Assembly (NCBI GenBank): GCA_944324165.1
Contig: CALUVG010000016.1
Coordinates: 1-49,685, forward strand
DNA: 49,685 nucleotides
Direction of reading: 5' to 3'
Origin: Candidatus Gastranaerophilales bacterium
Lineage (GTDB): Bacteria > Cyanobacteriota > Vampirovibrionia > Gastranaerophilales > Gastranaerophilaceae
The position numbers and the translations under genes are program-made. Positions 1-49,685 of this stretch are shown in pieces (the first letter of the stretch is position 1; each line of letters opens with the position of its first letter). The notes beneath the pieces were generated by a model that made no database searches, was not told where the DNA came from, and saw nothing but the letters and a program-made list of their open reading frames with translations.

Positions 1-1
1 A

Positions 2-385
2 GGTTGGGGTTTCTATCTCAACAATAAAAATACTGTTGCGTCACAAAATTCCAGTGGTAGTGAAAACTTGACCGACCAAAAAATGGTACTCACTCCACTC
101 ACCACACTCACCACTGCCCAGTATGGGGCTCAAACCCTTGTCCTGAGCGGCTTTCAGGGGGGGGGGGGGGCAACTCCTAAAACCCGCTCCACACAACGCT
201 TTCAGCCACATCATTCAAAATGTATACTGTTCACAAGGACTAAACAATGTAAAGAACTTAACGTCTTAGCGGATTTGCGTACGGATGGAGCGAACGAATG
301 TGAGCAAATCCGGATAGCGAACGGAATGAGCCGGCTTGTGCGTAAGCACAATAGGCGAGACTCCGTGAGCGTGGAGAGCGAGTGA
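2..385 (+). pseudogene. 3' remnant of an ORF open at the window edge
   Basis: A frame is open from base 2, so the start lies outside the window. The first 50 or so residues are Ser/Thr/Asn-rich and look like ordinary protein. The frame then crosses a run of 14 G and continues into base composition unlike coding DNA of this genome until the stop at 383-385. The G run probably marks the end of the true gene or a frameshift. In the +1 frame after the run another open stretch of about 30 codons begins Gln-Leu-Leu-Lys-Pro-Ala-Pro-His. Family not recognised. It may equally be assembly noise at a contig end. Confidence 0.3.
157..170. repeat. 14-base poly-G tract
   Basis: A run of 14 consecutive G lies in an AT-rich genome, inside the only open frame at the window start. 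Tracts of this length slip during replication and can switch a reading frame on and off. They also cause sequencing length errors. The exact length should not be trusted. Confidence 0.9.
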
Positions 386-470
386 GCGAAGAGTTAAAGC
401 GTAAGCGTACTCGTTATTCGCGAACGATGCGACAGGCAAATCCAAGACGCGTCCTAACGTCTTAACGACT
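261..470. repeat. GC-rich, internally repetitive non-coding block
   Basis: About 210 bases are much richer in GC than the genes around them and are built of near-repeats: GAGCGAACG/GGAATGAGC-like units, GCGTAAGC twice, and CGTCTTA/CGTCTTAACG at both edges. No credible gene is present. A further short repeat (CCTTAGTGCCTTAG / CCTAGTGCCTTA) follows at about 480-510. The composition and the position at the window edge suggest an interspersed repeat where assembly stopped. A comparable GC-rich block sits at the other end. Confidence 0.4.
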
Positions 471-651
471 TTATTAACTCCTTAGTGCCTTAGCCCCCTA
501 GTGCCTTATTGCATTTTCAGTGTGTCCACCTGCGCCTGCCCACGGGCACTTTTATTAACAATTTTAACAATCTTTATCCTGTGAGTGAGAAAATTTCATC
601 TTTATGATATTATTTGAACATTGAAGAGAGATTGTATAAGGAGATTTATAT

Positions 652-1377
652 ATGTCTGAAAAATTAGCATTAGTTACAGGTGCTTCCCGTGGTATCGGCA
701 AGGCTTGTGCTATGGAACTTGCAAAAGCAGGTTATGATATCATTATTAATTATGTAGGCAACGCTGAGGCTGCTGAAAAAACTGTTCAAGAAATTAAGGC
801 TCTTGGGGTGGACTCTGCGGCTTATAAATTTGATGTTTCTAACAAAGAAGAAGTAGATAAAAGTATTGCCGAAATTATTGAAAAATACGGCAGAATTGAT
901 GTTCTTGTCAACAATGCAGGTATCACTCGCGATGGTTTATTCATGAGAATGTCTGAAGAAAACTGGAATGCCGTTATCAACACAAACCTTTCAAGTGCTT
1001 TCTTCGTTTCTCAACCAGTAGTCAAAATCATGATGAAACAAAGAAGCGGTGCTATAGTTAACATGGCAAGTGTTGTTGGAGTATCAGGAAATGCCGGTCA
1101 GGCAAATTATTCCGCCGCTAAAGCAGGCCTTATAGGATTGACCAAAACTCTGGCTAAAGAACTCGGATCTCGCGGCATTAGAGTTAACGCTGTAGCTCCG
1201 GGATTTATCAATACTGACATGACAAAAGATTTGGATACTTCTAAATTTACCGATTTTATTCCGCTTAAACGCCTCGGTGAACCTGAAGATATCGCTAAAG
1301 CTGTTAAATTTTTGGCTGTTGACGCTGAATATGTTACCGGTCAGGTATTAGAAGTTGACGGCGGATTGATTATATAA
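652..1377 (+). CDS. fabG: 3-oxoacyl-[acyl-carrier-protein] reductase FabG
   Basis: This short-chain dehydrogenase does the NADPH-dependent reduction of 3-oxoacyl-ACP in cytoplasmic type II fatty-acid synthesis. The 241 residues match the family length. The cofactor motif TGASRGIGKA lies at residues 9-18 and NNAG at 87-90. The catalytic residues are Ser140, Tyr153 and Lys157 (SAAKAG context), with Asn near 112. The ATG at 652 follows a strong AAGGAG (638-643). acpP and fabF follow on the same strand, the common fab cluster order, but 115 bases and a promoter separate it from acpP. Assignment is firm. A paralogous SDR reductase is a remote alternative. Confidence 0.96.
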   Translation: MSEKLALVTGASRGIGKACAMELAKAGYDIIINYVGNAEAAEKTVQEIKALGVDSAAYKFDVSNKEEVDKSIAEIIEKYGRIDVLVNNAGITRDGLFMRMSEENWNAVINTNLSSAFFVSQPVVKIMMKQRSGAIVNMASVVGVSGNAGQANYSAAKAGLIGLTKTLAKELGSRGIRVNAVAPGFINTDMTKDLDTSKFTDFIPLKRLGEPEDIAKAVKFLAVDAEYVTGQVLEVDGGLII

Positions 1378-1418
1378 GTAAAGATTTTTAACAATATATT
1401 TAAGTATTTGTAAATTTC

Positions 1419-1447
1419 TTGCAAAAAAACTTTTATCAATTTATAAT
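1419..1447 (+). promoter_or_regulatory. Promoter of acpP
   Basis: TTGCAA at 1419-1424 and a perfect TATAAT at 1442-1447 are separated by 17 bases. The predicted start is near 1454, giving a leader of about 39 bases before the ATG at 1493 and its GAGG ribosome site. This allows acpP to be transcribed independently of fabG. Confidence 0.7.
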
Positions 1448-1492
1448 ATTTTTGAAATAGTGTAGTAATACAATAATTATGAGGAAAAAAAG

Positions 1493-1723
1493 ATGAGTAC
1501 ATTAGAAAAAGTTAAAAAAGTAGTAGTAGACCAATTAAGCGTAGATGAATCTTTGGTTACTCCTGAAGCAAGTTTCACAGCTGATTTGGGTGCTGACTCA
1601 TTAGATACAGTTGAATTAGTTATGGCTTTCGAAGAAGAATTCGGTTGCGAAATTCCTGATGAAGAAGCTGAAAAAATTCAAACTGTTCAAGACGCAGTTA
1701 ACTACATTGATTCTCACAAATAG
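1493..1723 (+). CDS. acpP: Acyl carrier protein
   Basis: This small acidic carrier holds growing acyl chains on a 4'-phosphopantetheine arm. The 76 residues are the usual ACP length. The attachment motif DSL is plain ([12 protein letters not shown]), giving Ser36 as the prosthetic-group site, and the acidic recognition helix II follows ([16 protein letters not shown]). The start is set by GAGG at 1481-1484 and the ATG. It has its own promoter, as expected for one of the most abundant proteins, and lies between fabG and fabF, its enzymatic partners. Confidence 0.97.
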
Positions 1724-1729
1724 TTATCA

Positions 1730-1832
1730 CTTGTCTGCCGTTTTTTAATCAGGCATGACAAGCGCAACAAACTGTTTTATGAATCTTTTATAAATGTTGC
1801 GAGGGTGAAAATTGAATAGCATTTTCTCCCTC
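1730..1832 (+). other. Three consecutive RNA hairpins between acpP and fabF
   Basis: Hairpin 1: CTTGTC-TGCC (1730-1739) pairs with GGCA-T-GACAAG (1752-1762), one bulge, with a T-rich loop. Hairpin 2: CGCAACA (1763-1769) pairs with TGTTGCG (1795-1801). Hairpin 3: GAGGGTGAAAAT (1801-1812) pairs with ATTTTCTCCCTC (1821-1832), one mismatch. None is followed by a T run, so none looks like a normal terminator. They could stabilise the abundant acpP transcript or limit read-through into fabF. Confidence 0.5.
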
Positions 1833-1867
1833 GTAAATTTATCACATTGGTATAAAAAGGTATTGAG

Positions 1868-3118
1868 ATGACAAAAAGAAGAGTAGTAATCACAGGCATG
1901 GGGGCTGTTACACCGTTTGGAGTCGGAGTTGACAAATTTTGGTCCTCACTTGTGGAAGGAAAAAGCGGGATTAGCACCTCTGAATTAATTGACATAACCA
2001 AGCATGTTGTGAAAATTTCCGGCGAAGTTAAAAATTTTAATCCGGAAGATTATATGGATCCCAAAGAGGCTAAAAAAACTGACAGATTTGTTCAGTTTGC
2101 TCTTGTTGCCGCTGATGAGGCAGTTAAGGATGCTAAGCTCGATGATTTGAAAGATATTGACCCTTATAGAGTAGGCGTTATTGTAAGCTCTGCTGCCGGA
2201 GGATTTATTACATTTGAAGAAAATCATGTAAGAATTCTGGAAAAAGGTCCTAATAAATGTTCTCCGTTTACAATCCCAATGATGATTGTTAACATGCCGT
2301 CAGGTAGAATTTCAATTAAATATGGATTTAAAGGGTTGAATAAAGTTGTAGTTTCAGCGTGTGCAACCGGAACACATTCTGTTGGTGATGCATTTAGATC
2401 TATTCAGTACGGCGATGCGGATATTGTTGTAGCCGGCGGTGCAGAGGCAACAATTTGTGATGTAGGTATCGGAGCATTTTCAAGCGCGCGTACGCTTTCT
2501 AAACGTAACGATGAGCCAACTAAAGCATCCAGACCTTACGACAAAGACAGAGATGGATTTGTTATGTCTGAAGGAGCCGCAGTACTTGTATTAGAAGAAT
2601 ATGAGCATGCTAAAAAACGCGGAGCAAAAATTTATGCAGAAATAGTCGGTTACGGTCAATCCGCTGATGCATATGATGTTGTTGCTCCTTGTCCGGAAGG
2701 CAAGGGAGCTACTAAATCTATGGAACTTGCGCTAAAAGATGCCGACTTGAAACCTCAGGATATTCAGTATATTAATGCGCATGGTACAAGCACAGGATTA
2801 GGTGACATTGCTGAATCTAAAGCTATAGAAGGCATTTTTGGCAATAAACAGGAAAATCCTGATTTGTTAGTATCTTCAACAAAATCAATGCACGGTCATA
2901 TGCTTGGTGCCACAGGTGCTGCTGAAGCTATTGCCTGTGTAAAAACTATTAATGAAAAAATTGTACCTCCAACTATAAACCTCGATAATCAGGATGAAGC
3001 TGTTGCTGATCTCGATTATGTACCTCACAAAGCAAGAAAAGCTGATGTACATGTCGCGCTGTCAAATTCATTCGGGTTTGGCGGTCAGAACGCTACAATC
3101 GTGATTAAAGAAGTTTAA
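1868..3118 (+). CDS. fabF: 3-oxoacyl-[acyl-carrier-protein] synthase II FabF
   Basis: This is the elongating condensing enzyme (KAS II) of fatty-acid synthesis, joining malonyl-ACP to acyl-ACP with release of CO2. The 416 residues match the family. The nucleophile is Cys165 in VVSACATGTHS. The catalytic histidines are His305 (NAHGTSTG) and His344, and Lys339 lies in STKSMHGHMLGATG. The usual Thr of the TGH motif is His342 here, a minor variant. The glycine-rich end GFGGQNA is present. The ATG at 1868 follows AAAAGG (1855-1860). A possible extended -10 (TGGTATAAA, ending 1856) sits just upstream, so a short independent transcript is conceivable besides read-through from acpP. Confidence 0.96.
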   Translation: MTKRRVVITGMGAVTPFGVGVDKFWSSLVEGKSGISTSELIDITKHVVKISGEVKNFNPEDYMDPKEAKKTDRFVQFALVAADEAVKDAKLDDLKDIDPYRVGVIVSSAAGGFITFEENHVRILEKGPNKCSPFTIPMMIVNMPSGRISIKYGFKGLNKVVVSACATGTHSVGDAFRSIQYGDADIVVAGGAEATICDVGIGAFSSARTLSKRNDEPTKASRPYDKDRDGFVMSEGAAVLVLEEYEHAKKRGAKIYAEIVGYGQSADAYDVVAPCPEGKGATKSMELALKDADLKPQDIQYINAHGTSTGLGDIAESKAIEGIFGNKQENPDLLVSSTKSMHGHMLGATGAAEAIACVKTINEKIVPPTINLDNQDEAVADLDYVPHKARKADVHVALSNSFGFGGQNATIVIKEV

Positions 3119-3148
3119 ATGTTTATATATTTGTATTATATTCTATTA

Positions 3149-3180
3149 GCTCTCCAGACGGAGGGCTTTTTTATTTTTTT
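3149..3180 (+). terminator. Rho-independent terminator after fabF
   Basis: GCTCTCC (3149-3155), loop AGAC, GGAGGGC (3160-3166) with one G-T pair, then a run of T broken by one A to 3180. It ends the fab cluster. The T run overlaps the stop codon of the convergent rsmG. Confidence 0.85.
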
Positions 3181-3776
3181 TGAATAACAATTAAATTTCT
3201 TGTGTAATCTTCTGTAAGTGGAAGCTTATATTCTATAATATTTATTATTTTAGCTTGATATTTTTTTAAGATATTTTTTGCATCTTCTATTTCGTCATTA
3301 GTCCTGCGCGATTTGTAGGCAATAAAATAGCCATTATTTTTTAAAAGCGGAAGGGCGTATACTGAAATCACCTTAAGAGGTGCCACAGCACGGGATGTTA
3401 TCAGGTCGAATTTATCTTTAATTTTTTCGGCACGGTCACATATTGGATGAAGGTTTTTAATTCTTAATTGTTGTTTAATGTTTTCTATAGCATTAATTTT
3501 TTTTCGGATACTATCAAGTGCAAAAACTTCTATTTGCGGGTAAGTTAATGCTATTGGTATGGCCGGAAAGCCGCCGCCTGTTCCTATATCAAGCAGTTTT
3601 TTACCTTCAAGCGGTATTTCTTTAAAAAAACTTTCTATTGCAAGGCTGTCACATATATGTTTTTCCCAGAGAAACTTTTCATCATTTTTTGAAATTAGAT
3701 TTAATTTTGAATTCTGATTTAGAAATATTTCAATATAATTTTTGTAAAAATCTTTATTTTCCATGTATGTACTCAT
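3171..3776 (-). CDS. rsmG: 16S rRNA (guanine-527-N7)-methyltransferase RsmG
   Basis: This SAM-dependent enzyme methylates G527 of 16S rRNA. The SAM motif is clear: LLDIGTGGGFPAIPIAL, then the acidic ALDS strand end and the R-A-V-A-P-L segment typical of RsmG/GidB. The frame extends upstream to a TTG at 3806, but ATG at 3776 or 3764 is more natural. The 3764 start overlaps the stop of the upstream gene (ATGGAAAATAA) and matches where family members begin. Neither has a good ribosome site, so translation is probably coupled to the upstream NTPase gene. Length of about 200 residues is normal. Confidence 0.92.
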   Translation of the reverse strand: MSTYMENKDFYKNYIEIFLNQNSKLNLISKNDEKFLWEKHICDSLAIESFFKEIPLEGKKLLDIGTGGGFPAIPIALTYPQIEVFALDSIRKKINAIENIKQQLRIKNLHPICDRAEKIKDKFDLITSRAVAPLKVISVYALPLLKNNGYFIAYKSRRTNDEIEDAKNILKKYQAKIINIIEYKLPLTEDYTRNLIVIQKK

Positions 3777-6186
3777 TTTCAAGTCTTTTAAATTCTTCTT
3801 CTCCAACTCGCGCTTTTATATCGTTTATACGTTGTTGTATTTTTTCAAGATTGTCACTGCTAAAGTTACTTTTGGCAACATTGTAGGCATTTAGATAACT
3901 TTTCAAAGATAATTCATTTTCCTTACGATTATAATAAAAATCACCCATTGCTATATCGCTTGATGCGATATAAAAAGGTTCATTAAGTTCAAAGGCGCAA
4001 AGTTTAGCTTTTTTGAAATAACTTATAGCCTTTTCTTCATTTTTATTTAAATTGAGTTCAGCAAGTTTCATTGATGTAATGTATATTCCATTATAATTTT
4101 TAATTTTTTCGTCAATTTTTAGACTTTCCAAACAATATTTTTCTGCGAGTTCTGTGTTATTATTTTCGTCATAAATTGTTGCCAGGTTTGACAGTGCAGA
4201 GGACAAGTATGTATTAATATTAGGATTGTTATCTATATCAATACATTTTTTATAGCCTCTTATTGCGAGATTTGTTTCACCTTTTTCATCAAGTATTAAA
4301 GCGAATTTGAAAAACAATTCGGATTGTACTTGTTTTTCTACAGTGTTATCAATAATTTCCATTGCTTTTTTATAATAATTAAATACAAGATTCGGGCTAT
4401 TGTCATAAAGGTTTGCCAGAAGTAGATAAGTTTTAACTTTTAAATTTATAGAAAGATGATTATCATCAAGAATTTCATTAAGCAATTCTTTTGATTTGTC
4501 GCGTTTAAAGGTTATGTAATAAATTTCTGCGACATGCCATTTCATCTCATTAATTTTTTCAATATCGCCTGTTGAGTTAAAAAATTCAAGTGCCTGCTCA
4601 AAGTATTTAAGAGCATTAAACCAATCAGACATATGTTGATATGCCATTGCCGTTTTGGTATAAATAGTTGGCAGCAAGGTGTAATAATCATCGTCATTTT
4701 CACGCGTCAATGCTGTTTGATAAAGTAATGCAGCACGTTTGAAATTGTAATTAACTTCTTCCTGTTTGGCCATATTGATAATTTGTAAAAGCGGCATATT
4801 AACTGCTTCCTGCAATTCTTCATTTTTTTTGATTTTGTTGGAAATAAAGTTTTCAATAGAGTCAGCAACATTGTTTAGGAAATTTGTTTCAGCTTCTTCT
4901 GATTCAAAAACAAAAGACATTTTTTTAATTTTGTCATCAGTTTCTTTTTTGGATACAGGCTGAGCCGGTATTTGTGTTTCAATTTTTTTCTGTTGCCGCG
5001 GAAATTCAGCAAATTGCGCAGCAGAAACTTGAGTTCTTGATATTTCCGGTCGTTTTGGCAGAAACATGTTATGATATTCAATTTCTTTCCGCATAGTTTG
5101 ACGTGAAATAAGCAAATCTCTATCGAGTGGTTTGAGAGGCAGTTGAGTGTTATATAACTCAATGCAACCCTTGTGAAGTTTCTGTGCGATATTTGTGGTT
5201 ATTGAATTCCCGGCGATAACTTTGTAATAATCCTGAAGATATACATAATTTCCATCGCGATTTAATACTAAATTATCTAAGAAAAAATTAATTCGTTCTT
5301 CATTATAAAGATTCAGCGTTTGTAATAATTTGATACTTATCGGGTGTCGTATTATTGTTAAAAATCTGAATAAATGCCCGCTGACCGGATCAATGAGGGA
5401 TAGTGCTTCACGAAGAATAAAATCATTAAATGTCAAAAAACTTTTGTTAAATCCGGAGAGGAAATCTACAAGAGTTAAATTTCTTAGTTTTATAATTTTT
5501 AGCGAAAGGGTTACATAGAAAAAATACCCTCTTGTATATTTATAAAGTTCATCAGACAATGGTCCAATCTGTTTTACATCAGAGGAACGCAGATACTTTT
5601 CGAATACGGATTTGTCCAAAGCGAGTATGGAAACTTTTTCAAATTCAACTTTGTCTATGAAATCCGAATTGTCAAAAGCACGTGAAATTATAATCGTTTT
5701 GATTTTCCCATACTTTGTGAGGTGAAAAATAAAATCAAGTATATCTTGTTTATTCTCTTTCAGAACTTCTTCAAAAGAATTTATGACAATAATAATAGGT
5801 TTTTCAATTGCTTCAAAGTATGCTGTAATTTTTTGTGTAAAATTTTCAGATTTAGCCTTTGGAGTATGAATAATTCCCTGTGCCGTAAGTTTTCGAAATT
5901 CGTCAAAAAATGAGAGCAGAATATCATCAAGAACAGTTGTTTCAAAACAGTTATAGTATAGTGATATCGCATCAGGATTTTTGAATTTTAGAGTATGATT
6001 TACTATAATTTCTTTTCCAGTTCCTAAAAATCCGTTAATAAGCAGTAATGGCTTTTTACATTCCAAAAAATTATAAATTTTTTCGACCTGATTTAGATTA
6101 TTCTCCAGCAGATACTGGTTTATCTCCGGGCAACTTTTTCCTAATTCTTTTTTATCTTTTAAGCCGTTAGTAAAACTATAATCCAT
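3754..6186 (-). CDS. Large P-loop NTPase with C-terminal TPR-like repeats (STAND-like)
   Basis: Not a family I can name. In the 810 residues, a Walker A-like loop NGFLGTGKE (51-59) and a hydrophobic Walker B-like strand IIIVINSFEEV (131-141) lie in an N-terminal ATPase domain. A helical middle follows. From about residue 480 there are helical pairs rich in Ala/Leu/Tyr, resembling tetratricopeptide repeats (YQHMSDWFNALKYFEQALEF, then YCLESLKIDEK). This architecture is that of STAND signalling ATPases such as MalT-type regulators, but no DNA-binding domain or signal peptide is visible. It overlaps rsmG and appears to be transcribed with it. Its promoter places the ATG six bases after the -10 box, with no Shine-Dalgarno. 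Partner and ligand unknown. Confidence 0.8.
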   Translation of the reverse strand: MDYSFTNGLKDKKELGKSCPEINQYLLENNLNQVEKIYNFLECKKPLLLINGFLGTGKEIIVNHTLKFKNPDAISLYYNCFETTVLDDILLSFFDEFRKLTAQGIIHTPKAKSENFTQKITAYFEAIEKPIIIVINSFEEVLKENKQDILDFIFHLTKYGKIKTIIISRAFDNSDFIDKVEFEKVSILALDKSVFEKYLRSSDVKQIGPLSDELYKYTRGYFFYVTLSLKIIKLRNLTLVDFLSGFNKSFLTFNDFILREALSLIDPVSGHLFRFLTIIRHPISIKLLQTLNLYNEERINFFLDNLVLNRDGNYVYLQDYYKVIAGNSITTNIAQKLHKGCIELYNTQLPLKPLDRDLLISRQTMRKEIEYHNMFLPKRPEISRTQVSAAQFAEFPRQQKKIETQIPAQPVSKKETDDKIKKMSFVFESEEAETNFLNNVADSIENFISNKIKKNEELQEAVNMPLLQIINMAKQEEVNYNFKRAALLYQTALTRENDDDYYTLLPTIYTKTAMAYQHMSDWFNALKYFEQALEFFNSTGDIEKINEMKWHVAEIYYITFKRDKSKELLNEILDDNHLSINLKVKTYLLLANLYDNSPNLVFNYYKKAMEIIDNTVEKQVQSELFFKFALILDEKGETNLAIRGYKKCIDIDNNPNINTYLSSALSNLATIYDENNNTELAEKYCLESLKIDEKIKNYNGIYITSMKLAELNLNKNEEKAISYFKKAKLCAFELNEPFYIASSDIAMGDFYYNRKENELSLKSYLNAYNVAKSNFSSDNLEKIQQRINDIKARVGEEEFKRLENEYIHGK

Positions 6187-6192
6187 AAAGCT

Positions 6193-6221
6193 ATATTAAA
6201 TGATTTTAAAAAAAATTGCAA
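6193..6221 (-). promoter_or_regulatory. Leaderless promoter of the STAND-like NTPase gene
   Basis: On the minus strand TTGCAA (6221-6216), exactly 17 bases, TAATAT (6198-6193), six bases, then ATG at 6186. The predicted transcription start falls on or next to the start codon. No Shine-Dalgarno is present. Confidence 0.6.
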
Positions 6222-6243
6222 ATTCTTTTAAAATAATTGCACT

Positions 6244-6273
6244 TTGATTTTTTTGATAGTAATATGTTATTAT
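6244..6273 (+). promoter_or_regulatory. Promoter of the envelope gene run
   Basis: TTGATT (6244-6249), 18 bases, then TATTAT (6268-6273) preceded by TG at 6265-6266 (extended -10). It faces the microprotein and M23 genes and is divergent from the NTPase promoter. Confidence 0.45.
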
Positions 6274-6294
6274 AGTACTAGACAGGGGGACCTT

Positions 6295-6399
6295 ATGGAA
6301 TTTTTTAGAAAGCATCAAAAATTTATTGTAGGCTTGATTGCAGTAACATTTATCGCCTGGACGGTTGGTTTGATGATGTTGCCTTTAATGATAAGATAG
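6295..6399 (+). CDS. 34-residue single-pass membrane microprotein
   Basis: ATG at 6295 follows a strong AGGGGGA (6284-6290). The 34 residues start MEFFRKHQKFIVGLIAVTFI and end at TAG 6397-6399. A basic N-terminus (Arg5, Lys6, Lys9) precedes one continuous hydrophobic helix (about residues 11-32), so it should insert with the N-terminus inside. It is seven bases ahead of the M23 gene, whose ribosome site overlaps its end, so the two are translationally linked. The sequence resembles the cytoplasmic anchor of SurA/PpiD-type foldases, but no catalytic part follows. It could be a real microprotein, a leader peptide or the relic of a foldase gene. The ribosome site argues it is translated. Confidence 0.6.
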   Translation: MEFFRKHQKFIVGLIAVTFIAWTVGLMMLPLMIR

Positions 6400-6406
6400 G
6401 TTTGGT

Positions 6407-7540
6407 GTGGAAAAAATAAGAAATACTCTAAAAAAAAGTTTCATAATAATGCTTGCAGTAATTGTCACTTTTATTACTGCGACTCCGTTTGTATTTGCCG
6501 CCAATAAAGCTGCAATAGAACAAAAAAGACGTGCAACTAATGCAAAAATTAAAAAGCTAAAAATATTAGAAGGACTGGAAAAAAATAAACTTTATAAAAA
6601 TCAACAGAGATTAGAAAGTGCAACTACAAATTTACGTGCTTCTCAAAGTCAGTATAATACACTTGAAAGACAGCTGGAAAAGATGGAAAGAGATTATACG
6701 GCGTCTCTGGCTGATTATAATGTGCAAAGTGCCCGCATGAAGGATCATATTAGAAAAGTTTATAAAAACCAACGCCGCGGCATGTTTGAACTGATATTTA
6801 TGGCGCAAGATATGAATGAACTTTTAGATGTTATTTATTTTGAAAAAATAATTTTGAAAAAAGATTATGCACGTATGATGGCAATAAAGGCGAAATCTGA
6901 AAATCTGATGAAAATGAAAGCCTCTATTGAAAGTCAGAAAAGATTACTTGCTCAATCTATACAATCCATAAATTCCCAGCAAAAAACAATAAAAAGTGCA
7001 ATTGCACAAAATCAGAATATGATTTATAAATTAAAGACGGACAGAGCGGCATATGAACGTTCGGAACGTGAATTGGCGCGTCAATCAGCAAGTCTTGAGA
7101 CAATGATTAGCCGCAATACACATTCAGGTACAGTAACAGTTTCGTCTGCAGGATTTTTGAAACCGATAGCCGGCAGAATAACATCACCTTTTGGCTGGCG
7201 CACCCATCCGATATTTAATAGCAGGACTTTCCATTCGGGAGTCGATATAGGCGGTCCAAATTATGGCAATATAGTTGCGTCTAATTCAGGTAAAGTAATA
7301 TATTCGGGCTGGTATGGCGGCTATGGCAAGGTTGTTATTCTTGACCATGGAACAGTTAATGGCAAACCGACAACTACATTGTATGCTCATATGTCCTCTA
7401 TACTTGTCAGCAATGGGCAGAAAGTAAATAAGGGACAGGTAATAGGTAAGGAAGGTACTACCGGCTACAGCACCGGTCCTCATTGTCACTTTGAGGTAAG
7501 AATTAACGGTAAACCGAACAATCCGTTGAATTACATTTAA
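6407..7540 (+). CDS. EnvC-like M23 peptidase with coiled coil, secreted
   Basis: Predicted periplasmic murein hydrolase or amidase activator. The GTG start at 6407 follows TAGG, and the protein begins directly with a signal peptide (residues 1-31, cut near VFA-A). Residues 35-235 form a long Lys/Glu/Gln coiled coil as in EnvC. The LytM/M23 domain spans about 250-377. Zinc ligands look intact: His276 and Asp280 (FHSGVD), His328 (YAHMS), His359 and His361 (HCHFE). EnvC itself has lost these ligands, so this member could be an active endopeptidase. It is followed by the LptD-like gene, consistent with an envelope operon. Confidence 0.9.
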   Translation: MEKIRNTLKKSFIIMLAVIVTFITATPFVFAANKAAIEQKRRATNAKIKKLKILEGLEKNKLYKNQQRLESATTNLRASQSQYNTLERQLEKMERDYTASLADYNVQSARMKDHIRKVYKNQRRGMFELIFMAQDMNELLDVIYFEKIILKKDYARMMAIKAKSENLMKMKASIESQKRLLAQSIQSINSQQKTIKSAIAQNQNMIYKLKTDRAAYERSERELARQSASLETMISRNTHSGTVTVSSAGFLKPIAGRITSPFGWRTHPIFNSRTFHSGVDIGGPNYGNIVASNSGKVIYSGWYGGYGKVVILDHGTVNGKPTTTLYAHMSSILVSNGQKVNKGQVIGKEGTTGYSTGPHCHFEVRINGKPNNPLNYI

Positions 7541-7561
7541 TAAAAAATACAGGTAAATAAA

Positions 7562-9790
7562 TTGAAAAAGATAAATAAAATAATTACAGCATTAATAATA
7601 ATACTATCGACCGGCAATGCATTTGCGGCTGGAGACACATACACACCATACGATATGGATACCATGTATGATGTATATTATGAGGCACCGGTTATTATGC
7701 CACTGCCGGAAACTGAGGATGAACGAAAAATCATCAATATGTCCTCTGAAACTAAAGTTAATCCAATGTTCAAGCAAATGCGTATAAAGATTACAAACTT
7801 TTTCCGTGCGAAAGAAAATGCTGAAAAAGAAAAAATGATGAAAGAACTTCAGGAAGAGTTTATGGATGATGAAGAAGCTATCATTGATAACGATCCTAAT
7901 ATAAAAGAAATAAGTGACACTAAATCTACAAAACAGAGTGAAACAGAAAATAACATTGATGAAAATGCAGGAACTGATGAAAATATTGAAGCATCCGAAC
8001 AAACTATAGAACTTATGGGTCAGGTACAAGAACAAAAGGCAGAAAATGATGTTATTCTGGATTGCGATAACATTGTTTATGATGAAGTTAAAGATGAATT
8101 GGAAGCTATAGGTTCCCCTGTGCTTGTTTTTCCGCCTCAAAAAGTTTCTTTGAAAGCTGATAAAATGACTTACAACAAATCATCAAATATTTTGAAAGCC
8201 TATGGCAATGTTGAATTAATAAAAGAAAATTCTAAAATATACGGTGATTATATTCAAATTAATATGAATGAAGAAAATGCATTCATGGATAATGTTAAAT
8301 TCAAACAGGCAAATTTTGTAGTAAACACGAGAAAAGCCACTGCCGAAAATGACAAAATAATCCTTGATGAAGGGAATATGACTTCAGATGAGTCATATAG
8401 ACTTGACTTAAGGACAAGAATGATAGGCGGTCAGGACTTTTCAAGAATGTTAATTGATGATGATGAACGTTCATATTTAAGCGATACAATCGGAGATGTA
8501 CCATTCAAGATTAAGGCAGAAGAAGTAAAAGTTGAGGGCAAAAAAGATCACGATACAATTACTTTGAAAAAAGGTACTGTATATTATGGTGATAAAAAAC
8601 TTTTTAGATTTAAGAGATTTACCGCGCATACCGATAAAGATCAGAGTTACTTTGAAGCAAGTTATCCTGAATTAGGCTCACGTTCACGCCTTGGTATGTT
8701 TGCAGGTCCCGGCTTTATGTTTGATTTGCCTAACGGCTCTGTGGTTAAGGCCATTCCGTTTTTGAATTATAAAAATGATTTAGGCGTCGGTGGTGCCTTA
8801 AAATACAGAAGCGCAAACAATGTAACGGATTTTGCTTATGGATCGGCAGAAGATATTTTTGTATTAAAAGGCAGACAACGTCTTGATGACAAGTTATATT
8901 TGCAATATGGTATAAATTCATATATGGATGATGGATTTATGGGACGTAATATGGCAAAGTATGCTGCAGAAATTTATTATAAGGATGAAACACTTGTAAA
9001 AGATACTCTTGCTAAGAATTTAGATTTGCGTTTCCGTCAAAAAGCCGGTATAGGTTACATGCACAATACTGACTATAACAAATATTTTGGAAACATCCCT
9101 AACAAAGATATCGGTACAACACGTTTCAAATATATTGCAGATATAGAACAATCTTTGTATAAATATGAAAATAGAGAAAAATTACAATTATTTGATTTAG
9201 GTCTTGTCTTGCAGGGGAGTGCTGCAGTATATGGTACAGGTGACACCCAATTTGTAGGAAGAATAGGACCCCGTATCCATTCACAATATAAACGCTGGAT
9301 GCAAGATATAGGTTATTTTCAGGCTGCATATGATGATAATACGCCGCTTGCAAGATTTGATACCTACAGATACGGTCGTTCAAGTGTGTATATTAGAGAA
9401 GCACTTAGAATAAATAAATATCTTGCTGTAGGCTGGTCAGGTAATATTAACCTTTCTAATGACTCGCCAAATGGTAAAATGTTCCAGGAAAATGCATTTA
9501 TAGTTTCACTCGGACCTGATGATTTTAAGGTTAATCTGGGTTATGACTTTATACGTCAGCAAACATATTTTTCTTTTGCTATAGCAATGGATATGAAGGG
9601 ATCTTCACTGGATTACAAAAAAATGGAAATAAAGAATCCTGACAGAATTGCAAATAGTGATACAAAAAATGAAAAATTAATACCAACGTTTGAAGAAGCA
9701 CAGGAAGCTAAAATGAAAAAGCAGGTTAAACCGGTATTAAAGTATGCAGAAGTTATAGATATACAGGATCCGGATAGAGAACAGTTATAA
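7562..9790 (+). CDS. LptD/OstA-like outer-membrane LPS assembly protein
   Basis: The TTG start at 7562 gives at once a signal peptide (MKKINKIITALIIILSTGNAFA), so TTG is well supported. A weak AGG precedes it. After a variable acidic linker (about residues 95-165) comes an OstA/LptA-type beta repeat domain (about 170-290: SLKADKMTYNKSSNILKAYG, then GDYIQINMNEENAFM). Then come alternating beta strands with many Tyr/Phe to the end, as in an outer-membrane barrel (about 340-700). Length of 742 fits LptD. The usual disulfide cysteine pattern of proteobacterial LptD is missing (only one Cys seen, in the linker). Clustering with lpxI-lpxB supports a role in LPS insertion. Confidence 0.8.
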   Translation: MKKINKIITALIIILSTGNAFAAGDTYTPYDMDTMYDVYYEAPVIMPLPETEDERKIINMSSETKVNPMFKQMRIKITNFFRAKENAEKEKMMKELQEEFMDDEEAIIDNDPNIKEISDTKSTKQSETENNIDENAGTDENIEASEQTIELMGQVQEQKAENDVILDCDNIVYDEVKDELEAIGSPVLVFPPQKVSLKADKMTYNKSSNILKAYGNVELIKENSKIYGDYIQINMNEENAFMDNVKFKQANFVVNTRKATAENDKIILDEGNMTSDESYRLDLRTRMIGGQDFSRMLIDDDERSYLSDTIGDVPFKIKAEEVKVEGKKDHDTITLKKGTVYYGDKKLFRFKRFTAHTDKDQSYFEASYPELGSRSRLGMFAGPGFMFDLPNGSVVKAIPFLNYKNDLGVGGALKYRSANNVTDFAYGSAEDIFVLKGRQRLDDKLYLQYGINSYMDDGFMGRNMAKYAAEIYYKDETLVKDTLAKNLDLRFRQKAGIGYMHNTDYNKYFGNIPNKDIGTTRFKYIADIEQSLYKYENREKLQLFDLGLVLQGSAAVYGTGDTQFVGRIGPRIHSQYKRWMQDIGYFQAAYDDNTPLARFDTYRYGRSSVYIREALRINKYLAVGWSGNINLSNDSPNGKMFQENAFIVSLGPDDFKVNLGYDFIRQQTYFSFAIAMDMKGSSLDYKKMEIKNPDRIANSDTKNEKLIPTFEEAQEAKMKKQVKPVLKYAEVIDIQDPDREQL

Positions 9791-10413
9791 TGAAAGATTT
9801 GGAAATTTTAAAACAGGAACTAATAGATTATGGGAAAATTATGGGAGAAAAGAATTTTACTCCCGGCGTTTCCGGTAATCTTTCTGCCAGATATGGAGAA
9901 AACGTACTTGTGACTATTTCAGGTTCGGCAAATGGCTATTTGGGAAAGGAAGATTTTGCACTTGTTGATATGGAAGGTAATCATTTATCGGGCGCCAAAC
10001 AGTCCAGCGAAACCAAATTGCATTTGGAATTTTATCGCCGGCGTGAAGATATAAATTATATAATCCATGTACATTCTCCTTACCTAAGTTCATTTGCCTC
10101 CTGCGGTATGGCTTTGGATGAGCCGATTATGGCAGAGAATGTTTTTTATTTTGGACAGATACCGCTTGCAGAATATGGACTGCCTTCATCGGATGACCTT
10201 GTAGTGAAAACGGCAAAGTATTTTAAGGATTACACAGCAGTGCTTATGGCAAATCACGGATTTATTGTCGGTGGAAAATCTATGAAAGAGACTTATTTAA
10301 AGCTTGAATTAGCAGAATCTTACGCTCAGGTTGTTTTTAATACAAAAATGCTTGGCGGTGCAAAATTGCTTTCTGATAAGCAGGTTCAGGAAATTTTTTC
10401 TCTTCGTAATTAG
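9790..10413 (+). CDS. Class II aldolase/adducin family protein
   Basis: The 207 residues follow L-fuculose-1-phosphate aldolase closely. The phosphate-binding GVSGNLSAR lies at 26-34, Glu74 in SSETKLH, the zinc histidines are His93 and His95 (HVHSP), and the third is His156 (ANHG), all within one residue of FucA numbering. It should be a cytoplasmic zinc aldolase, epimerase or dehydratase acting on a sugar phosphate. The substrate cannot be fixed from sequence. Its ATG overlaps the stop of the LptD-like gene by one base (TAATG), so translation is coupled. A promoter for lpxI follows immediately after it. Confidence 0.88.
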   Translation: MKDLEILKQELIDYGKIMGEKNFTPGVSGNLSARYGENVLVTISGSANGYLGKEDFALVDMEGNHLSGAKQSSETKLHLEFYRRREDINYIIHVHSPYLSSFASCGMALDEPIMAENVFYFGQIPLAEYGLPSSDDLVVKTAKYFKDYTAVLMANHGFIVGGKSMKETYLKLELAESYAQVVFNTKMLGGAKLLSDKQVQEIFSLRN

Positions 10414-10423
10414 AATTTGCTTG

Positions 10424-10432
10424 TGGTATAAT
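10424..10432 (+). promoter_or_regulatory. Extended -10 promoter of lpxI-lpxB
   Basis: TGGTATAAT, a perfect -10 with TG extension, has no good -35. The predicted start is near 10439. The leader then holds GAGGAA (10451-10456) and the GTG start of lpxI. Confidence 0.6.
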
Positions 10433-10464
10433 AAAAGAAAAAGAATAGTAGAGGAACATCAAAA

Positions 10465-11280
10465 GTGTCTATAATGTTAGAACATAAACAGGGATTAATA
10501 GCAGGAGACGGCAGTTTACCGGTTAAAATGGCGCAATACGCAAAAGAAAACGGATTTGAAGTTATATGTATTTCGCTTGCTAATGATAATGTTAATCAGT
10601 TGAAAAAATACTGTTCAAAAGTATATTCCTGCCATCCCGGTGAAATAAACAGAATTGACTCAATTCTCAAAGAAGAAGAAATAAAACAGGTAACTTTTTT
10701 GGGTAAAGTCCATAAGAGAGTGCTGTTGCAGCTTCATAAATTTGATAAACGTGCAATTGAATTGTTAAAAACAATGGAACGTTTAAATGATGATGAAGTT
10801 ATGCTGCTTATAGTTCGAGAATTTGAAAAATCAGGCATTACAGTCCTTGATCAAACTATTTTTATAAAGAATTTGATGGTGCCGTCAGGGGTTTTAGGTA
10901 AGGTTAAACCTACAGAAGAACAAATGGAAGATGTTAATTACGGGTTCTGGCTTGCCAAAGAAATGGGCAAGGTTGATGTTGGTCAGTCCGTAGTTATAAA
11001 AGATAAAATGGTAATGGCTGTAGAGGCTATAGAAGGTACTGATGTTTGCATAAAACGCGGAGCAAAACTTGCAAAGAAAAATGCGGTTGTTGTTAAAGTT
11101 TCTAAACCGGCACAGGACAAACGTTTTGATATACCTGCTGTAGGACTTAGAACTTTAAAAACAATGAAAAAGTACAGGGCAAATTTACTTGCAATTGAAG
11201 CTAATGAAACTATTATTGTAGAGCAGGAAAAAGTTGTTAAATTTGCTGATGACAATAATATAGTAATTATGGCAGTATAG
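10465..11280 (+). CDS. lpxI: UDP-2,3-diacylglucosamine pyrophosphatase LpxI
   Basis: Cleaves UDP-2,3-diacylglucosamine to lipid X and UMP in lipid A synthesis, the LpxH-replacing type (former DUF1009). The 271 residues show the N-terminal LIAGDGSLPVKMAQYAKENG fold. The C-terminal domain carries the family hallmarks GQSVVIKDKMVMAVEAIEGTD, IKRGAKLAKKNAVVVKVSKP and D-x-R-F-D-I-P-A-V-G (residues about 217-226). The GTG at 10465 is preferred over the ATG three codons later because GAGGAA is nine bases upstream. lpxB, the next enzyme of the pathway, starts one base after its stop. Confidence 0.94.
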   Translation: MSIMLEHKQGLIAGDGSLPVKMAQYAKENGFEVICISLANDNVNQLKKYCSKVYSCHPGEINRIDSILKEEEIKQVTFLGKVHKRVLLQLHKFDKRAIELLKTMERLNDDEVMLLIVREFEKSGITVLDQTIFIKNLMVPSGVLGKVKPTEEQMEDVNYGFWLAKEMGKVDVGQSVVIKDKMVMAVEAIEGTDVCIKRGAKLAKKNAVVVKVSKPAQDKRFDIPAVGLRTLKTMKKYRANLLAIEANETIIVEQEKVVKFADDNNIVIMAV

Positions 11281-11281
11281 T

Positions 11282-12406
11282 ATGAAAAAGATTTTTATAA
11301 TAACAGGAGATTACTCCGGTGATATTCATGCATCAAATGTAGCAAAAGCATTAAAGAATGCTTATCCTGATGTTGTAATTGAAGGGGTTGGTGGAGAAAA
11401 TCTTAAGGCACAGGGTGTTAAATTGCTTTCTGATCAGAAGAAAATGGGAGCAGTAGGAATTTCGCCTAAAATTATTATTGATCATTATATCTTGGGTAAA
11501 AGAATTCTTAGCTATTTAAAAAATGAATTTAAACCGGATCTTGTTCTTTTGATTGATTATGGGGCATTTAATCTCAATATTTCAAAGTTTTTGAGAAATA
11601 CTGGAATAAAAGTTTATTATTATATTCCGCCGCAAGTTTGGGCGAGCCGCAAATGGCGCATTAATACGATAAAGAAGAATATTGATGAAGTTCTTTGTAT
11701 ATTCCCTTTCGAAAAGACAATGTATGAAAATTACGGGATAAAGACGCATTATGTCGGCCATCCGCTGGTATCTCAATTACCGGCAAAAGCCGATAGAAAA
11801 GAGTTTTTTACAAAACACGGACTAAATCCTGAAAAAAAACTGGTATCTGTATTCCCGGGCTCAAGAGTATTTGAATTGCATCAGTTAATGCGGGTATTTT
11901 TGAATACCGTAAAAGATTTACAGAAAAAACATCCTGATTTGCAGTTCTGTATTTCTCAAGCCCCAAATTTATCGGATAAAATATATAATAAATATTTAAA
12001 ATCTTTTGATATAAAAGTAATAAAAGGTGAAAATCAGGCACTTTTGAGTGTTTCCGATGCATTAATATTAGCATCAGGAACTGTAGCATTGGAGGCAGCT
12101 TTGTACCAGACTCCTATGATTATTGCATATCGCGGACCCTGGTTATTCTATTTTATTTACCTACTTGTAAGATGTATAAAACGGGTTTCCCTGCCTAATA
12201 TAATTGCGGATAAGGGAATTGTTCCTGAAATTATTCAAGGGAATGTCAATGTCCAAAATATATCTTATGAAATAGAAAAAATATTATTCGACCAGAATTA
12301 TCGTAAAAATTACATATCACAACTGGGTGAAGTAAAAGCGTTAATGTCTGATAAAAATTCATCAAATGAAGTGGCAAAAGAAATTGCTCTGGCTCTGGAT
12401 TTATAA
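11282..12406 (+). CDS. lpxB: Lipid-A-disaccharide synthase LpxB
   Basis: GT19 glycosyltransferase joining lipid X and UDP-2,3-diacylglucosamine to lipid A disaccharide at the inner face of the membrane. Family motifs are present: the N-terminal GDYSGDIHASNVAKAL (GE-x-SGD in most members), GVGGENLKAQG, MGAVG, IDYGAFNLNISKFLR, YYIPPQVWASRKWR, the LPGSR-like VFPGSR, and ASGTVALEAALYQTPMIIAY near the C-terminus. The 374 residues are normal. The ATG lies one base after the lpxI stop, so the two form an operon. With lpxI and the LptD-like gene it supports an LPS outer membrane. Confidence 0.94.
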   Translation: MKKIFIITGDYSGDIHASNVAKALKNAYPDVVIEGVGGENLKAQGVKLLSDQKKMGAVGISPKIIIDHYILGKRILSYLKNEFKPDLVLLIDYGAFNLNISKFLRNTGIKVYYYIPPQVWASRKWRINTIKKNIDEVLCIFPFEKTMYENYGIKTHYVGHPLVSQLPAKADRKEFFTKHGLNPEKKLVSVFPGSRVFELHQLMRVFLNTVKDLQKKHPDLQFCISQAPNLSDKIYNKYLKSFDIKVIKGENQALLSVSDALILASGTVALEAALYQTPMIIAYRGPWLFYFIYLLVRCIKRVSLPNIIADKGIVPEIIQGNVNVQNISYEIEKILFDQNYRKNYISQLGEVKALMSDKNSSNEVAKEIALALDL

Positions 12407-12474
12407 TTTGTAACAAAAATCTGCAGGAATGCGCAATATTTATCATTTATGTGTTTTTATATAAGCAGGTAGTT

Positions 12475-13854
12475 ATGATTAGTCAGGTTAGCGCAAATTA
12501 CAATAATACAAATAATACAGAAATGCCGCGTTCTTTTAATCAATTTAATACATTACGCAGCAGCTATTATTTTACTGCGCCATTAACGACCGACGAGGAT
12601 AAAAAACATAAAAGTGCTAAACTGGGTGTGACAATTGCTACTTCAGCCCTTGTGGTAGGGTTTGGAGTACTGGCTTTGATGAAAGGACTGCCCAAAGGAT
12701 TTACCCAAAAAATCAATAATTTGCGGCAGATTTTAGAAGAAAAAGTTGCAAAATTTTCAGATGATGCAAAGTCATCAAGAATGGCAAAATTCTATGAATT
12801 TTCTTTGAAAAAGGCTGAGAAAGCATCCGAATATTTAAACAGTGTAAATAATGCATCGGCTTTTAAGGATGTTCTTTTTACAAAATTAATGCGTAAAACT
12901 AAACCTACACAAAAAATCGCAGAAAAAATAACCTCAATGTTTGAACGTTTTAGTCGTAAAACAGTAATTGGCGGATATAATAATGCCTACAATCGTTTCA
13001 ATAGAATGTATGAAGTTTTTGGTGCTGCAGATAACAAAATTATTGCAGAAAATGCAGATAAAGTTGTCACAATTAACGGCAAAACTTTGACGGCTAAAGA
13101 ATGGCTCAAAATAATCAGCGGTAAAAAGATAGATATGTCACAGGCATTTAATTCATATTTTGGAAAAGATGCCGTAAACATGCGTTATCAAACTACCAAA
13201 AAGTCAATGGAAGGTCTGGAGAAAAAGGTATGGGATTTAAGCCTTGGAGATCTTAAAAATAATTACAAAAACAAAGAAGTATATGATACGTTCTTGCCGG
13301 AGGCTGTTTTAGCCGGTTCAAAATCATCTTTGAAAAAACAGGTTAACCGGTATAGAAATATTATTGCCGGTAATCCGGATAAACCGGGACAATTGGATGA
13401 GGTTATGACTATTTATAAACATTTATTGTCACCGGGTGATTACCAGAAATTAGAGCGTTATAGCAGTAGTGCCGTCAAAAAATTAGATAGAGCCGTTTTA
13501 CTTGAAACTGATAAATTCTTTGATAAACTTAGGGATTTAGAACTCGGTTCAGCCCCTACAGACTTTTTGTCAATGGTAACAGGGCTTGCTACAGTTGGCA
13601 TTGGATTGACAAAAGCCGAAGATAACGATGAAAGAGTTTCTGTGTCATTGAAATACGGAATTCCTGCATTAAGTGCCATTGCAACTTCTCTGTATTTAGG
13701 AGCTACGCTCGTTTCCGGAGGCAGTGCACTGGTATTGGCTACGTTATCAGGTATGTTGACGAATAAAATTGGTACAGAAGTCGATGAATATCGTCAAAAA
13801 CAATTGCTTGCCAAACAATCGCAGACGGCTGAATCTACAGCAAAAGCCGTATAG
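12475..13854 (+). CDS. Hypothetical membrane protein
   Basis: Family not recognised. ATG at 12475 is chosen over an upstream GTG because CAGGTAG (ending 12471) sits right before it. The 459-residue product begins Met-Ile-Ser-Gln and has a Ser/Asn-rich N-terminus of about 45 residues. One hydrophobic helix follows (about 50-70). A long basic helical region covers 75-370, and hydrophobic segments lie near 375-430 rich in Gly/Ala/Leu. The C-terminal tail is Gln/Lys-rich. Soluble helices between two hydrophobic ends resemble the other giant unknowns of this window (38098 and 44513). Separate from lpxB by 68 bases. Confidence 0.75.
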   Translation: MISQVSANYNNTNNTEMPRSFNQFNTLRSSYYFTAPLTTDEDKKHKSAKLGVTIATSALVVGFGVLALMKGLPKGFTQKINNLRQILEEKVAKFSDDAKSSRMAKFYEFSLKKAEKASEYLNSVNNASAFKDVLFTKLMRKTKPTQKIAEKITSMFERFSRKTVIGGYNNAYNRFNRMYEVFGAADNKIIAENADKVVTINGKTLTAKEWLKIISGKKIDMSQAFNSYFGKDAVNMRYQTTKKSMEGLEKKVWDLSLGDLKNNYKNKEVYDTFLPEAVLAGSKSSLKKQVNRYRNIIAGNPDKPGQLDEVMTIYKHLLSPGDYQKLERYSSSAVKKLDRAVLLETDKFFDKLRDLELGSAPTDFLSMVTGLATVGIGLTKAEDNDERVSVSLKYGIPALSAIATSLYLGATLVSGGSALVLATLSGMLTNKIGTEVDEYRQKQLLAKQSQTAESTAKAV

Positions 13855-13870
13855 AAAACATTAGTTTTTC

Positions 13871-13879
13871 TGCTATAAT
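13871..13879 (+). promoter_or_regulatory. Extended -10 promoter of the dGTPase gene
   Basis: TGCTATAAT (13871-13879) lies 19 bases before the ATG at 13899, giving a very short leader that still contains AAGGA. No convincing -35. Confidence 0.5.
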
Positions 13880-13898
13880 CCTTTTGAAAGGATTTATT

Positions 13899-14933
13899 AT
13901 GCCACAAACTGATGAAAAAAATAAAATACGCGAATACCTTGAACAAAGAGAATTAGATACACTGAGCGATTTTGCAACCAAGAGCATTAACACCTTAGGC
14001 AGAGAAGTGCCAGAGGAAGAATGCAATTTAAGAACATGTTTTCAGCGTGACAGAGATAGAATTTTGCATTCCAAAGCATTTCGTCGTCTGAAACACAAGA
14101 CACAGGTATTTTTGTCTCCGTTTGATGATCATTTTAGAACGCGATTGACTCATACGTTGGAAGTTTCACAGATCGCACGTACAATTTCACGCTCTTTGCG
14201 TTTGAATGAAGACTTAACAGAAGCGATAGCACTCGGGCATGATTTAGGGCATACTCCATTCGGACATTGCGGTGAAGGTGTTTTGAATGAACTTGTAAAA
14301 GGCGGATTTCATCATAATATACAAAGTGTTAGAGTTGTTAAAGTTCTGGAAAATTTGAATTTATGTAAAGAAACTATTGACGGTATACTGACACATACCT
14401 GGGGTTACACGCCCAAAACGCCTGAAGCTCAGGTAGTTCAACTTGCCGATAAAATAGCTTACATAAACCACGACATAGAAGATTCTATTCGTGCAGGCAT
14501 TATTGCGGAGAAAGATTTACCGGAAGATTGTATAAAATATTTTTCTTCAGTGCAGAGTAAAAGACTTAATAAAATGATTAACGAGGTTGTCTTTAATTCT
14601 TTGAACATGCCAAAAGTTGCAATGAGCGAGGAAGGCTGGTATTACACAACTAAATTGCGTCAGTGGATGTTTGATAATGTGTATATAGATTCGCCTGCAA
14701 AGCAAGAGGAAAAGAAAGCAAGGCGCGTTATACAAGAACTTTTTGGACTATATGTAGAGATGTTGAAACCTTGTTGTGATGAAAGCAAAATTCAACGCGT
14801 TGTAACTGATTACATTTCAGGCATGACAGATAGATATGCCATTGAAAAGTTTAAGGAATATTTTATTCCACGGGGTCTACAGTTGAGCACAAAAGATGAT
14901 TACCTGTTTAAACTTGCAAAAATGACAGATTAG
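13899..14933 (+). CDS. dgt: Deoxyguanosinetriphosphate triphosphohydrolase-like HD protein
   Basis: HD-domain dNTP triphosphohydrolase (releases deoxynucleoside and tripolyphosphate), probably controlling dNTP pools. From ATG 13899 (AAGGA just upstream) it has 344 residues. FQRDRDRILHSKAFRRLKHKTQV (residues 48-70) is the dGTPase signature. Metal ligands are His85 (THTLEV), His114-Asp115 and His118 (GHDLGHTPFGH). A later helix carries the last ligand in VQLADKIAYINHDIED. The length suits the shorter bacterial dGTPase-like class, not the E. coli Dgt hexamer. Substrate preference is unknown. Confidence 0.9.
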   Translation: MPQTDEKNKIREYLEQRELDTLSDFATKSINTLGREVPEEECNLRTCFQRDRDRILHSKAFRRLKHKTQVFLSPFDDHFRTRLTHTLEVSQIARTISRSLRLNEDLTEAIALGHDLGHTPFGHCGEGVLNELVKGGFHHNIQSVRVVKVLENLNLCKETIDGILTHTWGYTPKTPEAQVVQLADKIAYINHDIEDSIRAGIIAEKDLPEDCIKYFSSVQSKRLNKMINEVVFNSLNMPKVAMSEEGWYYTTKLRQWMFDNVYIDSPAKQEEKKARRVIQELFGLYVEMLKPCCDESKIQRVVTDYISGMTDRYAIEKFKEYFIPRGLQLSTKDDYLFKLAKMTD

Positions 14934-15329
14934 TACAGGTACAAAGAACAAAAATTTTTCAGTAAATATGTAATAATTAATGATTGTGTGAACATACAAA
15001 CACAAGAAATTTTGATGGCAAATACTTGAAGAAACTTTATACTACCCGCATGACTAAGCCTCAAATATTATCTTTATTAAGGAACCAGTAAACATCGTGC
15101 CACGTTTATATTTAAAACACATATAGAAACAAAAACTTAAGTAAAGGTTTCACGTTTTTTCAAAGCAAACCGCTACACTTTTTCACTATAATGAACTATT
15201 CCATACACCACATACCCCCAATAATAGCGGTTAAAAAGCCTGTTTAAAAATTATAAAATCTCAAAAATAAGTTATTAAATAGAATTATCATCCCTCACGT
15301 TCAATTTCAAAAAGCTAACTTATTATTTG
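14934..15329. other. Non-coding gap before ribE
   Basis: About 400 AT-rich bases with no ORF longer than about 20 codons on either strand. One perfect inverted repeat is visible: AACCGCTA (15168-15175) with TAGCGGTT (15225-15232), enclosing 49 bases. The conserved core of an FMN riboswitch is not present. No tRNA or other known RNA is recognised. A small RNA is possible but unsupported. Confidence 0.5.
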
Positions 15330-15338
15330 TGATATAAT
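15330..15338 (+). promoter_or_regulatory. Leaderless extended -10 promoter of ribE
   Basis: TGATATAAT (15330-15338) is followed by AAAATT and then ATG at 15345. No Shine-Dalgarno precedes the ATG. The predicted transcript starts at or beside the start codon, leaving no room for a 5' riboswitch. Confidence 0.6.
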
Positions 15339-15344
15339 AAAATT

Positions 15345-15986
15345 ATGTTCACAGGGATTATTGAAGAAAAAGGATTTATAAACGACTTCGTACCGGAAGC
15401 CGGCGGGGCAAAAATTGTTGTTAACTGTCATAATATTCTTGAGGATATGAAAATAGGCGACAGTATTGCAATTAATGGCTGTTGTCAGACAGTTGTTGCT
15501 TTTGACGAAAATTCTTTCACAGCTCAGGTTAGCAGAGAAACCCTTAATATTACTACTTTTAAGTATTTTAAATCAGGTACCTTAGTCAACCTTGAACGTG
15601 CTCTTACACCTTCTTCACGTATGGGCGGGCATATTGTTCAGGGACATATCGACTGCGTCGGAAAATTTATTAAAAAAGTTCTTATGGATCAGTTTCTCGA
15701 ATTGTATTTTGAAATTCCCGCACTCGAAAGTAAATATGTCGTTTATAAAGGGTCTATTGCTATTGACGGCGTAAGCCTTACTGTTGCGGAAATTAATAAA
15801 AATGTATTCAAGACAGCAATCATACCGCACACTTACAATAATACTAATTTAGCAAGTCTTAACAACGGTGACTTTGTAAATATTGAAACAGATATTTTAG
15901 GCAGGTATGTTGAAAAATTCTTATCCCCGAATAATAATGTTAGTAATATTACAGAAAATTTTTTACAAGAGAATGGATTTTTATAA
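15345..15986 (+). CDS. ribE: Riboflavin synthase alpha chain RibE
   Basis: Catalyses dismutation of two 6,7-dimethyl-8-ribityllumazine into riboflavin. It begins with the invariant MFTGIIEEKG and has two homologous lumazine-binding beta-barrel domains: residues 1-95 (INGCCQTVV, SRETL, NLERALTPSSRMGGHIVQGH) and 96-195 (IDGVSLTVAEI, IPHTYNNT, NIETDILGRY). The 213 residues are typical. Its TAA overlaps the ATG of ribBA (TAATG), so the two are co-translated. No Shine-Dalgarno. ribD and ribH are not in this window. Confidence 0.96.
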   Translation: MFTGIIEEKGFINDFVPEAGGAKIVVNCHNILEDMKIGDSIAINGCCQTVVAFDENSFTAQVSRETLNITTFKYFKSGTLVNLERALTPSSRMGGHIVQGHIDCVGKFIKKVLMDQFLELYFEIPALESKYVVYKGSIAIDGVSLTVAEINKNVFKTAIIPHTYNNTNLASLNNGDFVNIETDILGRYVEKFLSPNNNVSNITENFLQENGFL

Positions 15987-17194
15987 TGGAATATAAATTT
16001 AATACTATTGAAGAAGCTCTGGAAGATTTTAAAGCAGGAAAGCCTGTTATCGTTGCAGATGACGAAGATCGTGAAAATGAAGGCGATTTAATATGTTCCG
16101 GTCAGATGGTTACACCTGAAATTATTCATTTTATGGCAAATGAATGTAAAGGATTAATTTGTCTGGCTATATCACAGGAAATTGCTGATAAACTGGAATT
16201 GCCGCAGATGGTTGAACAAAATACAGAAAGTATGAAAACAGCATTTACGGTAAGTATTGACGCTGCAGAAAAATATGGAGTGACAACCGGTATTTCGGCT
16301 TTTGACCGTGCTAAAACTATAGAAGTTGCGCTTGCCCCTGACGCAAGACCTTCTGATTTGCGTCGTCCGGGACATTTATTCCCTTGCGTTGCAAGAAAGG
16401 GCGGAGTTTTACAAAGAACAGGTCATACAGAAGCAGTCGTTGATCTTGCTCGTCTTGCCGGTCATGTTCCCGCAGGTCCAATGTGCGAAATTATGGGTGA
16501 GGACGGGCATATGGCTAAACGTGAAGAACTATTTGAATTTGCTCAAAAACATAATATAAAATTTATAACGGTTGCTGATTTAATCGCATATCGTCTTCGT
16601 TATGAGCGCACTGTTGTTAGAGAGGCTGAAGCTCATTTGCCGACTCAATTCGGCGATTTTATGATTTACGGCTACAGAAATACTATTACCAATCAGGAGC
16701 ATGTTGCTCTTGTTAAAGATGACGGCTCTGATAAAATCCCTCTGGTTCGCGTACATAGCGAATGTTTGACCGGTGATATTTTCCACAGTCTTAAATGTGA
16801 TTGCAATGCACAACTGCATAGCGCACTTAAAATGATTGATGAATACGGCAAAGGCGCATTAATATATCTTCGCGGTCATGAAGGACGTGGTATAGGATTG
16901 ATAAATAAAATTAAAGCATATCATCTGCAAGAATGCGGGCAAGATACTGTTGAGGCTAATGTCTCTTTGGGATTTAAGCCTGATTTGCGTGATTACGGCA
17001 GCGGGGCACAGATTATTCTGGATTTGGGATTTAATAATTTTAATCTGATTACAAACAACCCGAAAAAAATCATCGGTTTAAAGGGTTACGGATTAAAAAT
17101 TCATGATATAGTTAATATACCGCCATTTATAAATAAATACAATGAGCGCTATATGAATACAAAAAAAGAAAAAATGCACCACATATTTAATTAA
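15986..17194 (+). CDS. ribBA: Bifunctional 3,4-dihydroxy-2-butanone-4-phosphate synthase / GTP cyclohydrolase II RibBA
   Basis: Makes both substrates that feed the riboflavin pathway. The N-terminal RibB domain (1-200) has DDEDRENEGDLI (25-36), GISAFDRAKTI and RRPGHLFP. The C-terminal RibA domain (205-402) has RVHSECLTGDIFHSLKCDC with zinc ligands Cys260, Cys271 and Cys273, then LRGHEGRGIGL (295-305) and DLRDYGSGAQIILDLG. Both active sites look intact. The start overlaps the ribE stop, giving a ribE-ribBA operon. Confidence 0.96.
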   Translation: MEYKFNTIEEALEDFKAGKPVIVADDEDRENEGDLICSGQMVTPEIIHFMANECKGLICLAISQEIADKLELPQMVEQNTESMKTAFTVSIDAAEKYGVTTGISAFDRAKTIEVALAPDARPSDLRRPGHLFPCVARKGGVLQRTGHTEAVVDLARLAGHVPAGPMCEIMGEDGHMAKREELFEFAQKHNIKFITVADLIAYRLRYERTVVREAEAHLPTQFGDFMIYGYRNTITNQEHVALVKDDGSDKIPLVRVHSECLTGDIFHSLKCDCNAQLHSALKMIDEYGKGALIYLRGHEGRGIGLINKIKAYHLQECGQDTVEANVSLGFKPDLRDYGSGAQIILDLGFNNFNLITNNPKKIIGLKGYGLKIHDIVNIPPFINKYNERYMNTKKEKMHHIFN

Positions 17195-17220
17195 ATGTGA
17201 AAAATTAAGGATTTTAGGTA

Positions 17221-18210
17221 ATGGCTGAAAATGATATAGTAGTAAAAAGATTAGAACCGCAGGATTATGTAAGTTTTGAAACGGTATATAATGATTTTGT
17301 AAACAGAGCTGTAACAGAGTATAAATTTGAACTCTCTCCGCTTGGATTTAACGATTTTATTGATTCTTATGAAAAAGGACTGATAAATTGTCTTGTATTG
17401 TATGAAAATTCTATAGCTGCGGCATTTTGTGTGTACACAACCGCAATTTCAGAGGCACTGGAATTAAACATTATTCATAGTTTAAATATGGAAAATCTGC
17501 TTGAACGCAGCCGGTATTTAGTACAGGCATTTTTGGATGCAACCAAACAGGAACGTGAGAATAAAATAGTTTGCTATCCTATGCTTGGAGCACAAAAAAC
17601 AATAATAGGCGAGCTGGCAAGATATGGATTTAGATTTGTCGGTATTGCAGTTTTAAGATTTTTTATGCATGGGACAAATTCTCGCGATATATTAAATCTT
17701 TCACGGTTAAATGAGATGAACAGTTGTTACAAAATTGTTGAATGGTCTGACGAATATTTTGAAGATGCTGTTCAAATTGTCGAGGAAGCTTTTGAAGATA
17801 GTGCTGATGCACTTTTTGACCCGCGTTTTAAATCTCTGGAAGGAACTCATGATATTTTGACGAAAATTGTTAAAAATATATATGCTGAATTTTTGCCGGA
17901 ACCCACAAGTGTTCTGTTATGCAATAATATTCCTGTAGGATTTTGTTTTATGAACTTAACCGGCGGAAGAATAGTTAATATTCCTATTGTAGCAATTAAA
18001 AAAGAACATCAGGGCAGAGGGCTTTCTAAACATATGCTGAAGAATTCAATGCAGAAAATATTGCAGCTTGTTGATTTTGAAAACCGTCCGATTACCGAGG
18101 TTAACACCTGTACTGAAACAAATAATTTTCAGGCTTTGAAAATGTATCGCCATCTGGGATTTAAAGAAGATTATAACTATCCGCAATCATACTTGCCAAC
18201 GAGAAATTAA
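17221..18210 (+). CDS. Tandem GNAT-family N-acetyltransferase
   Basis: Two GNAT folds in 329 residues. The N-terminal copy (about 5-150) has lost the acetyl-CoA loop. The C-terminal copy (about 170-325) keeps the motif A strand IPIVAIKKEHQGRGLSKHML with QGRG at 264-267, and motif B N-N-F-Q-A-L-K-M-Y-x-x-L-G-F (301-314). The ATG at 17221 follows AAGGA eight bases upstream. It comes 26 bases after ribBA and may share its transcript. The substrate cannot be predicted. Dual-GNAT proteins include mycothiol synthase and peptide acetyltransferases, but nothing points to either. Confidence 0.85.
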   Translation: MAENDIVVKRLEPQDYVSFETVYNDFVNRAVTEYKFELSPLGFNDFIDSYEKGLINCLVLYENSIAAAFCVYTTAISEALELNIIHSLNMENLLERSRYLVQAFLDATKQERENKIVCYPMLGAQKTIIGELARYGFRFVGIAVLRFFMHGTNSRDILNLSRLNEMNSCYKIVEWSDEYFEDAVQIVEEAFEDSADALFDPRFKSLEGTHDILTKIVKNIYAEFLPEPTSVLLCNNIPVGFCFMNLTGGRIVNIPIVAIKKEHQGRGLSKHMLKNSMQKILQLVDFENRPITEVNTCTETNNFQALKMYRHLGFKEDYNYPQSYLPTRN

Positions 18211-18251
18211 TTGCTGGACATTTGGAGAAAAATAGTTATAATAATCATGAT

Positions 18252-19373
18252 ATGAGCGAGTTTAACCTGGGTCATCTAATTTCAAAGTACGTTAATTATC
18301 AGGCTTTAAATATAAATAAAGCCTCCTCAAACGCTCCTGCTAAACAGGCTCAATTTAATGCCGTTCCGCAAAGTTCAGCCCCTGCAGCGTCTTCAGCAGC
18401 TCAAAGTACCTCGTCATCTGCTCAAATTGCTAATCTTGGCGGAGCTGATCGTTCTGTTTACGTGAAGGATTTGATGAAACTTCCGAGAAATATTAATGAG
18501 TTTATCTTTATAATTCAACAAAATATGTCTCAGGCTCAGTTTCAACAACGTTTTAATCAGCAGCTTGCAGCACACAGAAATTTACTATCACAAACACAAG
18601 CTCAGATTCTTGCGCAGCTGCAAGGGTTATCGCTTACAGGCGGTAATGGAACACAGGTAAACGCTGCTTTATTAAATCAATTATCTTCTTCTATAAAAAA
18701 TTTGCCAATATTGGCAGGCGGTATGATTAATCTTACGGATATTGCGGCTCTGATACAGGCAAACGGCAAAGATGCTGTTACCAAACTAATTATGGCAATG
18801 GCGAGTTCTGCTAAGCAAGGTGTTTCTGATTTAACCCAGCTAAAAGAAACAGCAAAACTGATTAACGCAAGCATTGCACTGGCATCTCAGGGGGATAACG
18901 CTCAGACATTAAAAACACTGCTCCTTTTGTATTTGCCATGGCTGCCATTACAGGAAGGCGTAGGATTTGATCTTGATATAGAAACCGGCAGCGAAAATGA
19001 TGCTGACGACAGTATACTCACAATTACAATTACTACAATAAATTATGGTATAGTAACTGTTGTATTGATTTTGGAAAGTAAAAATTCTGTCCATGTAACT
19101 ATTGAATGCTCCAAAGATTTTCCTAAAGATGAATTGATGCTGCGTATTGAGGGTGAAGAAAAACATTATTCCATGCAATCCGTAGTCTCTTTTTCTACGG
19201 TGGAAGAAAAGAAAAGTTCTTCATCTAAACCGCAGGCGAAAATTAATATGTCAAATACAAACGAAATAAATCCGTTTATGCTTTTGATGGCGCATACAAT
19301 TATCCGTCATACTATAGAAATTGATAAAAATGCATCTATAGGAGTGACTTCACATGGCGATGAATTGGCTTAA
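18252..19373 (+). CDS. Hypothetical Gln/Ala/Ser-rich protein
   Basis: Not recognised. The frame opens at a TTG (18222) with a weak GGA site. The ATG at 18252 is preferred because TATAAT (18237-18242) is only nine bases ahead of it, though this is unsure. The protein has a low-complexity Ala/Ser/Gln segment (about residues 25-65), then helices (NINEFIFIIQQNMSQAQFQQ) and a Gly/Leu-rich region. A beta-rich C-terminal part follows with ILTITITTINYGIVTVVLIL and HVTIECSKDFPKDEL, which faintly recalls the C-terminal domain of FliK-type proteins. No signal peptide. It starts within 42 bases of the GNAT gene. Confidence 0.7.
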   Translation: MSEFNLGHLISKYVNYQALNINKASSNAPAKQAQFNAVPQSSAPAASSAAQSTSSSAQIANLGGADRSVYVKDLMKLPRNINEFIFIIQQNMSQAQFQQRFNQQLAAHRNLLSQTQAQILAQLQGLSLTGGNGTQVNAALLNQLSSSIKNLPILAGGMINLTDIAALIQANGKDAVTKLIMAMASSAKQGVSDLTQLKETAKLINASIALASQGDNAQTLKTLLLLYLPWLPLQEGVGFDLDIETGSENDADDSILTITITTINYGIVTVVLILESKNSVHVTIECSKDFPKDELMLRIEGEEKHYSMQSVVSFSTVEEKKSSSSKPQAKINMSNTNEINPFMLLMAHTIIRHTIEIDKNASIGVTSHGDELA

Positions 19374-19440
19374 ATTCCTTAAAGGCTGGAATTGTTTATA
19401 AATTTATCTTGTTAAGAATTGTTAATATCGTATATACAAT

Positions 19441-19470
19441 TTTACACAAAATACGACATGTCTATATAAT
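19441..19470 (+). promoter_or_regulatory. Promoter of the three-gene secreted paralog array
   Basis: TTTACA (19441-19446), 18 bases, TATAAT (19465-19470). The predicted start is near 19477, with a leader of about 90 bases before the ATG at 19569. The -10 is embedded in an AT-rich near-palindrome (TATATAATATATA). Confidence 0.55.
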
Positions 19471-19568
19471 ATATAGATAGTTTGGAGTTTTTTACAAAAG
19501 AATAGCAAAAAAAATTTTTTAGAGGATTTATATGTGTATACAGATGTGTAAGTAATTGGAGTAATTTT

Positions 19569-20609
19569 ATGAATATTAAACCTTTAAGTCAAACAACACC
19601 AACAAAAATTCAGTTTGCAGGAAAAAATAAAAAACAGCCGCAAAAATCTGCGCAAACTCAACCTCAAATATCTATTAATAAAGCAGTGCCTCTGGCAGTT
19701 CTCATTGCAATGAGTCCGCTTGTTACTGCAGGATCACCAAATATATCAGATAAAAAACCGACACCTGTTGAAAATACAATGTCGGATATAGTTCCTGATA
19801 ATGTGAATTTGATTAAAACAGAAAAGTACCGCGGTAATGATGGTATCACCAGAAAATTATATTATGTAGGAAATACAGAAAACTCTTCAAAAGTAAATGA
19901 TATCTATATTAATGATGGCGATCTGGACGGTAAAAGAATTACTGAGTATAAAAATATTACGCTGAAACTTGTTGGAGATGACGGTGTTGAAGGTAAAACT
20001 TTTAAATTTCCTCAATTAACAGTTGAAGCTACAAATGATGCAGGAAGTGTGTACGGTTATACTGAACGTAATATTTCTGCGCAATTGGCTAAATTCTTGC
20101 TTTCTGATGAAAATAAGACAAATATTAAAACTAAAAATATAACCAAAAAAGTTAATGCAGGAAAATATGGGCTGGAAAATGCTAATCACGAAAGTACCTA
20201 CTGGACAAAGGTTGCACATGAAGGGTCATTTGGTAAGCCTGTTGCCGGCTGGACAAAAAAAATAGATGACCATACATATATGATTAATGCGTATAGTAAA
20301 GATAGAAATTTAAAAGATTATGAAGTCGTAACAATAAAACGTGCAGGTGGACCTGAGTTTGTGGTGACAAGTTTGAAAAATGTAACTTCTTCACTAATTG
20401 ATGCCGGCAGCCCTATTGGTGACTTCAACTATAAACAGATAACAGTCTTAAAAAATAAAGATACTTCTGTTGCAAGGATTTTTAACGATGTACTATTTGC
20501 AGACCTCGAAAAGTTGTTAAAAGACCCGGCTAACAAGGCTTTTAAACTGGAAAATGTCGAAGAAACACAAATAGTTGACCACAAAGGCAATATTTATGAT
20601 GTAGAATAA
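19569..20609 (+). CDS. Secreted paralog 1 with N-terminal FxGK tag
   Basis: Unknown family, 346 residues. It opens MNIKPLSQ and carries F16-A-G-K19. Then a Lys/Gln-rich spacer leads to a hydrophobic segment KAVPLAVLIAMSPLVTAG (about residues 38-55) that could be a signal or anchor sequence placed unusually far from the N-terminus. The rest is predicted beta-rich and polar (YRGNDGITRKLYYVG, then a domain with HTYMINAYSKDRN and VTIKRAGGPEFVV). The same layout recurs in the next two genes, so the three arose by tandem duplication. Good ribosome site GGAGTAATTTT before the ATG. Probably outside the inner membrane. Confidence 0.75.
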   Translation: MNIKPLSQTTPTKIQFAGKNKKQPQKSAQTQPQISINKAVPLAVLIAMSPLVTAGSPNISDKKPTPVENTMSDIVPDNVNLIKTEKYRGNDGITRKLYYVGNTENSSKVNDIYINDGDLDGKRITEYKNITLKLVGDDGVEGKTFKFPQLTVEATNDAGSVYGYTERNISAQLAKFLLSDENKTNIKTKNITKKVNAGKYGLENANHESTYWTKVAHEGSFGKPVAGWTKKIDDHTYMINAYSKDRNLKDYEVVTIKRAGGPEFVVTSLKNVTSSLIDAGSPIGDFNYKQITVLKNKDTSVARIFNDVLFADLEKLLKDPANKAFKLENVEETQIVDHKGNIYDVE

Positions 20610-20628
20610 CCCCCCATGGAGAAATGTG

Positions 20629-21696
20629 ATGAATATAAAGGCAATAAATAATACTCAATTAAAGTTTAATCAGGCAGTTTTTAAAGGTAAAGAGTCTCAA
20701 AAACAGGGAAACATAAAAAGTTCCTCTCCGAGCTATGTTAAAATTCCTCTGGCAGTCCTAATAGCAATGAGTCCTTTAACAACACCAAATACAATGGCTC
20801 AAGATAAATTGCCGAAAAAACCGGATGAAATACTATTGGAAAGACAACAAAAAAATCAACCTAAGACAAAAGTTCTGGATGTCAAAACATTTTTTAATGT
20901 AAATGGCGAAAATTATGTTGTCAGAACAAAAAGCACAGACGGAGATCATACGAATTTTGAAAAAATTACTGTCTCACAGGCAACTCCAAAATCACGCGGA
21001 GCTAAATATGACACAAAAGAAATTTCAAGATATAACTTTGCCCCTTGTACAGACGATCTGGAAGCAAATAACGGATTTTTCACGATAGATGGCGTTCAGG
21101 TACAAGATATTGACAGTCAGAAAAAACTTATAGGTAATGAAGAATTTATAAACTATTTTGAAGAATTGGCAAATTCACCGAAAAATAACGGCGCATTAGA
21201 AGTTGTAAATCACAATGAAAATATTGTTCCATTGCCGTCCGGCAGAGTACATGTCTCATATGAAGACGGTAATATCTGGCAGGATGCCGAACCATACACC
21301 CCGAAAGGCGAATATATGGGGCACAGAATATTGGAAGGCGACAACGGTATATATGATATAGCAATATATAATTCAGACGATCAAACTCTCACCGCAGAAG
21401 AATTTACACTAAAAAAAGAGGGCTGCCCTGAATTAAAAATAGATAAAATGATAAAAGTAAAATCCAGCTTTGCTACTGATCATAATAAACCAATTGATTA
21501 TGAAACATATCAATTTAATCTGACAGATGACAATGGCGTAACAACCGTAATTTATGATAAAACTCTCGGTGAATATATGGAAAGAGTCTGCAAAAGTACT
21601 TTATATGAAAAGGATAACGTTCCTTTTGATAAAGGTAGTATAGAAAAAGAATATAAAATTTCTGCAAGTACAAATAAAATATATGATAATAAATAA
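20629..21696 (+). CDS. Secreted paralog 2 with N-terminal FxGK tag
   Basis: Second member of the array, 355 residues from ATG 20629 (GGAGA at 20618-20622 favours it over the GTG one codon earlier). It opens MNIKAINN, has F18-K-G-K21 and the hydrophobic segment KIPLAVLIAMSPLTT near residues 40-54, followed by a possible AQD cleavage region. The C-terminal domain shares EGDNGIYDIAIYNSDD and FTLKKEGCPELKI with its neighbours. The N-terminal half differs more than the C-terminal half. Gap to paralog 1 is 19 bases, so they are co-transcribed. Confidence 0.75.
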   Translation: MNIKAINNTQLKFNQAVFKGKESQKQGNIKSSSPSYVKIPLAVLIAMSPLTTPNTMAQDKLPKKPDEILLERQQKNQPKTKVLDVKTFFNVNGENYVVRTKSTDGDHTNFEKITVSQATPKSRGAKYDTKEISRYNFAPCTDDLEANNGFFTIDGVQVQDIDSQKKLIGNEEFINYFEELANSPKNNGALEVVNHNENIVPLPSGRVHVSYEDGNIWQDAEPYTPKGEYMGHRILEGDNGIYDIAIYNSDDQTLTAEEFTLKKEGCPELKIDKMIKVKSSFATDHNKPIDYETYQFNLTDDNGVTTVIYDKTLGEYMERVCKSTLYEKDNVPFDKGSIEKEYKISASTNKIYDNK

Positions 21697-21713
21697 AATC
21701 AGGAGAATGAATT

Positions 21714-22784
21714 ATGGCGATAAAACCAGTATCACAATTAATTCCTAAAAGCACAAATTTAGTACAATTTGAAGGCAAAAAGAAAAATAACCAGCCTAAA
21801 ACAAGTACAACACCTATGGTAAAAGCTGTCCCTCTTGCCGTCCTAATTGCAATGAGTCCGATGGCGACAAATGCTAGTAAAAATCCGACTATAGAAAAAC
21901 AAAATAATATAGAAATGCTTGATATACAGGCAGTTAACAATACACAACAATCCGGTAAGGTTATTTCTACAAAACGATTTAACCAAATTGAACCGGGGAT
22001 TGATCTGGGTGTTGAGCTTTTAAATATGAATGGTCAAAAAAACGTTAAATTTAGCTACATAGAAAATGGTAAAAAAATTGATGAAACAATTGATAACAGA
22101 TTTATAAAATATAATTTTACTATTGTTTCTGATGATGGAACTAAAAAATCTTTTAAATTGAAAAGTGTCCATTCATTTGTAAAAGACCCTTATCAGTCTG
22201 CGTTGATAGAACCTAAACCTGTAATTATAAAGAAAAAAGCGGTTGTTAATTATATGGAAACCCTAAATAAGCAATATCCTCAGGATATTAAAAAAGTTGA
22301 ATATAACCGCACATTAGCCCCAACAAGCGGTGGAACATTACAAAACAATGCTCAAGGTAATGTAATGAAAAATGCCAAACCAATGGAAAGTTATGGTAAA
22401 TATGTTGGCAGTCAAGATTTTGAAGGTGATAATGGTGTTTATACGGTGAGGTATTATTCTACTGATGAAAATGATAATAACGCAGAAAATGTTACCATTC
22501 AAAGAGAAGGATATCCTGAATTAAAAGTTGCCCTTCTGGTATTCCATAACGATTACTTTAATAAAGCTACTGATAATCCTACAAAAATAGCTTATGGTCA
22601 AATTATGTTGAAGGGTGCCGACTCTAAATATAATATTATAGATAATAAACTAGCTTTAACATTAGATCAAGTAAAAGATATTTTGACAAAAGAACAAAAT
22701 GCCTTTAATAATGCATTTGCATCTGTATCTATATCAAATGAATATGGGACAACTCAAAAAGGTGCCGTATACAAAATAGATTAA
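21714..22784 (+). CDS. Secreted paralog 3 with N-terminal FxGK tag
   Basis: Third member, 356 residues. It opens MAIKPVSQ, has F19-E-G-K22 and the hydrophobic segment KAVPLAVLIAMSPMATNAS (about 37-55). The C-terminal domain contains EGDNGVYTVRYYSTDEN and VTIQREGYPELKV. It is the clearest match to paralog 1 in the hydrophobic core and to paralog 2 around EGDNG. AGGAGAA precedes the ATG at 21714. The array ends at the terminator at 22811. Function unknown. Confidence 0.75.
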   Translation: MAIKPVSQLIPKSTNLVQFEGKKKNNQPKTSTTPMVKAVPLAVLIAMSPMATNASKNPTIEKQNNIEMLDIQAVNNTQQSGKVISTKRFNQIEPGIDLGVELLNMNGQKNVKFSYIENGKKIDETIDNRFIKYNFTIVSDDGTKKSFKLKSVHSFVKDPYQSALIEPKPVIIKKKAVVNYMETLNKQYPQDIKKVEYNRTLAPTSGGTLQNNAQGNVMKNAKPMESYGKYVGSQDFEGDNGVYTVRYYSTDENDNNAENVTIQREGYPELKVALLVFHNDYFNKATDNPTKIAYGQIMLKGADSKYNIIDNKLALTLDQVKDILTKEQNAFNNAFASVSISNEYGTTQKGAVYKID

Positions 22785-22810
22785 TATGTAAAATTTTGTA
22801 AACATGTTGA

Positions 22811-22844
22811 AACATGCTGAAATCATGCATTTCAGCATGTTTTT
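22811..22844 (+). terminator. Terminator of the paralog array
   Basis: A perfect 12-bp stem, ACATGCTGAAAT (22812-22823) with ATTTCAGCATGT (22829-22840), loop CATGC, followed by TTTTA. Confidence 0.85.
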
Positions 22845-22877
22845 ATATATTTGAGAGCAAAAAATTCAGAGAGTATT

Positions 22878-25655
22878 ATGACTTTTAATGTGGATATTAA
22901 TAAACTTAATTTACAACAGGAGATAACTAAAGCTAGTATTGTTGAAGCACAAACTTCAACAGTATTGCCGCAAGAGATACCTATTGGTAAAAATGAGTCT
23001 GTAAATGATAATATTTACAGTAAATTAGGCATTACTCAAGAAGAATATTTTAAACTTTGTAGTGAAAATCCGGAATTTGCAAAATTAAGTATTGATGAAC
23101 AATTAAAGTTTATAAAACAACAGAATATTGCCGCTAATAAACAAACAGCAGCACAGACTCAAACAGTAACTGCCGGTGAAGCTGAAGTACAACAGCCAAC
23201 AGCATCTTTACAGCCGGACAATGTTGCGCAAACCGGGGCTACAAATGCTACAGTTTTAAATGCACCTGTTCAAGATGCGGCTGATGCTACGAATACTTCA
23301 GCAGCGTCCTCCCGTCCGGAAGACCTTGATACTTTATGGACTTCTTTTAACCAGCATGATTTTAGTAAGCTTCCTGTAGAAGAACAGTTTAACGTTTATA
23401 CACAGGAACTGGCAAAAAATAAATTTGTTTATTCCGGTGAAAAGACGAGAGCAGTTGCAGAATGGGATGCATTATCTAAAGAAGAACAGAATAAGTATAT
23501 TGCAGAAGCAAAAGCTCATCTTTTAGAAACAGAAGGAATAAATAGTTTAAAAACAGGCAATAAAAACGACTTAAAGCTGCTTTTTAGCAATCTTATGACA
23601 GATTTGCAAAGTGCAAATTTTTATAATATGTCACTAGATGAATTTGCGAAAGCACCTAATGCACAAAAATTAGAAAGAAATCATGATTATTTAATGGGTA
23701 TTGATCCGGATTTATGGTCTGATGCAAATAAAGCATTTATTGAAGATGAAGCTTTATTGAATAAGGCTTTCAATTTTGCAATGAAAAAAGCAGACCCTAA
23801 TTATCAGGATTTTAATTATTGCCCTGCTGAGTTGCGTGAAAAAATCAATGAACAAAAGCCGCCAATCACAACTATAGAATTAAAATATCAATATTTACAA
23901 GAACAGTTTGAAAAAGATCCGTCTTTATTGTCTGAAAAAGAGCAATTAGAACTAAAAGGATTGAATAACCTTGTAAATACCGAAAGCGGTAAAAAATTTC
24001 TTGAAAGATTGAAACATAATTCTGAAAATCCATGGGATGTTTCACAGGATTTTATAGAAGAAATAGGACGATCTGAATTCGGCAAGTTGTATAACAAAAC
24101 ACAACCTGGAAGTAAAGAACGTGCATTTGTTATTAAACGATATATGGAATCATTAAAAGATGATCCTGAAAAGCTTAAAATGGCTTATGATCACTATATT
24201 TTTTCATTGACTGCGGATGAGGCTGAAGAGGCATCTTATGTTGCAAGTTATGTAATTAGTGAATTTGATAGTGAAGATTTTAAAAATTTATTAAATGGCA
24301 AAAATGTAAACGGTCAGAGAATACTTCGTACAAAAGCCGGAGAAATGAATAAAGAGCAACTTAAAGAAGTTGCCCAAAAGGATAAAGCATTAGAAGAAGT
24401 AAATCCTGCATTGGCTGAAGAATTCCAATTGACAGGTTTAGAAGTACTTGATCCTGATAAGGAAGTCTCAACAGTTTATACAGAAATGACTTCCGGGGCT
24501 AAATCTCAAAAGGTACAGGAGAAAACTGTTGACTTTCGTAATAATGTAAAAGATAGTAAAATTTTTGATAAAATTGATAATCAGATAAAAGAAAACAGCA
24601 GTATTGAAACACGCAGTAAAGCCATAAAAACATTAAAAAATACTAAGGTTGATGATGAAACAAGATTAAGGTCATATAATCGTCAATTGGAGGATGGACA
24701 TCCAGAACTTGTTAAAGCAGCGGCAGGTGTTGTTGCCGAAACATTTGGCAAAGAAACAGAGCAAGCTGCAGGCGAAGTCGTTTTTGAAGCATCTAAAAAA
24801 TTAGATAAAAAAGATGCAATAGAAACACAAACTATATTGGCAGATCAAATTGAATTGTGTGATGCTTCAAATCAGGCAGCAATGCATAAAATGATTTCGC
24901 AATCTCAATACGAAGAAGTAATCCAGCATGCAGCAGAAAATATTTATAAATATGATGAATCTGCCCAAAAAGACGCAATGAAGTATACATTTGAAACAGG
25001 TAATCAAAAAGCTATTGAAACCGCTATTTCCAATGTTGACAAATGTGAAGGACTTGCGAATGAAACCGCTTCTATTCCATCAAACAGTCAAAGCTATGAC
25101 AGCCAGCTTTCAAATGATATAAAAAGTTATACCGCTAAAATAGAACAAAAATATACCCAGCAAGTGGCAGAGGAATATGCGGACTACACAGTTGAACAAG
25201 ATTTAAGAACAGGCTTAATATCAGATGAAGAACAGGTTAAATCTGCAAAAGAAGCCTATATAGAAAAATTTAAAGACCCTTCTACTAACAAATTTGCACT
25301 GCTCGGTCAGCTTGAACCAAGCCAGAGAAAAGAAGCTTTAAAAGTTCTTGTAAAATATGCTCCTACAATGATTAATGCATTTATTGATCTTGGTTATGGA
25401 CCTCAAATCTTGAAAATCATCGGAGAAACTTCAGATTTAGCTGTTAAAGTTGTAGAATTAATGGATTTCAAAGGTCAACCTGCTGCAAAAGCAATTGTAC
25501 AAAGATATCCTGAGCATTATGAAGAATTATATATTAAATACTTTGCTAAGGATAAAAACGATACCACTGCTAATAATTATTTTACGGCCCCTACGCCGTC
25601 ATATAATCTTATGCAGCAGGCAAATCGTCAGGGTAAAATATTTTTAAAAGGCTGA
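22878..25655 (+). CDS. Large helical hypothetical protein
   Basis: Unrecognised, 925 residues from ATG 22878 (GAGAG just upstream is preferred over a TTG at 22851 next to the terminator). No signal peptide or membrane segment is evident. A Thr/Ala/Gln-rich linker covers about residues 85-150. The remainder is charged and helical, with repeated stretches such as KALEEVNPALAEEF, KLDKKDAIETQTILADQIE and EEVIQHAAENIYKYDESAQK that look like HEAT-type or other solenoid helices. The C-terminus ends in a Lys-Gly tail. Codon use matches its neighbours. It sits alone between two terminators. A scaffold or cell-surface role is only a guess. Confidence 0.7.
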   Translation: MTFNVDINKLNLQQEITKASIVEAQTSTVLPQEIPIGKNESVNDNIYSKLGITQEEYFKLCSENPEFAKLSIDEQLKFIKQQNIAANKQTAAQTQTVTAGEAEVQQPTASLQPDNVAQTGATNATVLNAPVQDAADATNTSAASSRPEDLDTLWTSFNQHDFSKLPVEEQFNVYTQELAKNKFVYSGEKTRAVAEWDALSKEEQNKYIAEAKAHLLETEGINSLKTGNKNDLKLLFSNLMTDLQSANFYNMSLDEFAKAPNAQKLERNHDYLMGIDPDLWSDANKAFIEDEALLNKAFNFAMKKADPNYQDFNYCPAELREKINEQKPPITTIELKYQYLQEQFEKDPSLLSEKEQLELKGLNNLVNTESGKKFLERLKHNSENPWDVSQDFIEEIGRSEFGKLYNKTQPGSKERAFVIKRYMESLKDDPEKLKMAYDHYIFSLTADEAEEASYVASYVISEFDSEDFKNLLNGKNVNGQRILRTKAGEMNKEQLKEVAQKDKALEEVNPALAEEFQLTGLEVLDPDKEVSTVYTEMTSGAKSQKVQEKTVDFRNNVKDSKIFDKIDNQIKENSSIETRSKAIKTLKNTKVDDETRLRSYNRQLEDGHPELVKAAAGVVAETFGKETEQAAGEVVFEASKKLDKKDAIETQTILADQIELCDASNQAAMHKMISQSQYEEVIQHAAENIYKYDESAQKDAMKYTFETGNQKAIETAISNVDKCEGLANETASIPSNSQSYDSQLSNDIKSYTAKIEQKYTQQVAEEYADYTVEQDLRTGLISDEEQVKSAKEAYIEKFKDPSTNKFALLGQLEPSQRKEALKVLVKYAPTMINAFIDLGYGPQILKIIGETSDLAVKVVELMDFKGQPAAKAIVQRYPEHYEELYIKYFAKDKNDTTANNYFTAPTPSYNLMQQANRQGKIFLKG

Positions 25656-25683
25656 TAATTCAAGTTCGTAGGTGTAAAAGGAG

Positions 25684-25722
25684 GCGGCGGAGTTTAAAAA
25701 AACTCCGCCGCTGCTTTTGCAG
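25684..25722. terminator. Bidirectional terminator between convergent genes
   Basis: A perfect 12-bp GC-rich stem, GCGGCGGAGTTT (25684-25695) with AAACTCCGCCGC (25700-25711), loop AAAA. A second small hairpin CTGC-TTTT-GCAG follows (25711-25722). It lies between the 925-residue gene and rpmB, which converge. Confidence 0.8.
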
Positions 25723-25740
25723 TAAAAACCGCCTGAGAAC

Positions 25741-25929
25741 TTAAGCTTTTGTAACTTTTCCTGCTCTTAAACAAGAAGTACAAACTCTGATTTTTTTCGT
25801 TTGACCGTTAACAACTGCTTTAACTTCTTGCAAGTTTGGCTGTTGATGTTTAACAATTTGTTTATGAGAGAAAGTTAATTTTGCTGCTTTTAGTTTTTCT
25901 TTTCCACAAATTTCACATTTTTTTGACAT
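25741..25929 (-). CDS. rpmB: 50S ribosomal protein L28
   Basis: Small large-subunit ribosomal protein of 62 residues. It has MSKKCEICGK with a CxxC pair, the QPNLQEVK segment conserved in L28 (usually PNLQ), and the C-terminal RVCTSCLRAG with a second CxxC, so this is the zinc-binding form. ATG at 25929 is preceded by AAGGAA six bases upstream. It stands alone on the minus strand with its own promoter, as rpmB often does. Confidence 0.95.
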   Translation of the reverse strand: MSKKCEICGKEKLKAAKLTFSHKQIVKHQQPNLQEVKAVVNGQTKKIRVCTSCLRAGKVTKA

Positions 25930-25963
25930 AGTAAATTCCTTTTCTAGCTAGTTGTGTAAGAAT

Positions 25964-25992
25964 ATAATAATATTAAAAATATAAATTTTCAA
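25964..25992 (-). promoter_or_regulatory. Promoter of rpmB
   Basis: On the minus strand TTGAAA (25992-25987), 17 bases, TATTAT (25969-25964). The leader of about 30 bases carries AAGGAA. Confidence 0.55.
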
Positions 25993-26045
25993 GTGCAGTG
26001 TTAAATTTGGTTAAGCAAAAAACATATTTTTACCGAAATATGTTA

Positions 26046-26055
26046 CCCGATCGGG
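26046..26055. promoter_or_regulatory. 10-bp perfect palindrome CCCGATCGGG
   Basis: It sits in the 229-bp divergent gap between rpmB and the HTH-recA pair, about 50 bases upstream of the HTH gene promoter. It is GC-rich in an AT-rich setting and fully symmetric, so it could be an operator. It does not match the LexA boxes I know. Confidence 0.3.
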
Positions 26056-26096
26056 CAATTTATTATTAAGTCATGTTACAACAATGGTTAAATTAT

Positions 26097-26125
26097 TTGT
26101 TTTTTTCCTTTTAATAAAATAGAAT
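26097..26125 (+). promoter_or_regulatory. Promoter of the HTH-recA operon
   Basis: TTGTTT (26097-26102), 17 bases, TAGAAT (26120-26125). The leader of about 27 bases contains AGAGGG (26144-26149) before the ATG at 26159. Confidence 0.5.
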
Positions 26126-26158
26126 ATAGATGGGGAATTTTTTAGAGGGTACAGATAA

Positions 26159-26641
26159 ATGCTAGAACAAAATCTTAAAGAAAGAACTTTGACACCACAA
26201 GAGGTAAGAAACATTTTAAAAGCGGATAACAGAGAAATATTAGAACTTTGTAAACGCGCTTCTATTGCACCAAGAAAGAATGATAAAGGGCAGACATATT
26301 TTTCATATGAAGAGGTTAAGAATTTGAGAAAAGTTCAGGCGTTGAAATACCCTGCCGCAGCACCTGAAAAATATCCGTCAGCAGTTAAAAATATTCTAAA
26401 CTCACTGAAAGAAATGGAAGAGCATCTGAGTGACAGAATATCTAAGGTTATTGACGAAAAACTTGAGGGCATGGATGAAGTTGTTGTTGAGCTTATCCGC
26501 TGCAAAACTGATAATGAAACTCTAAGACAAAAAGTTATAGATCTGAATAAAGAAATATATCAGCTTAAAAACAGCTTGAATTGCTACAAACCTGTAGGCT
26601 TGGGATTATATAGAAAAAAAGAAAAACATATGTGGGAATAA
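26159..26641 (+). CDS. MerR-like helix-turn-helix protein with coiled coil
   Basis: In its 160 residues, the N-terminal part (about 8-60: LTPQEVRNILKADNREILEL then YFSYEEVKNLRKVQAL) has the winged-helix layout of MerR/excisionase-type DNA-binding domains. The C-terminal half (about 75-140) is a Leu/Glu/Lys coiled coil likely to dimerise. No ligand-binding domain is present. The gene is 40 bases ahead of recA on the same strand with no promoter between them, so it probably shares the recA transcript. It could regulate the operon or act as a nucleoid or segregation factor. Confidence 0.75.
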   Translation: MLEQNLKERTLTPQEVRNILKADNREILELCKRASIAPRKNDKGQTYFSYEEVKNLRKVQALKYPAAAPEKYPSAVKNILNSLKEMEEHLSDRISKVIDEKLEGMDEVVVELIRCKTDNETLRQKVIDLNKEIYQLKNSLNCYKPVGLGLYRKKEKHMWE

Positions 26642-26681
26642 TGGTATTTCCGTTATTAGAAATATTAAGAGGAATTAAATA

Positions 26682-27704
26682 ATGGCTGTGAAAGAAACAG
26701 AAACTACTACTTCTGCTCAAGATGAAAGAAGTAAAGCATTAAAACTTGCTATAGAAAAGATTGAAAAGGACTTTGGAAAAGGTTCCATAATGAAACTCGG
26801 AGATAAGGCATCTGTAAATGTAGAGGCTATTCCGACAGGGTCTCTGGCACTTGACGTGGCACTTGGTATTGGCGGAGTTCCGCGCGGTCGTATTATTGAG
26901 ATTTACGGACCTGAAAGCTCAGGTAAAACTACACTTGCACAGCATATTGTTGCCGAATGCCAAAAACGCGGCGGTATTGCGGCATTTGTGGACGCAGAAC
27001 ACGCACTTGACCCTGAATATGCTAGAAATTTAGGGGTTAAAGTTGATGATTTGTTAATTTCACAACCTGATACCGGAGAACAGGCACTTGATATTACCGA
27101 GGAATTAGTTCGTTCAGGCGCGGTTGATGTTGTTGTTGTAGACTCGGTTGCCGCACTTGTTCCAAAAGCTGAAATCGAAGGGTCTATGGAAGACCAGCAA
27201 ATGGGGCTGCAAGCGCGTTTGATGAGCAAGGCTTTAAGGAAATTAACCGGTATTATCGGGAAAACAAACACTACAGTTATATTTATTAACCAGTTGAGAA
27301 TGAAAATCGGGGTTATGTACGGTAATCCTGAAACAACGACCGGTGGAAACGCATTGAAATACTACGCATCTGTTCGTATGGAAATTAAACGAACAGATGG
27401 TGTTAAAGGCGAAGACGGCGATGTTGGTAACCACGTAAGAGTCAGAGTTGTTAAAAATAAGGTTGCGCCGCCGTTCAGAACTGCTGAATTTGATATTATC
27501 TTTGGTAAAGGTATTTGTAAGACCGGTAATATTCTTGATGTTGCGGTTAACCTTGATATTGTAAAAAAAGCAGGTTCATGGTTCAGCTTTAACGAAGAAA
27601 AATTGGGTCAGGGGCGTGACAAGGCACGTGACTTCTTGAACGATAATCCTGACATTCTTAATCAGATAGAAACACTTGTCAGAGAAAAATTGGCAGAAAA
27701 ATAA
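26682..27704 (+). CDS. recA: Recombinase RecA
   Basis: ATP-dependent strand-exchange protein and LexA co-protease. The 340 residues include Walker [10 protein letters not shown] (76-84), [11 protein letters not shown], the Walker [19 protein letters not shown], loop L1 [20 protein letters not shown], and loop L2 [26 protein letters not shown]. The C-terminus is shorter and less acidic than in E. coli. AGAGGAA lies ahead of the ATG. It follows a HTH gene in a likely operon. No canonical SOS box was recognised upstream. Confidence 0.98.
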
Positions 27705-27723
27705 AGAGGATATTAAAAGAGAG

Positions 27724-27762
27724 AAACGGGTATTGCTTTTGACAGCGATACCCGTTTTCTAT
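27724..27762. terminator. Terminator after recA (probably bidirectional)
   Basis: AAACGGGTATTGC (27724-27736) pairs with GCGATACCCGTTT (27745-27757), one T-G pair, with a T-rich stretch on the plus side. It separates recA from the convergent gene at 27764. Confidence 0.8.
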
Positions 27763-27763
27763 T

Positions 27764-28234
27764 TTACCTTTTTTTCAAGGTGATATGTACCGTAAAACAC
27801 TTATCTGTTGTACGAGCATCTGCCCCAATACTAAAATGAATATCCTCAAAATCTTCATAACCAAGGTATATAGAGAATTTCATATAATCCAGATTCATAC
27901 CGTCTCTAAAAGGCAGAGGTTTCACAGACATAATTATTTCTTTTACTTTTTGGTCAAAGTAATCATTCTGGTATACAGAAACTCGCATATCTTTTATTTC
28001 ACCATCACGTGTTATAGTCAAATAATAAGACGTACCCCAGTGGCAGAGTGCAAACATTTTTTTATTTTCAAATGCTTTACGCAACTCCTTGGCATAATCC
28101 TCCATATACCCGAAATATATAGGATGTGTCTCTTTGGTCGCTGTTTTACCTGAACCAAACGGATATAACTCCTCGCTTTTCGAGCTAAGAGGAGTTAATA
28201 GTAAAATCAGCAATAATATTAATATTCTTTTCAT
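27764..28234 (-). CDS. Periplasmic TonB-C-like protein, copy 1
   Basis: The 156 residues begin with a signal peptide (MKRILILLLILLLTPLSSKS, cut before Glu-Glu). The mature part resembles the TonB/TolA C-terminal fold: YYLTITRDGEIKDMRVSV, then FDQKVKEIIMSVKPLPF, a DG-turn strand followed by a helix and a proline exit. There is no membrane anchor or proline-rich spacer, so it is not a full TonB. It is nearly identical to copy 2 (29236-29706): from KETHP to SIGA the two differ at 5 of 105 residues, while the N- and C-terminal ends differ. The ATG at 28234 is preferred over a TTG at 28252 and sits six bases after a TATAAT. Possible immunity partner of the adjacent lipase. Confidence 0.8.
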   Translation of the reverse strand: MKRILILLLILLLTPLSSKSEELYPFGSGKTATKETHPIYFGYMEDYAKELRKAFENKKMFALCHWGTSYYLTITRDGEIKDMRVSVYQNDYFDQKVKEIIMSVKPLPFRDGMNLDYMKFSIYLGYEDFEDIHFSIGADARTTDKCFTVHITLKKR

Positions 28235-28240
28235 ACATGA

Positions 28241-28246
28241 ATTATA
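28241..28246 (-). promoter_or_regulatory. Leaderless -10 box of TonB-C-like copy 1
   Basis: TATAAT (minus strand 28246-28241), then TCATGT, then ATG at 28234. It lies directly after the lipase stop codon. A GAGG exists 12 bases upstream of the ATG but is too far to be a good ribosome site, and the -35 is not clear. Confidence 0.5.
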
Positions 28247-28248
28247 CC

Positions 28249-29145
28249 TCAAACATTTCTTTCCGGATAGCGTCTGTAATATCCTTCTACCCGGGTGCCA
28301 TCATCGCGTGTATAGGCAGATACTTTTACCAGCCCCGCTCTTATCGCGCGTTCGGGATAAATTTCGCCCCTTGCCAGTCTTTCCATTAATGCATCATCAT
28401 ATAAATCAAATAATTCTTCTTTGGCAATTTCATCTATATTTTTATCGGTGATAGCGGCATCTGTGAGATGATCAAGAAACCATGGATGTTCTTTTTTGTA
28501 ATCTTCAACAAGCATTGCCCCGATACAACTTGGCATATTTTTGATGCCATGCGCACTTTTTGTACCAAACGGGGTACGTGCATGTGCCTGAGTTTCCCTT
28601 AGTATAAATGTTAAGCCAATATTTTCTTTAAGTTTTGAAACCGGATCATTTTTGTCTCTGAAATTGAAAACCCAGTCTGAATAGTCAACGTCAGGATCCA
28701 GATATTTTTTAGAAATACCAAATGCATTATATGTAAATGTCTGGAAACCATATTCCAGTCCGACATGTGTTGCTTCAGTTCCGCCTTCAGAATGCCCAAT
28801 TGATACTGTATTATTGTATGTTAAACCATGTTTATCTCTTAAAGCTTTTGTGAATTCTTTTGCTCGTTCAATTTGTCTACTGGAACCAGTAAGTGCCATT
28901 TTTAGATTGGCACCCCAATCTTTGCGTTTTTCTTTGTTGTCTGTTCCTACAAAACATACAGCATACTGTTCGCCTTTTTTGTAAAGCACTACCTTGCAGT
29001 TGCTGGCTTTGTCATATTTGTGATCTACTTTTACCCAGCCATTGCCGGCGTCTGTACCTGCGGCTACACTGTCTTTGCACATATCATTTGCTTTGGCACA
29101 CAATTCTTTGTATTCGTCTGCCTTGAGGAAAAAATCGTTGTTCAT
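28249..29145 (-). CDS. Alpha/beta-hydrolase, lipase-like (DUF2974/Mbeg1-type)
   Basis: The 298 residues from ATG 29145 (AAAGGA eight bases upstream; an in-frame TTG at 29175 is less likely) have the class 3 lipase/DUF2974 layout. An oxyanion-side strand AVCFVGTDNKEKRKDWGANL precedes the nucleophile elbow GHSEGG with Ser119. A likely acid is Asp167 (RDKNDPVSKL) and a likely base is His199 (KSAHGIKNM). No signal peptide. The C-terminus (about 215-298) is charged and specific. It lies between two near-identical signal-peptide proteins, an arrangement seen for secreted phospholipase toxins with periplasmic immunity proteins. Substrate and export route are unknown. It could instead be a housekeeping lipase. 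Confidence 0.8.
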   Translation of the reverse strand: MNNDFFLKADEYKELCAKANDMCKDSVAAGTDAGNGWVKVDHKYDKASNCKVVLYKKGEQYAVCFVGTDNKEKRKDWGANLKMALTGSSRQIERAKEFTKALRDKHGLTYNNTVSIGHSEGGTEATHVGLEYGFQTFTYNAFGISKKYLDPDVDYSDWVFNFRDKNDPVSKLKENIGLTFILRETQAHARTPFGTKSAHGIKNMPSCIGAMLVEDYKKEHPWFLDHLTDAAITDKNIDEIAKEELFDLYDDALMERLARGEIYPERAIRAGLVKVSAYTRDDGTRVEGYYRRYPERNV

Positions 29146-29169
29146 ATTTTTTATCCTTTTGAGTTTGTA

Positions 29170-29208
29170 TTGCAAAATAACTGCTTAAAAAAAGCAGTTA
29201 TTTTGCAA
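29170..29208. other. Perfect 15-bp inverted repeat between TonB-C copy 2 and the lipase
   Basis: TTGCAAAATAACTGC (29170-29184) and GCAGTTATTTTGCAA (29194-29208), loop of nine. On the transcribed minus strand the T run is in the loop, not after the stem, so it is not a typical terminator. It lies 25 bases upstream of the lipase ATG, where it could control read-through, processing or lipase translation. Confidence 0.75.
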
Positions 29209-29235
29209 GAGATCTACACAGGTTAAGACATCAAG

Positions 29236-29706
29236 CTATTTTTTCTTCAGGGTAACATCTATCGAAAAACAATTATCAGGTGAGCGCGGGAAAGCTCCTA
29301 TACTAAAATGTATGTCTTCATAATCTTCATAACCAAGATATATTGCAAATCTCATATAATCCAAATTCATACCGTCTCTAAAAGGCAGAGGTTTCACTGA
29401 CATAATTATTTCTTTTACCTTTTGGTCAAAATAATCATTCTGGTATACAGAGACTCGCATATCTTTTATTTCACCATCACGTGTTATGGTCAAATAATAT
29501 TCAGTTCCCCAGTGACAGCGCGCAAACATTTTTTTGTTTTCAAATGCTTTGCGCAATTCTTTAGCATAATCTTCCATATATCCGAAATATATAGGATGAG
29601 TTTCTTTAGTTTCCGATTTGCCTGTCCCGCGCGGCCACAGTTCTTCACTAAAACTTGCTAAAGGTGTTAGGGAAAATATCAGCAATAATATTAATATTTT
29701 TTTCAT
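29236..29706 (-). CDS. Periplasmic TonB-C-like protein, copy 2
   Basis: The 156 residues start MKKILILLLIFSLTPLASFS (signal peptide, cut before Glu-Glu) and then carry the same TonB-C-like core as copy 1, with its single Cys-His-Trp-Gly motif conserved. The differences are concentrated after the signal peptide (LWPRGTGKSE versus LYPFGSGKTA) and in the last 18 residues (FPRSPDNCFSIDV versus DARTTDKCFTVHI). Such a constant core with variable ends suits binding partners that have adapted to different targets. It is upstream of the lipase on the same strand. The ATG is six bases after TATAAT with no ribosome site. Confidence 0.8.
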   Translation of the reverse strand: MKKILILLLIFSLTPLASFSEELWPRGTGKSETKETHPIYFGYMEDYAKELRKAFENKKMFARCHWGTEYYLTITRDGEIKDMRVSVYQNDYFDQKVKEIIMSVKPLPFRDGMNLDYMRFAIYLGYEDYEDIHFSIGAFPRSPDNCFSIDVTLKKK

Positions 29707-29712
29707 ACAAAT

Positions 29713-29718
29713 ATTATA
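29713..29718 (-). promoter_or_regulatory. Leaderless -10 box of TonB-C-like copy 2
   Basis: TATAAT (minus strand 29718-29713), then ATTTGT, then ATG at 29706. Same spacing as in copy 1. The -35 is weak. Confidence 0.55.
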
Positions 29719-29749
29719 TACTAAAAATTCTGAAAATCATGAAGATACC

Positions 29750-29888
29750 TGAAACTGTTCAAAGATACAGTATCTCCTGAAACAGGTAAGCAAACAACTT
29801 TACCATCTGACTGTGGCGGATTTTTGTTCCCGCGGGCTTGAGTCTTAACTTACATAAATAAGTATAACCGCTTGCCCAAGAAATAAAA
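29750..29888. ncRNA. Candidate structured non-coding RNA region
   Basis: No ORF is found in this part of the 506-bp gap. It has several pairing elements: TACCTG (29756-29761) with CAGGTA, a direct repeat CCTGAAAC, the palindrome GATACAGTATC, CCCGCGGG (29829-29836), and GGGC...TTAACTTA with TAAGTATAA...GCCC (about 29834-29876). Its GC content is above the surrounding spacer. Family not recognised. A 6S-like RNA crossed my mind but no diagnostic motif could be confirmed. Strand unknown. Confidence 0.25.
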
Positions 29889-29948
29889 GTCCACGAAAAC
29901 ATTTAGACAGAAATGTCTAAGTGTTTTCGTGTAGGTGTTTTCGTGGAC
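29889..29948. repeat. Inverted repeat with a duplicated right arm (alternative hairpins)
   Basis: Left arm GTCCACGAAAAC (29889-29900) can pair with GTTTTCGTG at 29923-29931, extended inward by TTAGACA/TGTCTAA around a GAAA loop, or with the second copy GTTTTCGTGGAC at 29937-29948, which matches it over all 12 bases. The two pairings exclude each other. The remaining 260 bases up to 30212 hold no gene I can support. Confidence 0.7.
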
Positions 29949-30212
29949 ATGAATGTGCTTAAACCCTTATATATCATACGTTTGAAGAGTTAAATTTTTT
30001 GCCCTGTCTTTTGGGGTGATTTTTGTGTAAAAAATGAATTTTAAAGGTTATGTTAACTTTTGTAAATGCAAATTTATGGTCTCAAAGCCTTATAGGTCAA
30101 CATTTTTCTGTTTTTATAGAAAAACAACTTAAAAAATAAGGCAATTAATAATTATCAGGAAACTTACATGCAGTACATAACGTGAAAGTGTAGAAAAAAT
30201 CTGGAGGTTTCA

Positions 30213-31367
30213 ATGATTGACAAATTAAATGGTGTACAATTTACAGGTAATACAGGTAAAAATCTGCCTGCCCAAAAACCTGAAAAAACAAATAAACAGG
30301 AGCAGCCAAAACAAACAGTGGTTGTATCTAAAGATGGCGCACGTGCATTACGCAACTATGCAATGGGTATTCTTGCAGCGTTAGGAACAACAATAGCTGC
30401 ACCTACATTGACAAGCTGCGATGACGATTTTGCTCCTGATATAGATTTCTCTCATAAAGACAGCACTGTTGTAAATGTGGATTTTCATCCCGTACCGCAA
30501 AAACCGGATACATTTATTATAAAAGTTCCGGAAATTGTAACCGATACTATATATAAAACCGATACAATTTATAAAGACAAACCAATTTATCTGCCGGGTG
30601 ATACTATTTATCATACTGACACAATTTATCAGGAAAAACCAATCTATCTGCCGGGTGATACAATCTATCAAACTGATACAATCTATGAAAAAGTACCGGA
30701 AATAGTCAGAGATACAATCTTCCAAAAAGATACAATCTATCAAGATAGACCTATATATCTTCCGGGAGACACAATTCATGATACTATTCGCGTAGAAATT
30801 CCTGGTGAAACTGTCTATATTAAACCTGATTATGAATCAGAAGTAGCAGACTCATTAATCGCTCAGGCTAAAAATCTTGGTTTGGATGTAGACAACGGCG
30901 GAAAAATCCCTACACGTATCCACGCATTTGATCAATGGAATTCTACAGACCACGACCTGGTGTTCGACGGTAAATCTTCTTCTGAAGAAACAATGACATT
31001 TATTGACAGAAAACGTGATTACCGTTTCGATGCATACAACCCAACTTTAGGTTACAGTAAATGCGAATTCTCAGTTGATTACGGTAAAGGTGTAACATTT
31101 GATTACTACGACTCACGTTATGAAGGGCTGAAACCGGACAGCAAAAATGATTGGATCCACAAAGGCAGAGTTTGTCTGACAAACTTGAATAACGGATTTG
31201 TTCAAAAATCAACATATGATGAAAACGGCGGTCTGGTAAAAGTCGGAACATATGAAAAAGGTGCTCCGGATGTAAGTTTCTATGAAAATATCATCAGCCC
31301 TAGCGGATACATTGATTCTTACTCTTGGACAGAAGGAAAGATGTATACAAGCAACCCTGAAAAATAA
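30213..31367 (+). CDS. Lipoprotein with Asp-Thr-Ile repeats and N-terminal FxGN tag
   Basis: Unknown function, 384 residues. F10-T-G-N13 occurs in the opening. A hydrophilic stretch then leads to a hydrophobic segment (about 50-65) ending in a lipobox LTSC with Cys69, followed by Asp-Asp-Asp. Residues 105-203 are repeats of DTIY and PIYLPG units: ten Asp-Thr-Ile, three PIYLPGD. The C-terminal domain (about 205-384) holds RIHAFDQWNSTDHDLVFDG and ends SPSGY-x-DSYSW, both shared with the next gene. CDDD after the lipidated Cys recalls the surface-export signal of Bacteroidota, and DTIY repeats are also typical there. GGAGG site before the ATG. Likely a cell-surface protein. Confidence 0.8.
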   Translation: MIDKLNGVQFTGNTGKNLPAQKPEKTNKQEQPKQTVVVSKDGARALRNYAMGILAALGTTIAAPTLTSCDDDFAPDIDFSHKDSTVVNVDFHPVPQKPDTFIIKVPEIVTDTIYKTDTIYKDKPIYLPGDTIYHTDTIYQEKPIYLPGDTIYQTDTIYEKVPEIVRDTIFQKDTIYQDRPIYLPGDTIHDTIRVEIPGETVYIKPDYESEVADSLIAQAKNLGLDVDNGGKIPTRIHAFDQWNSTDHDLVFDGKSSSEETMTFIDRKRDYRFDAYNPTLGYSKCEFSVDYGKGVTFDYYDSRYEGLKPDSKNDWIHKGRVCLTNLNNGFVQKSTYDENGGLVKVGTYEKGAPDVSFYENIISPSGYIDSYSWTEGKMYTSNPEK

Positions 31368-31387
31368 ATCTATAATAAATAGAAAAT

Positions 31388-31431
31388 AAATGCCTTTGCA
31401 AAAGATATTAAATTTTGTAAAGGCATTTTTA
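31388..31431 (+). terminator. Terminator after lipoprotein 1
   Basis: AAATGCCTTTGCAAAA pairs with TTTTGTAAAGGCATTT (16 pairs, one G-T), loop of about nine bases, then TTATC. The T run is the end of the stem itself. Confidence 0.8.
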
Positions 31432-31470
31432 TCTATAAAAATCCGTTTTGACGGGCTTTTGCGATTTTCA

Positions 31471-31479
31471 TGTTACAAT
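31471..31479 (+). promoter_or_regulatory. Extended -10 promoter of lipoprotein 2
   Basis: TGTTACAAT (31471-31479). A TTGACG lies at 31448-31453, 20 bases upstream of the -10, slightly too far. The leader of about 70 bases ends with GGAGG. Confidence 0.5.
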
Positions 31480-31554
31480 TTGCATGCAATAATAGCAAAT
31501 TTTTAATTTTAGGGATTTTAGAACTCGTACACACAAATTGGAGGTTCATACAAA

Positions 31555-32487
31555 ATGATTGGAAAAGTAAACAATGTCAAATTGAATTTTGCAGGTAACA
31601 CACAGAAACCTAAAAAAGAAAATGTAGTGTCTAAGCCGCAAAATCAAAATGCAAAACAAAATGTGGTAATGTCAAAAGACGCAGCAAAGGCAATGCGTAA
31701 CATGGCATTGGGAATTCTTGCAACATTAGGAGCAAGTTCAATGGTCGTAAGCTGTGATGACGATCCTGATTTTAGTTTTAAAGACGAGTCTTATACAGAA
31801 GTTAATGTAAATCTTCATCCGCATCCGGTTAAACCTGATACCATAATTATTGAAAAACCTATTCCAGGTGACACTGTGAGAGATACCATCACTGTAGTTT
31901 TACCTGGTGATACAACATATATTAAACCTAATTATCAATCTCAAGTTGCAGATTCATTGGTTGCACACGGTAAAAACTTAGGATTTGATTTTGAAGGCGA
32001 AGGAAATGTTCCTGTAAGAATTCATGCATTTGATCAGTGGAATTCTACAGACCACGATTTAGTATTTGACGGTAAAGCGTCTTCTGAAGAAAAAATGGTA
32101 TTTATAGACAGAGCACAAGACTTTTCAGAAGATTCAGAAAATCCTACAATTAAATATAATCGTATTGAATATTCTGTAGATGAAGGTCGCGGCGTTGCAG
32201 GTGAAATATCCAAAGCACCTGTTGTAGGCGTAAAACCGAGCAGTGCAATTGAATGGATTGAAGTTGCAAATGTATGTGCAACTAACAATAATGACGGTAC
32301 AATTTCACTTGCGCAGTATGATGACAACAGAAACTTAACTCCTGTCGGCTATCTTGAAAAAGAAGATGATGAATACAAAGATCAAACAGGTATCAGTTTC
32401 TATGAAAACTTGTTCTCACCTAGCGGTTATGAAGATTCATACGGCTGGTCAGAAGCTAAAATGGTATTAGCAACTCCGGAAAAATAA
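31555..32487 (+). CDS. Lipoprotein paralog without long repeats, N-terminal FxGN tag
   Basis: The 310 residues are a paralog of the preceding gene. F12-A-G-N15 is in the opening, the hydrophobic segment is about 49-66, and the lipobox VVSC has Cys67 followed by Asp-Asp-Asp. The repeat region is reduced to a few units (PGDTVRDTITVVLPGDT). The C-terminal domain keeps RIHAFDQWNSTDHDLVFDGK and the ending YENLFSPSGYEDSYGW. Loss or gain of repeat copies is the main difference. GGAGG before the ATG, own promoter, own terminator. Predicted outer-membrane or surface lipoprotein of unknown role. Confidence 0.8.
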   Translation: MIGKVNNVKLNFAGNTQKPKKENVVSKPQNQNAKQNVVMSKDAAKAMRNMALGILATLGASSMVVSCDDDPDFSFKDESYTEVNVNLHPHPVKPDTIIIEKPIPGDTVRDTITVVLPGDTTYIKPNYQSQVADSLVAHGKNLGFDFEGEGNVPVRIHAFDQWNSTDHDLVFDGKASSEEKMVFIDRAQDFSEDSENPTIKYNRIEYSVDEGRGVAGEISKAPVVGVKPSSAIEWIEVANVCATNNNDGTISLAQYDDNRNLTPVGYLEKEDDEYKDQTGISFYENLFSPSGYEDSYGWSEAKMVLATPEK

Positions 32488-32504
32488 TCAATTAAAAAAA
32501 ATAC

Positions 32505-32534
32505 AAAAGTCCTCTTGAATAAAGAGGACTTTTT
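32505..32534 (+). terminator. Terminator after lipoprotein 2
   Basis: Perfect 12-bp stem AAAAGTCCTCTT (32505-32516) with AAGAGGACTTTT (32522-32533), loop GAATA, T run. Its loop also forms part of the -35 of the next gene. Confidence 0.85.
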
Positions 32535-32544
32535 GCTATATAAT
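32515..32544 (+). promoter_or_regulatory. Near-leaderless promoter of the HTH/zinc-ribbon gene, overlapping a terminator
   Basis: TTGAAT (32515-32520), 18 bases, TATAAT (32539-32544), seven bases, ATG at 32552. The -35 lies in the terminator loop. No good Shine-Dalgarno (only GAG three bases before the ATG). Confidence 0.55.
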
Positions 32545-32551
32545 CTGAGTT

Positions 32552-32953
32552 ATGGAAACGTTAGCACAATTTGTTCAAAAGAAAAGAGATAAACTTGGCT
32601 TGTCACCATCAGGTTTGGCAAAAAAATGCAATCTTGATTTAAATACAATAGAGGAAATAGAAGCCGGTAAAGAATTGTTTCTGGCAGTAACTGTCCGTCA
32701 AAATTTAGCAAAAGGTTTGCGTTGCCATCCAGAAGAAATAAGAGTTTATGAAAAAGATATAAGTACGGATTTAGTATCACCGCAGATTATCGAAAGTTTG
32801 AAAGAATTAATATTAAAAGGTTCCGGCGGGCTAAAATGTCCGAAGTGCGGAGCCCCGCTCGTTACAAAAATTGTTCAGATGTACGATTTAGAAGATAATC
32901 TGGTTGTAGAGCCAAAAGCGCACTGTTCAAAATGTGTATTTCAAATTCATTAG
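32552..32953 (+). CDS. XRE-type HTH protein with C-terminal zinc ribbon
   Basis: In its 133 residues, the N-terminal part (about 5-65) has the Cro/XRE helix pattern: FVQKKRDKLGLSPSGLAKKC, then LDLNTIEEIEAGKE. The C-terminal part holds CPKCGAPL and a second pair HCSKC, an obvious CxxC-CxxC zinc ribbon (about 96-129). Combination of the two suggests a small DNA-binding regulator or RNA-polymerase-associated factor. Sits between the lipoproteins and tmRNA. No obvious operator was found, but its promoter is short and self-contained. Confidence 0.8.
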   Translation: METLAQFVQKKRDKLGLSPSGLAKKCNLDLNTIEEIEAGKELFLAVTVRQNLAKGLRCHPEEIRVYEKDISTDLVSPQIIESLKELILKGSGGLKCPKCGAPLVTKIVQMYDLEDNLVVEPKAHCSKCVFQIH

Positions 32954-32985
32954 GGTATAAAATTTTAAATATCACTTATAAGGGC

Positions 32986-33014
32986 TTGAAATTCATAAAT
33001 AAATGAGTTATAAT
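32986..33014 (+). promoter_or_regulatory. Promoter of tmRNA
   Basis: TTGAAA (32986-32991), 17 bases, TATAAT (33009-33014). The predicted start is near 33021, so about 39 bases of 5' precursor are removed. That precursor includes a small hairpin TTGAGAT/ATCTCAA just before the mature end. Confidence 0.7.
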
Positions 33015-33059
33015 AGAAATAAGCACATTGAAAATTGAGATCATATATCTCAATATTAT

Positions 33060-33458
33060 GGGGACGTTTTGGATTTGACAGGACGTTCGGTTGAGATAAA
33101 TTGCGAGTGCGGGAGCTGTTCCCGCTTATCAACGAGCAAACTAAATTAAATGCTAAAAACAATGTAATCGAAGCAGACTTCTCTAGAGCATATGCTTTAG
33201 CAGCATAGTCTTTCCGATGAACTAGCTACTCATATTTCCCAGCTTGCCGGAGGTATGAGTCCATTATGCAAGCGGCAGTGCATTGACGACGGTAGATGCA
33301 TCAAGATAACCGTTAAAGGTTAGTGTTTCCGCAAAAAACACTTTGGATTAGTTAACAGGTTGTGATATTCCCTGCATAATCCGAGAGAATTAATATCTAC
33401 ACTCGTAGAGGTTTATCAAGATCCGTTTTGGACAGGGGTTCAACTCCCCTCGTCTCCA
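33060..33458 (+). tRNA. ssrA: Transfer-messenger RNA (tmRNA, ssrA)
   Basis: Rescues stalled ribosomes and tags the unfinished protein for proteolysis. The 5' end GGGGACGTTTTGGATTTGACAG and the 3' T-arm GGGTTCAACTCCCCTCGTCTCCA are diagnostic. GGGGACG pairs with CGTCTCC to make the acceptor stem, leaving A33458 as discriminator. CCA is not encoded. The tag frame runs 33152-33208 and reads AKNNVIEADFSRAYALAA followed by TAG; the ALAA end is the normal degradation signal. It looks like a one-piece tmRNA, about 399 bases. Pseudoknots were not modelled. A calpain-like gene on the other strand ends three bases after it. Confidence 0.95.
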
Positions 33459-33460
33459 GT

Positions 33461-34198
33461 TTATATTAAATCTTTATCAAAATATCCTACTATGAATTTT
33501 AATCTTTTCATTGCTTCTTTAAAAGTAAGGGATATGCATTCCTGACATCTGTGGTCAAACAAATCTATACTCTTATCATCCGGATTTACTTTAAGGACGC
33601 TGTAACAATGGTTGTCACTCATGCCTTTTCGAAATCCGAATGTTGTCCCGACAACAAAACTATTATTCTCCGGAGTTTTACTTATTCCCTCAAAAATATC
33701 CAGACTCTCTTTCTTTTTGGATTTTAAGGTTAATCTTATTCCGCCTTCATTAATAATTATTGGTCTTTTGCCAGTAAAAATTTCTAAAAAGTTTGATGGT
33801 TTATTGAATTCAAATTCTTCATTACAATTAGGAAATCTGCATATCCACGGCTTTTTAGACGGGTCTTTACTTATAAGTTTATTCATCGCAACTTCTATTG
33901 CTTTAATAATTGGGTTATGCGGAAAATTTTTGTTAATCGGTATAGGATTTAAATATTTGTCCATATAAACAAGATCATCAGACTCTTTTTGTGAAACAAA
34001 AAAATCTTGATTTTTACCATTTATATTTCTGAATTTTACTCGAAATCCATTATCTGTGTGTGCTATATTTTCTGTTAAAATTTTTCTGCCGTTTACACTT
34101 CTGGTGAGCGCGCCTACAGATGAAACAAGATAACAGTCTTGAAAATATTGTATTGCAAATCTGAGTTTTTGTATTTCATCTAAACTGATAGGATTCAT
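33461..34198 (-). CDS. Calpain-like cysteine peptidase
   Basis: 245 residues from ATG 34198 (a TTG two codons earlier is the alternative; ribosome site weak). Near the N-terminus is YFQDCYLVSSVGALTRS with Cys22, resembling the calpain pattern Q-G-x-x-G-D-C-W. Later NHCYSVLKV has His197, where calpains have G-H-A-Y-S-V, and Asp215 in LFDHR is where calpains have Asn. That gives a complete putative Cys-His-Asp/Asn triad. No signal peptide or regulatory domains. A papain-like fold is inferred from motifs only. It could act inside the cell or be an exported effector. It abuts the tmRNA 3' end on the opposite strand. Confidence 0.65.
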   Translation of the reverse strand: MNPISLDEIQKLRFAIQYFQDCYLVSSVGALTRSVNGRKILTENIAHTDNGFRVKFRNINGKNQDFFVSQKESDDLVYMDKYLNPIPINKNFPHNPIIKAIEVAMNKLISKDPSKKPWICRFPNCNEEFEFNKPSNFLEIFTGKRPIIINEGGIRLTLKSKKKESLDIFEGISKTPENNSFVVGTTFGFRKGMSDNHCYSVLKVNPDDKSIDLFDHRCQECISLTFKEAMKRLKFIVGYFDKDLI

Positions 34199-34347
34199 AC
34201 TCAAATAAAACTTCTGAATAAAAAAGTTGCTATTTAAATAAATATATTGTTAATATTATAACCATTTACCCGCCTTTCTTACATGTTTTTCTTTTTGTGT
34301 TAATATATTCTTGTAAATAGTGGTACTTAATTATAAAGGAAGAGAAC

Positions 34348-36030
34348 ATGAAAAAACTTTCACCATTGCAAATTGAAAGATTAAAGTATCAGCCGAAATT
34401 ACCTTCCAGTCTTGCTAAAGGGATTAATTCACTGGAATTGGTAGAAGGCGATGCTACTCAATCTGTCAGAGATCAGGAACAGATTAAAGCTTTGTTTAAA
34501 AATACATATGGTAAACCGGTTGTGACTTTTAATTCAGCTTCTGCTGCTAATACATCTGGAGTTAGAAATGTCGGGGTTATTCTTTCTGGTGGTCAGGCTC
34601 CCGGCGGACATAATGTTATTGCAGGGCTTTATGATGCTCTGAAACAGGCAAATCCTGCAAATAAATTATACGGATTTTTAGGCGGTCCATCCGGTATAAT
34701 CGACGGAAAATATGTTGAATTCACAGATGAATTTATTGATGCATACAGAAATACCGGCGGATTTGATATTATTGGTTCCGGCAGAACTAAATTGGAAACT
34801 GAAGAACAGTTCCAAAAATCACTTGCCGTTTGTAAAAAATTGAATATTTCTGCCGTAGTAATTATTGGCGGCGATGATTCAAATACCAATGCCGCACTTT
34901 TGGCTGAATGGTTTGTAAAAAATGATGCAGGTATTCAAGTTATCGGATGTCCTAAAACTATTGATGGTGATTTGAAAAATGAACAAATTGAAATTTCTTT
35001 CGGATTTGATACTGCGACCAAAACTTATGCCGAATTAATCGGTAATATACAACGTGATGCAAATTCTGCTAAAAAATACTGGCACTTTATAAAAATAATG
35101 GGCAGAAGTGCTTCTCACGTTGCTCTTGAGGCTGCTTTACAAACTCAGCCAAATATAACTTTGATATCAGAAGAAGTTGAAGAAAAGAAAATGTCTCTGG
35201 AAAGTATTATCAACTATATGACTGATATTATTGTAAAACGTGCTGATATGGGTAAAAATTTCGGTATCGCAATTATTCCTGAAGGCTTGATAGAATTTAT
35301 TCCTGAAATGAAATCTATGATAGCTAATTTAAATGATATTATGGCAACTTTGGAAAATGATCCTGATTTTGTAAATGCAACAACAATCAGAGAAAAATTT
35401 GATATTGTTGAAAACAGATTAGATCCTGATAATGCAAAGGTTTATAATTCATTACCTGCGTTGATTAAAGGTCAACTGCTTGCAGACCGTGACCCTCATG
35501 GCAATGTTCAAGTTTCTAAAATTGAAACGGAAAAGTTACTTATTGAAATGATTACAACAAGACTCGATGAATTAAAATCACAGGGTGAATATATTGGTAA
35601 ATTCTCAGCACAGTCTCATTTCTTTGGATATGAAGGCAGATGTGCATTCCCTTCAAACTTTGATGCTGATTATTGCTATTCACTCGGGTTCAATGCATTT
35701 GCGTTAATAAATTTTGGTTTAACAGGCTATTTGTCATCAATAAGAAACTTGACAAAACCTGCTTCACAATGGGTAGCAGGTGGTGTACCACTTACTATGA
35801 TGATGAATATGGAAAAACGTCATGGTGAATTCAAACCTGTTATTCAAAAAGCACTTGTAAAACTTGATGGTCCTGTATTCAAAGCATTAGAAGAATGCAG
35901 AGAAGACTGGGCTTTGAATGACAGATATCTGTTCCCTGGAGCTGTACAATATTTTGGACCATGTGAAGTTTGTGATATCACAACTTGTACATTACAGTTG
36001 GAAAGAGCTAAAGAATTGGCAAGTGTATAA
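34348..36030 (+). CDS. pfp: Diphosphate-fructose-6-phosphate 1-phosphotransferase (long PPi-type PFK)
   Basis: Reversible glycolytic/gluconeogenic enzyme using pyrophosphate in place of ATP. Its 560 residues match the long plant-type PFP class, not the 320-residue [22 protein letters not shown] (76-91) forms the phosphate-binding start. IIGGDDSN (172-179) has Asp in place of the Gly of the ATP enzyme, and PKTIDGDL (202-209) has Lys/Gly where ATP-PFK has Gly/Asn. Both changes are the accepted markers for PPi use. [19 protein letters not shown] and IPEGL also match. AAGGAAG before the ATG. Monocistronic, ended by a terminator. Confidence 0.94.
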
Positions 36031-36052
36031 TATACTAATTTAAAAAAATATT

Positions 36053-36081
36053 AAACGCCTTCATTATGGAGGCGTTTTTTT
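36053..36081 (+). terminator. Terminator after pfp
   Basis: AAACGCCTTC (36053-36062) with GGAGGCGTTT (36068-36077), one G-T pair, loop ATTAT, then T run to 36081. Confidence 0.88.
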
Positions 36082-36179
36082 GTTATACTTAGAGGGCAAA
36101 GAAAATATGTTAAGATTTTTTAAATCTATTTACAAGATATATCTTTAATATTAATCTATCTATTAACCAGTTAAGTAAT

Positions 36180-36208
36180 TGATTAATTATTGCTATTCTG
36201 ATTAATTA
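36180..36208 (+). promoter_or_regulatory. Two direct repeats in front of the XRE regulator
   Basis: TGATTAATTA occurs at 36180-36189 and again at 36199-36208, with 19 bases from start to start, about two helical turns. A -10-like TATTCT lies between. Suggests an operator for autoregulation by the gene that follows at 36218. Confidence 0.4.
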
Positions 36209-36217
36209 GGAGGGCAT

Positions 36218-36526
36218 ATGAATTTAAAAGAAAAGTTGGGAAAACAAATTCAAGTAATAAGAAAAAAACAACGTATTACACAGGAGCAGCTTGGTAAAAA
36301 AATAGGATTAGATCCAAAAAGCATAAGTAAGATAGAAAAAGGACGAAATTATCCTACACCTGATAATCTTGATGCTATAGCAAAAGCACTTGGTGTTTCT
36401 GTATATGAATTTTTCCTTTTTGAAGAGACTAAATCTGTTGAAATGATGAAGAGTGAAATTGTAAAAGCAATTAATAGAGATCACAAGACTTTAATGTACT
36501 TATATCACATGCTTAAAACTATGTAG
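36218..36526 (+). CDS. XRE-family HTH transcriptional regulator
   Basis: In its 102 residues, the helix-turn-helix IRKKQRITQEQLGKKIGLDPKSISKIEKGRNYPTPDNLDAIAKAL (about 14-58) is a textbook Cro/C1 domain. The C-terminal helix is charged, with LMYLYHMLK, likely for dimerisation. Very strong AGGAGGG site ahead of the ATG. Its last 27 bases overlap the 3' end of trmFO on the opposite strand. Target unknown, possibly its own promoter, given the direct repeats. Confidence 0.88.
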   Translation: MNLKEKLGKQIQVIRKKQRITQEQLGKKIGLDPKSISKIEKGRNYPTPDNLDAIAKALGVSVYEFFLFEETKSVEMMKSEIVKAINRDHKTLMYLYHMLKTM

Positions 36527-37810
36527 AAAGTCGATGGATCTTTGAGACATTTTTTCAGCCTTTAATTTCTTATTTTTACGTTCTTTCTTTGGTAATTCGA
36601 CAATATCAAGAATACCCCAGTTGGAATTAACAGGCTGAAAATTGTTATGATTTTCATCACAGATATAATTTGTTAAAGCACCGAGTACGGTCGTTTTAGG
36701 TAAAATTAATAACTCTTGATTGTTAATTAATTTTGCCATATTAATACCTGCAAGTAACCCTGTTGCTATTGATTCAGTGTAGCCTTCAGTACCGGTAATT
36801 TGACCTGCAAAAAATAGATTTTGACGCTTGCGTGTCTGTAAGGATGGCTGCAGAATTTTTGGTGAATTTATAAAGGTGTTTCTATGCATAACGCCATAAC
36901 GTACTATATTTGCATTTTCCAATCCCGGGATTGAGTGCAGAAGTTCTTTTTGACTTCCCCATTTAAGGTTCGTCTGAAAGCCGACAAGATTATACAATGT
37001 TTTAGCGGAATTATCCTGACGTAATTGAACAACCGCATAATTTTCAATACCTGTTCTTTTATCAATGAGTCCGACAGGTTTCATTGGTCCGAAACGAAGC
37101 GTGTCTACCCCGCGGGAGGCAAGAACTTCAATAGGCAGACAGCTTTCAAAGAATTTGGCATTTTTTTCAAACTCTTTCAATTCAATTTTAGGAGCGTGTA
37201 TTAAAATATCATAAAATTTTTCGTATTCTTCTTTATTCATCGGGCAGTTGATATAAGAAGCATCACCTTTGTCATAGCGGCTGGCAAAAAAAGCCTTGTC
37301 AAAATCTATACTGTCTTTTTCCACTATAGGTGCTATTGCGTCGAAAAAATGTAAATGTTCACTTTGCGTGAAATTTTTTATTGACCCGGCAAGTTTATCG
37401 CTGGTTAGAGGGCCTGATGCAATGATTACATTGCCATCGGGTATTTCAGTGACTTCTTCTCTAATAATATTAATTTCAGGTGTTTGTTCTATTTTCTCGG
37501 TAACGGTTTGTGAAAACAATTCTCTGTCTATTGCAAGAGCATTACCTGCCGGTACAGCACATTTATAGGCAATTTTAATAAGTTCACCGTCGAGAAGTTC
37601 CATTTCTTTTTTCAACAGACCGGATGCGTTGAGAATATCAGAAGACCCTAGGCTGTTAGAACACACAAATTCTGCAAATTTATCAGTTGCATGCGCCCCG
37701 GTTGTTTTAATCGGTCTCATTTCATACAAATCTACATTAATTCCGCGTTTAGCAAGCTGAAGAGCTGCTTCTGAGCCGGCGAGTCCTGCGCCTAAAATTT
37801 TAACTTTCAT
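36500..37810 (-). CDS. trmFO: Methylenetetrahydrofolate-tRNA-(uracil-54-C5)-methyltransferase TrmFO
   Basis: FAD/folate-dependent enzyme making m5U54 in the T-loop of tRNA. FAD motif GAGLAGSEAALQLAKRG (7-23), then E-M-R-P and the signature FAEFVCSNSLGS with its conserved Cys. SRGVDTLRFGPMKPVGL and the C-terminal AGQITGTEGYTESIATGLLAG are also diagnostic. The 436 residues are normal. The ATG at 37810 has no ribosome site but has a -10 six bases upstream and a -35 at 17. Overlaps the XRE gene tail to tail. Confidence 0.96.
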   Translation of the reverse strand: MKVKILGAGLAGSEAALQLAKRGINVDLYEMRPIKTTGAHATDKFAEFVCSNSLGSSDILNASGLLKKEMELLDGELIKIAYKCAVPAGNALAIDRELFSQTVTEKIEQTPEINIIREEVTEIPDGNVIIASGPLTSDKLAGSIKNFTQSEHLHFFDAIAPIVEKDSIDFDKAFFASRYDKGDASYINCPMNKEEYEKFYDILIHAPKIELKEFEKNAKFFESCLPIEVLASRGVDTLRFGPMKPVGLIDKRTGIENYAVVQLRQDNSAKTLYNLVGFQTNLKWGSQKELLHSIPGLENANIVRYGVMHRNTFINSPKILQPSLQTRKRQNLFFAGQITGTEGYTESIATGLLAGINMAKLINNQELLILPKTTVLGALTNYICDENHNNFQPVNSNWGILDIVELPKKERKNKKLKAEKMSQRSIDFLHSFKHVI

Positions 37811-37816
37811 AAGTAA

Positions 37817-37845
37817 AGTTTACCAAATCCTAAAATTCAAGTCAA
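37817..37845 (-). promoter_or_regulatory. Leaderless promoter of trmFO
   Basis: Minus strand: TTGACT (37845-37840), 17 bases, TAAACT (37822-37817) with TG extension, six bases, ATG at 37810. The clearest leaderless arrangement in the window. The rest of the 287-bp gap to 38098 is AT-rich, with a palindrome ACTTATAAGT at 38034-38043 and no gene. Confidence 0.7.
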
Positions 37846-38097
37846 TAAAAGGAATTTTTATATTGTTTTTTTTATCTAATAATAGAAATGTATTAAGAAA
37901 TATTTCATTTATTGTTATATTTGTAGTAAAAAGCTTGAAAAATGATTTTGGATTAAGTATGATAAATACACTTGTTCTTTAAATTTTTGTAAAAGTTTCG
38001 AAATATAGAAGAATAAAAATGGCAATTTATAAGACTTATAAGTTTTATATATTTATAAAGTAAATAGTAGTAGTTAGTGGAAATATAAAGTAGGGAT

Positions 38098-40242
38098 ATG
38101 TCAGTAAAAGCAATAAATACAACATTTGAGACCCAAAGAGAACATTCTTTTCAGAACAAAAATAAGAAATACAATAATAATACCCCGGCATTTACCGGAT
38201 TGGGCAACCCGATAACAATAGTCATGGATGCTATAGATAGAGGCGGTTTTGCTGCATCATTTATTGCGCAGGACGGTATCGGCATGGTTGCACCAAGAAT
38301 TTGGGAAGGGCTTAACCGTAACCGAAAACGCGAAAAAGACCCGGTGACAGGTGAAGAAACAGGCAAAAAAACTGGACCTTTGAACTGGGAATTTGCCCGT
38401 CGCGAAGCTATACGTGAAATATTAAGCGGTCCGAGTGCTTTCATTATTCCCGGCATGATGTTGTGGGGTATTAAACGGCTTTCAGGTTCCGCAAATAATG
38501 TTCATATTGATCATATCAATGCTTTAGGCAAAAGTTTTGTTAATTTTGCAGAAACTAAAGTTGCAACTAATAAAGCCGATATATTTGCTGATAGTGCAAA
38601 AACTAAAGAAGAATTTTATGAAAAAGTGTTCAAAAATGTATTATCCTCTTCTTTAGACAACAAACTTAACGGTGAAGAACTGACTCAAACAGCTAAAGAA
38701 TTCACAAAAGAGTATATGGCTGTAGAAGAAGCTCCGTCAAAAGGACTCTGGAAAACATTCCTTGGCAAAAAAGTAGACGGTTCTTCAGAAGATTTGCAGG
38801 GTGCACTTGTTGAAAAATACATGAATTTGAGAAAGAAACTCTTACCGCCTTCAATAAACGAAATGGATGCCGTAATCCCTGTTGAAGGCGCTAATAAACA
38901 AGTAAACACAAGCTTTACAAAAGTATTGTCAAGTTTAAGCGACTACTCAAACGATGTGATTAAACATTCTAAAAAATATATTGAAGAAAATGGTGCCGAT
39001 AAACTTGGTACATATATTAAAAATCTCAATCACCGTCGTGTTGGTACAAGAATTATGTCAATTGGTGCCATGTTTGCTGCAGTTGTAGGATTTTATGATC
39101 TTATTCCAAAACTCTACAACCTTGGTTTAAAACATGACCCCGGTCTTGCTGGTTTGGAAGATGAAAACGCCCAGCAGGCACAAAATTCAGCTGTAAATAA
39201 TAAACCTGCTGCTGAAAAAAATGCAAAAACAGAAAAAGCTGAAGATAATAATAAGACTGTAAACACAGATAAGACTGATAAAGACAACACAAATAAAAAA
39301 GATCCGGCATTTACCGGTGCATTCCAAACAGTCTCCCGCAAACTTGGAGAGTTTGCAAATGACAACAGCTTGGTACAAAAAGCTGTTAAGAAGTTTGAAT
39401 TTGACGGTCCGTCAATGTCAGTGCCGGCAATGTTAACATTGTTGTTTGGTTTCTGTCTGCCGCAGCGTTATAAAAATGCAAAAAGCGACAAGGAAAGAAA
39501 AGAAATTCTTGTCCGCGATATCTCCAGTTTCTCAGCGATACTATTTGGTGCACACGCACTTTCACGTCTAACGTCCGATCTTTTTGGCAAAATGTTCGGG
39601 TTAGTGCTTAACGTTAAACCGCAGGATCATGATAAATCTATGTTCCATAGAGTTAAAAATTATCTTACACCAGGTAAAGGTATAGATGTCCTGAAAGGTG
39701 CTCAAATAGATTCTAAATACAGCAACCTTGAAAATTACAAAGATCGAATTGTTGGATTTGTTGACTTTTTAGAAGACGAAAACGGTAATGCTAAAAAAGT
39801 ATTCAATATGGATAAGGGTGTTCGTGCAGAAGTTGAGACTATCCTGGGTAAACCTTTGAAGAGTGTTTCTCTGGATGAACTGAAAGCAAAACTTAAAGCC
39901 GCAGATGATGAATTGCTGCAAGGATTAGATTCACCAATGGCAAAAGCTATGAAAAATATCTATGCTAAATTTGGTCCAAATAATAAATTTATCAATATAG
40001 CGAAGACATGTAACAGTACATTTGGATTCCTGTCAACACTGGTACTTGTTCCTGCATTTATGATAGCTGTGGCCAGATACTGTGAAAACATGACCAAAAA
40101 GCAGGTTGAAGAAGAAAAAGCCGCTAAAGCTGCAGCAGCCGCTGAAAATGCAAAAAATGCTACAATGTCACATTTGAAAAACATGCTCAGCAATGTTATG
40201 CCTTCACAAAAGCCGACAATGACAGGATTTTTAAATAATTAG
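38098..40242 (+). CDS. Large lineage-specific membrane protein with two PAFTG motifs
   Basis: Unrecognised, 714 residues. It opens MSVKAINTTF and has P30-A-F-T-G34. Hydrophobic segments occur near 112-125, 318-335, 442-455, 475-490 and 660-680. A Lys/Asn/Asp/Thr-rich linker (about 355-402) follows the second one, and directly after it PAFTG occurs again (403-407). The C-terminus is Ala-rich, then MSHLKNMLSNV and a last MTGFLNN. The repeated PAFTG after each unstructured stretch hints that the motif marks the start of a module. Ribosome site AGTAGGG is close to the ATG. Layout resembles the protein at 44513. Function unknown. Confidence 0.75.
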   Translation: MSVKAINTTFETQREHSFQNKNKKYNNNTPAFTGLGNPITIVMDAIDRGGFAASFIAQDGIGMVAPRIWEGLNRNRKREKDPVTGEETGKKTGPLNWEFARREAIREILSGPSAFIIPGMMLWGIKRLSGSANNVHIDHINALGKSFVNFAETKVATNKADIFADSAKTKEEFYEKVFKNVLSSSLDNKLNGEELTQTAKEFTKEYMAVEEAPSKGLWKTFLGKKVDGSSEDLQGALVEKYMNLRKKLLPPSINEMDAVIPVEGANKQVNTSFTKVLSSLSDYSNDVIKHSKKYIEENGADKLGTYIKNLNHRRVGTRIMSIGAMFAAVVGFYDLIPKLYNLGLKHDPGLAGLEDENAQQAQNSAVNNKPAAEKNAKTEKAEDNNKTVNTDKTDKDNTNKKDPAFTGAFQTVSRKLGEFANDNSLVQKAVKKFEFDGPSMSVPAMLTLLFGFCLPQRYKNAKSDKERKEILVRDISSFSAILFGAHALSRLTSDLFGKMFGLVLNVKPQDHDKSMFHRVKNYLTPGKGIDVLKGAQIDSKYSNLENYKDRIVGFVDFLEDENGNAKKVFNMDKGVRAEVETILGKPLKSVSLDELKAKLKAADDELLQGLDSPMAKAMKNIYAKFGPNNKFINIAKTCNSTFGFLSTLVLVPAFMIAVARYCENMTKKQVEEEKAAKAAAAAENAKNATMSHLKNMLSNVMPSQKPTMTGFLNN

Positions 40243-40260
40243 TAAATAATATCGAATTAT

Positions 40261-40297
40261 AAACGGACAATATTAATAAATATTGTCCGTTTAATAA
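40261..40297 (+). terminator. Terminator-like hairpin after the 714-residue gene
   Basis: Perfect AAACGGACAATA (40261-40272) with TATTGTCCGTTT (40281-40292), loop TTAATAAA. T run is short and broken by A. Confidence 0.6.
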
Positions 40298-40335
40298 TAA
40301 AATGGGCAAATCCTGTTATAAAAAACACTGTGCGC

Positions 40336-40364
40336 CTTTACATTACAGTCCGTTTGTTTTATAT
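40336..40364 (+). promoter_or_regulatory. Promoter of pheT
   Basis: TTTACA (40336-40341), 17 bases, TATATT (40359-40364). The leader of about 37 bases carries GAGAGGGA before the ATG at 40408. Confidence 0.6.
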
Positions 40365-40407
40365 TGTAGTCATAGACTGTAAAAATTATGAGAGGGAATT
40401 ATAGAAA

Positions 40408-42888
40408 ATGCAAGTATCATTAAACTGGTTAAACGAATTTGTTGATTTATCAGATATTGAGGTGGAGCAAATTGCTCATGAACTTACTATGAGCGGGTTA
40501 GAGGTTGAAGAAGTTGAAGAAGTAAAGCCTCGATTTACAAACATTAAAACTGTAAAAATCGAAAAAATTGATAATCACCCGAATTCTGACCATCTTCATC
40601 TTGTAACTGTGAATACAGGAAGCGGCTTGAAGACAGTTGTATGCGGTGCTCAAAATATTGAAGAAGGGCAAATCGTTCCTTATGCATCTGTAGGCAGTCA
40701 AGTTCTGGATAGAAAAACCGGTGAAATGTTTACTCTTACCCCTGCAGTAATCCGCGGGGTTGAATCTCAGGGTATGCTTTGTTCTGATGACGAACTCGGG
40801 GTTGCTGAGCGTAATTATCAAGAAGAAGACGGTATACTGATTTTGAACAGAATTTTCCCTGAGGTTAAGATTGGTGAGAATGTAGAAGATGTACTTGGAT
40901 TTGAGAAGGATTATGTTTTACATGTTGCCCCAACAGCTAACCGTGGTGATCAGATGTCTGTTATCGGAATAGCAAGGGAATTATGTGCTGTTTTTGATAA
41001 ACCTCTTAAATTTTCACCGCTTGTATGTACAAAGGATTTATCTACAAATGAGTTTAAGGTAGAAATTATTGATGATGATGTTTGTAAATATTATTCTTTA
41101 GGTATATTAAAAAATATCAAAATTAAACCTTCACCGGATTGGATGCAAAAAAGACTTATTACATCAGGAGTACGTGCAATAAATAATGTTGTAGATATAA
41201 CGAATTATGTTATGTTAGAATATGGAACCCCTTTCCACGCATTTGATTCTGATAAATTGAACGGCTATCTTTGTGTAAGACGCGCTAAGGAAGGCGAAAA
41301 AATAGTTACTCTTGATGGTGTTGAAAGAGATTTAACACATGACAGTGTTTTGATAGCGGATCAGACAAAAGGTGTTTGTCTTGCAGGCGTTTTCGGCGGA
41401 GAAAACTCTGAAATTGATGACAATACCAAAAATATTGCACTGGAAGCTGCATATTTTACTCCTGTTTCAAATCGTAAATCCTCAAGAAGTGTTGGGTACA
41501 GAAGTGAAGCTTGTGCCAGATATGAGCGTGGAGTTGATATTGAAGCAATCAAGCCTGCATTAATGCGTGCAATGCAGTTAATGGTTGAGCTTGCAGATGC
41601 AGAAATTTCAGGAGTTGTTGAAACAGGTAAAAATAAACTGGATCCAATAGAAATAACTCTTAGATACGCACAGATAAAAAGAATTTTGGGATGTGAAGTT
41701 TCTCCTGAAAGATGTGATTCTATTTTAGAAAGATTAGGATTTGAAAAACTTGGCGGAAACGAAATGGCTGCAAAATTTTTAGTTCCGTCTCATCGTGCTT
41801 ATGATGTTACACGTGAAATTGATTTGATAGAAGAAATAGCAAGAATAAATGGTTATGATAAAATTTCTCCGACACTTCCTTCCAAAAATCAAACCCCGGA
41901 AATATCTTTGAGTGAAAAAGTTGTAAAAAGAGTTCATGAGCATATGTTGTCAGCCGGATTAAACGAAATTCAGACAAGTTCACTGATTGGGAAATCTTTA
42001 CTTGACAAATATATGGTTTCATTTGATGAAGAAAAAGCGGTTTATGTAAAAAATCCGGCAAGTGAAGAATACTCAATGCTTAGACAAACACTTTCGGCAA
42101 GTATTTTGAACTGTTTAAAATATAATTATGACAATGGACAGAAGAATTTCTGGGCATATGAGATAGGCAAAACATATTATAAAGTTGCAGAGGCTGATGA
42201 AAAATCCTCCGGAGTTAAAGAAGTGAAAGTCCTTTCCGGTGTTTTGAGCGGTGAGGTTGAAAATTCAAAATGGCAAAAAACTTCATCATTGGATTTTTAC
42301 ACGGTAAAAGGAATTTTGGACAGTTTATTTGAAGAATTGGGTGTTGAAAGACGTTTAAAACTTGTACCATTGGATAAATCATCTCTGGCGCAAACACACG
42401 GGATTTTGCATCCGTATAAAACTGCTGTAATTATGCTGCTTGGTAAAACGCCGCAGCCGATAGGATATTACGGACAAATTCATCCGTTATTAAAGGATAA
42501 GATGAAGTTGAATCAAGATGCATATATCTTCAAAGTTGATCTTGATGAAGTGATATCTGTTGTTAAAGAAACTGTTACCAGATACAAAAAACTTCCTCAA
42601 TTCCCTGAAGTTCGCCGCGACCTTGCATTCGTAATTAAAGATGATATTTCTTTTGAGGGTATTCAAAAGGTTATTAAAGGTGCAGTTCAGCAAAATATCT
42701 TTAAGGGAAGTGAAGTTTTTGACGTTTATCAGGGCGATAATATTGAAAAAGGTTACAAAAGTCTTGCTTGCCGTATAAAAATGCAGGATGAAAATGCAAC
42801 TTTAACTGATGAAATTATTGATAAACAGATGAGTGCAGTTAGAACTAAATTACAAAAAACTTACGCTGATATCTCATTCAGGGAGTAA
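40408..42888 (+). CDS. pheT: Phenylalanine-tRNA ligase beta subunit
   Basis: Beta chain of the alpha2-beta2 enzyme charging tRNA-Phe. The 826 residues show the opening MQVSLNWLNEFVDLSDIE, a tRNA-binding OB domain (about 40-155: HPNSDHLHLVTVNTG, VVCGAQNI), the B3/B4 editing domain (NVVDITNYVMLEYGTPFHAFD, GVFGGENSEI), and the B5 domain. The B6/B7 catalytic-like part (IEEIARINGYDKI) and the C-terminal anticodon-binding FDX-ACB domain (YKKLPQFPEVRRDLAFVI) follow. pheS is not next to it, unlike in many bacteria. Clear GAGAGGGA site. Confidence 0.97.
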   Translation: MQVSLNWLNEFVDLSDIEVEQIAHELTMSGLEVEEVEEVKPRFTNIKTVKIEKIDNHPNSDHLHLVTVNTGSGLKTVVCGAQNIEEGQIVPYASVGSQVLDRKTGEMFTLTPAVIRGVESQGMLCSDDELGVAERNYQEEDGILILNRIFPEVKIGENVEDVLGFEKDYVLHVAPTANRGDQMSVIGIARELCAVFDKPLKFSPLVCTKDLSTNEFKVEIIDDDVCKYYSLGILKNIKIKPSPDWMQKRLITSGVRAINNVVDITNYVMLEYGTPFHAFDSDKLNGYLCVRRAKEGEKIVTLDGVERDLTHDSVLIADQTKGVCLAGVFGGENSEIDDNTKNIALEAAYFTPVSNRKSSRSVGYRSEACARYERGVDIEAIKPALMRAMQLMVELADAEISGVVETGKNKLDPIEITLRYAQIKRILGCEVSPERCDSILERLGFEKLGGNEMAAKFLVPSHRAYDVTREIDLIEEIARINGYDKISPTLPSKNQTPEISLSEKVVKRVHEHMLSAGLNEIQTSSLIGKSLLDKYMVSFDEEKAVYVKNPASEEYSMLRQTLSASILNCLKYNYDNGQKNFWAYEIGKTYYKVAEADEKSSGVKEVKVLSGVLSGEVENSKWQKTSSLDFYTVKGILDSLFEELGVERRLKLVPLDKSSLAQTHGILHPYKTAVIMLLGKTPQPIGYYGQIHPLLKDKMKLNQDAYIFKVDLDEVISVVKETVTRYKKLPQFPEVRRDLAFVIKDDISFEGIQKVIKGAVQQNIFKGSEVFDVYQGDNIEKGYKSLACRIKMQDENATLTDEIIDKQMSAVRTKLQKTYADISFRE

Positions 42889-42892
42889 TCTT

Positions 42893-43558
42893 ATGAAAAA
42901 AATACTGATATTTCTTGGATTATTTTGTTTTCTAATACTGCCGTTGGGGGCTGAAACAGTAATGCCGACACATGTAAGCAGTATAGGGGCAAATATACTT
43001 GGAGTATATCAGGCTGGTAAGGCAATTACACTTTATGATGAGCCTCATGAGGGTGCAAATGTTGTGACCCACATAAGTTGGTCAGGCGACAATATTTTCC
43101 CTGAAAACAAACAATTCTCCAATGTATTTTTGGTTTATTTGCCTAGAAAAGAGCTTGCTCTGCTGGCTGTAACAGATGAAACAGAAGAATGGGTGCAAGT
43201 TCTTTACGATAATGAACATGGACTTCGCGGCTGGATGAAGAAAGATGATCCGTATAAATTTATGAGTTGGATAAGCTTTTACAATATATACGGCAGAAAA
43301 TACGGACTATATATGTTAAAGGACACTCCTGATTCAATAAAGGATTTGCATTCAGCAGCTGAAGATGACTCACAGGTTATAAGTCATTTAAATCTGCCGC
43401 CAATGAATTCAGGACTGCCAAATAAAATTAAGTTGAATGTCATGCGCGGCAACTGGGCACTTGTTAGTGTTATGGATACTGATAAGATGCCTAAAACAGG
43501 TTATATCCGCTGGAGAAGTAATGAGGGGTATAAATATCTGTTTCCGGCGATAAAATAA
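42893..43558 (+). CDS. Secreted protein with SH3-like region
   Basis: ATG at 42893 is chosen (GGGAG seven bases upstream, signal peptide starts there: MKKILIFLGLFCFLILPLGA, cut before Glu-Thr). 221 residues. The mature protein has AGKAITLYDEPHEGANVVTH and later EEWVQVLYDNEHGLRGWMKK, a pattern of bacterial SH3 domains (a strand, then G-W-x-K). A second similar half follows (GYIRWRSNEGYKYLFP). Probably a periplasmic or surface cell-wall-binding protein. It starts four bases after pheT, so it may share that transcript. Confidence 0.75.
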   Translation: MKKILIFLGLFCFLILPLGAETVMPTHVSSIGANILGVYQAGKAITLYDEPHEGANVVTHISWSGDNIFPENKQFSNVFLVYLPRKELALLAVTDETEEWVQVLYDNEHGLRGWMKKDDPYKFMSWISFYNIYGRKYGLYMLKDTPDSIKDLHSAAEDDSQVISHLNLPPMNSGLPNKIKLNVMRGNWALVSVMDTDKMPKTGYIRWRSNEGYKYLFPAIK

Positions 43559-43573
43559 TATGGAGTTAAGAAA

Positions 43574-44416
43574 ATGTCTCAAACACAAATAAATAACCTG
43601 CAAAATCTTAATTCTGATACAACAACTGTCGCTGATATTTTTATATCACTAGGTCCTGCATGCCGTGAAGCTCATTATTTACGTGATGAAAATCTTCGTC
43701 TTGCTTCTTTTCCGCTTGATTGGATGCTGGATTATTCCCTGACTACAGTGATACATCTTTTTAAAACAGGATTTAGCGACTTCTTTACTGATATTGAAGA
43801 AGGTGAATACATTCGTAAAAATAATAATTACTGCATAATTGATACCAAAAATCAAATTACGTCGCTACACCATTTTAGTAAAAAAATGTCTATTCCTAAT
43901 GCGCAAAAATTATTCCAAAAAACAATGCAGAAACGTTTTAAACGTATGGAGCACTATCTTCAAGAAGCTGATAAAATATGTTTTGTATGCGACAGAAAAT
44001 ATGACGACGTGTGTTGTGATGAACTTGCTCAATTTTTAAATGAATTTGACAAAATTTACCCAGATAAATACATAACTTTAATAAATATTAATTCAAAAAA
44101 TGTGCCTGATATTCAAATTAATACCCGCCGCTTAACGCCAAACTTGCTAATAAAGGAATATATATTTAATGATGTGCATAAAAACGGTGACGATCCAAGA
44201 ACAAATTATGATCGTTGGCGGGGAAATGAAAAAATATGGCGTCAACTCGTTAAAAAGATGAAGTTAACTAATAAGTTTAAGTCAATGAAACGTACTTTTA
44301 ATTTTTTCAATATAACAGACTATTTTTCAGTCAGAAATGAGTATAATGGTACAGTTAAGCATAAAGTTTGGAATATTTTAGGGTTGAAAATTAAGTATAA
44401 ATCAAAACGTAAATAG
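43574..44416 (+). CDS. DUF1796-type putative papain-like cysteine peptidase
   Basis: 280 residues. The start DIFISLGPACREAHYLRDEN then LASFPLDWML is the signature of DUF1796 (I-S-L-G-x-x-C ... S-F-P-F-D-W), with Cys30 as likely nucleophile. TSLHHFSKK (His99-His100) supplies a possible His. The family is predicted to be papain-like and often occurs in glycan or capsule loci. The C-terminal tail KVWNILGLKIKYKSKRK is unlike the rest and resembles basic tails on bacterial surface-glycan glycosyltransferases, perhaps for membrane association. GGAG before the ATG. It lies 15 bases after the SH3-like gene. Confidence 0.7.
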   Translation: MSQTQINNLQNLNSDTTTVADIFISLGPACREAHYLRDENLRLASFPLDWMLDYSLTTVIHLFKTGFSDFFTDIEEGEYIRKNNNYCIIDTKNQITSLHHFSKKMSIPNAQKLFQKTMQKRFKRMEHYLQEADKICFVCDRKYDDVCCDELAQFLNEFDKIYPDKYITLININSKNVPDIQINTRRLTPNLLIKEYIFNDVHKNGDDPRTNYDRWRGNEKIWRQLVKKMKLTNKFKSMKRTFNFFNITDYFSVRNEYNGTVKHKVWNILGLKIKYKSKRK

Positions 44417-44435
44417 TATATACAATGTTAAGTCA

Positions 44436-44444
44436 TGTTAAAAT
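44436..44444 (+). promoter_or_regulatory. Extended -10 promoter before the 805-residue gene
   Basis: TGTTAAAAT (44436-44444) without a clear -35. The leader of about 60 bases ends in GGAAGGA. Confidence 0.4.
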
Positions 44445-44512
44445 TTTTGCGGCATGGGGTTGCGGAAAAAACATGTTTTGTAAAGAATGGTCTCTGGGAA
44501 GGATGAAATATT

Positions 44513-46930
44513 ATGTTAATAGGTAAACAGTACCAGACATACATAAAACATAAGGACTACAACGATTTCAAGACAGCCCACCTGTCTCCGAATCGAATCC
44601 CTCAGTTTCCTTCCGAGAACATGTCATCAATTAAATATTTTAATAATGAGAGACCTTTAAAAACAAATTCCATGAATTTATCTTTTGAAGGTCTCTCTTT
44701 TATGGGAAATAATACCGCTAAACTTGCTAAAAATTCTTTGAAATTTTTAGATAGAATTTTGTATAAACAAACAAACTCTAAACCATACAGCAAGCAGGCA
44801 TTTTTAGATTTTGCAGATAAGCACACGGATTTCCTAGGTCGTGATTTGTTTGAACACCTTGAAAAATCTCCGCTTGCTCAAAGAATGCTTAAGGTTGACG
44901 GGGATAACGTAACACTTTACAAAAAGACAATTCCGCATCTTGTATGGGATGGGTTGATTTATCCTGTTAAAATTCTACCGTTTGATATTTTAAACGGTAC
45001 CGTCAAAATGCTCGGCAACATTAAGCCGTTGAAAAAATGGTCTGATAATGTTTTGCAAACAAAATTTTTCAAAAATATCCGTCAGCGTTCCAAATACGAT
45101 TCTAAGTTCAACGCCCTGAGAGGCATGATGGAAACTCAAGCAACTCTTGAAGGTAAAATGAAAAACGGCAAAATGCTTAAAATTCCTGTTGCGGCTGCTC
45201 CGGAAGAAATAATTACACAAACAATGGAACGCCAGAAATTAAAGATGTACGACCCTAAAAAGGGCAGTTATGACACTAAACATGAACGCGCACTTAACCG
45301 TCTCGTTTCAGGTTTACCTCCTGCTATATTTCTTGCAAATGATGCTTATAACCTTTCAAGAATGATGGATGATGATCCGACACTTGCAGAACATGAAAGA
45401 AAAACAAGATTTAAACAAGAAGTGGCAAGAATTACATCCAGCGGGTATTTAACACTTGTTACTATGGGCGCTCTGCAAAAATATATTAATAATTCAAAAC
45501 TTGGTATTATGCTTATGACTGGAGCAACAGTTTTAATTACTGAAATGTTCTCCCGTTTGTCTAACGGCAAATACATAACACGCTTAACTCCTGAACAAGC
45601 CCGTGCTATTAATGAAAAAAATAACGCACCGGAGGCTAAAATTAAACCGAAAGAAGAAACCGAAAAATCTAAAGAAGTAACATTTAAAGGCGAGCAACAA
45701 AATGCAGGCACGACTAAAGCACAAACTCATCAAAAACCGCTGTTGTCCTTTGATACACTTATGAAAGCATCAGGTGTGATTATTGCTGCCGGTTATGCTA
45801 TTAAAGGATTGAGAAAACTGCCTAAAGTAAATAATGTATTTAATAAGACATTTGAACCATTTAAAAATCTATATAACAAAATAACAATAAATCCTGATTA
45901 CACTATATCTGAAGAAAAATTCAATAAAATACTAAATATTCTGGAAAGTCCGGAAAACGGATTTTCTAAACAGGCTCAGGAATTTAGAGACTTTACAAAA
46001 GACCGTATTGTTGATGGCGTAATTCATCTTGGAGAAAAACCAAAACGTGCGAAGATTGCAGTTGACTTTTTTATCGCACCGTTTAAATTCGCTTATAATA
46101 CAGTTACCTTACCTTACAGGTATACAGATCAACTGTTGCAATTTGGTGAAAAAAATATAAGAAAAGCTTTGAAGTTACCGGAAAAAACAAAATCCCCTGA
46201 CGTTATTGCAAAAGAACTGGCAGAGAAAAAATCGAAAACAGAAAAAGCTATACTTGAGGAATTCAGAAATGCAATAGATCGTATCGGCAGAGAAGCGTTG
46301 AAAAAAGATTATGATCAAAAAGCATTCAAAAGTTTCGTAAGTGATATGACCCTAAAAGCATTTAATGTAGACAGTTTATCAAACATATCTAACAGTGATC
46401 TTTCAAATTTAGCAAAAACGGCGTCTACTGCTGCAACATTATGGTTCCTGATGACTGATAACTACAACATGGTAATGCTGAAATCAAATGGTAACGATAC
46501 AGAAGGGGCTGATACCAAATTTAAGGAAAGATTTGTTCAAGAAGGTTCAAGATTGTTCTATCAGACACTTCTTATAGATTTATTCAACTCAACGTTCAGA
46601 AACCAATACAACCGTTCACTTGGAGGAATGAGTTGGATTACACTGGTTGATACAACTCTTGGTGAAATTCTTACAAGAAAATCTGTTGGTACTCCGATAA
46701 AAGCACACACAAGAGACGAATTAATCGCTCTTGAAGATGAACAAAATAATGCAACAGGTTTCTTAAAAGGATATTATAACTTTATGAAACGTCTGACAGG
46801 TAAACGTCCTATACGTTCTTACGAAGTAGATAATAAAAATTCAAAAGTTAATGTACAGCCGCAGCAACTGTATTCTAATGTTAATTTTACAAATAAAAAC
46901 AGTGTATTAACTCAGATGATAAAAGGTTAA
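44513..46930 (+). CDS. Large lineage-specific membrane protein with FxG motifs
   Basis: Unrecognised, 805 residues. The opening is polar for about 55 residues, then F58-E-G and F63-M-G-N66. Hydrophobic stretches occur near 330-350 (YLTLVTMGALQKY, LGIMLMTGATVLI) and 415-430 (VIIAAGYAIKGL). Between them is a Lys/Glu/Ala linker (about 372-410) containing TFKGEQ. Further helices and two weaker hydrophobic parts follow near 640 and 685. The order polar start, FxG, membrane segment, linker with FxG, membrane segments is shared with the protein at 38098, suggesting distant homology or a shared assembly principle. GGAAGGA before the ATG. Function unknown. Confidence 0.75.
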   Translation: MLIGKQYQTYIKHKDYNDFKTAHLSPNRIPQFPSENMSSIKYFNNERPLKTNSMNLSFEGLSFMGNNTAKLAKNSLKFLDRILYKQTNSKPYSKQAFLDFADKHTDFLGRDLFEHLEKSPLAQRMLKVDGDNVTLYKKTIPHLVWDGLIYPVKILPFDILNGTVKMLGNIKPLKKWSDNVLQTKFFKNIRQRSKYDSKFNALRGMMETQATLEGKMKNGKMLKIPVAAAPEEIITQTMERQKLKMYDPKKGSYDTKHERALNRLVSGLPPAIFLANDAYNLSRMMDDDPTLAEHERKTRFKQEVARITSSGYLTLVTMGALQKYINNSKLGIMLMTGATVLITEMFSRLSNGKYITRLTPEQARAINEKNNAPEAKIKPKEETEKSKEVTFKGEQQNAGTTKAQTHQKPLLSFDTLMKASGVIIAAGYAIKGLRKLPKVNNVFNKTFEPFKNLYNKITINPDYTISEEKFNKILNILESPENGFSKQAQEFRDFTKDRIVDGVIHLGEKPKRAKIAVDFFIAPFKFAYNTVTLPYRYTDQLLQFGEKNIRKALKLPEKTKSPDVIAKELAEKKSKTEKAILEEFRNAIDRIGREALKKDYDQKAFKSFVSDMTLKAFNVDSLSNISNSDLSNLAKTASTAATLWFLMTDNYNMVMLKSNGNDTEGADTKFKERFVQEGSRLFYQTLLIDLFNSTFRNQYNRSLGGMSWITLVDTTLGEILTRKSVGTPIKAHTRDELIALEDEQNNATGFLKGYYNFMKRLTGKRPIRSYEVDNKNSKVNVQPQQLYSNVNFTNKNSVLTQMIKG

Positions 46931-47036
46931 TCTCTTTTGAATATTAACATTTGTAACAAAAATATAAAACATTGAAATCGCTCCTCCTTGAAATACTTTA
47001 TATGTATAAGAGAGTATAAACATAAGGAGAGATGAG

Positions 47037-47357
47037 ATGACATTTTTAGCGTTGGATGCACAGAAAAGTTTGTATACTTTACAGAAAAACCAGTTGAACT
47101 TTGAACAGACACTAGTAATTAGCCGTGCAAGCTATATTAGTAAAGAAATGGGTATTATTCAAGAAACTGCTGATCCTACAGCTCTTGAACAAGATCCTAC
47201 TTATATTCAGCTGCAAACAGAACAGGAACAGCTTGAGATCAGAAAAGAGTCGTTAGATTCTCAGGTACAGCTTCTTGAACAGGAAATTTCTAACTTGAAG
47301 ACTGCTGTAACAAATGGTATCAAAAACGGCTGCGGCTTGAACCTGATTGGCGGATAG
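47037..47357 (+). CDS. Small coiled-coil protein
   Basis: Unrecognised, 106 residues. Starts MTFLALDAQKSLYTLQKNQL and is helical throughout, with a heptad-rich stretch about 60-92 (QTEQEQLEIRKESLDSQVQL, then EQEISNLKT). Ends with a Gly/Asn-rich tail containing one Cys. No signal peptide. AAGGAGAG precedes the ATG. Convergent with folD, 16 bases apart with no terminator seen. The size and shape recall chaperone-like or secretion-adaptor proteins, but that is only shape. Confidence 0.7.
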   Translation: MTFLALDAQKSLYTLQKNQLNFEQTLVISRASYISKEMGIIQETADPTALEQDPTYIQLQTEQEQLEIRKESLDSQVQLLEQEISNLKTAVTNGIKNGCGLNLIGG

Positions 47358-47373
47358 TAATATATTTTAACTA

Positions 47374-48261
47374 TTATTCATCAGATATGCTTGATAACTC
47401 AAAATTCAAGCGTTCTGCAGGTGAAAGAACTTGTTCTTTAAACAGTTCTACTGTATTAAGCATTAATGATGTAATAGTCATTGGACCGACCCCGCCGGGA
47501 ACAGGTGTAATATATGATGCAACTTGTGAGGCATATTCAAAGTTGACATCTCCGCGGGTTTTACCGTTCTCATCTTTAAAAATCCCTACATCCACGACAA
47601 CACAATCATTTTTTAACATATTTTCTTCTATAATTTTTCCCCCAACTGCTGAGACTAAAATATCGGCAGTTTTTGTTATGTCTGCAAGATTTTGGGTATG
47701 ACTGTGACATATGGTAACTGTAGCATTTCGGTTAAGTAACATTTGTGCAAGCGGTTTGCCCACAATATTGGAACGCCCGATAATTACGGCATGCTTACCT
47801 GCTATTTCAATATTATATTCATCTAAAAGCAGCAGTATTCCTTTTGGAGTACAAGGATAAACATGCGGCTTCTGTCCTGAAAAAAGTTTCCCGAAGTTTG
47901 AAGGTGTGAAACCGTCAACATCTTTTGCTGGATTTATTGCATTAATAATGTTGTCCTTATTAATATGTTCAGGCAATGGCAGTTGAACAAGAATAGCATT
48001 AACACTAATATCTTCATTTAACTCATATATTTTATCTAACAATTCTTTTTCAGCGACATCTGCCGGATAATTCAAAATGACAGATTTAATCCCCAATTTT
48101 TCAGCTGTTTTTTTCTTGTTGTTTACATAAATGCGGCTTGCAGGATCATCTCCAACTAGAATTACTACCAGAGTCGGTTTTTTACCACTTTTATCTAAAC
48201 GAATTTTTAAATCCGCAAGTATTCTATCTCTTAATTTTTTCCCGTCTAAAATAGTTGCCAT
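47374..48261 (-). CDS. folD: Bifunctional methylenetetrahydrofolate dehydrogenase / cyclohydrolase FolD
   Basis: Interconverts 5,10-methylene-, methenyl- and 10-formyl-THF. The 295 residues from ATG 48261 (the frame extends 15 codons upstream but that part is not FolD-like) have VGDDPASRIYVNNKKK with Tyr45 and Lys49, VQLPLPEHIN, PAKDVDGF, CTPKGILLLL, then the Rossmann loop GRSNIVGKP (162-170) and PVPGGVGPMTITSLM. No Shine-Dalgarno. The -10 lies six bases upstream of the ATG. Supplies the folate that TrmFO uses, though it is distant in the window. Confidence 0.96.
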   Translation of the reverse strand: MATILDGKKLRDRILADLKIRLDKSGKKPTLVVILVGDDPASRIYVNNKKKTAEKLGIKSVILNYPADVAEKELLDKIYELNEDISVNAILVQLPLPEHINKDNIINAINPAKDVDGFTPSNFGKLFSGQKPHVYPCTPKGILLLLDEYNIEIAGKHAVIIGRSNIVGKPLAQMLLNRNATVTICHSHTQNLADITKTADILVSAVGGKIIEENMLKNDCVVVDVGIFKDENGKTRGDVNFEYASQVASYITPVPGGVGPMTITSLMLNTVELFKEQVLSPAERLNFELSSISDE

Positions 48262-48267
48262 AATGTT

Positions 48268-48276
48268 ACTATACCA
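48268..48276 (-). promoter_or_regulatory. Leaderless extended -10 promoter of folD
   Basis: Minus strand TGGTATAGT, then AACATT, then ATG at 48261. No ribosome site; -35 not evident. Confidence 0.55.
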
Positions 48277-48426
48277 CAAAATAACGACCGGATTATAAAA
48301 ATCCAATCGTTATTTAAAAATTTATGAATACCCATAATCAACAGCCGCAAATATTAACATTGTAAACATTTTTTATTTTATTGAAATTGGCGTCATCATT
48401 TTGTTTTAATATATATGAGGCATATT

Positions 48427-48636
48427 ATGATAAATAGTATTGACGCAATTCAACAACAGAATATTTACAGAGTGAATGCGGTAAATCTGTTTGAAGACAA
48501 CCGTTCGACGGTCACACAGAGAGCTAACAGGTTTGATTCGGGCTTGTTTGCGCAGCAGGCAAATGATGTTTATAACCCTAATCATCCCATGGTCAAAAGT
48601 TCCACTAACGCGACACAGCTTGACTTGCTGGCATAA
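48427..48636 (+). CDS. Small hypothetical protein
   Basis: 69 residues from ATG 48427, which follows GAGG (48417-48420) by six bases; the ATG at 48415 lacks a site. Polar, Asn/Gln-rich, opens MINSIDAIQQQNIYRVNAVN. No membrane segment. Unrecognised. The opening resembles the N-termini of several large proteins of this window but without the FxG motif. It faces the next small gene tail to tail, four bases apart. Confidence 0.55.
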   Translation: MINSIDAIQQQNIYRVNAVNLFEDNRSTVTQRANRFDSGLFAQQANDVYNPNHPMVKSSTNATQLDLLA

Positions 48637-48640
48637 ATAA

Positions 48641-48850
48641 CTATGCCATTAAGCACAATCTGCTGCCCGGAACATCATCACCGAGATATTTACGAGCATT
48701 ACAAACATCGGCATGCTGAGGCGCATTCAAATTTACATTTCCCGCAAATGTATTTTTAAGCCCGCCTTGAGCAACACGCATTTCAGGAGCCCTGTATGCG
48801 GCTTTTCTGATTCCCAAATTTGTTAGTAGATTAATTGCTCCAACTGACAT
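48641..48850 (-). CDS. Small hypothetical protein with FAGN motif
   Basis: 69 residues. Opens MSVGAINLLTNLG and carries F35-A-G-N38. Two cysteines near the C-terminus. ATG at 48850 with GAGG eight bases upstream. Unrecognised. It is the shortest protein here with both parts of the N-terminal signature and lacks any hydrophobic segment, so the motif is not tied to membrane anchoring alone. Confidence 0.6.
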   Translation of the reverse strand: MSVGAINLLTNLGIRKAAYRAPEMRVAQGGLKNTFAGNVNLNAPQHADVCNARKYLGDDVPGSRLCLMA

Positions 48851-48937
48851 ATTTCAATCCTCAATTTTTCCCTTATATTATTATAAAGGAAAGATTGTCA
48901 TGAAAATTGCCTTTTTTTGCTTAAATATTAAGAAATG

Positions 48938-49096
48938 TTAATTAACAAAAAAATTCTTGTCATATTTAGTGCCGTACACAAGTCTGGTTGCGGTAAACTG
49001 CGGTGTAAATGATATTTTTTTTGCCTCTTTTTTTCTGAATGCGCAAAGTCCTATAACTTTGTCATCGTCTTTAAAGAATCTTTTTAACAATTCCAT
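48938..49096 (-). CDS. 52-residue basic hypothetical protein
   Basis: ATG at 49096 follows AAGGA by seven bases on the minus strand. The frame reads MELLKRFFKDDDKVIGLCAF and continues basic, with KKEAKKISFTPQFTATRLVYG, to TAA at 48938. Small, soluble, rich in Lys and Phe, one Cys. Unrecognised. The ribosome site and full use of the otherwise 320-base gap support it. It is divergent from the DUF1858 gene. Confidence 0.6.
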   Translation of the reverse strand: MELLKRFFKDDDKVIGLCAFRKKEAKKISFTPQFTATRLVYGTKYDKNFFVN

Positions 49097-49115
49097 ACTC
49101 AAATCCTTCTTTTGA

Positions 49116-49124
49116 TGTTATAAT
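49116..49124 (+). promoter_or_regulatory. Extended -10 promoter of the DUF1858 gene
   Basis: TGTTATAAT (49116-49124). The leader of about 42 bases ends in AAGGAGG just before the ATG at 49173. Confidence 0.6.
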
Positions 49125-49172
49125 ATTCTTAACGATAGAAGAAAAAAAATCAACAAACAAAAGGAGGATTTT

Positions 49173-49373
49173 ATGCCAAAAATTACAAAAGAAATGAATA
49201 TTATGGAAATTGTACAAACATGCCCAGAGAGCGTAGGAATTTTTCAAAAATACGGATTAGGCTGTATTGGTTGCGCTGCAGCACATTTTGAGAACCTTGA
49301 AGCAGGTGCAAGAGTCCACGGCTTTGACCCTGACGCAATGGTTGAAGAAATTAATGCACTTATGGGTGAATAA
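49173..49373 (+). CDS. DUF1858 domain protein
   Basis: The whole 66 residues form one DUF1858 domain: IMEIVQTCPESVGIFQKYGLGCIGC, with Cys32 and Cys35 (C-I-G-C), then ENLEAGARVHGFDPDAMVEEIN. This domain accompanies hybrid-cluster-like and ScdA/Ric-type iron-sulfur repair proteins and may bind a metal or cluster through the CxxC. Very strong AAGGAGG site. Stand-alone form, followed by a terminator. Confidence 0.88.
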   Translation: MPKITKEMNIMEIVQTCPESVGIFQKYGLGCIGCAAAHFENLEAGARVHGFDPDAMVEEINALMGE

Positions 49374-49392
49374 TTTTGTTATTATAGAACAG

Positions 49393-49430
49393 AGAAGGGC
49401 GGCAAATTTCATTTGCCGCCCTTCTGTTTA
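49393..49430. terminator. Terminator after the DUF1858 gene
   Basis: Perfect 15-bp stem AGAAGGGCGGCAAAT (49393-49407) with ATTTGCCGCCCTTCT (49411-49425), loop TTC. The T run is short (GTTTA). Confidence 0.8.
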
Positions 49431-49685
49431 GCTGCAAAAATCAGCCAATGCCACCATGTCATCGCGCATTTGCGGATTGCGAGCAGAGGGCGGAGGGCGC
49501 ACACGGCGGCGTGGAGCCGGCGGAGCAGCCCGTAGACCCGTTTATTGCGAGCAACCAAGCAGTTGCGCGATCTCAAATTGAAAGGGAATAGGGGAATAAG
49601 TTTCAAACATAGATATTTCTCTTGAATATTACGAAAAAGTAACAATTAATTATCAAATAAAGATTTCCAAATAATGTTAGAGATT
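49431..49685. other. GC-rich non-coding end block
   Basis: From about 49460 to 49570 the sequence is far richer in GC than any gene here, with near-repeats GCGGAGGGCG / GGCGGCGTGGAGCCGGCGGAGC and two GATTGCGAGC/TATTGCGAGC copies, flanked by GCGCA/TGCGC. A minus frame stays open for 78 codons but has a Trp/Arg/Leu composition unlike the genome, so I do not call it a gene. Likely an interspersed repeat at a contig break. Confidence 0.4.

Follow-up and report, generated by a model that had tools for sequence, protein, structure and literature searches.

Two adjacent genes on a Candidatus Gastranaerophilales contig encode proteins that we interpret, with a probability of roughly 0.6, as native, vertically inherited lipoproteins, duplicated in tandem in this genus and carrying a small predicted barrel on a variable stalk. 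Their Bacteroides-like look, namely an acidic lipobox and an Asp-Thr linker, would then have a history within these non-photosynthetic gut relatives of the cyanobacteria, which corrects a tempting story of horizontal transfer. The window, i.e., the whole stretch of DNA that was analyzed, is the 49,685-nt contig G000:C16:1-49685 from an assembly of 2.05 Mb in 55 contigs. The features of the locus are the following:

26682-27704 (+): gene that we take to be recA, named from its sequence; in other genera, the conserved neighbor on the upstream side of the lipoprotein genes
30203-30207 (+): GGAGG shortly 5' of the protein 1 ATG
30213-31367 (+): protein 1 ORF, 384 aa, with opening tag, lipobox, ten-DTI linker and C-terminal domain
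30213-30251 (+): protein 1 N-terminal opening MIDKLNGVQFTGN, FxGN being residues 10-13
30360-30419 (+): protein 1 hydrophobic segment and lipobox LTSC, whose last residue is Cys69, invariant among relatives
30420-30428 (+): protein 1 Asp-Asp-Asp after the lipobox Cys, read from the sequence
30420-30827 (+): protein 1 linker (putative stalk), residues 70-205, 136 residues
30543-30788 (+): protein 1 ten DTI units, inside the linker
30543-30686 (+): protein 1 57-bp tandem repeat, inside the linker DNA
30828-31364 (+): protein 1 C-terminal domain, 179 aa, predicted by AlphaFold2 as a helix and a beta-meander barrel
31540-31544 (+): GGAGG shortly 5' of the protein 2 ATG
31555-32487 (+): protein 2 ORF, 310 aa, tandem paralog of protein 1
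31555-31599 (+): protein 2 N-terminal opening MIGKVNNVKLNFAGN, FxGN being residues 12-15
31753-31764 (+): protein 2 lipobox Cys67 and Asp-Asp-Asp
31756-31929 (+): protein 2 short linker, residues 68-125, with two DTI and one DTV
31930-32484 (+): protein 2 C-terminal domain, 185 aa, with the predicted strand order of protein 1
32552-32953 (+): gene for a small HTH and Zn-ribbon-like protein (Pfam match sub-threshold), the conserved downstream neighbor
33060-33458 (+): tmRNA gene, downstream of the lipoprotein locus

The initial annotation had described an FxGN opening, a Cys followed by Asp-Asp-Asp in both proteins and an Asp-Thr-Ile unit repeated ten times in the first. All of these were recovered: the acidic triplet follows Cys69 and Cys67, exactly ten DTI were counted, and the opening is present in both proteins, whose C-terminal domains share 54% identity.

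We determined how widely such proteins occur. A search with protein 2 found relatives in 27 of 146 genomes and 10 of 84 genera, none of them outside f1, the family to which the window belongs, and a profile made from an alignment of 31 C-terminal domains matched 64 of the 386 genomes of the phylum sample, in 10 of 142 genera, again all in f1. One genome of the window's genus (G005, 97% complete) gave no match with either query. Further comparisons used 88 proteins from 65 genomes, one of which (G087) came from the protein 2 search only; the G001 ortholog of protein 1 and the weakest profile match, G052:C22, were excluded. A GTDB-wide peptide-pattern scan, in which each of 84,980 species was represented by a single genome, yielded 23 stretches that fit a pattern, and 4 of them encoded a relative (L038-L041, all Candidatus Gastranaerophilales metagenome assemblies). 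This exact-peptide scan, which sees close relatives only and missed known ones of 30% identity, gave none outside the lineage.

Other collections were searched as well. Nothing scored above cut-off in Pfam or NCBIfam, the 31 domains matched no Pfam family at E <= 0.01, and PHROGs gave no match; the best E values in a PDB sequence search were 0.15 (domain profile), 0.3 (protein 1) and 0.32 (full-length profile). Protein 2 had no match at E <= 0.01 among phage and plasmid records, the protein 1 domain had none at E <= 1 among plasmids, and none of 47 pattern stretches in viral contigs was confirmed as a relative; with these results and the lack of a PHROG match, we rejected the idea that the genes are phage or plasmid cargo. 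Among the papers listed by literature searches on Gastranaerophilales, Melainabacteria, Vampirovibrionia and cyanobacterial Lol, none was seen to deal with these proteins or with lipoproteins or signal peptides of Gastranaerophilales.

The genomic surroundings of the genes are largely shared across the family. We read 20 loci from nine other genera, and in 16 of them the gene immediately upstream, in the same orientation, is recA; these 16 span eight genera (g2, g7, g11, g14, g15, g22, g27 and g35), and in 12 of them a homolog of the HTH gene follows directly downstream. The loci lacking recA adjacency comprise three from g10, where the genes lie elsewhere, and one g14 second paralog. In the window's genus the lipoprotein gene exists in two copies, and at least three minus-strand genes separate these from recA. 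A tree of the 88 domains, built by a quick method and with several long branches flagged, required 10 label changes for 10 genus groups, the minimum being 9 and the mean of shuffled labels 56.5. By codon distance the two genes ranked 22 and 27 among the 35 window genes, and their GC content was ordinary. Taken together, these results point to an ancestral recA-lipoprotein-HTH locus inherited vertically within the family.

As a separate observation on this region, window 27764-29706 (-), between recA and the lipoprotein pair, encodes a DUF6792-like protein flanked by two near-alike small proteins that look secreted and match TonB_2 below threshold. Similar genes are also found in L038-L041.

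These data bear on the proposal that a gene was acquired from gut neighbors, its foreign body having been joined to a local tag. The first part of the proposal is not supported, in view of an architecture common to ten genera of one family, the conserved recA locus, the genus-wise tree and ordinary composition, and of the lack of an outside relative in Pfam, NCBIfam, PHROGs, PDB, phage and plasmid records and the GTDB peptide scan, which are limited tests as far as Bacteroidota are concerned. Within the family, the tree of the C-terminal domain follows genus, and neither tree nor locus is at odds with vertical descent. The fusion can be dismissed because the opening, lipobox Cys, Asp-Thr linker and C-terminal domain co-occur across the ten genera. 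A simple pattern for the opening was present in 69 of the 88 relatives, and the 19 misses were mostly long g14 and g11 second paralogs, g2 and g10 variants and L159, together with L141 and L146, whose start was probably set too late. Recent transfer from Bacteroidota was rejected on locus, tree, composition and distribution, and a recent donor in that phylum is unlikely.

The linker, which is part of the Bacteroides-like look, varies within the family. In protein 1 it carries one DTF besides the ten DTI units, compared with a mean of 0.67 and a maximum of 5 DTI in 2000 shuffles. Its DNA contains a tandem repeat of 57 bases, equivalent to 19 residues (2.5 copies, 83% match), so that the linker seems to lengthen by local duplication. 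Linker motif and unit number differ among the 88 family proteins. DTIY and DTVY repeats are common in Bacteroidota; among plasmids, the linker matched 6 and 8 records at E 0.01 to 0.4, none of them from Bacteroidota, and these look like low-complexity chance. Phage records gave no match to the linker, and Pfam matches to the window proteins were sub-threshold only, e.g., MG2 across 15 linker residues.

That relatives were found in one family only leaves the origin of the gene unexplained, and would fit an older event in which the family ancestor took a gene with an Asp-Thr linker and an acidic lipobox from a Bacteroidota neighbor, followed by vertical inheritance. The LTSC and VVSC lipoboxes, the acidic patch and the DTIY-type linkers resemble Bacteroidota lipoproteins, which we counted in favor of such an event together with two Bacteroidota structures (4r03 and 3msw) among the weak structural matches described below. 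We nevertheless regard it as improbable, because no sequence match emerged from PDB, Pfam, NCBIfam, plasmids or the GTDB-wide peptide scan (the last for close relatives only), linker motif and number vary within the family along with a local DNA repeat, and the structures nearer the top of the match lists are not from Bacteroidota.

We then examined whether the proteins have the hallmarks of lipidation. Cys69 was the sole invariant column among 31 aligned full-length relatives and was preceded by Ser in at least 90% of them; furthermore, a Cys in a lipobox-like place behind a hydrophobic stretch was found in 88 of 88 relatives, L141 and L146 by a relaxed rule. The genome itself encodes Lgt (PF01790, 221.3 bits) and LspA (PF01252, 88.9 bits), both passing the Pfam cut-off. 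The proteins resemble bacterial lipoproteins processed by Lgt and LspA in their invariant Cys after a hydrophobic stretch and in the presence of both enzyme genes. They differ in the position of the Cys, which typically lies at about residue 16-35 and here lies at residue 67-69, the n-region being far longer than the short basic one of usual lipoprotein signals. The upstream starts of both window genes are preceded by GGAGG, and these starts are conserved; protein 2 also has an in-frame ATG from which the Cys would be residue 29. In relatives with a credible start the Cys was at residue 47-232, the range of 130-232 belonging to g14, g11 and g35 second paralogs (L024 733-2175, L119, L150, L153, L154 and L163) with long extra N-terminal regions before the Cys, some including another, earlier hydrophobic stretch. 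These long n-regions and distant cysteines make lipidation uncertain and are what speaks for a different reading, in which the hydrophobic segment remains as a signal anchor and the Cys has another purpose. Given the invariance of the Cys, the preceding Ser, its place in all 88 relatives and the Lgt and LspA genes, we consider that reading quite unlikely.

Lipoproteins with a conventional short signal seem very rare in the part of this genome that was scanned, which amounts to 849,598 bases or 41% of the total (L042-L061, L164-L183 and the window). Simple lipoprotein rules singled out 8 candidates among 751 ORFs and 5 among 849, and beyond the window pair the only one that looks convincing is L051:16923-17519, which reads C-I-N-N. 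The same rules applied to the stretches of 20 relatives gave 5 candidates among 291 ORFs, two of which are members of the same lipoprotein family.

Given the acidic residues behind the Cys, it was of interest to compare them with the lipoprotein export signal (LES) of Bacteroidota. Positions +2 to +5 included one or more acidic residues in 87 of 88 relatives, vs 54% of random 4-residue windows from the same mature proteins, and at least two in 52 of 88, vs 10%; as the 88 sequences are related, this is an enrichment within one family and not 88 independent cases. CDDD itself was present in 8 of 88. Lys was commoner than Asp at +3 (35 vs 27 of 88), +4 was acidic in 48 of 88, and +2 was Asp or Glu in 52 and another residue in 36. 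In PMC5080379 the LES is given as K-(D/E)2 or Q-A-(D/E)2 in C. canimorsus, with C-X-K-(D/E)2-X as the optimum, and as SDDDD in B. fragilis. These published forms were scarce: C-x-K-(D/E)2 was found in 2 of 88 relatives, C-polar-(D/E)2 in 6 of 88, and C-K-(D/E)2 and C-Q-A-(D/E)2 in none. Neither window protein has one, since both read C-D-D-D, with Asp already at +2. The similarity to LES lipoproteins therefore consists of a signal-peptidase-II-type lipobox with acidic residues immediately after it, whereas the window proteins have no Lys, Gln or Ser ahead of the acidic pair and carry an n-region of ~50 residues with the FxG opening. Thus, the annotated resemblance of CDDD to the known Bacteroides export signal did not hold for its published forms. 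The accompanying suggestion that the lineage evolved a similar rule fared better, in that it is compatible with the nearly universal acidic bias of the family, although such a rule would not be the signal as published; to judge from the sequences, it is possible that an acidic rule behind the lipobox evolved within the lineage.

What such a rule might do can be read in two ways. The acidic patch could act as a convergent LES-like signal that sends the lipoproteins across the outer membrane to the cell surface, a tentative idea that draws on the acidic excess over random windows, the frequent Lys at +3 and acidic residue at +4, and an Omp85 model above the Pfam cut-off in the same genome; a stalk with a putative binding domain would also suit a surface protein. 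The scarcity of the published forms, their absence from both window proteins and the kinship of the 88 relatives count against it. Alternatively, the acidic residues may retain the lipoprotein at the inner membrane, similar to the Lol-type Asp at +2, or merely tighten anchoring, which is possible and has in its favor the Asp or Glu at +2 in 52 relatives, with 36 relatives that have another residue there as counterevidence. Retention is further weakened by the LolA model, which scored 16.4 bits in this genome, below its cut-off of 23.6; judged on LolA alone, the Lol rule may not exist here. The missing clear LolA is no objection to surface export, since in F. johnsoniae an LES reporter was surface-exposed without LolA or LolB (PMC11885536). 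The family offers an independent, testable case for asking whether acidic residues behind the lipobox are a general outer-membrane export rule.

A weak LolA-like protein is encoded at L184 1492-2007 (-), adjoining a thioesterase-like gene; it looks more like a carrier from a lipid or pigment cluster than one for lipoproteins.

To characterize the C-terminal domain, AlphaFold2 was run on ten sequences. The protein 1 domain was predicted with pLDDT 81.1 and pTM 0.78 and the protein 2 domain with pLDDT 76.1 and pTM 0.77, with low-confidence stretches within 148-174; both models agree on a helix followed by about nine strands. Foldseek with the protein 1 model found nothing at E <= 0.001 in PDB and viral models. 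Structural comparison placed CpcT at the top for protein 1 (Z 6.2), followed by CRL (5.3), a designed barrel (5.2) and Parabacteroides DUF3836 (5.1), and for protein 2 CRL (6.8), RsfG (6.6) and nitrobindin (6.6). The best rows were 4o4o (Z 6.2, rmsd 4.7, 126 aligned) and 6lix (Z 6.8, rmsd 3.9, 141 aligned), and all Z scores were below 8, in the range that the tool calls common, so that the barrel assignment may reflect just a common arrangement. With a helix predicted at the N terminus and then a meander of some nine strands, the domains resemble the calycin-like barrels of nitrobindin, CpcT, CRL and nitrophorin, whereas identity to the matched rows was 4-10% and Z stayed below 8. A calycin-like binding barrel is our own reading of these models rather than a result.

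Under the favored reading of native, vertically inherited lipoproteins, translation would begin at the FxG opening, and the ~50 residues ahead of the hydrophobic segment would stay cytoplasmic as an unusually long n-region while Sec exports the remainder. Lgt would then lipidate the Cys and LspA cleave before it, leaving the acidic residues to rest against the membrane. The Asp-Thr-rich linker would form an extended stalk, its length changed by tandem duplication, and would hold the predicted nitrobindin/CpcT-like small barrel off the membrane, where it may bind a ligand or partner. We infer that the proteins function as lipid-anchored, stalked binding domains. Counted against the favored reading are the long n-region and distant cysteines of some paralogs, the scarcity of conventional lipoproteins, the middling structural matches, the lack of a match in G005 and the different site of the g10 genes.

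The opening extends beyond these lipoproteins. In 17 N-terminal regions, picked from the 31 relatives for their simple openings, M1, F10, G12 and the Cys were invariant. An N-terminal-region profile, searched in 39 relatives, gave 11 matches besides the known family genes (E 3e-10 to 8e-3). Five of them have a hydrophobic stretch ending in Cys, two of these in family f7 of the same order, and the remainder have at least one hydrophobic segment. The extra matches are not all independent of the lipoprotein family, since L070 seems akin to the weak domain match L159 and a short Asp-Thr stretch is present in L075. A loose pattern for the opening matched 18 of 780 ORFs in the same 849,598 bases, where 100 shuffles gave a mean of 5.1 and a maximum of 12. 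Applied to 20 stretches from other families of the order and class, it matched 7 of 279 ORFs (shuffled mean 1.7, maximum 5). This excess is modest, and some matches are plainly chance; the good cases, among them the three tandem genes at 19569-22784 described below, share more than the pattern.

The FxG opening was also seen on unrelated proteins (L071 1486-2673, L072 799-1992, L073, L082-L086 and L193 9848-12346), including some from f7, some with a lipobox and some with several hydrophobic segments. Within the window, three tandem genes at 19569-22784 (+) encode proteins of 346, 355 and 356 aa, which matched no Pfam family at E <= 0.01 and open with M-x-I-x-[AP]-[IV]...FxGK, followed by a hydrophobic PLAVLIAMSP segment. 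An unexplained N-terminal opening is thus common to unrelated proteins of an uncultured order. A more far-reaching and doubtful view is that M-x-[IV]-x-[APS]-[IV]-[NS]...F-x-G could serve as an N-terminal address tag throughout the order. Lipoproteins, membrane proteins and some proteins that lack an obvious export signal would carry it, and a dedicated routing or export system, as yet undescribed, would read it, with the stalked lipoproteins as one cargo class having a self-evolved acidic rule. A comparable element is the ESPR (extended signal peptide region), a conserved extension ahead of the export signal of Gram-negative autotransporters. The FxG opening is likewise a conserved, lineage-specific extension ahead of an export signal, but its motif differs, and it also opens proteins with multiple hydrophobic segments and some without an obvious export signal. 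Beside the tmRNA gene, window 33461-34204 (-) encodes a calpain-like (Peptidase_C2) protein with a sub-threshold match.
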